Source: Zonotrichia leucophrys gambelii (lineage: Eukaryota; Chordata; Aves; Passeriformes; Passerellidae). Taken from it: a stretch of 64,000 bases of DNA. Positions 1 to 64,000 of the stretch are shown piece by piece (the stretch's first letter is position 1; each line of letters starts with the position of its first letter). The position numbers and the translations under genes were made by a program. Location: assembly GCF_028769735.1 (NCBI RefSeq), contig NC_088171.1:94286912-94350911 (forward strand), in the 5' to 3' direction. The notes beneath the pieces are model-generated. The model saw only the letters and a list, made by a program, of their open reading frames with translations. It did no database searches and was not told the DNA's origin.

Positions 1-1024
1 CTTCTGTAGTGTGGAGCCATTTTTGAACAGTTACCTCTGCCTGCAGAATGTTCCTTAAAACAAGAAGGAAAACCTTAATGTAGGTCATACCTCTACAAAA
101 ATTAAGGGGTTTTGTGCATGGAAGATTCCAGATAGAAATACTAAATCATTTCCCCTTTACCTAAAGCTGCATGTGTGTAAAGTATTCACCACATCCTGTG
201 CAATCCATGCAACCTTGTTCTTCATTCAGTGCTTTGAGACCACCCCATGTCTGACATGCAGTTTTGGTAATCTGGCACTACTTTTGAACTAGCTTCAACT
301 TGGAAACATTGGATCTGCTCATTACAAACCAAATGGATGCAGAATTTGAGGCAGGCATTGCTGTCCTCTTGTGCAAAACAGTGGCTCCCAAACAACTCAG
401 TTTGTGTAAAACAACAACCAGGGCAGTTATTTTGCTATTTTAAGAAGAATACTTAGCATAGGGCTTCCATGAAGTCCAGGAATAAGCACATTATTAGGAG
501 GCAAATTTGAAGGGGTGCCTTGGAGTTCTGTGAGGGGAGGTGAGTTTCTGAGCCTCTGAAGTAACTGCTATGGAGATTCTCAGTTTCAGTTTAGCACACC
601 GTTAAATCTATTCAGCTGCATTAGGGCTTTATTTAAGTAACATTAAAAGTTGACTTTAGACCCATAAAATCCAGGAAACTCAGTGTAAAGGCTGAAAATC
701 CTGGCTGTAGCTCGGCTTTTGGCCCAAGGCCTTATACCAAAATAATAACAATAATGCAAAAAAATCTGCATTAAGGCTGCAGTGGCATGCTAGATTTCAG
801 ATTCCACTAGTACCTTTTTTCTTTACTTCACCCTTCTCTTCAGTCACATTTTTCACTCCTTTTCATTACAGCAAACTTTTCTCAAACACTGCTCCAAATA
901 TCTGTGGTAACCAATACCTTTCTAGGTAGGTGGAAGTGGTGATATCAAAGTAATCACTGTGAAATGGCAAATATCTTTTCAGCAATGCCCACTTGAAGAC
1001 CTTTAAGTATCTTGGGATGTGTGT

Positions 1025-1084
1025 TGACAAACTGGTATACCATGGTATCTGAAGTGACAAACTGGTGTGCTGTTGTATCTGTAA
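1025..1084. repeat. Imperfect two-copy 30-bp tandem duplication
   Basis: Two adjacent units, 1025-1054 and 1055-1084, both begin TGACAAACTGG and both carry GTATCTG near the end. The middles differ at several bases. This is a local duplication that has since diverged, and no function is evident. Confidence 0.6.
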
Positions 1085-1780
1085 AATGCTTTTTTCATGT
1101 TATCTAGTTTTGCTCCTTCTACTTAAACCATAATTCAGAGAGGAAAGAGATAATTTAGAAATTCCAGAAAGAAGCAGAGAAAAAAAAGCAGTTTTCAGGG
1201 AGATAGCTGAGTTGTGGGTGGCTTGTAAATAGGAGGCTTGCTTGATTTTAGTAGTGGGAGAGCAAAGTCAGCACTGGGTGAAAAGCAGAAGTAGCAAAAT
1301 GTTGGCTGTGGAGGATTCAGTCTAACTTTGGGTCCTGTTTACATCCAGGGCAGAATCCCTATTGACTTCAGGTGGGTAAAATTTCAGTTTTAGATTGAGA
1401 AGTTCCCAAACAAGATGGTCAATGTGGATTTTACGTACAGGCAGTCTTGCAGTCCCTTTCAGCCTGTTTCAGCTTCTCTTACTGAAACGATTTTTATCCA
1501 AAGAAACATGGGGAAAAAACTTAACAGATGATTTTATTCTCAGGTCTTCCAAGATGGTTTGTTTAACCTGACACTTTCTATATAGGCATTGCAAGAACAG
1601 GCTGAAATGGTGTAAAGTGGGATAGTGTGTGGAACCTGACCTCAACATTGGAGTCTCTCAGCTAGTAGTAACTAGCTAAGTATTTGTTTCTGCTTTCATG
1701 AGGAAATTGATTTGGCATATTTAACGTTGTTTCTTTATTTTATAGGTAATGGACTATTCCCATAGCTCTGTTAAAAAATA

Positions 1781-1832
1781 GTGTCTGTATATATATGTGT
1801 ATATAAATATATATATCTGTATATATATATCT
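1781..1832. repeat. TA-rich low-complexity tract
   Basis: Interrupted TATATA runs with TG and AAA interruptions, ending just before CTTGCAG. This is an ordinary imperfect dinucleotide microsatellite. Confidence 0.8.
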
Positions 1833-4800
1833 TGCAGATTTACGACTCTGCTGTTTCACTAGGGATACACTTAATGTGACATAAGTCTCTGGATATGACA
1901 ATTAAATTCACATGACCCACAGACTACCTCACAACCCAAAATTGCCCTTTGCATATTATGAGAGAATAATAATTACCCTCTAATCACTTATTAAATCTGC
2001 TTTTCCAATGAAACTTTGTCTTTCCATGGCCTAAAAGATGGAAGGGGAAAAAAAAAGCTGGTGTTTGTAACAAAACCCAGTAATGTCACAGTGCCCATTA
2101 TCTGTACTTCTGCTAAATATGCTCAAAAGAAGTGTACTGTTTCTTCTTCATCACAAACTTATTGAAACAAGAGAACCTTTAGCTGAGAAGAATCTTATAT
2201 GCGTATAAATGCTGAAGTAACATCACAAATTGATCATTTGGTGTGGAGAATAACACTGCATTGGAATAGCACTGAATTGGCACGTTTGCTGTGTGGATGG
2301 ATATCTCATCCCAAATAAATGTGAGTCTCTGTCCCAGTGTTGATGAAAGTGATAATTTTGTATTTTTAAACTGTTGATAGGGTGTGGATGAGCAAAAGCA
2401 ATAGGCACAATCTAAGCTCTGAATTTGCCATCACCTTGTGGTTTTGGAGAGTTCAAGTTCTTGAGAAATTCAAAGTCCCGCTTGGTCACTATATTGTTAC
2501 AAATTTTTAATATTATTGCTATAAGCTGGTAGTGCAATAGCTTGGTCTTTTCTGCATTATGCTTTAAATGCCCAGAGCCTCTAAAATGAGAGATTGAGGC
2601 TTGGCTGAGTCAACTCAACATTTCATTTTGCTGAAGCAGATAAATACACTTTCATTTAATTTACTATGGGAAAATCTTTCAAAGCTAGGTCCCATGGCAC
2701 TTTTGGTGGTAGCAGATTTCTGCACGAGAGTTTTTGGCCAAGGTCACTGTCTACTAGCTGTCCCCTTGACTGTCATTCTTCATCCCAGAGGTGACGGAGT
2801 TTCAGTGATGGGTGAAGTAATTTTTCTGCTTTAACTTAGGATATCTTTGGACACAAAGTCTAAAATAAATGTAAGATATAATTAAACACACACTGCAGAA
2901 TTCTGTATGTGGGGGAAGGGATAGATAACCTGTCTGTATCAATCTAACTAATAAAGGAAGAATATTAAGCCATGCTTTCTTCCTTTGTGTTTTTTTCAAA
3001 CAAACTCTACTTTTCTAAGGGACAACTATCCCTGCCTTAGCAGATCTTAAAATTAGTAGGGAAATCTCCTGATCTGGCAAGCAAATAAAACTGTTTTGTT
3101 ATCCTTCCTTTTTCAGGGCCAACTATGATAGACTCCAGTTTGCCCAAGCATGTAATTCATGACTAAATGAAGCTCATCACCTGTGTTCAGAAGTCCAGAC
3201 TGACACCTTCTAACAAAGTCAGGGACGTAGAGCACTAAATCCCTCACCAACTTCTTAAGTTTGTTTTCATCTTCTACCTGGCAGTTAGATCAGCACTGCT
3301 GCCTTTACAAACAGCAGTGGGAAAGGAGATTCAGTGTTAAAAGTAAAGGCAAAAATGGAAGTTACCATTGGGTGAAACTACTGTGTTCTGCCAGCTTGTT
3401 TATGACTGAACCAAGGGTGTGAAATCTGAATATGGTTTTTGACCCTTCTCATAACTGCAGGGGAGAAATGGTCTAGTAAATAAACATAAAACCCAGGAGA
3501 GCTCCTTTTCCCATTACAAACTACCTGTGTTACACTGGATAAATTCTCTATGGAAGCATGCACCAACTCCCTGCTGGAAAAAATGAATGAAATAACATTT
3601 CCCTTGTCTGTAGAGCTGAGGAAAACTACACTAAATACACCACACCTTTAGACTCTGATGAGGAGGGACAAATGAAAGCCTATATTTAGAATGCTAATGT
3701 GACTAAGATTAACCTCGACTGAGGTTTTAAATTAGGATCAGCTACAGCTGCAACACCTGGATCACAGTTTCACTGGAGTTCAAGGCTTAGGGGAATAAGA
3801 CTGCTTTGGCTTGGGCCCCCTACTCCAGCATGGAAGGTTTTTCACTAAGCTGACCCAGAGTCTTTCAGGCTGGACCCTCTGTCACTCTGATTTCATGCTG
3901 TGGCAGATGTTGTGGTGATGCAAAGCTGGACAACACAAGCACATCTCAAAAGAAGAAAGTTCCCTAAACAAGACGTGCTTATGCCTACATACTTACATTC
4001 ATCGTAAATAGGGAACTCACAGCAGTCACTGTCTCAAAGCGGAGCTAAGACCATATATTTTACATTTGTACCATTATTATTAACAGCAAATATGAATAAG
4101 GAAAAAGATAGGGGCACTAAGAATGCAACCCTTCTATCAACTCACTTAGGAAACTTAGTTTTCCTTTTTTTGAGCCTGAATGGAACTAGAAACATTATTT
4201 TGAAAACTTTTGAATTTAACCCCAAACTCACCCTTTCTATATCCTATTGCTGGTTCACAGTGACAATTCAGATGCAACCAGTGATCCCTCGGGTGGGGCC
4301 TGTTCAGCACTAAATCCATTTTCACACATCAGTCTGCAGGGCAGGTTTAGACTGCAAGTCCCCTAATCATCCTCGTCACACAACTTCCCAGCACCTCTGT
4401 TAAGTATTTTAACCTGTGTCTACCCACACTCAGCAAATGTTTGTGGGGACACATTCGACATGGGAATGAACCATGCCCATGCTGAGCTTTTACTGCTGGT
4501 GGGAGCGTTCTATTTTTCTCTTCACAGGAAGAAGGAAAGATACTTTCTTAGGCTTTTTTGTGCCTGAAATTTGTCCTACCTTAGTAACTTTCCATGTTTA
4601 ATGTCCACTAATAGAATCATGTTAGTACCCCATCCTGTTTCCCACTTCCAGCACAGCACAGACACTATTGTGCTGCCAACTCTACTTCTTGAGACAGTAA
4701 ATGGAGTGGAGGTAGGCAAGGAGCATGAGATGACATTCTCCATGGCAGAGCTCTGCCTGCCACCCTTGCCCTCTGCCAAACTGATTGGCATTGCCAACCT

Positions 4801-5129
4801 GCTCAACAGACTGGGTTTGATCTGCAGCATGAAGACACAGCCCAGCCTGAACCCCCAGAAAAAAGCTGGGTTTTGGCAGCCTGGAGGATGAGGCTGGCAC
4901 CACATGAATGAGTGGAAGAGAGGCACTCGTGAAGCCATGCATGCTGTCATCAGGCTTGGGTTATCCAGAGGAAAGATGCAGTAAGGGCCCCTGCCTCAAA
5001 TAGCTTGCACTTCAGACCCACTCTTTCTAGGTCCATAAAATCCTCCCCAGCCTTTTAAAAGTATTCAGATGGATCTCTTCTCCAGGACATGGGAGTTCCT
5101 CAGTGCAAGACCCCTCTAATATCAGGAAA

Positions 5130-5360
5130 TACTTAATTTATCCCTCTCAGTGGTGGGGAAGCCAAGACAGGAAGACACCAGGGCCAGGAGTCGTGCTGGA
5201 GGGCTGTGAGGGAGCAGCAATCCTCCTGCTCACCCAGCATCTCCACCCGGCTCTGGCTGCACCCCAGCAGCTCCCAGAGGCTCACCTCAGCCTGGCTCCT
5301 GTCCCACTCTGTGTCCCAGTGCTCCCATGGCCACTGTGTCTGAGCCCATGGCAGCAGCTG
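5130..5360. other. GC-rich patch
   Basis: This stretch is clearly richer in G+C than its surroundings, with CCAGCAGCTCCC-like runs and open frames in several phases. There is no CpG cluster typical of a promoter island and no protein domain that I recognise. It may be an old GC-rich repeat or simple compositional variation. Confidence 0.4.
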
Positions 5361-5529
5361 GCAGCAGCCATTGGTTACGGGATCTGGACCTTCTGCTCTA
5401 CCCTAACACGGCACACGTTCATTTGCAAGAATCAAGCAGGAATATTTCAACATTGGCACTAGCTCTGGGTAGGCTTTCAGAAAAGAGATTTTTCCCACCT
5501 GCATGTTATAAAACCATACTAAATGGAGA

Positions 5530-5600
5530 CTGTAATCTCCCGACATTAAACAAATGAGGAAGCTGCATTCTGAAACTCGTAAGTCACCACCAGCCCTTAC
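5530..5600 (-). repeat. Possible MIR-like SINE relic
   Basis: The plus strand resembles the reverse complement of the MIR core: an AAATGAGGAAGCTG motif, then CTGAAACTCG, then AAGTCACC. MIR copies are ancient tRNA-derived SINEs and usually survive only as 70-150 bp pieces. The match is short and judged by eye. Confidence 0.35.
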
Positions 5601-7755
5601 CAAATAATAACAATTGCATTGCTGACGGCCCAGTCTCTCACTGTTAGCATGCTGAATGACAGGGAGTAGTGTGTGCTAGTGAGAGTATCTCATTTGTTCC
5701 AAGTACTGCAAGCATTCCTGCAAATCCACAGAGGCTCTTCATAATCTTTTGCAGGTGGTCAGATTTTAGATATTAGAAAAAAGTGAACTAACATATTAAA
5801 ACAGGAAGATAAGCATTTCCTTTGTTTATTTTCTATTCATTTGCTAAAGCAATGCATCTTATTTGTGTCACCTATTAGCTGGTTTTGTAATATCCTGATG
5901 AACTGATTAATTTTATTTTTTTTTAAAATTCACATTTGCAGCTCCAAAAAATCCTAGCTCTCACAGAGAATAGACTGGAAAAGCAAGATAACTACTACCC
6001 CAACAAAGCCTGATATCTTCTAGAAACAATGACAGTAAGATTTAATCTGAATAAGTAGCAAGATTTTAAAATGTGGGATAGAGGTTATACAGATAAATAC
6101 TGGTTTTCCCAGCAAGTATGCACAAAGGGACGGGCTGGCTATTGGTAATTACTAGAAAATTGCAATCCAATTGATATGGCTTATGGGCTTCTACCTGATT
6201 CACATGCAAAGGAATCACACAGGCATTACATGTCCAGGGGGCCATGCTGAAATCTTGTTTAAAGTGCTGTGACTTGGGTACAAAGAAATATTAATCTCTT
6301 AATCTCTACCTTACCTCTTCATCAAACTGCTTAAAAAATCTGCCTGGGACAGATGAACCAATACAAGGCCAACATGGAAGGAAAATATACATGGCAGTGG
6401 TCAATTTTTTCCTTTCAAAATGCTTAAAATACAATCCTTAAAAAATATCCACCTCATCTTTATGGAATAGACCCACTAGAAAGAATCATCAGGATTTCTG
6501 GTTTGTTTGCATTTATTTTCATTCAGCTGTTAGCCATGATGTCAAATATCCTCTGTTTATCTGTGAGCATGGTTTTCTCCATGACCAATTGGAAGGAGTG
6601 ATTGGGTGTGGATTTGTGTGGGATAGTCACAGGTATATGTCTTCTCCATTGCCCCTTGCTGTACTCTTTAACTTGATCAGACATACCTGATGCATTCATC
6701 TCTCTAGTCTTTCATCTGACATATGATGCACCCAAAAAAAGCTCATTAGCTAAAGTTTATTCCAGAAGTTGGTAAGGAGTAAAGTTTCTGGGATAGCCAA
6801 ACTACAAAGAGCAAACTGAAAGAAGATGGTGCATTAATAATAACAACAACAGCAACCACCACCACCAGGATTAGTTCTCTATTGATACAGAAAATGGAAA
6901 ATATCTTCCCCTTTAACTAATGATTTTGTAGAAATCCTTGCCATATTTTTCTTGCAATTTAATTACGAAAGGAAGGATAGAGATATTTATTGCTTCCTGT
7001 TCTTATTTTTCCAGAGATTTGAGTGACATTCCAGAGCCCTGAGAATAGTTAGCTTCTCTGAGATTCACCTGGGTGTTTGCATGCTGAGGCCAATGCAATA
7101 TATTGAATTTTTAGTTTTAAGAGAGGCTGGCATTGTATGTGTGAGAAGCCCTTTTCTGAAGCCCTCGGGGCACTTGGGGCCTGTTAAGATCTTTCTTGTT
7201 TCTTTCTATTCTCATGTATCATCATTTGGGGTTATGCAGGATGCTCTGGGAAGGCAAACCTCGGGCTGAAGGTCAGGCCCTCCCTGGTGAAGCAAAATTG
7301 TTGCTGCTGCTGAGGTGTTTGCAGGAAATCAATATGGCTGCTAAAGTGCCTTTGCTTAGGAAGGCTGCCTAAGTAGCCTTTCCCTCATCTCTAATGGCAA
7401 GTAACCTTCAGTTTATTAATCTACAGAGCCATCAATATGTCTCTCTATGTCCCTGTGATTGATCTATATACCTGGTAGTGTGTGCTATTAAAATCCATGT
7501 TTTCCAGCTTTCCTGGTCACCTGGAATGAGTAAAGCCAATTTAGAAATCCTTTCTGGAGCTAGAAAAGGAAAGCAGAGGAGTATGCTTCCTTTTTATCTA
7601 CCATTACTAATTTGCCTTTAGGACTGGATTATTCAGATTAGGCCTTCCCCTCCTCCTACCTCTCCACCTAAATGCCAGTTCCATTGTGCTTTTGTTGGCA
7701 AATATGGATAATAAAGCTTCACCTTAAAAGCTGGACCTTTGAGGAAGTGGTTTAT
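5601..7755. other. Non-coding DNA
   Basis: Unique AT-rich sequence. The only low-complexity item is an AAC/ACC trinucleotide tract near 6837-6868. No gene or RNA gene is recognisable. Confidence 0.55.
6837..6868. repeat. AAC/ACC trinucleotide microsatellite
   Basis: AATAATAAC and AACAACAGC units grade into CCACCACCACC. It is short and impure. Confidence 0.75.
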
Positions 7756-7756
7756 T

Positions 7757-7855
7757 TCTTGGTCGTCCCCTAGGCAAGCCATTTAATCGTTCCGTGTCTT
7801 TTTCTTCTCACTGTCTAATGGAGATACTACTTTACTCCTGGCTTTACTCTACCCT
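7757..7855 (+). repeat. MIR SINE fragment, plus orientation
   Basis: In the order expected of the MIR core and tail I see GGCAAGCCATTTAATC, then CCGTGTCTTTTTCTTCTCA, then TGTCTAATGGAGATACTAC. These correspond to the familiar MIR segments for 'ggcaagt-acttaac', 'ctgtgcctcagtttcctca' and 'tgtaaaatggggataat'. The three blocks keep the right order and spacing, which makes chance unlikely. The copy is diverged, as expected for a SINE family that predates the bird-mammal split. Confidence 0.6.
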
Positions 7856-7859
7856 GCCT

Positions 7860-10378
7860 GCCAGGGAGCCATTTGGAGTATGACTTACTTTTCACTGTCT
7901 CTGGCAAAAGAAGAGTTGATTTTCAGGTAGAGCTGTGAGGGAAAATTAGTCTTAAAAAGTCTTAAACTGAAAGAATGAAAAGCAATCATTCCAGCTTTGT
8001 TCCTTGGTCTGCGATGGGCACAAGCTCTGTTTGCAAAGCAGGAATTGAAACCCCCTTGTTTGGAAAAACAGCTACCCACGTTATGATCTGAAACACAGGT
8101 TGGAAAAGTCATCAAGTGCACTAGTGCCTCTGGAGCAGGCAGATGCATATGGGGGCACAAAGTGGGGGAGGGAAGAGTGAGGAAGAAAGATTATTTAGGA
8201 CGTTGAACGTATTAAACATGTACCTTTCAATATGTGCTGTAGCATTTCAACAGATGTGGAGAAAATTTTGAGGTCAGGAAGGAAAAGCCACCTCCTGCTC
8301 TAACTAGTGTTTTAGAATTGATTAGGCAGCACACATTGTCTGGAGGGATAAGGTGAAGGATAGAGCAGCTCAGCCAATCCTCTGGCTTTCTAACACAGCC
8401 CCTCACCTACAAGGAGACTTCCACATTCTGAGGAATAAAGGAGATAATGATGTTTCAGCCATTTTGTTTTGTCTCTAATCTGGTCTCTTATGAGTGCTAT
8501 TGAGGGCAGTTTTAAAAAATGAGCCTTTAAAATGCTTCTTTTCATGATATCTCATAATTAAACTTCAGCAAATGAGTTGAGCAATAGCAGAGGAGTTCTG
8601 GTCTGTTTTATGAGGCAATACTCTAGTTCCTAAGTGGGTGAACTAGGAGACCTTTCTCTCTTGCATGGGAATTGAGTAATTGCTGGGAAAACCAGACTTG
8701 TGCTCGTGTTGTTAGTGTACTAGAAATTCTTTAAAATAAAATAGCTGAACCCTCTCTAAATAATGAATTTCATGGGAACGCTGGTTCCTAAAGTTGTGAC
8801 CTTCAGGCTACCGAAATCTGTGTCCAGATCCCGCTTCCACAGCTGGTCAGCCTGGCTGTGGCTGCCCAAACGTCTGGATCCAAATGCTCAGGAGGTTAGA
8901 AAGGTTAGAGATTTTTTGCTACTCAGACTTACTTCTAATTAGAAATGAAATACCATAAATAGTTTTTAGGGAAGGAAATGAAAGCCTAAAAGCAAAATGA
9001 AATTAAAGGTCAATCTTCAACTTAGCAGGCTGATGCGGAACGTGGATTTAATAACAAGAAAATCCATTCTGAGAAGGAAAGAAAAAAAGTCAAAATTACT
9101 AGACAGGTAAAAGACAGAATGGTTTAATATGTAACCTCATCCTCTGAAATATAAGGCAGGTGGAAAGCGTGAGCAAGTTCAATAACAAAAAATATAAATA
9201 GACCTAATAGTTGAAAGGCACTGGAAGAGAAACTGGCTACACTTGGAGGCATCTAGAGTGAGGTAAAACAGCAATGGAAAATTAAATATAATATAGAATC
9301 AAATTTTGACAATATAGTGGTTTTTTAAGGAACAAAGAAACAAACCTGCTCTCCAGAATTTAATTTGAATCCTTCTTGCTTCCTTATAGCATTTAAGCAG
9401 ACCCAGTACAATTTCCCAAGCACAGTTCAAACTCATCAGGAGAAGTTTTATTAGGTATTTAAAATATTTCTAGATTCTTTCGACATTCTGATAATATTGT
9501 TTTCCATACCCATACACTTTTTAGTCCAGAGGGCTTTTAGGTACAAAACCTCTAAGCAGGCTTTAAGTAAGTGTGAAACCAAAAGAACATAATTATTTAC
9601 CTTTATTTTCCTTTAAGGACAATTCAATCTCCCTTTCACAATTGGTGAGGCAGCATTAATAAATTTTGAATTCTCTGCATTTGAGACAAGCTGTCATTGC
9701 TGCCCTGTATTTTGGGGGATAGGAATTTCCCAGCTCTCATGCTCAGCCACATGCTGCAGCCTCATGAACATTTTTTGCTGCGGCCTGTTAAACTTCCCTC
9801 CCTGTTCCTAGGCAGGGCAGAGAGCCAGTGAGAAGTGATGAGTGCTTTTCATGGTAAGGAACAATACATGAAGACTTTCCAAATTAATTTAACATTCACA
9901 AGGAATGCTGTTGGCTGCATCAATTTCAGATATGCTGGCAAGCAGGAAATTATTTTCCATGTAGATGATGTTTCTATCCCTTCCCCCCCTCCTCAGGACC
10001 CCTATGGTGAGAAGGAGGAAGAGAGGTTTTGTCTTTTAATGAAATCTAATTGTGGTGCATGGTCGGGGAGGGGAAGGGTCAGGGGAAGGCCAGCCACATG
10101 AGCCTCTGCAGCAAGACATCTCCTGGAAAGAGCTGATCCTAGTGGCTCCATTGGGCACCCTTGGTCCCTGCTCTCCCCTCGGACACAGGATGACCTTGTG
10201 GAAGGAGGTGGGAGCTGAGTGGTGGAAAAACGTTGTTCCCTGCTGCAGTGTCTGGAGAGGGGCCTTGAATCTCGTCCTCTGTTCAGGCTGAATTCCCTAA
10301 AAGCTTACTGGTACAGATGGTTTCATTTCCTTCATCTCCCCAAAGAGTCCCTCAGGTTTGTTAACTAAACATGCACAG
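7860..10378. other. Non-coding DNA
   Basis: Unique sequence without a recognisable gene. A mildly GC-rich piece at 10050-10290 has overlapping short open frames but no identifiable domain. Confidence 0.55.
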
Positions 10379-10379
10379 A

Positions 10380-10645
10380 AGAATAGAATGGTTTGGGCTG
10401 CAAGAACCTTAAAGACAATCCTTTAAGGATGGTTCCAACACCCCTGCCATAGACAGGGGTACCAGCCACTGGACCAGGTTCCTCAGAGGCCCATCCAATT
10501 TAGCCTTGAACACTGGAAGGGATGGGGCATCCACAACTTCTCTGGGCAACCTGTTCCAGTGCCTCACCACCCTCACAGTAAAGTATCTAATCTACATCTA
10601 AGCTTTTTTCAGTTTAAAGCCCTTCCTGCATTGTGTCCTAAAGTA
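10380..10645 (-). mobile_element. CR1 LINE, 5'-truncated 3' end, minus strand
   Basis: On the plus strand the block opens with AGAATAGAATGGTTTGGGCT and AAGAACCTTAAAGA. This is the reverse complement of the CR1 3' terminus (the 'TTTAAGGTCCCTTCCAACCCAAACCATTC' type). It continues through CCACTGGACCAGGTTCCTC, AGCCTTGAACACTGGAAGGG and CAACCTGTTCCAGTGCCTCACC, all typical of the CR1 3' region, and fades near 10645. CR1 is the main LINE of birds and is copied by target-primed reverse transcription, which gives short 5'-truncated copies like this one. No reverse transcriptase frame is present. The orientation follows from the terminal motif lying at the left edge. Confidence 0.92.
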
Positions 10646-10649
10646 CTGT

Positions 10650-13600
10650 TAAGATTTGACAGAGTTTGTGAGATTTCTAAGCAAAGTGAACTTCTGCATG
10701 CACTGGAAAGCCACCATGGACATGGCTGACATCCGTGCAAGTCTGGATCTCTTCTGGGGGTTGGGGTCTTGTGTGTCTGATGTAATGGCTTAAGCTAAAA
10801 GCAAAATGGAAAGCAAGGTTTGCAAGGTGAAAATAGCAGATGACCAAAGAAAAAGAGATGTGCAGAAGCTCCAAAGTGTGGAAATTGTGAAGATCAAGTA
10901 TGATGTGTTACAAGATTTCTAGGGGCTTTTTTATGATGGATTTTATCTCCAAACTGTGTTGAAGAAATCCCAAATGAGAGCATTAGGGCTGACATAAAAA
11001 ACTGTAAACTGCATTAAGAGTATTTAAGAAATTTTGAGGAAATCGGATATGGAAGTAATTAGGAAAAGAAATGATCAGAAAATAATTTATTGCTTTTAAG
11101 GATGTAGGTATATATATATACCTGGTTCTCTTTATCATGTAGAACATACAGATCTCAAGACACCTATGCTCTTCCTAGTCATTCAGTCCATGAAAATATC
11201 AACAAGTACTACATAATCAGTGAGAAAAGATTCAATTTCTAGATCTTAGCACTTAATCCTATTTCCCCTTTACTTCCCACCATTCCTGTAGTTCTTGTTC
11301 TTATAATAGTGCAAATGCAGTTCAACTTTAAATACATTCTGCACTGTCTCAAAAACTTTACATTTATTTCTTGGAGTCCTGTAGCCTATGAAAGTTTCTT
11401 AAATTGGCAATGGGAGCATTTCAATCACAAGGGGACAAGACATAAAAACTTCAAGTTTAATTGGAATGTGCAATCTGCTGCAGGCCTTTCCACACCTGGA
11501 AATTCAGTCAGACTTCACTGAAACCATGGGGCAGGACTTGTGCTCGTGCTATGGGCACTTGAAATTGTTAAGGTTGGTGGAAAAAAAGCTACTGGAAAGT
11601 GACATCAAGCGGCTCAGCCCCTGTGAATGGCTGCAGGTGAGGGCTCAGGCCTGCAATTGAGTTACTGCAGTTTAACGGGTTATCGTGCATCAGCTGAGCT
11701 GCAGAAACACTCGCGTGTGTCCTCCTCGCCCCTGACAAATGTAAGGTGATTTGACTTAGCTTAATCTATTTTCATTGCAGGCTGAATTGAATTACCTCAT
11801 ATTTATGATGGGCTATAAGGGCACTCAGAGAGAGTTATCTGGGTTCAACTGATCTCTGGTAACTTGCTTAGCCATGGTAGCTGGACTGTGGGTATAAACC
11901 CTAAACGGCCTTGTGCTCGTGGGAGAGAGCTGACATGAACTTCAGCAGACACAGATTTATGACTCACGATGAAGAAGCTTGGGATGTGTGGCAAGCCATT
12001 GACAGAATGGCTGGAATTGACTTTTAAAGGAATAGAGTAGCTGGTAGGGCACTTTCTTAATGGGTTTCTGATTCTGGAATATAGTTCCTTTCCCCTTTCA
12101 GAGTCTGTATAGGTTTGAGCTACAGCAGCACAGAGCTTTGCCTTTCTTCCTCAGGTTTTTTTCAGGCAAACATGTGGGATGGAGCTGGGATGATAGCTTT
12201 AACTCCCTGTGGGTTTTCTGTGAGGGTTCTTTGGTAGAGTAAATTAGTTTTAAATTTGGTTGTTCTACCATAACCTAAGTATTCTTAACTGAATTGTAAA
12301 TTTAAATGTTAAGTGTTGCACTGAATGTTTAAATAATTCTAAAAGCACTTGGAGCATGGGATAAGTGCTGTAAAAATCTAAATAAATGAGTAAATTGTTT
12401 AACAGCATATGTGGTAATGCAAAATACTACATGTGTGCAAAGAGTAAGAGCTGTGCTCGAAATGGTTGCCAGAGCTTAAAATTCCTTGCTACATGCAAAA
12501 CCTTTTATCATTAACAGGGCTCTTTTTTTCATGTTTAGCCTACTGTATAACTGGGAGAAGAAGATGAAGTTGGCAGTTTAGACTGTCAAACAGAGGTTTC
12601 AGCTCAGCAGTGAGGTTCAAAGAGATTAATTTGAACTCGAGTGTTTACGTTACTGATCTCGTACCAGCTGGGTTTGTGGCATTAAGATGTCAATAGTACA
12701 ACAGAATTTAACAAACAGTTTCATCATTGACATCATCTTTTGAAGGTACAGATGATTGCCTCCTTATGTACTAGGGCATATTTCTTTAGGACAGGACTCC
12801 TTGTATGCTTTCATCTGGGAGGGCAAAGAAGGAGCGGGAGGTGGGGAGAGAGCCTTGAAATTAAGCTAATTAGAAAATATCCTTGCACATAAGTGGATTG
12901 TTTAAGCAAGTTCCAGCAAAAAGATTCCTATTTCCGTATGGCATAAGATGCTTTATTTCTTCTTTTAGTTAAAATTACCCTTCTTTCTTTCAACTGGCAC
13001 CAAAACAGAGCTGCTAAGGTAATAATAAACTGTCCTATGTGAAGTGACATTATTATTTTTAGTAGTTCAACCTTGAGGAGAGAAGCCTCTTGGAAGGGCA
13101 GGAAGAGTTGATAATGGAGTTTCTTTCACACACCCTCTGCTCCTTCCAGCCCCATACAATAATTATTAATCAAAGGTAGCTGCAGTGTCTTTCATTGAGG
13201 CTCTTTTGGTAACTCTCTTGGTCAACCATAGGTTGTACAAGGTTCAAACTTGGTTAAGATGTCATTGACCTGACATGCTGAAGGCTGGTCTTAGGAAAAC
13301 ACAGGGCAGAAATGCTAAAAAACAAAATATAATAAAGTAATATGCATCTGGCTTAAGGACTTGAGAAGTCATTTCTTTGTGGGAGATGGTTTCATTAATG
13401 AAGCTTACAGGACTCCTTGTTGAACAGGCTTTTCTGCTGTCCCTTGGTACTGTGGGTCATGGTGGGAGACACAGGTGAAAGGGAGACAATAACATTTTGG
13501 GGAAAATAAGTAAAGAATCACTAAATGTGAAATAGTTTTGTTTTACAAAATAATGATACAGCTAAATTTGACTTAAGTGTTCTCTAAAAGCCTTTCCTCC

Positions 13601-16600
13601 TGTGCTGTAGTGGTTGCTGCACCCCTTTGAAACCCTGTGCCTTTGAAGGAAATCACAATGTAATCCTTTGGTTTGGCACGTATTGTCCCTTAATGACAGG
13701 CATTACATTTGCACAGTACCATAAATCAAAGCTAGGGGCTGTTTTAAATAGGCTGCAGATGCATGTGGACGTTTGCTAAGTGGCACTTCACTGGAGAGGG
13801 GAGGGGGAGACATCCCACTGCTGCAGCCCGTGGTAGAACAGGGCCAGCAGAGGGGCTTCCCATGTCCACAGTGATTTCACTTCACCTGGGATTTAGCTCT
13901 ACATGAAGACCTGTTTAGCAGAAGGAAATGGTTTTTTGACTATGACCTCTGAAGGGTTTAATTGGGATTTAACTGTTGCTATTTTTTCACTCCATGTGGG
14001 AGTCTGGAGCTCTGTTTACAAGGTGTGTCATATCCTCTCAACCCCAGAGTCCTTCTCCCCCTCCTTTCTTTTTATGTTCTGGACAAACAGGGAGAAAGAT
14101 ACTTTTAAGGAAAATGCACATAGAAAAACCCACAATTACTGTCCCTGATTTTGCTGTGAAAACTTTACAACAGCAGTACTGAAAAATCTTCCTCTACCCC
14201 TCCTACTTCTTCTAAGAGAACGAAAAAATCCATCAAATTAACACATCAATGAGTTGATTGTAATCTCCAGGGTTCAGTGTAGCACTTTCTAGCCTCTCAG
14301 ACAGGAGGCCAGCATGATTTATCAATGCAAACCTAATAGCATCAATATGAATCTAACTAAAAATCAATATTTCATTACCAAATTGTTAGTGAGAATGAAG
14401 AAAAATTGCCAGAGTCAGAGCATTCTCTAGGGTAGGAGCATCTGGAGTTCAATGTGACAAGATGAGTGATGCATGACTTGGGGCCTGGGGAAGGACACTG
14501 GGAGGACAGGCCACTACGTAAGGCCGAAGATTCACGAAGAAAGCACTTTTTTTTTTTTCCTAAAGCTTTCTCTACGAAGAAAGAAAATGTCTGAGAAAAT
14601 AAAAATGGAAGGCACGCTGCTATTTACCTAAACTGATGCAAAGTGGCTCAAACAACTGAATCTGAACAGATTAGTCTCTGCTATGGACCCCTACACAGAA
14701 CTGGTTTTCACAGGAGACAAATGGGGAAAATAAATTCAGTGGTCCAGATCCTGATTTCACCTACAAAGGACAGAAATTTATAATAGCTTACACAGTGGAA
14801 ATACTTTGTTTTCATGTCCCATGTACTTGAAATTTGATTTGGTAGACTTGGGATTTTTTGAAATTTCATATTTATGGTGGAATTCTGTAGATTGCAACTG
14901 AAATGTGGACTGAAATCTTCTATCAAGAATGCAGCAGTACTCAAAATAGTGTGTTTGCTTGAAATGCATCCTGGTAATTAATCTGCTACTTATTTAAAGA
15001 AACAGAGCAAGAAGTGCATGGAAGAGTGCCAAAAATATATTCAAAGCATAACTTTACAGTATGTTAAGTCATAGGTCTATTCTGGCAGAATGGTAAGAGC
15101 TTACATCTTTAGAACTGTGGAAAAATAAGAACAAAAGCACTGAAATGTAACTGTGATTTGAGACTGTCAGAGAGACTTCTTATTACTCAGGTTCAGCATA
15201 TATTGGAGGTTGATAGTTGGAGTTTTTGTGTCCCAGTACCTTTTATTCACTTGGGATATCAGAAAGTTATTTGAATGTATAACAGCTGCTATACTGTTTG
15301 ACACCTGCATCTCTCTGGGTTTGGAGCAACCATGTCATGGGACTTAGGGACCCCTCAATATCTGGGGTTTTGTGGTCTTCTGAGGGAAAAGGTAGCACCC
15401 TTCCTGTGACCCTTAAATCTACAGCTTCTGGAATAAGATTATGGGTGACCCTCTCACCTTTCAAATTTTGAAGAAAAACATTTCAGCTCTTGCACTGAAA
15501 AAGAATGATTGAAAAGTGAATTCTGAAGGCTTGGAAACCAGGAAAAAAACCATAATCTCTCTAAAACTACTTTGAAAAGAAAATAAAGTATTAGTTGTTT
15601 TTTTCTTTTTCTTTTTTTTTTTTTTTAATGGAGACCTGCAATGAATAGTCCTGAGGTTTCTCTAGTTCTTTTGTGTCCTTATTTGGCTAAGTCTGCTCCA
15701 AATGGCTGCAGTCAACATTTTTTTAGAGGGAGAGAAAGAGAATTTCCAGGTTAGTTGAACTTATTGCTTAGAATAAAATTTCTCCTAGCCCCTGTGTTTC
15801 TAATTCTGGCAGCCTGTGATACATCACTAATCTCTAATTCCCTTACTCCCTAGGAACTGTCATTATTTTATGTATTGACTAATACAGTTGTCTCAGGGTA
15901 AATTTCCCCTGAAATCGAAGTTTACTTCTTGCATTAGAAGTGAAGCCTACTCCCTTTTATAAATGACAGACTCCTTTTACAACTTTGCATGTATTGGAAG
16001 CAGTCACACTAGAAATGTATGTGATTTTGTTTGTTTAGGTTTATGTTTTTGTTTTTGATGAGGTATCACCTGTACTTATGACTGAGGAAATTGGAAGGCT
16101 AAATACCTATATCATGATTTCAACCTTTTTTTCTAAAAAAAATTCTGATGAAACCTGAAGGTAGACAGGAAAGTTAGTGTCTCTGTTATTAGCAATTACT
16201 TTAAGGTGTTAACATCAATAAAAAGTTCTTCTTTGTTTCCATTATAAATTTATGTAGGCTCAAGCACTGAATGAAAACAGCATTTTATTTAAATACAGAG
16301 AAATAACAAAAAATGCTTTGCAATACAATAAGTGAACACGCTGTTTAAGTAGGCATGCCATATTAACTGAAAATATCCTTAGATAAATTTTAAATGTAAA
16401 GATGTAAGTAATACCACCCATTCAGCAGCTAAGTAATGCCACCCAAACAGCTTGACAAAATTTTGAGGGTAAATCAGTTTCTAATCTGTATTGATTCTTC
16501 TGAAATGGTTTCTGCTTCACAGAGCTCTTCCTTTATAACATTTGTGCATGCCTCTTCTGCAATAAGAGGAAAATACTTTCCCTCACAGTAAGTTTTTGTT
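10650..16600. other. Non-coding DNA
   Basis: Unique AT-rich DNA with homopolymer runs: T near 14548-14560 and a T/C-rich run near 15598-15626. No exon, RNA gene or further mobile element is recognised. Confidence 0.5.
15598..15626. repeat. T-rich homopolymer tract
   Basis: Runs of T broken only by two C residues. Confidence 0.8.
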
Positions 16601-16634
16601 TGTGTTGTGGTTTAGAATTTGATAATGGAGCACC

Positions 16635-17196
16635 TGTGCTGGTTTGGGCTGGGGTAGCTGGTAGCTACCAGTGGTTGCTATAGGGCTGTGGTTTGGATTT
16701 GAGCTGACAATGGTGTTGATGACCAAGGGATGTTTTCATTATTATTGAGCAGAATTTACAGAGTCATGGCCTTTTCTGCTCTTCACCCCACCAGAGGAGA
16801 GACTGAGAGTGCACAAGGAGTTGGGAGGGGACACAGCTGGCACAGCTGACCCAGGTGACACAAGGGACATTCCATACCAATGGGCTGGTGCTCAGCACAC
16901 AGATCTGGGTCAAGAAGGAGGAAGGGAGCGATGTTGATGTTGAGAGTGCTCGTGTTTGTCTTCCCAGGTGACAATTATGGGTGATGGAGTTCAGCTTTCC
17001 TGGGCATGCTGGACACCTGCCTGCCCATGGGAAGTGGGGGAATGAATTTCTTGAGTTAGTTTGCTTGCACGCATGGCATTTGCTTTACCAAGTTTTCTCC
17101 CTTTTCCGCTTTCAGTTTTCTCTCCCATCCTACCAGGGTGAAGTGAGTGATCAGCTGAGTGGGGCTGAGTTGCCACAACACCTCCAAAACCACGAA
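16635..17196 (+). mobile_element. Solo LTR of an endogenous retrovirus, passerine type
   Basis: The block opens with TGTGCTGGTTTGGGCTGGGG and ends near AAAACCACGA. The segments between are ones I associate with a common songbird LTR: CTGCTCTTCACCCCACC-AGAGGAGAGACTG, GTGCACAAGGAGTTGGGAGG, CAGCTGACCC, AGGGACATTCCATACC, TGGACACCTGCCTGCCCATG and TTGCTTTACC. No gag, pol or env sequence flanks it, so it is a solo LTR left by recombination between the two LTRs of a provirus. By remembered comparison, the piece between TTTGCTTTACC (about 17080) and AGTTTTCTCCC (about 17093) lacks roughly 30 bases that normally carry the polyadenylation signal, so the copy is probably inert. The exact ends and target-site duplication are unclear. 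A second terminus-like motif, TGTTGTGGTTTAG, starts at 16603. No coding sequence is present. Confidence 0.85.
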
Positions 17197-17199
17197 TGG

Positions 17200-20100
17200 A
17201 TTATTGTTGGAAAAATTGAGACAGTTACTTTATTTTCATGTAGACAGTAAATGTGTGCAAACATAAGTCAGAAATAAAACAGGAATATTAAATTTATTTA
17301 TTAAGAATTGACATCTTCATTAATTCGTATGTCCCATTCTCTGTTGGTAATGTTTTTTCCCATACAAGTTGAAGTTTCTTTTTTACTTGACACCGGTCTA
17401 GAACTGAATGACACCTTTGCTGCTATTGAACAGCTTAAAAATGGAAGACAAGATCCAATCAGACAGACTAATTAGGGCATCCAGTGAGGATAGAGCCTGA
17501 ATATTCACTGCACTTTTTTTGGAAATACAGAACTGTGCAAATCCTTGCTCAGGCTGATTGAGACAGTCTGCCAGCCAATCATCCTTAGTGATCAGTAAAA
17601 AAGAATGAAAAATATTAGAAAAGTAACATTCATAAAAGTTTTCAGAACTGCTTAACTTAAAAAACTAACACTCTTAAATAAATGATCTAGCATTAGCAAC
17701 TTTCTTGATTGAAAGACTGAATTTATAGCAGTACCTTGCATAATCATTTTCTGCAGTTTTGCATGGGGAAACTTCATTCAAAGGTCAATCACAGAGGCTG
17801 AGCAACTATAGAGAATGATAGAGGACAGCCATGAGAATGGAAGACAGACACACCCAGTGGAAAAAAATCTTCTCTGGCTTTTTTGGTCTTAAAACTTCAA
17901 AGCAAATCTAGAGTAGATTTCTCTTACTATTTGGATGCTATTTGTCTGTGCTTAGCAGGTGCATTGATTTGCAGGTGCAAACCCAGTGCCTCTGTGGGTG
18001 TGTCCCAGTCAGAGGTTGATGGGGAATCACCTCATGCCTCTGTGCTGCCTGGTTTCTTCATTTGCATGGTCTGGGTAGGTAGAAGAATGTGTCCTGGGTT
18101 TGAATTCAAATGTTAATATCAAAGTTGTGTGATGACAGCACGACCAATTTAACTGTTGGCATTTTATTTCTCATTGTGTCAGTAGTGCATCTTCTGCCTA
18201 CCTCCAACCGGTCTTTTCTTTTTTTTGGACACCACCATATAGACCAAGCAAGTATGGAAGAATAATTTCTTATGCTTGCCTTGGCTTCAAACCAGTCGAG
18301 TTATGACTGCAGTCACCCTTTTCAGAGGCATTTGAACATTTGATGTTTCTGTTCTGTGGATGTGCACAGAAAATAAATACAGGGCCCGAAGCAGAAATGA
18401 ACTGAAAGGTGGATTGATCTTCCTGCTATAACCATTTGAAACTTGGGGGGATGGAAAACTTTCAGATTTTTCCTTTTGATGAAGGAAGAAGAGCTAATAT
18501 TGGAAAACGTAGGGAAGCACATATTCAGCAGTAATGGCTAATCATAGATATTGAAAGCTATAATGTGACTCACAGACATGCCATGCAAGGAGTAACTTGC
18601 AGCACTCTGCTCATTTAACACTTCTTATCTGCTTTCATACCCACAAACAAAAGCAGGGTTTTAACCATTAATATCTGTGCTTCTCTGACCTGCCTTTCAG
18701 TGTTGCTTGTGCAGTGGGTAAGCAAAAGGCCAGCTGAGAAGTTTATTCTCTATAATGAGTACACTTCATGATATGATAGAGTCCTTGACAAGAGTGTTTT
18801 ACAGAAGGAGTAGCTAAGTAGTAGCTAAAACATTGTGCTCTCTAAAGAGTAAATGCTTTGGCTCACTGCCAACTTTCTGTTTGATTACAAAGAAATTGGA
18901 AAGGGACATCCATCCAGGTCTAATACAGCAATTGTTCATTTCTTTTAGAAAATAATGAGCAGAAAACCTATATTACAATAACTGAAACATTTGGCAATTT
19001 ATGTATTTATTTGCATATTTGCAAGGCTTGTGGGTAAAATAGACACCTGCTAAATGTATGGTGTGACTGATGGTAAAAATGGGTTCTTTTCACAGGTTTG
19101 TTCTTTACAACCAAACGGGCTTAAGAATTTTGCCATTTACATAACACAGCGTAAATTGTTTCACAGTAAATCTGCTTAGCAACTTTATTTATGGAAGAAT
19201 GACATGTGCATTTTCTATGACACCTAATACTTTGGGGTTTTATTTTGTCAAAATTGTTGTTTTACTCCCTTCTCCCCCAATTATTTATAGTTAAGATCTG
19301 TTTAGGCACTTTGTCTGAAAGGTAAGTTTCAATAGGATCCTGTTATAGTGTAGAATTTTGTGTTTGAAGTATTAATGTGTGGCACTTCTATGCAATGCTT
19401 TTTATTTATTCTTTTCCTACAGGCTTTCAGATGCAAAATAACATGAGATTTGGCCTTTTAAAAGTATTTAATTGCTGGGATGGTGAATCTGTCATGAAAA
19501 ATCAGAAGACTTATATTATGCACTGCTTTTTTGCCAGTTTAGACATTCAACAATACTTCCAGCTCTCCTTTCCATTGGTGCGTAATAGATTTATTATTTT
19601 TATTGTGGCAAGACTCGGGGTTTGCATTTAGGGTATGGTTAGGGTAAAAATGGGAAAAAAAAACCAGTGAAAAGACATTAATTCCCAATCTCTCCAGTCT
19701 CTGGCCTGGGCAAAAATTTTGCCTTTTCTTCCTATATCTGCTTGTAGTAAAGCTGGGGGGCATGCTTTGGATACTTCCTTGTGCGAAACCTCTTGGAAGA
19801 ACAAATTAATCCTAGAAGGAGGTTTTCCAGCACCTAGAGCTTTCTCTTCTCCCTGCCCTCTCCATGGGGAATTGGCTGATGTGCATGTACATGGCAGTTC
19901 ACATGAACTGTCACCCAGCCATCCCCACATGTGCATTCTCCCTAGCTTGTCCTAGCCCAGAAATATCTGAGGTTTTGTTGGATGCTTATTTGCCTCTTTT
20001 TTTTCCCTCTACTTCTGTGCTTTCTATCAAGTTCCTCACTGCTAGTGGCAGGTTACTGAATAAGTCAGCAGTGGGGTTCTTTGGCAATTGTGAGTTATGT

Positions 20101-22300
20101 CCTCGAGTTCTGGGTTTTGTTGGTTGTTTTTTTTTTACATGATGTGGCCTTTTCCAAGGGCTTCTGAAAGCCTTGGAGTAGTGAGTAGCCAGCTCCTCAT
20201 TGGTGCTTTGCATACGTGTCCTTGGGGATGGCTTATCCTCTGGAGTATTGGAGGAATTCAGTGCTGCCCAAGAAATTATTCATAAAGATTTTGCAAACTG
20301 ATCAGAGCTTCAGGTGCAGGTTGTAGTGGAAATGTTGGGCTGAGAAAAGCCTCTGACCACACTTAGCATGGACTAAAATGGGTTTTCCCTATTTCCTTCA
20401 ACAATATTCAAGTCTTTTAGTTATTTTTTATTCTAGGTTTTTGTTTTATTTTTAATTTTTTATGTTTTACTCACAAACAGAGTCTCTTGTTAAAAAAACC
20501 CAAGGGCTTCTGTCAGAGGCTTCTTTTTCCTTGAGAGAGAGAATTAATCTGTGCTAAGGTCAGTGCTTCTCTGCCTGCATTGCTGCATGTAGCCAAACAA
20601 TAAACTTAAAAATCAGACTGGTCCTTTGGTCCTTCTAAACCACAGTCAGCTATAGGACTGCTTGTTTTAGGAAAGTGAGTTTAATGGATCCTAAGGAATG
20701 AGGGCCTTGCTGCTTTGCTGCACCTTGCATCTAGTTTATACTGTTTAACTGCTTTGCTGCTATGTGAAGCTTAGCATGGAGCAACAAATTCTACTCTGCT
20801 ATGTTGGGATAAAACCACTGCTACCCATGGAGGTGTAAGAGTGAAGCCTGCATAGATAAGTCTCATTTCTGACTTCTACAGTTCAGGTAAGTGATTTATC
20901 CAATATCACTGTTTAGTGGACTGGAGGGAAAAGCTTGAGATTTCTGTAAGAGAACAATATTTAATATTCTAGTCTTTGTGGCATATAAGTGTACAGGGTG
21001 AAGAGGAATATACACTTTCAAATCTACAGATAAAAAATGTTTTAAGAAAAAAGTATTTTTAACAGTTCCTTTGACTAACAAGAAGATTGGATGGTTTGTT
21101 GCTCTGAATATAGGGTGTTAGTCTGAATTTCAGAGGTACTCAATGCACATTACAATTTTTACTCCTATTTTCTTAGTTAATTTAGGCATGTCACTTTAAC
21201 CATAGTGTTAACCACCTCAATAACTATTTTCTCCCTGTCAGGGCTGCATTGCCTGGAGCTGCTTTCTTTCTCACGATATTTGTTCACCTTGTGACAACCA
21301 TTTGCTAGGAAAGACAAACATCTTTGCTTTGCTGCTAATCTACTGACTTCAACTCAACTCTGACTGGGAGTCCAGTGGTATAGGAGCATGAAATCATGTG
21401 GATGGACACATTTTCTGTAGAAAGAGAATACCTTATGAACAAAAAATGGAAAAAGAAAAAAACTAACAACTTGCCATAACAGTAAGACACTGCTACAGGT
21501 CATGATTTTGTGGCATAAGCATCATGTCTAAAATATTTACTATCCTTGAGGACCCAAGTTAAAGTTTAGACAGAATCAGCTTAGACCTTCATCCTGAATT
21601 GTAATAAAATTCACATATGTGTTCTTTGCAGATTTCAAATGTGTAGCATTTTTGGACTTGGCATGGTTCTTCTGCTTAAGAGAAAATATACAATGGACCA
21701 TATAAGATAAAGGCTTTGCACCAGATATTCTCCCCACCCCTGATTTCCTTTTAACCAGGTAGTTTTCTGACCACAGAATGTGCAAAGTGATTCAAACTGA
21801 AAGTCACTATTTAGGTACAGAAATGTGAAAGCATTACTTGTGTGGAGAGTGGCTAGGAAAAAAGAGAAATTTCTGACCTACTGTGATCTCTGTCTAGTTA
21901 CCTCCAAATTCAAAATGAGGGAGGGGAGGAAAGCCTCTTCCAATTCATCTTAATAAGATGACATAAGTTGGCAAGTCTTTACTTTTATTACCCTGTCTAC
22001 TCCAGCATCCTCAGCTAGAAGTCAAATTGTTGGCACAGAAACACCCACTTTTCTTGGTCTTGTTCCACTCTTCTTCCAGCTTGAGGACTCTATATAGGAT
22101 TAATCTAAAGGCAGAAAAAAAGCACTAAGCAAAGCAATAAAAATAATTAACCTAAGTTTGATAGAGATATTTTCCCCTCCTTCTGCCATTCCATTGCTAC
22201 AAATGTGCAAACATTTTTCCCTACAGCGGGAGGCTGAGAGGTGCTATTTGCTTTACTGGAATATAGCTTCTCCCCACCCTCTCCTCTCCACTCTCTGTTT
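17200..22300. other. Non-coding DNA
   Basis: Unique sequence with scattered homopolymers. The longest open frame, on the minus strand at 19628-19936, has no recognisable domain and overlaps equally long frames on the other strand, so I do not call a gene. Confidence 0.5.
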
Positions 22301-22301
22301 G

Positions 22302-22320
22302 GCCCTTAAGTCTTAAGGGC
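22302..22320. other. Perfect 19-bp palindrome
   Basis: GCCCTTAAG and CTTAAGGGC form perfect 9-bp arms around a single central T. A further direct copy of TTAAGGGCTG lies a few bases downstream (22313-22322 and about 22328-22337). It could be a dimeric transcription factor site or chance. No adjacent gene helps to decide. Confidence 0.7.
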
Positions 22321-22689
22321 TGTCATTAAGGGCTGCCTTAATGTTACCGGAGTCCACTGTTGTTTCAAGCTAATCTCAGGGATCAGCTAAAGCCATCAAA
22401 TCAGCCATCTGCAGCTGTGCAGTGAGTCTAGAGGACTCCACTCCAAGTTCTTCAGCCTTTTTAATTTTTATCTTTTGGTCTTGTTTTGTTCATGGCATAT
22501 TTATGACCAGTGGGATTGAGATGAAAAGTCTTTATGTACATACATGAAAAAAATCACTGCTATACTATTTTTTCTTTTTTCTTTTAATGATATTTCATTC
22601 CAACAAGCTCTTTCTATCTAGACAGGGTTCTGCTTAATTAGATATTTAAATGATTGGAGCAATGCTGTTTCTTTAACTCCTAACTGCAA

Positions 22690-23060
22690 CAAACACATAC
22701 GAAACACACTGTTGGCGGCATTTAATCAACAGCAGTCAATTTATCATTTTCACAGTTTTAGTGAGTGGTTATGAATCACTAAAATCACAGGTATTGTAGA
22801 TGCAGCGTTGTGGCACTATCATTAACAAATATACAGTGCACAGAGGGATGACTTGGTAATTGAGTGGGACTAATAAGAATACATCATTTAGCTGTATGTG
22901 ACAAACTGTGCCTCAAAACACAGCCATGGAAAATTCACGTTTTGCTTAATAAATAAATTACACAGCCAATGTATTATACATAATTTGTGTCCTCATGGAT
23001 TTGAATGATATATAATGCATACTCCAAGTCATTTATTTATTAAGACTAACTATATATATT
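22690..23060. promoter_or_regulatory. Candidate conserved non-coding element
   Basis: The block is AT-rich but not low-complexity. It has many homeodomain-type TAAT/ATTA cores, a TTTGCATA-like flavour and a clean stem-loop at 22756-22784 (TTTTAGTGA and TCACTAAAA arms, 11-nt loop). This texture is typical of deeply conserved vertebrate enhancers in gene deserts, but conservation cannot be seen from one sequence, so this is inference. Confidence 0.3.
22756..22784. other. Stem-loop with perfect 9-bp arms
   Basis: The arms are TTTTAGTGA (22756-22764) and TCACTAAAA (22776-22784) with an 11-nt loop. The stem is too short for a microRNA precursor. It may be a paired binding site. Confidence 0.65.
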
Positions 23061-23064
23061 GTAG

Positions 23065-26000
23065 TTGGGGAATTTTAAACTCTAGAGTAAGAACTGCATA
23101 GGTAACTGCTACAACTACTGAGTTTGATTGGGCAGCAAATGAGGCTGTGCATTTGGGGAGCTGCAAGCACAGGCAAGTGTCTCTAATGTTACAAGCTCCA
23201 GAGTATTAATAAACTTCACTTTCCTTCATTAATTTGAGGGATAAGAGGACTAAAGTTGGAGAAGTAACTTATCCAGCAATGGAAAACAAGGAATTTTTTC
23301 AATAAAAGGAAAATACCGATTGCAACAAGGAGCTTTGCTGCACTTGGGTAATAACAAACCCTTCCTCTGTAATGTTTTGGAAGAGGCAGTTTTACACTTG
23401 TGGGCATCTAGGCCCATTGGCCAATTCAAAAAAGTTAACAAATAAAAAAATTTATTCTCTTGAGCATCTTGGATAGGCAGTAGATGAATATTTGACCCAT
23501 GGATCCTTTCAAAATACTTTCCAATAGGTGCTCTAAAGTTTTCCAGCTAACATGCTCTGCAACTGGCCTATAGCACTTTGTTTCAGGACTTCCACAATTT
23601 TCCACTTAAGCTACTGTCATGTTCAGATTCCTCTGGGTTCTTTGTTTGTTTCTTTGTTTTTCATGGTGTCTAGGAGCTCTGATTTAATTTCAGGAAATGT
23701 TTGTTTTCTTCTAGCAGATTGACTTAAGTGTAGTATCTTGTAGGACCCTTTTATAGCATGTAAATTTGAATAAATTCTGGAAAAGTAATTTTTTGAAATG
23801 AAACTGCTTTTGTTTTAAAATATCATTACTGTTGTGAATCTCCAACTAAAAAGAAAGAATAAGTACTAAAAAATTAGCTCTTATCAAGTTGCATTGAATA
23901 ACACTTATCAACCATCATTTCAGGTGCACATTGAATAGTGCATATATAGGGTCAACAATTTCCACCTTGAGTTTCCCCTGAAACATTACCTGTAGACTGC
24001 ATAAATCTGCATATGAACAGGTTTTTACAGGGAGACTAGAATGGTCCTTTTTCTGACATTGGTGGAAAATGATGTTGGCTTGCTAAAAAGAACAAGCTGT
24101 GTGAAAGCACCCGGACTAACACAGGCTAATCTGTGAGAGGGAGGAACACTATCTCTGGAAAGTGTCAAGGCTGATTTCTCAGCAGTTAATTATTTGAAAA
24201 AAACCAAAATCCCAGCAAAACAAAATAACTCTTTATTTTCTTACTCCAGAACTAAGTGGTTTTGTTGCTTTTTTTTTTTTAATCGGATATTTCTAACAAA
24301 TTCTGAAATATTACTGTGATTTAAATTACAGAAGCTTTATTCACATCTGAATTTTTTTGACACTGCAGAAGTGCCTGAGACTTCTGTTCTAATTTTGGGG
24401 AAAAAATCCCCAAACCAAACAAATGACCAGATTTAACTCTTTCTATGAATCAGGTTTTGGCATTAAGTCAAACCAAAGTTCCCGAGAGGAACCTTCTTTG
24501 AATTTGCTTCTAGCAAAGTCTGAGTCACTCAATACACATTCTTGAGCTAGTACAGAACTGCAGGCAACAAAAAGAAAAAAGTTGATTGTTTCTGGTAAAT
24601 TATCCATTGGTTTGGGATGTTATTATGCTTAGAATTTAAAGTTAACTGAATAACGCAAGTTGGATAAAGGAAAAGTGCAATATTAAGAGAGCCAAGTTTC
24701 TTCACACAGTTTCCTTTCCTGGGCTTAGTTTCCTTTTTGGAGCTGCAAAGCAATGTGTATCAAGGCTTGAATCCTACCTGACAGGCAGCATTCAGCAGCA
24801 TGTGTGACACTGCCCTGGATGGTGCTTGCTTAGCTGAAAAGTTGGAGTATAAGGCTTCACATAAGGAGGTCAGGTATCTCAATTCTCCATTACTTTTTCA
24901 TCCTTAAATAGCATACTAGGAAGATATTCAGCCCAGGTAATTTCCCCTTTTTTGAAAGTTGTGTTTTGGTCACTAAACTGATTTCTTCAGCTGATGCTTT
25001 TCAAAGCAGAGACCTGGCAGCTTCCTACCATCTGCTTGCTCAAAGAGCACCAGACAAAGGTAAATACCTTAATATCCATGAAAAGATCAGCTTTCACATC
25101 ACAAATTAAACCAATGTAAACCTTAAACCTATTGATCCATTGTAAAGTATAACTAAATGGATAACATGAATTTCCTAGCTTCCCAGAAAATAAGGACAAG
25201 GCCTTTGGAAATTTCAGAGCCTGGATGCATATTGTACCAGACCATAAGTTCATTGATTTGTTTTCTTCAACAGAGTTGCATCTGACTTGAGAGCAGGCTT
25301 TTCATCTTTTTTCTCTGGAATCAAGACGATCTTACAGTTGATTGTGTAGCAGAAGATTTCAAATCGAAGCATGACTATACTTATCAATAATTCAATACAA
25401 ATGTAGCCACTAACACTTCCCCAATTTGTGTCACCAGTGCTTTGGTGTCTTTCCTGTGGCCCTACTGTACTCTTTCTTTCTTCTTCCTACAAAGCCACCA
25501 GAGCTGAAACTTCTACAGAAATTCCACTAATTATCTTAAAATAGCCTTCACCCAATGAAAAAGAGCCAAAGTGCTAAATTTTCAAGCTCCAAAACACACC
25601 AGTGTGAGTATTACACATGCTGACCCAGCCTGGAGAAAGAAGTCTGGTGCTCACAAATGGTGGGGTTGGGCTGGGTTACAAAAACCCTGCCTGCCCTGGC
25701 ACTAAATACGGTCTGAGGGTGAGTGACAGCTGATCTTGATTCTCTGTGAAAGAAATAAGTGAAAGTGTGGCATGCCAGTGGACTTATTCACCTTCTTTTC
25801 CAGTATTATTTGGACAGCTTTTAGCTGCATCTGTCTGCTTCCTCCCAGCTCTTCTCAAAGAAAATAGCGAGTCTCAGAGTAAGATATGGATTTAATTGCA
25901 AAGCATCGTCCCCTCTTTTAATGCTTGTAACAAGCCAATGAGCACTGAAAGGACCCTTGGTTAAATAATGTGTAAAAAAATATATATACTGATTAAGGCT

Positions 26001-28285
26001 GCTAGGTAATAAAATGTCCTTGGTATAATTTGAGTCATTTCTCTTTGTGGTTCTATCATTAACCCTACAAGAGCCAGTGTCTGCATATTGGTGCACTGTC
26101 TTGTTAGTCTAGCCTTTCTGGTCCCCCAGAATTAAACTTATGCTAAGAGACTGCAAGATAAAAATGCAGGCACAGGGATGGTTAGGCCCCTGCAGTCACC
26201 AAGATGAATTAAATAATTTAAATTGACCTAGGGGCCTGTGTGTAGAATAATCCTCCACTTAGATGACCCAGTGATTCTTAACTCATTTCTAAGTCTGTAT
26301 CCAGTCAATGTGAAAGTGTTAATGTTCCTGTATCACAGTACACTGATTACACTTATCTTTTTCATACCCAATAACCAGAGACAATGATTATATTATTCAT
26401 AAGATATTTTTACCTGAAGTAATAAAGCATGCAGCTTTAGTTATTATTTCCTAATCTTTTTTTTTTTTTAACTGTACTTTTTTCTCCAGCCTCAGGGATA
26501 ACCCTACAATTTATATTAAAAAACATTCTTCCCTTGCACACCTTTCTTTTTTTATCTCTGTCTATGCAAAGCTGGTATAATTGTATCAGCAATGTGTTTA
26601 TGTGAACATTCTTGTATCTTTCAGGGGATACTACCCCTGCAGGGCTAAAAAAATATTTCCTTTTTAAATTGAAAAATAAAACTGGAAAGGGTTAATGTGG
26701 GAGAAAGAGGTTTATATCAGCACGTCTTGTCCTACCTTAATCAGGTAATACACAAGGCAAAAAGTCTGACATGTCCACAAACAGTTACTGCGCTGTCTGC
26801 CATATGCTGCCCCGGTGTTCCAGATGGACGGAGAATCTGTGAAAGTCATGTTTCATGAGCATTCCCTTCAGGCTCCCAGGAACCTCCAGGACACAGCTGG
26901 AGAGATGTATGCACACACCAGTGTGGCAGCGTGGGGGTGTGTGTGTGTGAGAGAGAGAGAGCAAAGATGTTTGCTAGGCTGCGAGGCTGGTTCTAAATAA
27001 TTGTGAGAGAACTAAAGGGCAGGGGGGAGAGATGTGGAAATCTTGTATTTGACTTCACATGGCATGCCAAAAATTTTCCAAGTGGGATTTCCAGAACTCG
27101 TTTGTTCTCAAATATGTGAGACTTTATTTCATTTCCAGGAGTGACACCACATATTATGCTACAGAAAGATGGAACAAATGTACAGGGAAGCAATGAATGG
27201 GTCTAATCCCTGCCCCAAATAATCAGACAGGAAAATTGTTTTCATGCATCTTTGCTCTCTAGTGTTCTTTGTAGTAACTTCTGACCCAAAAACTGAATGA
27301 AGCTCCCAATCTTCCTGCAAGACCATTAACAAAATTTGTATTTACACTTAAATAGCACCATCCCAGTGTTTGTCTCTTCTGGGACTTGCAATTGTATTAT
27401 AATGTCCTAATTATTGTTCACTGCAGGAGGATTTTTATCAGGCCACAGGTATTTGAATATAAGTTGTCCCTAACATGACTGCTAGGAGTTGTTTGTTCTA
27501 CTGAAATCTAAGCATGAATGAGTTGGAGTTAGTCAAAACATGGCTAGACACCTGACCATTTATGTGCTTAACCCTGGGAACATGTGGCAAAGAGCTTGAA
27601 CCAGGCTTTGAGGCACCCCACACTTCTTTAAATGCTATAACTGTCCTCTCTGCTCACCCTGCACACGCCCTAAGGATGTCTGCTTTTTCTTTTTCCTTCC
27701 TGTACATGAGCACTTGGAGTCCATCTTCACCTTCCAACAGGAGGGCACAAGTAAGAGGAAGGTGTGCTCCTCCATCTGCCTTCCTCTTCCAGCTGTGCTG
27801 CAGGACAACCAAGGGAAACCCCAGTGAAATGAAACCCAGGCCTGATCCTAGATAGCCCTACACATAAACGAGGGAGCACTCAGTTGCTGCTGTACGTAAC
27901 CTTGTTTTTATGAATCAGGCTGCCTCCCATTTTCACTGCAGGTCTGAAGTTATGGGTTGAGAGCTACCTGTAGGAAGCTGTTGATATGGTAGTAAAAATT
28001 GTCCTCTTTTGATTTAAACTTACAGTTATTTCCTATGATGAACTCGAGTCACAAAATTTTCTGGAAAATAGTGAACCCCTTTGATAGCCATGACCTTACA
28101 TTAAACTTTATCTAATTGAAATTTCAGGGCAAAAAATAGCCTTTTTTTCCCCAAAATTTCCCAGCTATCTACCAAAACATAGAAAAGCATGCAGCTGTTG
28201 ACTGAGCCAGGGTCAGCTCTTACCATTCTATACATAGTCTGGTCTTTTCCAGAAATGATAATGTTTTTACAGGTGATAACCTAAA
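23065..28285. other. Non-coding DNA
   Basis: Unique AT-rich DNA. The low-complexity items are a T-run near 24268-24280, a T-run near 26457-26469 and a GT/GA microsatellite at 26937-26962. No gene is recognised. Confidence 0.5.
26937..26962. repeat. Compound (GT)n(GA)n microsatellite
   Basis: GTGTGTGTGTGTG runs directly into AGAGAGAGAGAG. It is short and uninterrupted. Confidence 0.85.
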
Positions 28286-28289
28286 GGCA

Positions 28290-28440
28290 AAACAGAACGT
28301 AAGTTTTTTGTATTACGCAGATAACCAGTGATGTTTGTGAGGTTATGTCCTACATGGGTGGCCTGATTGACCACAGCAAGTTCCTGTATAAACTCCAGGG
28401 ATAAAAAAGTGAAACCCTCCCCTGGAAGATAGTTGTTGCT
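28290..28440. promoter_or_regulatory. Candidate conserved non-coding element
   Basis: A non-repetitive block of mixed composition around GTGATGTTTGTGAGGTTATG and GGCCTGATTGACCACAGC. I judge it by texture only, and no conservation data are available. Confidence 0.2.
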
Positions 28441-28859
28441 TTTCCAAATTAAGAAATAGAATAAATCTCTTTAAATACATCACTTATAGCAGCCACCTGC
28501 AATTTCTGTCATGCTGGGATACTCACAAAGCTCTTATTCATGGGCAGAAGGTGACTCTTGACTTTTTAGGTAAAAATGCTTCCTTGCACAGAGAATTTGT
28601 ATATTTTTGCTTGGCAGAGCGTCCACACATCCAAATTTGCACCAGAAGTAGTGAGGTTTTACTCAGTTTTTAGGCAGCACTGGAGAGCCCCGTGCATCCT
28701 GAGACTGACCTTCCTTTGCTGGGGGTGTGGTGCTGGTGGCAATGGCAGCTCATGGAGGGCTTCTCACTTTCCATGAGGGAAACAGCCCAAAGTTGAGAAG
28801 GAAAAACACCCCAAAAAAGCTCTAGTTCAGGGCTGGAATAGCAGGTAGCAGAAAAAAGC

Positions 28860-29250
28860 TATACCAATGGGGCAGAGGTTGGTGAGAGAGCACTGCATGT
28901 TTTGGGTGCCAGGGTCCCAAGGGCATCCACAGCTCCTCACCTGCCATGGCCCAGGACGCCATCCCAACCTTCAGAGCTGTCATCCCCTGTTCCAGTGGTG
29001 CTGCACCAGGGCCAGTCTTCAGGTCCCCACAGCCTGACCCTGCCTGGCCATGGACCTTAAGCTTGGTCTAGACCTGCATTTTCCCAGTATCCTGGTGCCC
29101 AGGAATGGGACTGCCTTGGTGTCGCTGGCTTCCCAGTTCCTATATGGGGGGGTAGGATGGGTCCTGGCTCCCAGAACCCACCCTTAAAGACCCCCATGAG
29201 AATCCCCCACTGTCCTGGCCACAGGGAGCCCTGATCTCCCCCATACACAT
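28860..29250. other. GC-rich patch
   Basis: About 390 bases of clearly elevated G+C with CCTGGC, CCCCAC and TGCCTGG runs, set in AT-rich DNA. The frames through it are interrupted and have no domain I recognise. CpG is sparse, so it is not a promoter island. It may be an old GC-rich repeat. Confidence 0.35.
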
Positions 29251-29413
29251 GCCTGGATTAATTTGTCCTTAATTCTGTACAAAATCAACATATGCTCTAG
29301 TGCAGATATTACCAGCTGACATAGGAATGGAAAGGTAATATCCTGGCCGTTTCTTTCTGTAACTTGATCATATTGGCAGGGATATTATTTTAAGACTAGA
29401 AAAAAGGTCTCAG

Positions 29414-29429
29414 AAAAAAAAAAAAAAAA
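29414..29429. repeat. Poly-A run
   Basis: Sixteen A residues. No SINE or LINE body precedes it that I can recognise, so it is listed only as a homopolymer. Confidence 0.8.
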
Positions 29430-29439
29430 CTTAATGCAA

Positions 29440-29700
29440 TCTTCCATTCATTGTCATCAGAGAAGAAAAGGCCTTGGCCTCATCCCCAGCAAGCTTTGCC
29501 CCCATAAGGCATTGTAGCCTCTGCCTTCCTTCTCTCCTTCCAGGGCCATAAATTAATATCTCATCATTGACCATAATATGCCCTGTAACTCTGTTTATTA
29601 TTACTGCGTATTTTAGACAGGTGGTAAGTATTGGCACTTTTTATTATGCTGATAAACAATGTCGGACTGCCAGGTGAAATCTGTTGTCAGAGTGATTTCT
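29440..29700. promoter_or_regulatory. Candidate conserved non-coding element
   Basis: A mixed-composition block with ATTAATAT, TTTATTATTACTG and an ACAGGTGGT E-box. It resembles enhancer-like conserved DNA in texture. Inference only. Confidence 0.2.
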
Positions 29701-30894
29701 CACTTCCCTGTAGCCTCCCATGGATTTCTGCCTGGGCTAAGGGAGTGCAGAGCCCCGGTGAGCAGCACCCCCTCTCCTGTGGGGATCAGCCAACTGCTGC
29801 CACTCCTTCCCACTGCACGCTTTCAAGGGACATAAAGCCATAAACACACACAGCTCTTAGGAAACCAGGCTCGAACACAAGTGCCTTCTCTCACTTCCAA
29901 TGCTCGTTTCCCTCGTGGTTGCTGCTCTCTCAGACCCATTCCTTTTTGCTGTGCAGCAGCATTGGAGGTCCTGCCCTCCTGAACTGCTGTTGTTCCTGAG
30001 ATCTGGAGTGGGAGCCTGGCGTGGGGTGACCAGGAGATGTGGATATATTTGGCTATTTATTGAAAAATCCTTAGGCACACTTACCCACTGCTACTTACAT
30101 GATGCCGCCTGGCATGTTTCAGGTTCACACATAGTGCCCACACGTACGTGATCTTGCCTCAAAATATCAGAGCCTTTCTCGACTGCCTTTCAATCTCTCC
30201 TCTTGCAGCATTGCATCTAGTTACCAACTCTGCTTCTCAGACACCTCGCAGCGTGTCACAGAAGGTGTGTGTGTGTGTCTGTGCAGTGCATCCCTCTGGA
30301 GGGCTGTGGGGACGTACCTGAGTGAGGTGCAGACACCTGGGAGAAAATTCACCTTGATAGTGCTGGTGGCACTAATGCTGTTAGGCTGCTCCCAGTACAT
30401 AAATTAGCTTGGCTATGTTTCCATTGTGTATGCAAGTGTACAGCATCCTGTCTGGCACAAACAGCAGCCATTTTTCCTCTGCAACCCTCTTGTTCAGCTC
30501 AGGGATGAATGTAAAGAATTTTAGGCAGTTTATTTATAGATCCATTTTTTCCCCCACACATGCAAACCCTAGGCACTAAGTAAGAAAACATAAAAAGAAT
30601 ATTGGGTTTTAACTTTATTTAAATGCTCAAATATTAGCAAAATTCAAGGATCTTGGTTGTCAATACCTCTTTGTTCATATGATGTCTTTGTGCATATACA
30701 GCCACTCATTACTGAAATGTGCCTTTTTTCCTTGCCTTTACAGACTGAATCCAAGTTCTCTAATCAAAAGGGCTGTGGGTGGGGTGCAGTCAATAAGTTA
30801 AAAGGTCATAGGAAGGAAATGCTGGTATATGATAACTGACTTTTGTTTTGACTTATTTTAATGAGACTAATTTTGATTTTTGAGAATCACCTGG

Positions 30895-31104
30895 TCCTCT
30901 CCTCTCCTCTCCTCTCCTCTCCTCTCCTCTCCTCTCCTCTCCTCTCCTCTCCTCTCCTCTCCTCTCCTCTCCTCTCCTCTCCTCTCCTCTCCTCTCCTCT
31001 CCTCTCCTCTCCTCTCCTCTCCTCTCCTCTCCTCTCCTCTCCTCTCCTCTCCTCTCCTCTCCTCTCCTCTCCTCTCCTCTCCTCTCCTCTCCTCTCCTCT
31101 CCTC
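30895..31104. repeat. (TCCTC)n microsatellite, 42 perfect copies
   Basis: The tract is exactly 210 bp, counted as 42 uninterrupted TCCTC units. CTGG lies on both sides (30891-30894 and 31105-31108). The plus strand is pure pyrimidine and the minus strand pure purine. The unit contains no stop codon in any frame, so long artificial frames run through it, with Ser-Ser-Pro-Leu-Leu repeats on one strand and Arg-Arg-Gly-Glu-Glu on the other. These are not genes. The lack of any interruption points to recent expansion and probable length polymorphism. Polypurine-polypyrimidine mirror tracts of this kind can adopt triplex DNA. Confidence 0.98.
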
Positions 31105-31164
31105 CTGGTAAAGTTATGGGGAAGAATAATCTGACAGGTATTAAAGAACTTCCTCATTAGGAGG

Positions 31165-31478
31165 AGTGGAAGGGCAGGTAGAGTTCTCTTCTCTCTTGTG
31201 ACCAGAACAGGAGCCAAGGGAATGGCCTGAAGTTGTGTCAGGGGAGGGTTAGGCTGGATAGTAGAAAAAGGTTCTTCCGCCAGAGGGTGGTTGGGCACTA
31301 GAACAGGCTCCCCAGACAACTGGTAACAGCACCAAGCCTGACAGGGCTCAAGAAGGACTTGGACAATCCTCTCAGGAACATGGTAAAATTCTTGGGGATG
31401 GTCCTGAGCAGAACTAAGAGTTCTAAGAGACTTGATGATCCTTGTGGGTCCCTTCCAATTCAGAATATTCTGTAATTT
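31165..31478 (+). mobile_element. CR1 LINE, 5'-truncated 3' end, plus strand
   Basis: In CR1 order I see TGTGACCAGAACAGGAGCCA, GGAATGGCCTGAAGTTGTGT, GTTAGGCTGGATA, TTCTTCCGCCAGAGGGTGGT, GGGCACTAGAACAGGCTCCC, TCAAGAAGGACTTGGA, then CTTGATGATCCTTGTGGGTC and CCCTTCCAATTCAGAATATTCTGTAA at the 3' end. This is the C-terminal and 3' UTR part of CR1, truncated at the 5' side. It begins within about 60-70 bp of the TCCTC array, and the few tens of bases between them could be more of the element. No functional reverse transcriptase remains. Confidence 0.9.
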
Positions 31479-31479
31479 T

Positions 31480-34400
31480 GAGTTAAAATTTGTTGTAGAT
31501 AGAATTTAATGTTGATTTTATCTGCTTTGTGTATTTTTTGTGGCATTTCAGATTTCTTTAATTAAATACTCCATCTACTGTCACTATTCAGGTGGGCAAA
31601 GGAGTATGTACTCCAAAGAAAGCAGGATGTAGGATCTAAAGTCACAGCATCTTTTTCCTTTCCCATAGGCTGTGGCTGTGAAGACTGTGGGGTGTCACAG
31701 AGCCAGTGTCTCCATGGTGTTGAATGGGACACTTAATTCGCAGGTCACCTTGCCTGGTTGGAAGAGAGAGGACTCCCTTTACTAGTCACCCATACCATTC
31801 ACTTCTGTTTCAGTGGCTATGGCTCTGGTAGCTATTGAGTTTATAAGAGCCAGTACTTTGGATAATAAAAGTTAGCAACTTGCCAAGTGAAATACTGAGC
31901 AAGGGTTGACACAGTACAGTGGCTGATGTGGTTTCCTGTCCTAGGTGCACTTCCTTCATTTGTGCTGCACAAGTGACCCTGAATGAAATGAGGAATCAAA
32001 GGCATGGCAGCAGGTTTGGAATAGAATATTATCATGAAATCTTTTAGTAAAGATTTTCTGGGTCTGAAAACCTCTGTCCAGAGGCGAAGCTCCATATACT
32101 GCTTTCCAGAGACAATTAAGTACAATAGTAATCTCAAAAGTTTGCAAAAAATTGTGGGACCCCTATGTCATATAATATTCTATTTAAAAACCTAGAAGTA
32201 AGTTTCAATACTAACTCTTAGTCTTTTCATTGCTGGGGGAGTTCTGCATTGTGCTCCATCTGGACAGGCTGCATGCTTTGGGGAGAAGGATGAACTGATC
32301 TGGGCTACAATGATGTCACCTCCTAGCACTTGTCCAGTGGTACTATGGGGACATTCTGGTGAGGGATGCAGTACCCTGAATGTGAAATTCACTGATAACT
32401 GGGTGGCTAAAAGCTAGATCTGGATTTTTATGCCAGGGGCCATCTCTATTTAAAATGCAAGATAAATTAATCTCCTCCCCCAACATTATCAGAGTCCCGC
32501 AGATGGTGTTATTATAAATAAGTTCTGTTTATCTAAAAGTATTAGCATTTAACTCTAGGAGGAATGGTTGTTGTCATGTGTGGTTCAGATCTTTATAGAT
32601 GTTAGAGGTTTCTTTTGCCTCCAGCAAGATGAATATAAAAAAAAAAAAAAAAAGAAAATACATATAAAATACATATAGTTGTTTTCCAGGAATACACACC
32701 CTCTTGTAGGCTCTTATTTGTGAATGTTTAGCTGAGTAACTGAAAGTCAAGGAAGGAAAAAGTGAAAAAGTGTTAATCAAAAGTGTGCAAATAGCATCCA
32801 TGGAAGTAATTTTAGCTAAAGCTACCACAGTGATGCTCATTATCATAGGTAGATAATTAAAACTGGAGAAAAAGAATGATCTTGTTGCATAGGAAAAAAA
32901 GGGTTAAGAAATAATTTTAAGTATGGAAGTTAGGATAGGTAGTTTGGGTGAAGATGGGGTTGGTAATGAAAAACCTCCTGAAAAAAACAAGCTACAATCA
33001 ATTTTTAGACACTTCTGTAAAGAAAATGAGGTAATCCAATCAAGGAATGCAAACAGAGCTATTTGGTTAGATGACCAATTACACTGGGGCAACAGTGACT
33101 CATTAATATTTGTGCCATATGTTTATGAAGAATCCAAGAGCTACATTAAGCAAACTTGAAGTAACTGGGACTTTACAGGTAACTCATGGAGAAAAAAAAG
33201 AGAGGCCTAGAGAATTGATTAACTTTATTCACTGGGAATAGTATGCCCCTTTTTCTGAACAAAGTCACACTCAATGTCCTTGCCCTACTGTATTACTGAT
33301 GGGCTTTGTGTGTATATTTTGCCTTGAATAATTTTGGATAACTGAGGTTGGTGAGCTTTCTGTTTTCCCTGAAACATAGTCTGTGTTCCTTAAATGAAAA
33401 GGAATGAAAAGCTCTTTACATTTATGCAGTCATTAATTAACCTGCAACAACTTAGAGGCACCAGGGGACTGAGTGTGTTAAAAATAGACATCAAAGTCAA
33501 TGACAACTTTGACTAACTTTTCTGGTTTTTTGTCACTTAAGCACTTAACTGTATTTAACTGAACTGGCTACCTGAAATCATAATGATGCAGTATCATATA
33601 TTTAGACTGTCAAGGTTTTCATTGGTCATGTGCTTCTTGCTCTCTTATCCCACATCATATCTAATACCCTGTGGTGTTCTGCTACTTCAGGTCTCAAAAT
33701 TCTGAGAATCCATTGTTTCCTGTGTTGGTCAGTGGCTCAGGGATAGGAAAACTGGTTTCTTTTCTATTTATTAAAAAAGGTTGTTTCCTTCCCCTTTGGA
33801 AATGAAAGTGCTGAACTGGAGAAATTGAAGTTCAAACCATGCTCAGGGGTCATGATATTTGACATAGTCATATAGTCTGGTGTTCAGAGGGACAGAGTCA
33901 TGGGTGACTCGTGGGTGTAGAGAGCTTTTTAGAAAAGGAAAATTTCCTAGTAGTGATAATCCAAGGTCAAATGTTGGAAGTTGAAAGTACAAGCCAGAAA
34001 GTAATTCTGTTTCAGGGTTTTATACTTTCATTTTTCTACCATCATAACGTGGGGCAGGGAAGAATCTGTGTGACTAACTGTCCTTGTAGATACTTATATA
34101 TGAGTTGTTAAACCTCATAGCTCTTCTTTGATGCTACAGAGATCTTCATTAATTGTATTGATTCTTGGCTATTTTTGTATTGTATGCAAAATCAGCTCTT
34201 TTGATAATGTGAAAGCACTTTGAGCTTAGCTTTAGCCTAAGACCTACTAGGACTCACATGCTGTATTCTGTAACTAGGATTTAATATGCTAGGGATTCTT
34301 TTACTAGATTATTCTGCTCAGAAATTATAATATGGAGGTTATTATTCTTTTAGCTTAATTAATGTAAGCTATTTAGAGTGGCAAACTAGAGTGTGGTAGA

Positions 34401-36900
34401 CTCAAACTCTGGTGAAGAAGTTACTTGAGGCTTGATTTCTTATTTGCTTCTTTGAAATCCAGGGAATGCTACATGGATCTGAAACTCCAGGACAGAGAAA
34501 TGCTAAGCTTTAGTTATACAGACAAGTCTCTAAATCTGTCTGAGGAGCAGATCTTATGCCAGTTCTTTTGTTTGTAAGCACAATTCACCTGAGCTGTCTA
34601 AGGCTTTTTTTTGGGGACCATGCCATTTTCTTTGAATTCCACCTGTAGCTGATTGCTGGCACCTGACCCATGGCTGGCATTTCCATTAGGTGCCAAGGTT
34701 AATGACAAAAATAGCAAAGACAAAATTTACGTGCTAAATCTAAATAATTTTGTGAATCTAGTTCATTTGGGGTTTTGCCTAGAATTAATGAATACAACAG
34801 AAGTCTTCAATGGGTTTCATAGATGTTTTTATTACTTCCCCCCACCTTCTACTATGGACTCTCTCAATTCTAAAAAATTTCACAGCGTAACAGACTTTAC
34901 TCCCAGGAAAAGTTTTCAGGGAATCAATCTACATTTTGGCTTCTTCTTAAAGTGAAAAAATGCATCACCATACTTAGACTCCTGTATCCTCATTCCAGCC
35001 TCATGACTGTAATGTTTTTCCTATGGCAAAGAATAATGCTTTAGTGTTGACACACTTCAATCCACAAGATGTCAGCTGTTAGGATTTTATACAAAGTGAG
35101 ATCATGCTCTTTCAGGCCTGTTTGTGAGTCAGCTGAAAGGACTCTGCAGGGCTGGTGGGGAGGGCCTTATTTTCATTCTGCAGCAAAGTTGTTTTCTTCC
35201 TAATTATGACAGCGGAAAATTTTACTTTGTCTTCATTGTTGCAAAGTAGAGGACAGGAAAAGAGAAACTTGATTAGAACCTCCTATGTGCAATGTTTTGG
35301 TCCTGACTAGTCTGCCAAGTAAGAAGCAAATGGTAATTTTTTTCTTTTAAATGTGTCTTAATTTCTTTAATGTTTCTGCAAAACAGTGGAAGCTGAAGGA
35401 AAAAAGATGAGCCACCAACAAATAATGGAATTTTACCATTGTTCATAAAGAACAATATATTGATTGATTATTTTTGGTTTGTATAAAAACTCTAGCAATA
35501 GAAGTAGTGGGGGTGGATCTGAAACTTCAGACACAACAGCACATCATTATAAAGTACAGAGACTTTAATAGCCCAGTGTCTGAAAAAGCACTCCAACACA
35601 AAATTCCATAGTGCCTTGGTCTGCCTCCATAGCCTCCTTGAGAAAAGCCAAGAAAAACAGCAAGGTTTTGTGGCATGGCTTGAAGGTCAATAAATCTTGG
35701 CTCTGCTAAACCAAGGAGGGAAATAAAAAAGCCTGGAACCAAAAGCCCCTCATATAAACTGTCTTATAGCTGAGCCTACTCTCAGGTAATTCAGGGCTCT
35801 GTCAGTCAGGACAATCCAATGGATGGATCTCTAGGAGGAGACGGATCCAAATTATTTAGGGGTTCAAAGCCAGTACTCAGACCAGTTCTGCTAGGTGGGA
35901 GGTGGCACTGACAGGCAGGCAGGAGGCCTGAGTGTGGCTGAGCAGGGAGGCAGAATGGCCACAGGGACAGGGTCAGAGAGAGCAGTGGCAGCACCTCGGT
36001 GCGGAGCTGCCCCAGGAGTTAGTGCTGGCTGTGATCAGCACGGGGGATTGGGAACACAGTGCTTTGGTCAGCAAAGCTGTGGTCCCCAAGGGTTTCTGGG
36101 CAGTGAGACAGGCACTGCTGGTCAGGAGGGCTCTCAGAATGCAGAACAGACTAATGAAAGACGCATAAAGTGTGTTGGGTCAGCTGTGTGCTCCCTGGAT
36201 CGCACACATGCAGCCCAAATCATCTCTCTTAGACAAGATTCCTATTTACACAGCATGTAAAAGTGGAGATGGCAGAAATCTGTGTAGGACAGGGCAAAAT
36301 GTGACTTCTCAAGGTGGGAGAGGATTCATCATTTTCTAGTGATTTACTAGTGTTGTTGGAGCGGTAGTAGGCAAAACTGCTTGAGCACTTCTATCTGCTT
36401 TCCTAGGGGTTTTGAGATCCTGGAGCACTTCTGAGCTCCAGGCTGGTGGCAAGGTCTGTTCTGCTGTGTTTACAATGAACTCTTTCTTGCACACGTGGTA
36501 TTTTCTCCCAAACCAACACATCACCTCAGATGGGATCAGGTTTTTTTGTGAGACCTGTTGGGGAGGAGTGCACATTTAGAACAGCTGCAAATGAACTACA
36601 TGCTAGCTGGAAATGGTCAGGCAACAGTCCAAGCTAACATTAGAACAACAGAGAGGGTGAAACAAAGTGCCTATTTTTTTGCTGAATCAATAACTCTGTC
36701 CAGGTTAACTTCAAGGTGTTGCTTACTTCATTGCTGTGCATCACATAATTAATTTTTTCTGCATTTGGAGATCCAATTTGTGTAGCAGGCTTCCCACTGA
36801 GGCTTCACCTAGGTTTTAGTTTAATTTAACTAGAGAGGGTTGATGTTTTTCCTGTGTGTTTATTTCTCCTCCCTGTGCTTCTAAATCTAACTCCTCATTG
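31480..36900. other. Non-coding DNA
   Basis: Unique DNA with a poly-A run at 32637-32653 and a GC-rich piece at 35890-36180. The open frames of about 80-120 codons in that piece have no recognisable domain and occur in overlapping phases. Confidence 0.5.
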
Positions 36901-36911
36901 GGAAAACAAGG

Positions 36912-37150
36912 AAGCATTGTGGTTAAAGCCTAATGGAGAAGCTGGCTCTGGAAAGCTGTATTCTCACCCCCGGAGAAATCTTGGAAATGGTGCAAGCCTA
37001 TGGTAACTAATGCTGCCTTTGCAATGATAAATTTGTTCCTTCATTTGCAAGCAAAATTCATGCACATTGCTAGGTCTTGATGACCTGTGGTCTTTGTTGT
37101 TTTTTTTTTTTCTTTTTTCTGCATCAGTTTCCCCCATTTGCCTGACACTG
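36912..37150 (+). repeat. Possible MIR-like SINE, interrupted
   Basis: A head-like segment, AGCATTGTGGTTAAAGC followed by GCTGGCTCTGGAAAGC, resembles the tRNA-derived start of MIR. About 200 bp on, TGATGACCTGTGG and CTGCATCAGTTTCCCCCATTTG resemble its core and tail. The distance is about 100 bp longer than in an intact copy and includes a poly-T run near 37098-37112. This is either an interrupted SINE or two unrelated resemblances. Confidence 0.35.
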
Positions 37151-38199
37151 AGTGAGTTTGGAAAGAAAGTAGGGTTTTTCAGGACTAAAGGAATCATGCA
37201 GTCACATCTCCAGCTTTTCTGTTTGACACAAACAAACAAGAAAGAGAAATCTATTATACGCTGCTCTGTATGGGAATGATTTGAGCTGCTCAGCAGCCTT
37301 TCTTTAAAACTCTGTCCTTAAAAAGGTAGGTAACTCCTTCTCCACTCCATCTCAAATTTCTAGCATAAAAGCTGGATTGAAAAGCCAAGGAACTGGAAAA
37401 TAAGGCAGATAGATGTGGCCAATACATTTTGCTGGAATAACTTTGCTAGCTGTCATGCCCCATGCTGTTGTATATGATTATTAGTTGCAAAATAGCATAG
37501 CTTGAATGTTATTACTGAACATTAAAGAACATTTCACTTCTAATTATGGAATAAAAAGAAGAGCTTGCAACATACCTACCAAACATTTGCTTTGCACACA
37601 TGAGAGTTTCCGTTTTTAAAACCTTTTTTATTTAAAAACCCCTGCAAACAGGCTACTTTCTTTTGCAGCTTCCTGGTACCTTGAAGCTGCCAGTGAGGAA
37701 AGAAAAAACCTTCACACCTTAAAGTCCACATTTAATTAAAATGCATTTCACTATTTTGAATAAAATACTGAAACTGAGCAAAGGGTCGAAATATTTTTTT
37801 AGCTTAATTAGAGACTTGGTGATTGAGGACCTGTAAAGAGCATTTTTTAAGATCATTTAGGACACTCTGGAAAGAGTATGGGGAGGAAGTTCCTCAGGTC
37901 AGTGGACCTGTCTTCTTTCTGTTGTAATCAGTTGCACCAAAAAAACTTCCACCAGTCTCGCATGAAATCTGGTCTTGATTTTGCCCACACTACCTCTATT
38001 GCAAGAGTTTTTCAAGCCTTATTCTGCTTTTTTAAAAGCAAGAAAGCAATTAATGGCAGTTCTGCAAATTGAATGACTTCAGTCTTTGGCACAGAGAATA
38101 TTGCATAAGGACTGTGAGTTATTAATGATAATATTAGCCTGTTACCTAAGACATCTTTACCAGTAGATCTTCAAGTTCTTTAAAAATGAAGCAACTGTC

Positions 38200-38342
38200 A
38201 GGGTCTCCATTTTCATATGGGGAATTAAAGCTTTGCAGAGTGAGATGATGTACTCAAGGTCATCTCAGTTAACTAATAGCATAGCTGGCATTAGAAAGCA
38301 AATCCCTATAGTTCCAGGCCATTCTGTTATCCAGCAGATCAC
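38200..38342 (-). repeat. MIR SINE fragment, minus orientation
   Basis: The plus strand reads as a diverged reverse complement of MIR in the correct order: TCCATTTTCATATGGGGAAT, CTTTGCAGAGTGAGATGATG, ACTCAAGGTCATCTCAGTTA, CTAATAGCATAGCTGGCATT, then AGTTCCAGGCC. These match the MIR blocks for 'ccattttacagatgagga', 'gcacagagaggttaag', 'cccaaggtcacacagcta' and 'gtggcagagc'. Spacing is preserved across about 140 bp. This is an old, inactive copy. Confidence 0.7.
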
Positions 38343-38786
38343 ACTGACTTCCCCTAGGGTTAGAAAGGATCTCTTGATTGGTGATAAAACAGTGTTAACT
38401 ACTGAGGCCAGGATTTTTGAAAGAACCTTGGGGCTTAAAATGCATGTCTCCCACACACAGCAGTGCAGGGGTGTCATGAGCTGACCCTGAAAATACTGAA
38501 ATATCCCATTGCATTTAATTTTATCTCTGAAAGACGCAAGCTGTAACAGCTCTGTCTCGCAGTCCCATTTTTATTAAATGTATATGCATAGGAGATGATG
38601 CTCTGCCCTGTTTTTGAGGCCATTCAATTAAGCTTATAATTAGAGATTTGCTGCTGCAGCAGAGAAAAAGATAGCTACAATACTGCTTCAGCTGAGCTCC
38701 ACTGAACTCAGAGCAACACAGACACAGCCAGAGATGATTCCTTCTGGAAACTGTTTACTGCCTGGATAGAGTAGTCCAAAGGTGGC

Positions 38787-38870
38787 AGTGAGGCACAGAA
38801 AAATGATATGACTTGTGTCATCTGTAATGGACTTGGAAGAGACTCGAGAGCAGTTTCTGCCCCTTGATTC
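38787..38870 (-). repeat. Probable second MIR fragment, minus orientation
   Basis: AGTGAGGCACAGAAAAATGA, then ATGACTTGTGTCATCTGTAA, then GGACTTGGAAGAGACTCGAG resemble the reverse-complemented MIR core with a small deletion. It lies about 450 bp from the better copy and could be an independent insertion. Confidence 0.4.
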
Positions 38871-39940
38871 AGCTGCAAGCTTTCCTCAAGGAAGATATTT
38901 CTGTGTGGTTTTACACTTGCAGTTTCAATAGCATATAAGGCCCGGTATTTAAAACTTCTTTTCTGCTCATTGTCTATAGATAGGAAAAAATCCCAGGCTT
39001 AACTCTGCTCTCTGAAGTCCACATGGGTGTAGATTGGGGCATTTAGGTATCTAGGTGCTCATTTAAACTTCAGGTTGAATGCCAAAACCGTTCTCGTAAC
39101 AACTTTGCGCCAGAGGCAGAGCTTTTACCCCTGCTGAGCATCTTGCTGTTGGATGGTGCAATCCTCCCAAGAGAGAGGAACGGGCAGGAGGGAATGGGCA
39201 AACACAAGGGAAAGCTGGAAGCTGCCTGGTTGCTGCTGTAGGATATCTGGGGTTTGCTCAGCATCTGAGCTGCCTGGGCCCTCTAGCTACAGACACACCT
39301 GAGCCCGTCCCTCTCTGTCTGCTTGAGGTTGGGTCCTGGTGTGGCAATCCTGATTACCTGGGACAGAAAGCAGGCAGAAAAAAGGGAGCTTCTCAATTCA
39401 AACACCTTCCCAAGAGCTCCTCTCTGGAGGTCACTACTGTTCTCCTTTGCTCTGTGCCCTGTGGTAATGTCCACACTATTTTTGAAAGAGCAGATTGCAG
39501 GATGGAAAACAAAGACAACATAACAAGTTAATCACCTGTCTTGTCTGGGTTTTGTCTGATGCATTTGATTTCTTGGGGTATTTTTGCCCATTTAAAATAT
39601 ATTTTTTAACTGAAACACCTATCACCAACATGCAGCTGAAAAGCCAAGTTTGATGGTGGCTGTGCTAAATAATTTGAAAGTAGCAAGGAGTCAGGGTTTC
39701 TAAGTAGCACAGTTCCAGTGCCCTCAGTATTGTGGCTTTCAGGAAACAAGTAACATGCTATTTACTCACAGTGTTTTGATCTGTTATGTGTCATAGTAAT
39801 AGCCATTGAACTGCAGATAAGTAATCTTTGAATACCAGGCTGAACATAGAAACAAAGACATGCTTGTACACACAGCTCCACATGCACATACATGCATTCC
39901 TTATAACTTCAAAGACATGAAATTTTCCTGTTTAAGAAAG

Positions 39941-39980
39941 CCAGCCAACCAACCAACCAACAAACCAACCAACCAACCAA
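39941..39980. repeat. (CCAA)n microsatellite
   Basis: About ten CCAA-type units with one CAAA interruption and a leading CCAG. Confidence 0.9.
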
Positions 39981-41198
39981 AGATCATTTGTCTTTGTCTT
40001 TGAAACTTATTTCATAAGCAGATGTACCAGCTTCCAGCTTACTTCTTTCCTAAGGTAATATGAGAGCACAAAAGAAAGACATCGGAAGATTGCTGTTGTT
40101 CAGCACCACACATTTAAAAGAGACATCGTCCTGAAGAAAAAAAAAAATTCTAGATGAGTTTCCAGATCCTTACAAAGTGAATATCATTAACAGACAATTA
40201 AATCTTTTTGGATTTAAATCAAAACCTTAGTTTTCAAGTGGTTGCATCCAAACATTCCCTTTCAACTCCTTTTGATGTTGTGTTTCAAAATGGTGAGACA
40301 GGACTGAAATTTTCCATTGCATTCTCATTTGTAAGAAAAATGTTGCCCTACATATGATTCTGTAGTTATAATTAGTTTGTCTTCAAATTTTAATTGCCTT
40401 TTAGGTTACCAAATCTCAATAATTTATGTAATTTAACGTATAACATTCAGTAAATTATAAGATATGGTTACAGCTAAGGAGAAACTTACCTTGAATTACA
40501 ATAAAGCCATTTTTCTATTCAAAAACCATCCATGGCTAAACAGTGATGGGCTGAAATACAGTGACTGTTTTAAGGACTTCTAACACTATGTGCATAGTAT
40601 TTTGAAGCCTGATGTCCATTACCATTTTTACCAGCAACATTCATCCAGTTATGCAGAAAGCTAAAAGGAAAGGACAACTAAAGGGACTGGAGCCAAATAT
40701 CTTCAAAGGGAAAGTAATATTTTTGTTTTTTCAATATTGAACTAGCTGTATGTTTTAGTGATACATTCATCAATAATCTAGTGAGTGACAGAAATGTTAT
40801 AATTAATATGCAGTTTCCAGAATTAAAAATAAATTTGGCTTATCTCTGTGACAGTGAGTAACTCCTAATGTCATTTTCCAAGAAATATATGAAAGGAGAA
40901 TTTATAGTAGAAAGTCCATCCCATTTTGTAAGGAAAACAGATGTTCATTAATAAACAGGCTGACCATGGAGCACTGGAACTACCATCTGGATGGGATGTT
41001 GTACAGGGTTCCCCCCCTCCCCTTTAACAATTTAGTCAGTGAAGTTCTAGTAAGGATCAGGTGATTTAGTTTTTTTTTTTTATAGCATGTTTGGAAATAT
41101 GTTAATCTTCTGTTCTTCACGTAATTTCTTCCTTCAAGCCTTTAAACAAGTTAATAAAAGAGCAAGCCATAAAGCATTCCAGAAAGTTCCGGAAATTG

Positions 41199-41214
41199 AA
41201 AAAAAAAAAAAAAA
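41199..41214. repeat. Poly-A run
   Basis: Sixteen A residues, without a recognisable retroposon body upstream. Confidence 0.75.
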
Positions 41215-41744
41215 CAACTAAAGAAAAAGGAGTTAGCTGTAGGAGACTCATATTTGTCCTTGCAAATCTGCAGGCAGTGTATAAAGTCTTCTCCATCCGT
41301 GTGCCTCAGCCATTGTACCTGGAGAATTCTCTGTGTGTGCTCAGGCTCTTTGTTGGCTGGATTGCTGCCGCACCTAAAAATATCAGGCAGAATCAGCCTC
41401 CTCCTGTGCTCTGTTCTGCACCTTTGTGTGCAGGGAAAGTGTGTCCTCACTGCTGAGGAATTTGCACCTGAGACTTCTATCCTGTAGGCAGTGATGCTCA
41501 TGGCTTAGTATTAAACTGTGATAGCTGTGACATGGAAGTGCCTTTTAGGTGAATGATGTGTCAATTGTCATCATGGGGAATCTCTGTGCATGTGATGAGA
41601 TGTAGTGCCATCCTTATTTTATGTAGGGAAAAATAGTGCTGCAGACAAAGCCAAGAATTAAAAAACTTATTTCTCTATGAGAGCCTTGGTGAATGATGCT
41701 GCTTTTCTTTTTTACTTCAGTGTATTGTTTAAGACCTTCCAAGA

Positions 41745-41830
41745 GTCCCTACGTGTCCTTGCCCATTTGTAAAATGGTATGGAAAGGCTTATCTAACTGC
41801 TGGGATGCTGAGAGGCTTTACCCTGCTGTG
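41745..41830 (+). repeat. Possible MIR fragment, plus orientation
   Basis: GTGTCCTTGCCCATTTGTAAAATGGTATGG is close to the MIR tail block 'ctcatctgtaaaatggggat'. CTAACTGCTGGGATGCTGAG follows where MIR has 'ctacctcatagggttgttgtgagg'. The match is short and low in certainty. Confidence 0.35.
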
Positions 41831-41959
41831 GGAATCTCTGAGATACTGGGGTAAGACACCAGGATATTTTATCACACAACATTTCCACAGTGTTTCCTGC
41901 GGCTGGTGCAAGGGAGTACCACTACATATGTCAGATCAAGGTGCTCCAGTTGTCAGATA

Positions 41960-42345
41960 ATTGCAAGCTCTTATTAAGTAATTAATGTTCATGGCCTCCC
42001 CTTCATATCTGTGTGCCTTCTCCAGTCAGTTTTACTACATTCTATTGAGACTCCTAAATACTTTCTTAGCAACCAAAACAAGAAACGAGTTGATATTAAA
42101 CGTGTTACCAATTCTGCAGTCACTATTGGCTGACAACTCTACGCTGCTTATTAATTTCCTGCAATGTACTGTTTATTGATATTGCCTTTATTGTGGTACC
42201 TCACCTCAGCCATGAAGGGAGGACACGCACCTCCATCTCCAGCTAATGGCACTGCTGCCAATGCTGCAGGGAGGCTGAAGAGCAATGTGACTAATAAAAC
42301 ACAACCAATAAAAATATGAAAGAAAAAAATGTCCCTACTAGAAAG
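41960..42345. promoter_or_regulatory. Candidate conserved non-coding element
   Basis: The region is non-repetitive with AGTAATTAATG, TATTAATTTCCTGC, GTTTATTGATATTGC and an ACAACCAATAAAAATATG stretch. Homeodomain-like cores, a CCAAT box and balanced composition give an enhancer-like texture. Conservation is not testable here. Confidence 0.25.
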
Positions 42346-43393
42346 AAATGCATATTCCAAGTGCTTGCACAGCGCCTGGGGCTGTTAATCATCGCTCCGT
42401 GGGCACCCCTAAACAACTCTAAACAACAGTTAGGAAAGGATCAGATGGCTGTTTAGGGGGCTTGGCAGAGTGGTATTTGTTTGACTGGCAGGTAGCCATG
42501 CTTGTAAGGTGCGCTGCAAATTACAAGAGTGGCTCAAACATGAAGATGAAGGATTTTACTCATATGCTGTCTTTAGGACTCTTTTCCACTTTGTGTGAGG
42601 AGATAAAGGAGGCGCTGGTTTTAAAGGGCACTGGCTCATTGCAGAGAGTGGTGGGGCCTGCTGAGCAGACCTCTGTAAAGGGCAAGCTGGAAGCAGCAGT
42701 TTCAAGCAGTTTACCTGGACTGGCTTGTCCTGGGGGAAAAGAAATCTCTTTGTACCACTGATTAATAGCTCTTTCCTCCCCGTTTCTTGCCCGCATTTGT
42801 CATGGAAGAAGCTTGCGAACATCCTTTCCTCCCCTCCAAGTGCATATGTAAACTCCACTCTCATCTCCAATTCATTAATCATAAGCACTTTTGTAATGTG
42901 GGTTTCTTCTCCTCTCCTTTCCCTTCTGAATGCATCCCCCTGCCATTCTTTTCCCTTGACTGCTCCTGCCAAGGGGCCGTGCTGCCCAGGGTAGTGGCCT
43001 CGGAGCTGCTGTGTGCAAGGTGCCCTGTGGTGCCCAGGGCAGCTCATCTCCTGAAGCTGGATGCTCCACATATTGTGGAAGCAGAGGTCTGCTGTTGAGC
43101 TGGCTTTGCAGCCTGGCTCTATGACAGTGGTGCTGTGGGGCTGACTTGGCCAGTATCTATCATTTTGCAGGAAGTAAAAAATTGAACGTAATCATCATCA
43201 GTCATTCATTATCAGCCCCTCTCAGCCTGCTGCTGGGCAAAGCTTCCTGCTCTGTTTGTTTCCCTTGTGCTGATTGCTGCAGATACTTATTTATATATTT
43301 ATTTTTGCCAGAACTTTGCCACCCTTGGAAAGCAAAGTTGGCAAGTGATAATAGAGCATGGATTGCCAAGATCCGGTTCCCCTTGCCTCTCAT

Positions 43394-43409
43394 AAAAAAA
43401 AAAAAAAAA
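43394..43409. repeat. Poly-A run
   Basis: Sixteen A residues, isolated. Confidence 0.75.
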
Positions 43410-44431
43410 TTGGTTTACTGCTGGTGATCCACATTTTCTGAGTTGCTTGGACAGGAAACTGTGGAGTTTGCTGAGTTTTAGTAAGAGGTATGAAGGCACA
43501 CTGGTACCGGCTTCAGCAGGGGCTGGTGGTCTGAGCACATATCTGAAAGTCCTGGTGGGATCCCACAGCCTGATCTAAAGTTCTTGCCAAGAGTTCTGCC
43601 ATCACCCATGGTAGCCTGATCCTATTTGTGCTGTAGGCATGCCTTCAGTGGCAGTGGGAAAATAAAGCTTGTTTGACTTCACCTAAGCTCAAATGAGCAG
43701 CTAGAAGAGAGTTTCAAACCTTCTGAGGGAAAACTGAATTTTTAAAAAGATCAGTGATTCCAATCCACATAAGCATCCAGGGGCTTGGAGACTCAGCCAA
43801 ACTTTTCTGAATTAAAAATACTGAGGGATTAGGCTTTCCTGAGACTTTTTCCTAATGCTTCCTGCTTTGGGAGGACTTTTTGGCAGGTATTTCTCTCTAT
43901 TGCTTCACAGGTCCAGAACTACTTAGAGGTCTCATATAGGAAGGCAAAGTATTTTTTAAATACTGTGTTTACTTTGTCTGTTCCAAGTGGGAATAAATAA
44001 TGTAGTTTATACAATGACAACAGGAAAGATCATTACCTTTGCATTAGGATTCTCAGTGTTGCTAGTGAAGCCAAGGCTCTAGACCTTGGCCCTTAGAAAC
44101 CTTCCAGAGCCCATGGCTATCTGATAAAACCTCACTACCTCCCCAGAGCTGCAGCAGCTTTGTTGCCAGAAGGTGGAGGCAGAAAAGTTTCCAAGTCACA
44201 TGTGTTTTGGACACACACGCTCCTTGCCCTGAAGTACTTAAGTTTTTCCTGATAGGCATTCATAAAGCTACCTGGTGCATTTCATAAAGCTGTGTGGCTG
44301 CAGCAGGTCTCAGAGAAGTTTCTTTCTTTATTAACTTCTCTTGAGAGTGGCAGAGAAAATGTAACCCTGACCTGCTCTAGGAGACCTAGTAGTTGTGAGT
44401 TTGTGTGCATGTATCTTTGAGATTAAAGTGC

Positions 44432-44463
44432 TGTGGTGGTTTGACCAGGCTCAAACCATGACA
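44432..44463. mobile_element. 32-bp LTR-like miniature with 5-bp direct flanks
   Basis: The segment begins TGTGGTGGTTTGA and ends TCAAACCATGACA. These 13-bp ends are imperfect inverted repeats joined by only 6 bp. It starts TG and ends CA, like a retroviral LTR, and its end sequence resembles the AAACCACGA(CA) terminus of passerine LTRs. AGTGC lies immediately on both sides (44427-44431 and 44464-44468), as a 5-bp target-site duplication would. The simplest reading is an LTR reduced to its two ends by internal deletion. A chance palindrome remains possible. Confidence 0.5.
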
Positions 44464-46667
44464 AGTGCTGAGAGCATGCACACAGCTGGGAGATGGGAAA
44501 TCGGGCTGTACTCGCAGGCAAGAAGTGTTTACTCCTCTTTGTCCCCTCTGCAGAGAACTGGGTCAAGGGGATTTGTTGCTTTCTGGTCAGGCAGCCCCAT
44601 CTCCACCCACACTGTCTTTTTCTCCTACTCATAGCACCAGGAAGCATAAACCCTTGCAATCCTACATGACAGATGTAATGTGGTCCTTGTGAAGTGTGTG
44701 ACACAGGGAAGTAATGGATTTAATATAGCAGACTACACACCTCCAAACTGCAGTATCTAAAGGGAAAAATTAGCTGTTTTGGCATTCCTGCTCAGGAGAG
44801 GAGGATTTACCGATCTGTATAGTCAGAGCTTTCTTTATGGGATGCTAGGAGGTGAGGGAGCCCCTGGACAGTTCAGCTGAACTTTTTGCATGGCTCAGGA
44901 ACCTGAAAAATCTATAACATTATCATGTATCTTGCTATATCTGCCTAACTTGCATGTACCTCATAAGAATAGATGTCCCTGATGATGGGATTTTGAAAAC
45001 TGTCAGTATTCTTATGCTTCTAAATCTCTTTGAAATTAGTTTGTCTCTGGTTATGCATCTTTCCTCAACTTTACATCACTAACTGTTGCCATTTAGTTGT
45101 TTCTTAGAGTTGCATCTCACCTGAATGTTACACTTTTGAGGCATATTGATAACACTTGTAGGGACCCAGCATCAGGAGAAAGCTTAAGAAAATGAACCTT
45201 AAGCCTAGCTTTCCTCTTGATCATGCAGATAAAACCAGTAACAATAATGATAATAGCTGAAGAAACTTCATCTCTGCAAGGTGGAATAATGATAGAAATT
45301 GGGTTGGGTGACTTCTCAAATGCCAAAAATTTGTCAAAAGTGAGATAGACCCCTCCCTTTTTTTTTCACAGGTGAAATTTGAATGGAAAATGGGAAGCAA
45401 ATACCTTATTCTCTCTGTCCCCTGAAAAACTGATTTTACTGAAGCAAAATACAACCTTTTGGCCATGGTAACTATCCTCACAAAAATATTCCTTTTCAAA
45501 TGAAGAGAAATTTACCATTTTTGTATTACAGTTTGCTTAGTTTGCTTTCAGTAAAAATATGTAAATATACTACTTTGGTATTGGTACAATTGTCCTTTCC
45601 TGGTTTATTCTGGAAAGGAGCTTCCTGTATTATGAAATTAGTCCAGTGAAAATAGAGGTTATTCCATTTTACCATACCTGCTGAATTTACTCGAAGGTGT
45701 GCATTTAAATCTGGGATTTGTATTTTCTCTTTAAATATTCCAGTGCAAACACAAACCTTACAGTCTCAGTAGTTTGACTGATTTCTTGTTTTACATAGTA
45801 TGGGTTTTATTTGATTTAGGATTCAGTACTACAGGAAAAAATAAAAGTGAAATAATCCAGAAGCCTATAATAAGGGATACTTTGAGAAAGAATGCTCTAC
45901 AAATTGTTTACTTGCTATAAGCTTTCACTCTTTGGATTCACTCACAAATTTCCAGCAAGTAAATTGTCTGCATGTGTATCTGTGGGCACACGTGCTGTGG
46001 ATACATGGTAAAATGTGCCTGGCTATAGATTTTTGTTACAAACGGAAAAGTCAGCCCATTGTTCCTAAGTTGCAAATGTAAATCCATTTATGGCTTTGTA
46101 ATTTTGCAATTTTGCACGCTATTAACATGAGATCAGTTTGCAGTTTTGCAGCTCACATGTCCTTAAACCTCCAAGCAAAACCCAGAGATTTATGAACCCA
46201 GGTGAATCAAAGCTTCAAGAAAAGCTCTCACAGAACAGAGATTTGCACAATTCTTATCTTCTGCCAAATTATTCAAGCAAATAGGAGAGAAAATCTTTTG
46301 TATAATATATGGGAAGTGAGGAAAAAGGGAATAGGAGTGTAAGAACTTCACTTGGTAATATGCCTCCTCACCTTCTGTAAGAATTTTGATTGATAGATTG
46401 CTCTGCAGTCTCCTCCATTAGACTAATTTAAATAGTCACCTGCATGTTGCAAGTTTAACTTGCTAAGCTTTTCAAATTACTCCCTTAAGAAAGAGGTGTT
46501 CTGTGCTGTAGTTTATTAAACCCACTTTTTCAATCTGTCTCAGAGCCAGACACATACCTGAAAAAGAAATTTGAGCACATATTGGATAGTGGGGAATTTG
46601 GAGGTTTAAAAGAACCGGTATTGGTTTCTTTCTTTGTCTTTTCCCTCCCCCACCCTGTAAAGTAGTT

Positions 46668-46805
46668 AGTCTTTATAGATTATAAAGCCAGAAGGGACCA
46701 CTACAATCATCAAATCTGACCTCCTGTTTAACACAGGCCATAGGCTTTGCTGAATTAATTCCTGTCTGAACTAGAGCATATCTTTTCGAAAGTCAACTTC
46801 TCACT
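46668..46805 (-). mobile_element. Old CR1-type LINE tail, minus strand
   Basis: The plus strand has AAAGCCAGAAGGGACCACTA, then CAATCATCAAATCTGACCTC, CTGTTTAACACAGGCCATAG, AATTAATTCCTGTCTGAACT and AGAGCATATCTTTT. I recognise this as the reverse complement of a CR1-subfamily 3' end that is abundant in turtles and crocodilians and old in birds. It is 5'-truncated and fades after about 46805. It has no coding capacity. Confidence 0.8.
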
Positions 46806-46941
46806 TCCCAGCATATGAAAAGGTCTCCCATGACACCTATAGACCTTTCATAATGGACAGATTCTTCCCATGATACGGACAAATTGAGTTTTTCCTGGGA
46901 GGTACTGCCCCACTCTGAGCTGATAAAGGAAGACCCAGGAA

Positions 46942-47313
46942 CTATAGGTATGCTGTGATTGCTTCTTTTGCACTCTGTGGTGTTCCAGGAGCTTGTGCAT
47001 CTTCTGCTTTATGAGATATACTTGGCCTAGGGGAGCTAAGTGGAAGGATGAGGGAGAAGAGGAGATGCATAATGGTATGGCCTCCAGCACTGTTATTTAT
47101 GACAGTATCCTTCCAGCAATCTGTTCCTGCATAGGGTGAAGGCATGGTTTCAATTCTGCCCTTGAAACATGGATTAAGCAATGTTGCTAATACATATTTG
47201 TCCCTGCGGCTGTCAAACATTTCACTGATACTAGACTCTGTAGACAGCTTAATAGCTAGGTCTTCTGTCAATGTTACTGCAGCAGTGTCTCCTTTGCTTT
47301 AAGATGCTGTTCA
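46942..47313 (-). pseudogene. hAT-superfamily transposase fragment
   Basis: An uninterrupted minus-strand frame of about 120 codons runs from just after a stop near 47314 to a stop at 46942-46944. Near 47202-47150 it encodes DKYVLATLLNPCFKGRIE. This matches the 'LATLLDPRFK' motif found in hAT transposases (Charlie-like) and in ZBED proteins derived from them, a segment downstream of the insertion domain in the RNase H-like fold. A CWKD piece follows where many hAT proteins have a conserved tryptophan, and SAKEAITAYL lies near the end. The conserved C-terminal dimerisation region is not readable downstream, and no BED finger or catalytic segments lie upstream. It is therefore a broken relic unless it is an exon of a host gene. 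Pro and Arg of the usual DPRFK are changed (N-P-C-F-K). Confidence 0.65.
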
Positions 47314-47319
47314 GATTTA

Positions 47320-49490
47320 TTCAAGCAATAGGTGTAGCACGGTGCTTGGTAAATAGCTGCACCTGACCGTGTGCTTGTATCATCACTGCTTGCTGACATC
47401 CCAAGTGACCAGATGAAATGGATGGACTAGGGAAACCAAGTGCTGAGAAGAATCCAGTGAGTGAAAGTTGGAAAGATCATCTATCTCGTCCCTATTTTAT
47501 GTCTCCTAACAGAGTTACATGCACAATGCATTATTATTCTAGAAGTCTCTGAACAATAACCACTATCCACAGTGGCTGAAAATGTGTGTAGCCAGCAAGA
47601 TTGGACAAATGGTTCTGTTATTGTTGTTAGTATGATGCTTTCTTTACTTGTGCTGATGTAATCTAGGTGTTGCTGGTTTTCATGTAACAGTATTTTACAT
47701 ATGATTTCATTTATCTAGATGCTAGAGATCAAAATTTCACATGAAAAATAAGAACCAAGAGTATGGTATGTGTCTACACATGATGGCAATATTTTGCTAC
47801 TTATTCAAAAACAAAATATAACTGAAGAATGCCATTTTTCCAGTCTGTAAAATTTCAGTTCACCTGTATTATGGGATGTGATGAGTATTTCGCTTCTCAG
47901 TGCTATTGTCACTAACTGATGGAAGAACAGTGATTGGTGCTATCTCTACTTCATACTTGCTTCACTTCTGAACTTTGGCTTTTGACACTATCAAGTTTTT
48001 AGTGATGGTTTTCTGCTGGAGCAGAATTTTTCTTTTTCTCATTGGTGATTGAAAAGCTATGACAAATACCTCCAAATCTCATCCCATCAGCTAAAAATAC
48101 TTCCATGGGTTACTTGTACTCCTCAGCACATTATTTCCTCTCCCTAACATTTGCAGATAACTAAGTGACCCTGATTGGCAGGATACCACATGTGAAAAGG
48201 TCTGAGTCTGGGGCAGAGTCTGGGTTGGGATCTGCATTGTGCAGGAGGGCACTTCCCACCCTGGGAAGCTCTGGGCCACTGTCGTGTTTGAAGCAGAAAA
48301 CAGCGAGGCCAGCTGCTGAGGCCTTGGCAAGATGTGAGCACACACACTCTCATAAAGCCCCACACATCTGAAACGAAGCAAATGCCTGATCTTTTGGACT
48401 TCCTTTCATTCGCCTCAAGTTTATTTTTTCTTCCAGTATTGATTACAGGGCTGGAAGAAAAACACTTCTGGACCTTGTTTAGTACCATTTTCTGTGAGGA
48501 ACCAGACGTCAGAGTGTTTTAGAATTTAACTCCTGCAATACCTGCTACAGAAATTACTGTTATTATTATAGTAATTTGTTTGAAGCTTCTTCAGCACCAA
48601 TAGTCAAGTGCACAATCGCACTTTGGAAAAAAAATTATTCTGTGTGCCTTTGCTGTAGCTTCAGACTTTCTTTGCAAGCCTCCAGGGACATGAAGACCTC
48701 AGCTCTGACCCATATTTCTCCTACTGAGTCCACTTGTGCTTATTCTGCTTTGCCAATAATACCTTTATGTTCTTTCCTTGCCTTCCCACCTATCTCCATG
48801 ATCTATTGGTAACTGTTCAATCCTCTCTAAAATTTCTGTTTTGCCTTGAGACAAATGGAATGAAAAATGCACTGTGATTAAACTTACGTATAGTATAGAG
48901 TAATAACGTTTTTATTTTTCCTCTCAATTCTAAGGCAACTATTTGAGGAGTGGGAGGGGATATTGCACGCTCGGTATTTTTGTATTTTCTAGAACACGGA
49001 GCCTGAAGTATCATCAAAGAATATTTTTAGATTACCTCTTTTTGTTTTTCTTGAGAGCTCTTGAAAACTCAGCGTTCATGTTCTTTCACAAACTCTTTTA
49101 CTTTCCTATCTGGTTATTGTGAACTGATGGTTGAAATAAAAAATTTTTGGAAGGGCACTTGACTACATGTCAAGTAGTGAAAGATGCAACTTTTTGTGAT
49201 ATTGATGAAATGAAATGAAATGGTTTTATTCATCACAGGAAACTTGGAAATTTTGGTTATATCAGACCTGAACTTCTTCTTGGTGCATGTTATCCTCCAA
49301 AATAAATAAGAGAACAAACTTACTTGCCCGTCCTCACTGGAAACTGCTGTCCACTTTCTCGTACTTCTAACATCCAAGCTGACACTGTTTTTAACATTTA
49401 GTAGTCTGTCCTTACTGACCTTCATTTCTTTGCCAATCTCCTTGGGCATGTATCTTGGTTTATTACATAGCCAACCTCCCATTTTCTGGT
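47320..49490. other. Non-coding DNA
   Basis: Unique sequence. Several frames of 90-120 codons overlap on both strands at 48090-48490, and one frame of 122 codons lies on the minus strand at 49114-49482. None has a domain I recognise. Confidence 0.5.
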
Positions 49491-49494
49491 CTGC

Positions 49495-49824
49495 TTGGGG
49501 TTTGGTAGATTAGGTCAATGCTCAGGGAAGAAAAGCAAGCCTTATGATCAGCTTGACCAATCTGAAAGGCTGACTGCTGAATTACAAGTAGCAAGTACTG
49601 TGAGTACTACACACTGTGAGAAGTTTATGAGTAATTTGCAGACTGAAATTGGTTTGCCCAAAACTTTTATTGGACAGCTTCAAATAGAAAATGAACCTGC
49701 AAAAACTGCAGTTTATTCACAAACTGCAGTTTATTCACAAACTGCATTCATGAGTAGAGTAAATAATGTGGTACAAACTCTGCCCACTGTTAACTTCACC
49801 AAAGGAGACATAAGAAGCTGCTGA
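49495..49824 (+). other. Unrecognised open frame, possible retrocopy fragment
   Basis: A frame of about 110 codons ending at TGA has a more protein-like composition than its neighbours: rich in Gln, Glu, Thr and Ser, with few low-complexity runs. It contains an exact in-frame tandem duplication of 18 bp (49705-49722 and 49723-49740) giving TAVYSQ twice. Past the stop, short coding-like pieces (for example GESEGPITPTVQEYCLN) can be read by switching frame up to about 49880, as in a decayed processed pseudogene. There is no clear start codon, poly-A tail or family match. I do not recognise the protein, and chance is a real alternative. Confidence 0.3.
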
Positions 49825-52767
49825 TGCCTCTGGAGAGAGTGAAGGACCCATCACCCCTACTGTACAAGAATATTGTTTAAATTAAAGAACTCATGTGAAA
49901 TGAAGCAAATGATGGAATAAACATTGCAGATGCAGTTGAAGATACATGCCAACTTGTATGAATTAGAAATGAATGTTAATATTCCTTAGATCAAGAAATT
50001 ACCAGCTTGCATCCAATCTCCTTTAAGTTCTTAATTCTAAAAATGCAATTTTTAGCTTGTCAAAAACTCAGACTGCAGTTGTACTGAGTCATCCAAGATA
50101 CCTCACCCTTCTTCCTTGCTTTAGTTCTTCCTCCTTCCCCGGACTGACCCCCATAAAAACCTAACGAGGAAGGAAGCATGGACCAATTGATGTGACATCT
50201 TTGTGACAGTCATGGTCCATAGCTCTTTCATTTATGCAAATCCAGTCAGGTATTCTGATGTGTCAGCTGTATGTAACGTGAACACTTAGCTAAAACCACA
50301 ATCTTATTTTGCTCTGATGATTGTCCTGCCGCTGCTACACCGGTCTGTGACACCATGAGCTGCTCTTTCCGGTGTCCTGGCTGAGGAGGATAGATGCTGA
50401 ATGATAATTTTTTAGCTGAAGGGTGTTTGAGTGTAAAGTTACTATTTTAGGTTGAATTTCATAATTATGAAATAAGTTGAGAAGGAACTTTTGATCATTT
50501 TCTTCAGAAACATTTATTAATTTTTTTCTGAGCTGCAACTCTCAGTAAAGTCAAAAGCATTTCCTTTCTGCCTCTAAGGACAACATTTTGTCCACAGATT
50601 GTAACTTAAATGTATTTTTATCTGAAGTACTACATTTCAAAGGCTGGTAAAAGATTTATTGTGATGTATTAAACCATCTGTTTCCAAGGGCTGTGCTTCG
50701 CATTCCAGCATTAGACAATGCTTGAGGTGCTGTGTTTTTGATTCTCAAAGCTCCTTTGCCATTTTAACTTATTTGTAGGTAACAGAGTGTTTTCACTGAC
50801 TGGTAAAGCAGTTGTCCTTGAGCAGTCAAATCCTGAGCAGTCTACAGGGGAGGTCATCTGCAGGAGTACTTGCAACTTTTTTCTATTGATTTTTTTTTTC
50901 TTTCCTGTACAGACTCCTAATAAACTTAGGAATCAATAAAAAATTAAATGCAAAATAGCAGGTTTTCCAAAATGCACCAGTGAATGAAGAAACTACTTTT
51001 ACAGAGGGATGTATAAGATATTAACTTCTTTTTATATAGCTAGCTACAAGGTGGAATATATTTTAATCTATTTCAATAAAACATAGGGGTCAAAATGGTA
51101 CAGGTCCATGGGTGATCAAAGTTCAAATGGTGTGAACTCTTCTTTTATCTGCAGAAAAAACAGCAGTTGTCAGGGAGGTTTTCTTTCTCTGTAAGCATTG
51201 CACTCAAACTCAGAGAGCTTTTGGAGGTTGTTCAGTGCTGGCACTCTTTTGTTATGATTGGAAGAAAATAAAATTTGGAGAGGTAACAGTTTATTTGCCA
51301 AAAAAGGCAGGCTTGGATCTACCAAACCTATTCACAAAATTTGGGAAAAGTGAATATGACAGACACAGATGAAAAAACAGACACAATTTTGCTGCCTGGG
51401 AAATGTTTTCTTTTTGCTACTTTTTTAATATTGTCCAGTCCAACACGGCTTTTCATGCACAATAGTGACTTGGGAGCAGATAAGCATATATTGGCTGCAT
51501 GATTGGTAAGTGAAGTGCAGTAAAATAATAAAAAAGGACCAACACCACCTCCAACCAATCTTCCAAAATCCTGCTGTTTTAAAGTAGCTTGAATTCCACA
51601 AATTGCATTATATTCAGTTCCTTTTCCTAGTCAATGTTTTTGTCTTTCAATGTCCTGACAATCCCAAATTTCAAAAAACTGTTTGTTCTCTTGATGTAAA
51701 TAAAGCAATTATCCTTCCAGGCTAGTTTCTTGCTTTATGAGAGGATAGATTATATCACATTAAAAGGGAAAGTCTAAGAGGTTTCTCTTTTCTCCTTAAT
51801 CTCTCTCTGTGTTTTCATAGGAAGAAAACACTAGCCAGGGCTGTCTCAGGCATGAGTAAGAGATCCTAGGAGCATCTCCAAGGATTCACATGGTATTTCC
51901 TGGCAAATATGTTGCCTATGTGGCTGAATTGTGCTGCTCTGCTTGTGCTGCTGAGGAATTGCTGTCCTCTGATACAGTTTTTGAACTCAAAAAATTCAGG
52001 AAGCCTACAAAAATAATATGTTTTGGGTATTACCATGACTACCAACTAAAGGTAATGGAGAAAATACCTTGTTTGCCTAATCTGTAGTTGCAAGCAAAAC
52101 AAATATACAGGCAATTATTACAGAATTCTCAGAAAGTGGACTTCAAGCATACAATCAAAGCAAATTCAGAGCAACTCATAGGCAAATATTAAAAGCTTGA
52201 GCTCTTTGGTTTTATTTTTTTCATTCTGAATTGGGTGTTGTTTCACTAATCTTCTTAGAAACATGGACTTATTATTAAAGTGGCTGTCTAGGTTCTTAGT
52301 AAAATCAGGTATAATTTCTTTCATTACTGCAAGTTAAGATTTCTGCTTTCAGTAGTACTGCAGACAGCAGTGAATCAAGATTATGTCATATGAGTCCTAA
52401 GGCTGGTTTTGCAGAATAAAATATTTCATTTAGAAGCTCTGGTTTAAAATGTAGCACTTTGAGTGATGGAAACCTGTACTATAGAGCCTTGGTATAATAT
52501 CTTGGTATACTGTACTTTGGGGAATGAACAAAAGCCCTGAGTGCTGACACAACCCTTGAACAGATGATCTTATATTTATGGCATGGTATCTCATTTTGAA
52601 TATAATTTATCCAGCAAAACATTCCAAAAAAGGTGCTGATATCTTGCCTTCTGAAGGCTGGTTTTTGGAAGAGGTCTGTCAGCTTACCTTTCTGCTTCAA
52701 GTGGGTTCTCAGTATGTGATTTTTGCTCAGTTACCTACCTAAACAACTCTTTTCAGTATCCTTCTCC

Positions 52768-52782
52768 TTTTTTTTTTTTTTT
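52768..52782. repeat. Poly-T run
   Basis: Fifteen T residues following CTTCTCC. Confidence 0.8.
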
Positions 52783-55700
52783 AATAATGCATATTATTAA
52801 AAAGAAAAATTATTTTCTCTTGAGTGGCTGTTATTCAAAACATATGTTATTGTGGTTCTGGAGAGAGTCGATATAATAGCTATTTTGGTAATCCCTTTAT
52901 ACTACTTTGTATATGGAATTCACAACTGTTGTACCCTTGCAAAAAATCCCTAGTTGCTTTACTGTCTTCTTTTTTTTCCCCCTAAACACTAGATTTAGAA
53001 ATCTTGCCTCTGTTTGCCCTAGACTTCCCAAAATAGAGCCCCCTCCAGGAGAAATTCTCATGCCTCATGCCTGGGGAACTTTTGGTTTACAGACTGTAAA
53101 TCTTGCCTGTGGTCCAGGAGAGGGAGGAGACAAAGAAAGTTTTCAGACTTGAAAATGTATAGAAAGAGAGATAAACTAAAGAGGGAAGACAGAAATATAC
53201 TGAATGCTACGGTGAAGTTCTGAAAACTCCCTGCTAAATGAAGCAATTCTCAAAACATTTATGGTTGATTTTAGGAACCAGGGATTTGTCAAGTGTTATG
53301 AAGCAGCAAGCAGCCAGCATTAGACAGAAAATATCCTTAGACAAAACTACTGATGCCAGCCAAAAATCTGGGCAGAAGTTATTCTTAATGTTATTTCTTT
53401 TTCCTAGTGATTTGTGTGTAGACTTGCAAGTTTCTTCTTATACACTGGAGGAAATAAAGCTTTTGAATTTGTACCCAGAATGGTCCTTTGCTGAAGTATA
53501 TAAATGTTTTTCCGATTTGCAGCTATACCAAAATCATTTGAGAAAATCTCTGTGCCATTGGCAATGCTACTGGGTGAAAGGTGTTATGCACCTTGGGGAG
53601 ATATTTCGCCTGTGCAGGACCTTCCCCAGAATGTGTCATGGTCTGCAATTGGATCCCTGGGAAACAGCATCTTCTGAGAATTTTGTAGGCTAAACTTCCC
53701 TTGTGCCTGTTTGGCCATTTATTGAACATTATAGGGGCTGCTTCAGCTTGTTTTAGAAAAGGTTTTGGTGCTGAAGCTTGCAGACAAAGAAAAAACACCT
53801 TATTAAAAAGGCTTCCTGTGGCACATACTTAGCCTGAATTTTAAACTTCTCTGCCTAATTCAAGCAATATAGGTGAAGGAAAGAAAATGTAAGAGAGGCA
53901 AGGTTTAAATCTCTATGGAGTGAACAAGTTCAGTTCCCATCTTCTACTCATATCAAAACAGTAAAGGTATGTCACTTTGGAAAAATCCCATCCTTTTGCC
54001 TCTTGCTGCTTTTGCATTGAAAACCATGTTTGTAATGCATTAAAAAAAATACCCTGAACTGATTCATTTGGAAGAGATCCAAACAGTACATTTTTCTTCA
54101 TTCATGGAACCTTTGTCTTCATTCTTCTCTGAAACAAAATTTTGGCAAAACCCCATGTAAGTTTTCAAAGCATCTTACTTTAGACATTTTAAATTTTCCT
54201 TTGAAAAATTATTCCATCAAAAGTTTTTCCAGCCAGTTGTACTGGCAATGCTCTTCATTTTCTTTTGACTGCTTGGTCTCCATATGCATGTCCAGGAAAA
54301 TAGCTACACTAATAAAAAAAAAAAAATTGTTAGTATTAATAATATTGAAGTAATAGTTGCATAATTTCACCTAATATATTAAGGGGGGATGTACAGAATT
54401 TGCTGTGGTAATGCTGTAGTAATAATAATATACATGTATTATTTCTATTGTTCAGAAATGAAAAAAGCAGAGTAGAAATCTCACGTGACTCTCCTAAGAG
54501 CCCACTGCAGGGTGGGAGAGCCTTGTTCCACATTCTTGTGGTGTGTTCTCTGCTATGTCTGTGTTCCCATGATAGAAAATAATTCTGGTTGTCACTGATA
54601 ACAACAGCATGGAGTTATGGGCAAGGTGGAGAAAAATAGTTTTGAGTCTTGGTGGGATCTTGGGTGACACACTAGACCTTGGGTAGATGCAGTGTATCTC
54701 ATTAAGGTGATTTAATGTCCCAGTTAAAAAAAAAAAATATAATTTGCAGACTCTATGTTAGACTTACCAAAATTGGAGAGACACAAGGTTACTTTTTATG
54801 CAGTAGAATTGTGAAACTGAGCAAAAATGAGAAGTACCTTAATTAGAATTAAAAGTCTTTACATTTTGCATCTATTGAGAAAATACTTAAAAGAGGATTG
54901 TGTTGGCATTTTGAAATAAGCAGAATTTGATTTACTTACAAGCTTAAGTATGAAAAACAAAATATACTTTAGAATTAGCTAGTAAAACTCCAAGGTGTGT
55001 TCATGCAGAAGATACTGAAATACACCTTTAACCTTTTCAGTCTGGAACATGTTAATCAACTTTTGATATTGTTTTTCCTTTCTGAGTATTCTTAAAATAG
55101 AGCAAGAAAGGTCTAAGCTGCATATTCAAGTTGACAGTGATAAAACATTTATTTCCTTCCTTTCATGACACTATATAATAGACAGTTAAAAGATGGATTT
55201 TATATTTTATGGAGCTTAATTTCTTCTGAAATATGAAACAATATAAAATTATGTCTCAACTTTGTCATATAAGAAGCTCTGAAATATCATTTTCTTATTT
55301 CTGGATTTTTTTTTCTTAGGAAGCATATGAACCTTTATGTTTCAGTCTTAGTTGAACCTCTAGCAATTTTTCTACAAATACCTATGCTTGTAATAACCAT
55401 TTTTATTGTAGCCAAAATTGTTGTTATTATAAAGTAGAAATATAAAGCACATGGGTGAATATATGGTTGAATTATTTTAATTAGAAATTCTTAGTTTATT
55501 GAAAGATTATTGTCTTTTAGATTTCAGATTTTATCAAGGGAGATTAAAAAACCAAACATTCTCTTTAAAGCCTAAAGGAATTTATATACAATTTTGGCAA
55601 AAAACTATGTATTTTGATTTGCAAATCAGACTTTGTGACAGTTGTGGGGACATTGTTTCTTGTCTCCATTCTCTTTCAGGAACAGGCTTTCCAGATACTC

Positions 55701-55920
55701 AGTGTTTATCACCTGGGTGCTGAAACCGTGCAAGCTATGCTTTCAGCACACTGCCTTTGCATTGTCCTAGAGGAAAGGTTGAAATGACTTTCAAGGAGTG
55801 AAAGCTGCCTGCAAAATGGGCCAACAGAAGAGAATGAGAGTATACAATGTCTGACTTATATATATACTTTTTTTAAATTTTATTTTTTTGCAGCATAATT
55901 TTATTTCCACATCAGCATGT

Positions 55921-55954
55921 GGAATGTTTTGAATTTTGGAATGTTTTGAGTTTT
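55921..55954. repeat. Two-copy 17-bp tandem repeat
   Basis: GGAATGTTTTGAATTTT (55921-55937) is followed by GGAATGTTTTGAGTTTT (55938-55954), differing at one base. This is a recent small duplication. Confidence 0.9.
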
Positions 55955-56748
55955 GGAAGAAAATTTTTATTGTTTCAATTGCTACTAAAGGGTAACTAAT
56001 TTTCCTGAAAAATTCTAATTGGACCAACACTTTTTAATGAGTTATATTCAGGACTTAAGCCTTTTGTTGTTAACTCCTGAAGAGGCCTTTAGACAGCATC
56101 CAACTTTGTAGACTATTTCAGCTATCAAGGTCAAGCTCTAGAGTTTACAACTGAGTTTCTTAATGTCCTGAGGTTCCAACTGAACTGATTCAATATAACA
56201 TGCATACCTTCCCTATTTAGTCTGAGAACTGGGTTTAATATATGGAAACATACCCACAGGATTACAGAAAACCTTCACCATAGATGGCATCTCCACACTG
56301 ACTTCCCCCCACCACATTTGTTGTATCCACTTCAGAGAGCATCTTATCAAGAAGCTGAAATATCATGAGAAAAGATCTTTTTTTCCTGAAGAACTTTGCA
56401 AACCTTTGGTGACTGATGCACCCTTAATGACAAGAAAAATGTTCTTACTTATAACCAATGTATAGTTAGAAAACAACCACATGCAGATTTAATTACTTTT
56501 TCCCTTTTTGGGCTGTGTTGAAGGTATGGCAGTCTCATAGTAATGTATGGGAAATTGATTAATTTGTGTCTTCTTGGTCTTTTGAGTGGGGGAAGAATGG
56601 AAAAAAAAAAGAGTCTGTAGGATTTTCCAGGAAAAATCAGGTTTAAGGAAGCCTGGTAAGAATCAATGACTCAAACAGCACTACACATTGGAACAGAGCC
56701 GTGGCACAACCTACAGTGACTGAGTCATCTCCAGAATGATCTTTGCAT

Positions 56749-56779
56749 GATATATATATATATATATTTTTTTTTTTTT
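56749..56779. repeat. (TA)n followed by poly-T
   Basis: Nine or so TA units run directly into about twelve T residues. Confidence 0.9.
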
Positions 56780-59700
56780 AATGTGAGCCCTCTTCATGAC
56801 ATTTGGAGAATTATAAATCAGATCTGACTAACAACCTTGAATAAGCTGCCAGTTGAGACAAATCCAAAAAACAGAGCCTCAAGATTTTAATCTCAACCAG
56901 TTTGTGCAACACTATGCAATGCAGATGAAGGAATTGATCATAAAGAAACGATTGTGTAATCAGGAAGGATTTTTACCCCTATTTGTCCTGCAGCTTATTT
57001 TAGAACTGAGTTTTAGTCAGTCATTAAATTGATCAATCTATTATGCTACTCTCTGTCTCAGTTGCCTGATATTAGCTGTTCTGTCTACTTCACTTGCAGC
57101 TTGTTTTTCTCTAATCACAATTTTAACTGATTGATTTAGCTGTATGTTTGTTGAAGGTTTCTAATGGTAACATCCCTCAATATCCAAAACAGAGGGGAGT
57201 AGAAAATAACTTTGTAAGTCTCTTTTGGTGTGTGCATGCATCATGGAGATATATCTCACTTTCTTAATAAACAGATTTCTGAAATACTTAAAATAAAATC
57301 TGAAAACTCTGCATGCCCTTCTGAAAGGTCCTTTTCTATGCAGACTGAAGTAATGTTGTCTTTGATTTTCTTGTTTCTTTTTTTTGGCATAAGGTTGCCT
57401 TCATACACAAATGTCATGGCTGGATTTTTTTTTTTCCCTAAGAGTATAAAAACTCATCATCTTCTTCAGTGCATCCATTAAAAACGCCCAAATTCAGTCC
57501 ACTTGTTCCCAATTTTTCAGCATAGCTAGGTTCTGAAAACTTTCAGTTCATATTATGGGTTTTTGAGATAAAAAAATCAGATGACAGAATTGAAATTACT
57601 TTCATGATTGTCTCAGGAATTTTGGCTTAGTTTGCATATCACCATTTGATGCTTCCCAGATTTCAGATGGAAATGTTAAGAACTATCTCTTCTTAGTATC
57701 TCTAATCTATTCCCCACGAGGCTTTTCTGTGAAGGATCTTCAATGCTTTCCTTCTCCAAAAGTTCCTAGGCAAAGCTGTGCTTTACCATGGCACAGGTGC
57801 TTGCACACCTCAAGAGAAGAGCAGATGCTTTGGTGGCAAATATGCAAATCATGTCACTTTATATGTCCTCTTTTATCCATAGAAGATGAAGGAATGAAAA
57901 GGATCAGATTCTTCAATATTTCACTAGAGAGACTGATTCCAAGAAACTAGAGACAGAAGATAAATGAATTACATTGTTTGTTTATAAACAGTCCCAAAAT
58001 CCAATTCTTTTGATCCTTCAGAATTTGGCTCTACTATAAAAAAATGCAAATCAATGCATCTTGAATTCTGAAGTCAAATTCATAATTAAATTTTGCTAGA
58101 TTCTGTATTCTCTTAGAGTGAAATTCAAAGGAAAAAAATTATCAAAGCACATGAACCCTGGGAAGCAAATTTAATGGAGACTATGGTTATTTAAGAAAGC
58201 ATAACGATCCCTCAGTTGAACAGAGCATCTCCCTTTCTGTAGATTTTGCCATCATGCACATATTCTGAAGATGTAAAGCTGCATTTTCTTTTGCTTCTGT
58301 GTTATTTTTGGATGCAGTTTGTGGTATCACTTCCTGCCATTCTTTTTTTTTTTTTGTTGTTGTTGTTACATTGCAAAAGCGAACAGAATAATACTGACCA
58401 AACAAGAGTTTACTGCAAAGTTTCCATGTGAAAATTTTTTTAAGTATACATTTATAATTTATCTAGCAGAATTACACCTTGAGAAATCATCTCTTTACAT
58501 AGAAAATTTTATAACAATTTCTAAGGATATGTCCTCTGAGACAAAAATTAATGTGAAAAAAGCCCCTCATCCTGTGCAATCCTGGCCTCTCCTGGTGGTT
58601 ATTTTCACCCTTACTATGTGAAATTGCCCTTGGAATGAAAACAGAAAAATGCAGTAGAGAAAATGATGTAGTTCTGAACCCTGGTATAATTTACATTAGC
58701 ACTTACAATAGGCAGAGTGAAACTGTTAAGTATGGACCTATTTACTGTATTTTCTTTAGACATTCCTGCCTCAGAAACATTTTTTAAATGAGAATTTTAT
58801 TCCCACGGATGCTTATTTTCAATTATTTTAAAACAATACATTAAAAAGCTTTGTAATTGAGAAAATACTAAGTTGACTGAATTTTCACATTTGATTACTG
58901 ACCACTGCTGAGAAGCCAAGTTTCCTCCATTTGCCGTAAGTAGATGAAAACATGGCACCTGGGACTTTGGCTCTTTGACCCAACAAATAACTTGTATTCA
59001 TTCTGAGATAAAATGTTCCCTTTAGTCCTCATCTAATTACTAAATAGATTCAGTAGCCTAAAATCTTCAATCAAAACCTAACCCTAAGCCTTCATATAAT
59101 TTTTCCTTCCATTAATATCCTGCCCAAACAGGAGCTATTTGTTAGCAATATCTCTCTGGTTTAATTTGTTATATTAACTTGAATAAAAGTAGGGTATAGA
59201 CCCTGTCCTATGCAAATTGAATATCTACCTTCCTCCTAGTGCTCTTGTGGCTGCCTGCTAATACTTGTAAGCAACACATCAGTACTTTGCTTAGCACTGC
59301 ATCTGCAGCTGTATCAGCTGTATGTGCTGTCTTAGCGCGGATGAAATAAATTGCAGTCTTCCAGCATTTCTTTGCATTTAATTAGAGATTTTTTGGGAGT
59401 TCCTGTTGATTTAAAAATGTGAATTTAGGGCATTGGTATATGATGACCAGCTTAAGGCTGTTCATGATCTTACCGATTTCTCTCTTACTTTATAGGTAGA
59501 CTGAGTTATCTCAAGCTTGTAAATTTCCTTGCCCATTCTTGGTGTGTACTTGTAATATAAGTTTTGTGGGCAGTTAATACATGAGATATGTTGAAATTTA
59601 GTGCAAGAGTTTTGGGTAATTCCCATGGTACTGTGCTGTATGTGTCACCACTCTAGCAAAAAATTAATCATCATTTTTCTCAATTACCAGTAAATAATTT

Positions 59701-60829
59701 GCATAACATAGCTGCTGTCTTTTTTTCCTTTCTTCTCGGTATTTCTGGAAAATATTGTCTATGTGAGACTATCAGACAAGTATAGTTTTTTCTTTTTTAT
59801 CCCTCTGTTTCTTGTACAGGAACAAGAACCTTGTATTTAAGTTAGGATCATAAAAATAAGAAGTCCAATCAGAAGATTGTATTTTAATCCAAAAATCCAT
59901 AAAGAAATTTTATCTCTTAGGAGAAAGAAGCCTTTAATTTTAAAGTTAAAATTATAACAGAAGATTTACAGTTAGAAATAATAGATTTTTATATTAAAGC
60001 TAAGCTGAGAAATGATTGAAAGCTAGAGTGCTTAAAGCTTCTTAGACCTCTCTCTGCCATCTATCTTCACCCTAACATGGTTATGAAATGTGAATACCTA
60101 AGATTTCTTAGCTCTTATATCTAAGCAAAAATACTGGGAAAAGAATGTCTAGAACCCCAGCTGCCAAAGCCCAGTGCTCTTTGCAGCCAGGCATCAGTCT
60201 GGAGTACAGCTTTAGTGGTCTTGATGGGTGAATTCCATATGGGAAGACATGTGTGTTGCTGTTGCTTGATTGATCAACCTTTGGCACCACTGGTCTCCTG
60301 GGTGTGGCTGATTCTCTCTCAGGACCTGGCTGGGCTGGACGCACAGCTCTGAGCTGGCCCTGCCTGTTACTCTGGGACGGATGACAAAGACTCTCCCTTG
60401 TGGGCTATGCAGTTTTCAAACCTCTATGTTTTCCGACATCTTTGTGGGATCCATCATTGGGAGCACACATGCACAGCTATCTCTCTGCTTTTGCAGAGGC
60501 AGTCAGTATTATTGCCCAGATGTCCCAGTGCCTGTGAGAAATAATTACATGGTTGAAAAGAATCAGGGTGCAGCTTTTTGTCAATAAGACCACGTGAGGA
60601 TGGCAGGGAAAGGCAATATTTCAAGAGGTCTACTTTTGTTCAGGGCTCTTCCCCATGGGTTGTCAGTGTGATGCACAGACCCAAGTTTCAGCTGGGTGTG
60701 CCGTCAGTCATGAGGGCATGGTGGCAACCATGTAGTACCACGGAGGTGGCAATGTTGAGGAAGGTCTTCTTTTGGGGTTAGCAAGAAGCATGTGCTCAAT
60801 TGCCTCCAGTGAATGACTAATTTCAGTGG

Positions 60830-60856
60830 TCTGTTTGTCTGTTTGTCTGTTTGTCT
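60830..60856. repeat. (TCTGTTTG)n microsatellite
   Basis: Three full TCTGTTTG units plus a partial one, without mismatch. Confidence 0.9.
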
Positions 60857-60859
60857 CCA

Positions 60860-62375
60860 GCTTACAGCAGCTCATTTTGTCTTGTGCCATGTATGAACAG
60901 CACATGGGAAATTGATTAATATGTTGAGATCTATCTCAACAAAGGAGGCCCAGGTAAAAATGTCACAAAAGTGTTACACTCACATTTTTGGCTTTTCATT
61001 TTGGACTTCGTTATTCCAAACCAACCTGCTATTTGCAGCATTTGAAAGACAGTCCTGTGCCCACTGTGGCGAGGGTTCTGTGGATGACTAGCCTTATGAG
61101 GATGTATCTTGGGGATGGACTTGGATTCTTTTCCACAGAAAACTTTCATTGCCAAAGACTGAAACTCCTCAGAAAGGAGCTTCGTCCCTGTCTCACAGAC
61201 TTTAAGACTAAAGTAAGATATTTGAAGTAGTTTTGCCGCTCTACAAGTAGCAGAAAAAAATTTTACAATTGTCACAAACAAGAAATGGCATGAACAGCAT
61301 CAAGAACTTCTTGAAAAAAGGAGGTCTTTTCTTCAGACCAAAATATGAATTTGAAACTTGATTCTGTGATGGTAATAATATGCTATAAAATCCAAGATGT
61401 GAATCATTAAAAACCACAATTAACGATGATGCAGTCCTCAAAAAGGAGAGATACAACAATAGTAATTTTGAATAATAGTTTTAAAATGACAAAAATCAAT
61501 GAATACTAATATGTGTAGTAAAAAAACCTCAACTGAATTAGCTGACAAAAAGTGAACAAACGGCATCACGCCATGGCTACAGAAAAGCTTTTGTATAAAG
61601 TAAACCAGCAAGAATACAAATGAGAAACTGCCAGTATGTTTTGTGTAAAGAATAAGATGAAGTATCCCGAACTGTGTCAATTATTAAAATTAAAGGCTCA
61701 AACTTTGACATATGATCTTGAAATCATAAATTGCACTTTCAAAGAGCAGTGTCAGACACTCTAATCTTCCAAGTCGCTTTAAACAGGAGATAAAATTTGT
61801 AAACAAGAGCACTTTGTTGAAACTTTCAACAGATCAAAGTGTAACCTTAGACTTAATAAGAAATAATAAATGCTGTTAAAGTCTAACAGTGGGGAAAGAT
61901 GCGTGCTTAGATGAGCTGCCAGTAAACACTTAGTGAGAAATGATAGATACACGACTGAACTGTTACTGTAACTGAACATTTGAATCAAAAAGGCTATTAT
62001 TGCACAAATCAACAATCCCAATGAACTGGTTTTCCTACCTATCTGCATCACTGAATATTGGTCTTAAATGCTGGACAAAATTTGGTTATGAGTGCTGAAA
62101 TACACTGCCTGCATGCAGAGGGCACATACAGGCACTCAAATATCTGAGACATTTCCCCAGCTCATTGCAAATGATTTCCACATAGGTCAGCCTGGTTTAT
62201 TTCCATTGTGGTTCACTGGGGATGATTCAGGTGTTTTGTGTTTTCAAACCAAGCAAAATCTTGGATAATATAGATTTGTCCACTCGACTGACTGGGTAAC
62301 TCTTTGGACTCATTAAAATGAAAATATTTGGTGACTATTCCTGACAAAAACCAACATGGAAATGAAACAAAAAAC
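60860..62375. other. Non-coding DNA upstream of the L1-clade remnant
   Basis: AT-rich. This is where the upstream part of an L1-type second open reading frame would lie. I could find only a faint piece near 62148-62165 (FPQLI, compare the 'P-x-L-I-x-x-D-Q' region of L1 reverse transcriptases) and nothing identifiable as endonuclease, so the element is probably truncated or too decayed to read here. Confidence 0.4.
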
Positions 62376-62379
62376 CCCT

Positions 62380-63170
62380 CCAAACCCTCACACTCCTCAC
62401 TTTGGAAAGACCTTCATAAAAATTGGATTAAAAATATTCTGTAATATCCTGACCAGGTCTGTACATACTAGCAATTTAAACTCGCCCTTTTTAAAATGAC
62501 ACCAGGGAGCTAGACGAGGCTGTCCATTATCCTCTTTTCTTTTTGCAATTGTAATGGAACATTTAGCCTCATTTTTTTCAGCAACAAAGAATTGCTTCAA
62601 GGAATGAAAATTGGAAACTCCATAAATTTCAGTTCATTGTATGCAGATGACATATTGATTTGCTCCTGTAATCCTGGTCATAATCTGCCCATAATCCTGC
62701 AAACAGTGGACTGGTTTTACATTACCCCTGCCTTCTTTGTAGCTACAGTGATCAAGCCTGTTTTCTTAAAATGAATGTGCTGCTGCAGAACCTAGTCAAC
62801 AAAGTATGACCTGATGAGACAGGATAATGCTAGATACCTTGAGATAATTATATGTGAAGCTACCATCAACAGAAAACTAAAACCCTCTCTTCCCTGAGTG
62901 GAGTGGGAATGGCTCTATGTATGTCCTTAATTTTCTTCAAACTTCATTTAGAACTATAAAACCAATGAATATTATAGATCTCTCTCTCTTACTAGGCATT
63001 TCTAGTTTGAACAAGTGAGAGATTTGAAGTCTGTTCCTTAAGTGTTGTAATCATTGGTTAGCTTGTAAAAGGTGGGTCAACTTCAAAACATTTTGAGGTA
63101 TCTCATATTAAAATTTCAGTTCATTATGCTTTGGATGGCTGTTGCTGCAGAACTGAGATACTATTGCTGT
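62380..63170 (+). pseudogene. Decayed L1-clade LINE reverse transcriptase
   Basis: Motifs of an L1-clade (L1/Tx1-like) reverse transcriptase appear in order. HFGKTFIKIG is at about 62398-62427. RRGCPLSSFLFAIVMEHLAS begins at 62512 (compare the L1 block R-Q-G-C-P-L-S-P-L-L-F). MKIGNSINFSSLYADDILI has the catalytic YADD at 62640-62651. RYLEIII begins at 62832 (compare 'YLGI'). LKFQFIMLW-AVAAELRYY lies at 63108-63170 (compare 'LP-F-LYY-A'). The first two are in one frame. The last three share a second frame, 190 and about 275 bases apart, close to the spacing in intact L1 proteins. Stops interrupt the frame and a frameshift lies near 62590-62610, so it is dead. The R-G-C-P-L-S signature excludes CR1, whose equivalent is G-x-P-Q-G-S-x-L-G-P. 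Endonuclease and 3' UTR were not found. Confidence 0.75.
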
Positions 63171-63174
63171 AGTA

Positions 63175-64000
63175 AGTGTTACGCATAGAAAGAAATTATA
63201 ATGACAAAACCTGTATGCTGAAATTACTGGTAGTTACCTGAGAACAAAAACTCTAGTTGTGGAGATGACTGAAAAAATGTAATGTGTTTTTCTTTTTTTT
63301 TTATTTACTCCTTGAGAAACTCTCAGAGTGAATTCTCAGATCTCTGTCTAATTATTTAAAAGAGCTTGAAAGATTGGAACAGATACCCAAAATTTGGTGA
63401 CTCTTTCCAAATTCCAAATATCACATATGTTAAGGTGCTCAGCAATTACACCGGTCTTGTCCATTGTTTTGCTGTCAAACATAATTAAAAGTGAATTTTT
63501 CAGCTGTACATCATACAAGCAGACTACACAATGTTATATTAGAAAGGGATTGTTGCACAGATATATTGTCAAATTATTTCTTTTCTACTACTTAACTCTC
63601 AAATTAGATTATTTTAGCAGAACCTGAGTTAAAAATGGAGCTTTAATTTTTAGCATAGGTTTGCTCAGTTTGGAATAAGACTCAATAGTGACTCATTCCA
63701 AATATATATTGATTTTCTTTAATATATTACACAGGTTATAATTAATTCTTCAAAGAATAGCTTCGTTTCAGACAAATTTGTCATTTAACTGTCATAAAAT
63801 ATACATACCATAAAACACTAGTGTGTGACGGAGTATCCTAAATTAGCTATTTGAAAGGAGAGTGACAAAATGGAAAATTGACACAAATGACTTCTGCTCC
63901 CAAGTTTTTAATTTAATATCAGCTGGACTACCTACCTGCTTTTTACTAATTGCACTCACACAGGAAAATAGTACTGCCTTCTGAATATATCACACTGAAA
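63175..64000. other. Non-coding AT-rich DNA
   Basis: No recognisable feature. It may include the decayed C-terminal end and 3' UTR of the L1-clade element, but I cannot show this. Confidence 0.45.

What the first reader, a model, noticed from the sequence alone, without database searches (positions are those of the whole stretch)
62380..63170. L1-clade reverse transcriptase fossil in a bird-like genome
Five motifs of an L1/Tx1-type reverse transcriptase occur collinearly: palm RRGCPLS, catalytic YADD, RYLEI, LKFQF and an upstream HFGKTFIKIG. RRGCP and YADD are about 42 codons apart, as in L1. The last three motifs share one frame despite intervening stops. Bird genomes are dominated by CR1 and have almost no L1, so this is either a relic from the amniote ancestor or a horizontally acquired lineage.
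Basis: partly seen in the sequence, partly recalled or inferred. Interest (0 to 1): 0.75.

Follow-up and report, generated by a model that had tools for sequence, protein, structure and literature searches.

The report
Decayed L1 retrotransposon relic in bird
This is the broken remnant of a long-dead L1-type jumping gene in a bird-like genome; it is real, but relics of this kind are already known from birds, so it is mostly ordinary.

Summary
A frameshift-tolerant comparison with fish-type L1 ORF2 proteins scores 88.4 bits at 62398-62717: 105 profile columns, 41 identities, 2 stops, 3 frame breaks. Reverse-complement and reversed controls reach 22.6 and 21.2, 100 shuffles at most 30.9. The core scores 48.6 with mammalian L1 but 24.9, 19.6 and 15.4 with R2, ERV and CR1, so it is L1-clade. 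A C-terminal piece at 63700-63798 extends it (0 of 400 shuffles); a linker piece at 61684-61852 is only suggestive (10 of 400). RYLEI is weak and LKFQF unsupported. In the bird-sized genome (1.124 Gb) this stretch has no second DNA match. Of 30 loci fetched with an L1 core protein, 11 including this one are L1 relics, 12 R2, 7 CR1; the 11 are all broken and mostly dissimilar. This fits an old relic better than a recent horizontal arrival; orthology was not testable. Ivancevic 2018 reports L1 RT fragments in all 60 bird genomes analysed, so interest is low.

The parts
62398..62717 (+). core of an L1-type ORF2 reverse transcriptase relic, from HFGKTFIKIG through RRGCPLS to YADD and beyond; 2 stops and 3 frame breaks
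   Evidence: 88.4 bits, profile columns 622-726 of 1263, 41 of 105 identities; hmmsearch E 2.6e-9 and 2.8e-5; 0 of 100 shuffles reach it
62640..62651 (+). catalytic YADD motif (RT motif C)
   Evidence: SSLYADDIL aligned to klsLYADDll
62814..62858 (+). RYLEI stretch aligned to the kYLGvni motif; weak
   Evidence: 13.6 bits at diagonal offset -7; 100 shuffles mean 9.9, max 16.0
63543..63581 (+). short C-terminal-domain match, supportive only because it shares the diagonal of the next part
   Evidence: 15.7 bits, columns 1049-1061, diagonal offset -145
63700..63798 (+). C-terminal part of ORF2 just before the cysteine motif
   Evidence: 23.2 bits, columns 1102-1134, diagonal offset -147; 0 of 400 shuffles reach it in a band of +-200 nt, 0 of 100 without a band
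61684..61852 (+). possible linker between endonuclease and RT, collinear with the core; suggestive only
   Evidence: 19.0 bits at diagonal offset -39 plus an overlapping 16.4-bit piece at -47; 10 of 400 shuffles reach the first in a band of +-150 nt, 12 of 100 without a band

Best explanation
A dead copy of an L1-clade LINE. An L1 element of non-mammalian type, active in an ancestor of this bird, inserted here; the usual LINE route is target-primed reverse transcription by the element's own ORF2 protein (established for L1, not shown here). The copy then gathered stops, frame breaks and deletions without constraint, so that only the best-conserved parts of ORF2 can still be recognised. Shown: L1-clade identity, decay, no second DNA match, ten further broken L1 relics in the genome. 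Inferred: old vertical inheritance, lack of present function, the insertion mechanism.
For: L1 profile 88.4 bits against at most 24.9 for R2, ERV or CR1; collinear C-terminal piece; only itself at DNA level; 11 of 30 fetched loci are L1-best and all 11 are broken; a query from the part after the RT core gives 10 places at E<=0.01, one of them in the locus of L056 (not classified further); L1 RT fragments reported in all 60 bird genomes analysed; 137 L1 and 12 L1-Tx1 pre-amniote fossils reported in human (PMC9004415).
Against: Age is not measured: no orthologue could be sought in another bird. No endonuclease part beyond chance (294 of 400 shuffles as good). The L1 ORF1 family PF02994 has no match in the genome at E<=1. 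LKFQF failed. Pfam RVT_1 stays below its cut-off on the pieces, and the protein search of one frame found nothing at E<=1. The linker score lies within control maxima of 19.4-20.9.
Confidence: 0.9

Rival explanations
1. A later, horizontally acquired L1 lineage that entered this bird's ancestors and died out.
For: Closer to fish-type than to mammal-type L1 (best single protein 91.9 against 55.8 bits); [quoted passage not shown]
Against: No second DNA match; the window's relic is 18-37% identical to the other ten and the relics do not form one clade in a weakly supported tree; no intact L1 among the 30 classified loci. The reference set holds no identified reptile L1, so likeness to fish-type L1 does not point to transfer.
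Confidence: 0.07
2. The relic was kept for a regulatory use (exapted), as argued for some ancient transposon fossils.
For: Frith 2022 argues for exaptation of ancient conserved TE fossils, L1 among the types (abstract, section 10).
Against: No conservation data could be obtained here; decay with stops, frame breaks and deletions needs no constraint.
Confidence: 0.05
3. Chance resemblance, or a fragment of CR1 or R2.
For: Pfam RVT_1 matches of the two pieces are below cut-off (13.9 and 11.7 bits against 29.6); nothing at E<=1 in the protein search of one frame; the R2 profile scores 24.9 bits, above its 20 shuffles (max 18.5), as any RT might.
Against: 88.4 bits against controls of 21-31; much better with L1 than with CR1 and R2 profiles from the same genome.
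Confidence: 0.01

Closest known systems
L1 RT fragments in bird genomes (Ivancevic 2018, PMC6036668)
   Same: Degraded L1 pieces with a recognisable RT domain and no full-length copies
   Different: Nothing in kind that I can show; this is one located example with its extent and its kin in the genome described
Fish-type L1 ORF2 proteins (set, for example P0201, P0155, P0205, P0131)
   Same: Up to 42 of 103 identities over the RT core (P0189, P0141), same order and spacing of parts
   Different: Those are open frames; this one is broken and only partly recognisable
Pre-amniote L1 protein fossils in human (Frith 2022, PMC9004415)
   Same: Very old L1 ORF2 fragments found by sensitive translated comparison
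   Different: Age here is not established by orthology
Human LINE-1 ORF2p (PDB 8c8j, 8sxt, 8uw3, 9k6g)
   Same: Best PDB match of the first-frame piece, E 0.07
   Different: More distant than fish-type L1 (mammal-type profile 48.6 against 88.4 bits)
CR1 of the same genome
   Same: Also a LINE reverse transcriptase
   Different: Core scores 15.4 bits with the CR1 profile, at shuffle level (20 shuffles, mean 14.6, max 16.3)

Membership tests
L1 clade of LINEs | RT core more similar to L1 ORF2 than to other clades | tested here: met
   88.4 bits L1 (fish type), 48.6 L1 (mammal type), 24.9 R2, 19.6 ERV, 15.4 CR1; RTE, Tx1 and other clades not compared
L1 clade of LINEs | RT motif B of the type QGCPLSPLLF and motif C of the type LYADD/LFADD at L1 spacing | tested here: met
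   RRGCPLSSFLF and SLYADD, 42.7 codons apart, aligned to profile columns 659-704
L1 clade of LINEs | ORF2 C-terminal domain with cysteine motif | tested here: inconclusive
   the part just before the cysteine motif is found at 63700-63798; the motif itself is not resolved
L1 clade of LINEs | N-terminal endonuclease domain | tested here: inconclusive
   no match beyond chance, 294 of 400 shuffles as good; the copy may be truncated or too decayed
L1 clade of LINEs | ORF1 protein (Transposase_22) | tested here: inconclusive
   PF02994 has no match in the genome at E<=1; a decayed ORF1 would escape, and not every L1 ORF1 need match this family (recalled)
L1 clade of LINEs | target-site duplication and 3' tail | not tested
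   the ends of the element could not be placed
CR1 | RT core best matched by CR1 (GVPQGSVLGP, FADDTKL) | tested here: not met
   15.4 bits, shuffle level; CR1 motifs seen for example in L020 and L022
R2 | RT core best matched by R2 (GVKQGDPLSPLLF, AFADD) | tested here: not met
   24.9 bits against 88.4 for L1 (R2 profile of two sequences); R2 motifs seen in L011
Tx1 subclade | closer to Tx1 than to other L1 | not tested

The most novel reading that the evidence does not exclude
The insertion predates the split of birds and crocodilians, or even of amniotes, and belongs to a set of several distinct old L1 lineages whose relics still lie in bird genomes, so that L1 diversity in the archosaur ancestor could be reconstructed from them; this copy might be conserved for a regulatory role.
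Probability: 0.15. Interest if true: 0.4.

Novelty: new member of a known kind. Interest (0 to 1): 0.2.

Why it matters
It fits vertical inheritance and later extinction of L1 in the line to birds, rather than simple absence of L1. A frameshift-tolerant profile finds such relics where ordinary searches are weak: Pfam scored this one below cut-off, and one of the best-preserved relics ranked at E 0.05 in the ordinary genome search (L061). That makes a census of L1 relics across birds and an orthology test practicable.

Tried and rejected
Pfam on the read-through pieces gave only sub-threshold RVT_1, plus one unrelated chance hit. PDB search of a 261-residue read-through gave chance hits, as did the YADD piece (best hit EB1). 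A protein search of one frame with X at stops: 883 candidates, none at E<=1. A looser alignment setting appeared to align 59778-63921 with 134 bits, but its reverse-complement and reversed controls reached 103.8 and 96.8, so it was rejected. Endonuclease search upstream: chance level. L1 ORF1 family in the genome: none. A 1013-residue L1 query of the genome listed 45 places at 24-30% identity; those whose active-site stretch I printed were R2-like or CR1-like, so short core queries were used instead. A FastTree tree of profile columns 601-800 puts the relics with L1 rather than with CR1 or R2, which served as outgroup, but supports are low and branches long; no sub-lineage is claimed.

Rows dropped: of the 120 proteins listed the main profile used 24 (900 residues or more), the earlier one 84 (600 or more), the tree 30; searches list only the best 120 of 1441 and of 1254. 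Of 62 matches the 30 fetched loci were classified; the matches (84; 126; 10) were not fetched or classified. The bands used (150 and 200 nt) were chosen after seeing the offsets.

Full report
What was checked. The finding names five strings at 62380-63170 as motifs of an L1-type reverse transcriptase. All five are on the + strand. HFGKTFIKIG and RRGCPLS share one frame; YADD, RYLEI and LKFQF share another. RRGCPLS and YADD start 128 nt apart.

Is it more than chance. A profile from 84 of the 120 proteins listed was run over all six frames of the window with stops as X. Above the inclusion threshold it matched only here: 28.6 bits (E 2.6e-9, profile 308-366) and 15.3 bits (E 2.8e-5, profile 367-411), directly consecutive in the profile and one frame break apart; the next listed piece has 2.8 bits, E 0.16, and begins at about 63000. 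A second profile (24 proteins of 900 residues or more, 1263 columns) and a frameshift-tolerant local alignment of my own gave 88.4 bits at 62398-62717, columns 622-726, 41 of 105 identities, 2 stops and 3 frame breaks; reverse complement and reversed sequence of the same 8 kb gave 22.6 and 21.2. A hundred dinucleotide shuffles of the stretch gave a mean of 16.4 and a maximum of 30.9. Over the window in overlapping pieces on both strands it is the highest score of any of four profiles; the median for the L1 profile is 22.0 over 22 searches.

How far it reaches. Of 338 ungapped matches of 11 bits or more between 60000 and 65500, the two core pieces rank first and second; third and fourth are 23.2 bits at 63700-63798 (columns 1102-1134) and 19.0 bits at 61684-61776 (columns 394-424), both within 150 nt of the diagonal of the core. 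Control sequences in that call reach 19.4-20.9 bits, so 23.2 stands out and 19.0 does not by score alone. In a band round the diagonal none of 400 shuffles reaches the first and 10 of 400 reach the second; the sum of the best two pieces is reached by 1 (downstream) and 20 (upstream) of 400. Without a band, 0 of 100 and 12 of 100 shuffles reach them. So the C-terminal part is well supported and the linker only suggestive. An endonuclease part is not detectable (294 of 400). RYLEI sits at the right spacing but is weak; LKFQF is out of register and is dropped.

What it is. On the core the fish-type L1 profile gives 88.4 bits, mammal-type L1 48.6, R2 24.9, ERV 19.6 and CR1 15.4; the non-L1 profiles come from this same genome, CR1 from 12 frames, R2 from 2, ERV from 5. 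Twenty shuffles reach at most 21.1 (L1), 19.9 (mammal-type L1), 18.5 (R2), 21.5 (ERV) and 16.3 (CR1), so R2 is a little above its shuffles, as a distant RT might be. Single proteins: best fish-type P0201 91.9, best mammal-type P0037 55.8 bits. Nearness to reptile L1 is therefore untested, as are Tx1 and RTE.

The genome. The assembly has 1.124 Gb in 3789 contigs, and the window lies on a 153.5 Mb contig. The RT frames I looked at are CR1, R2 and ERV-like. The stretch 62340-63240 has no other DNA match; that search skips very common words, so this does not prove rarity. An L1 core protein listed 62 places at E<=10; the 30 loci cut out were all classified: 11 L1 (with this one), 12 R2, 7 CR1. 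The 11 L1 loci lie on five contigs (C1, C3, C5, C9, C18), score 60.5-157.4 bits, and have 0-7 stops and frame breaks in the aligned part; the one without a stop, L044, has four frame breaks. L068 has a CR1 copy elsewhere in its 3 kb, hence its CR1 score of 119.5 over the whole locus and 17.8 round the match. Protein identity of the window's relic to the other ten is 18-37% over 27-101 shared columns; among all relic pairs with 50 or more shared columns it is at most 36%; one pair with few shared columns, L044 and L061, has 14 of 26. Identity of the window's relic to fish-type proteins is up to 41% (42 of 103); 30 fish-type proteins among themselves have a median of 56% in those columns. A query from the part after the RT core gave 10 places at E<=0.01, one of them in the locus of L056, so the genome probably holds more than 11 relics; these were not classified.

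How it most likely works. It does not work any more. It is a dead LINE copy, put there by target-primed reverse transcription (inferred from the family), later broken by substitutions, frame breaks and a net loss of about 140 nt between core (offsets -4 and -6) and C-terminus (offset -147) relative to the profile.

Old or acquired. No second DNA match, no intact L1 among the classified loci, several dissimilar relics on different contigs: this is what old, extinct lineages leave. A recent burst after horizontal transfer would leave similar copies. Neither orthology nor age could be measured here, so this remains an inference.

What is known. Ivancevic 2018 (PMC6036668; section 9 read; passages; start of abstract in a listing) states that the 60 bird genomes analysed lack full-length L1 but that every bird species bears L1 fragments with recognisable RT domains. 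Frith 2022 (PMC9004415; outline and abstract; passages; sections 8 and 10) reports 137 L1 and 12 L1-Tx1 pre-amniote fossils in human besides older ones. Gao 2017 (PMC5486457; passages) finds only CR1, R2 and one RTE among frame-keeping LINEs of five birds, and LINEs other than CR1 at 0.03-0.05% of the genomes. PMC8665684 was seen in passages only and adds nothing on bird L1. Hence the finding is a real new example of a known kind, of low general interest.

Noticed in passing
window 30895-31104: Perfect tandem array of TCCTC, 42 copies, near a CR1 fragment on the + strand whose match ends near 31385 (70.0 bits).
   Followed up: no
window about 10472, - strand: A second CR1 fragment, 55.6 bits.
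   Followed up: no
L061 (G000:C5:38275605-38278760) and L056 (G000:C1:99574857-99578069): The two highest-scoring L1 relics among the 30 classified loci (138.3 and 157.4 bits); L061 ranked low in the ordinary search (E 0.05).
   Followed up: partly
L011, L013, L046-L048, L052-L055, L057, L058, L062-L064: Many R2-type copies on small contigs, some with long open frames (837 residues in L011), which may mean recent R2 activity. Some of these loci are the same place found twice.
   Followed up: no
G000:C31 (3.1 Mb contig): Many RT matches on one short contig; perhaps part of a W chromosome (guess).
   Followed up: no
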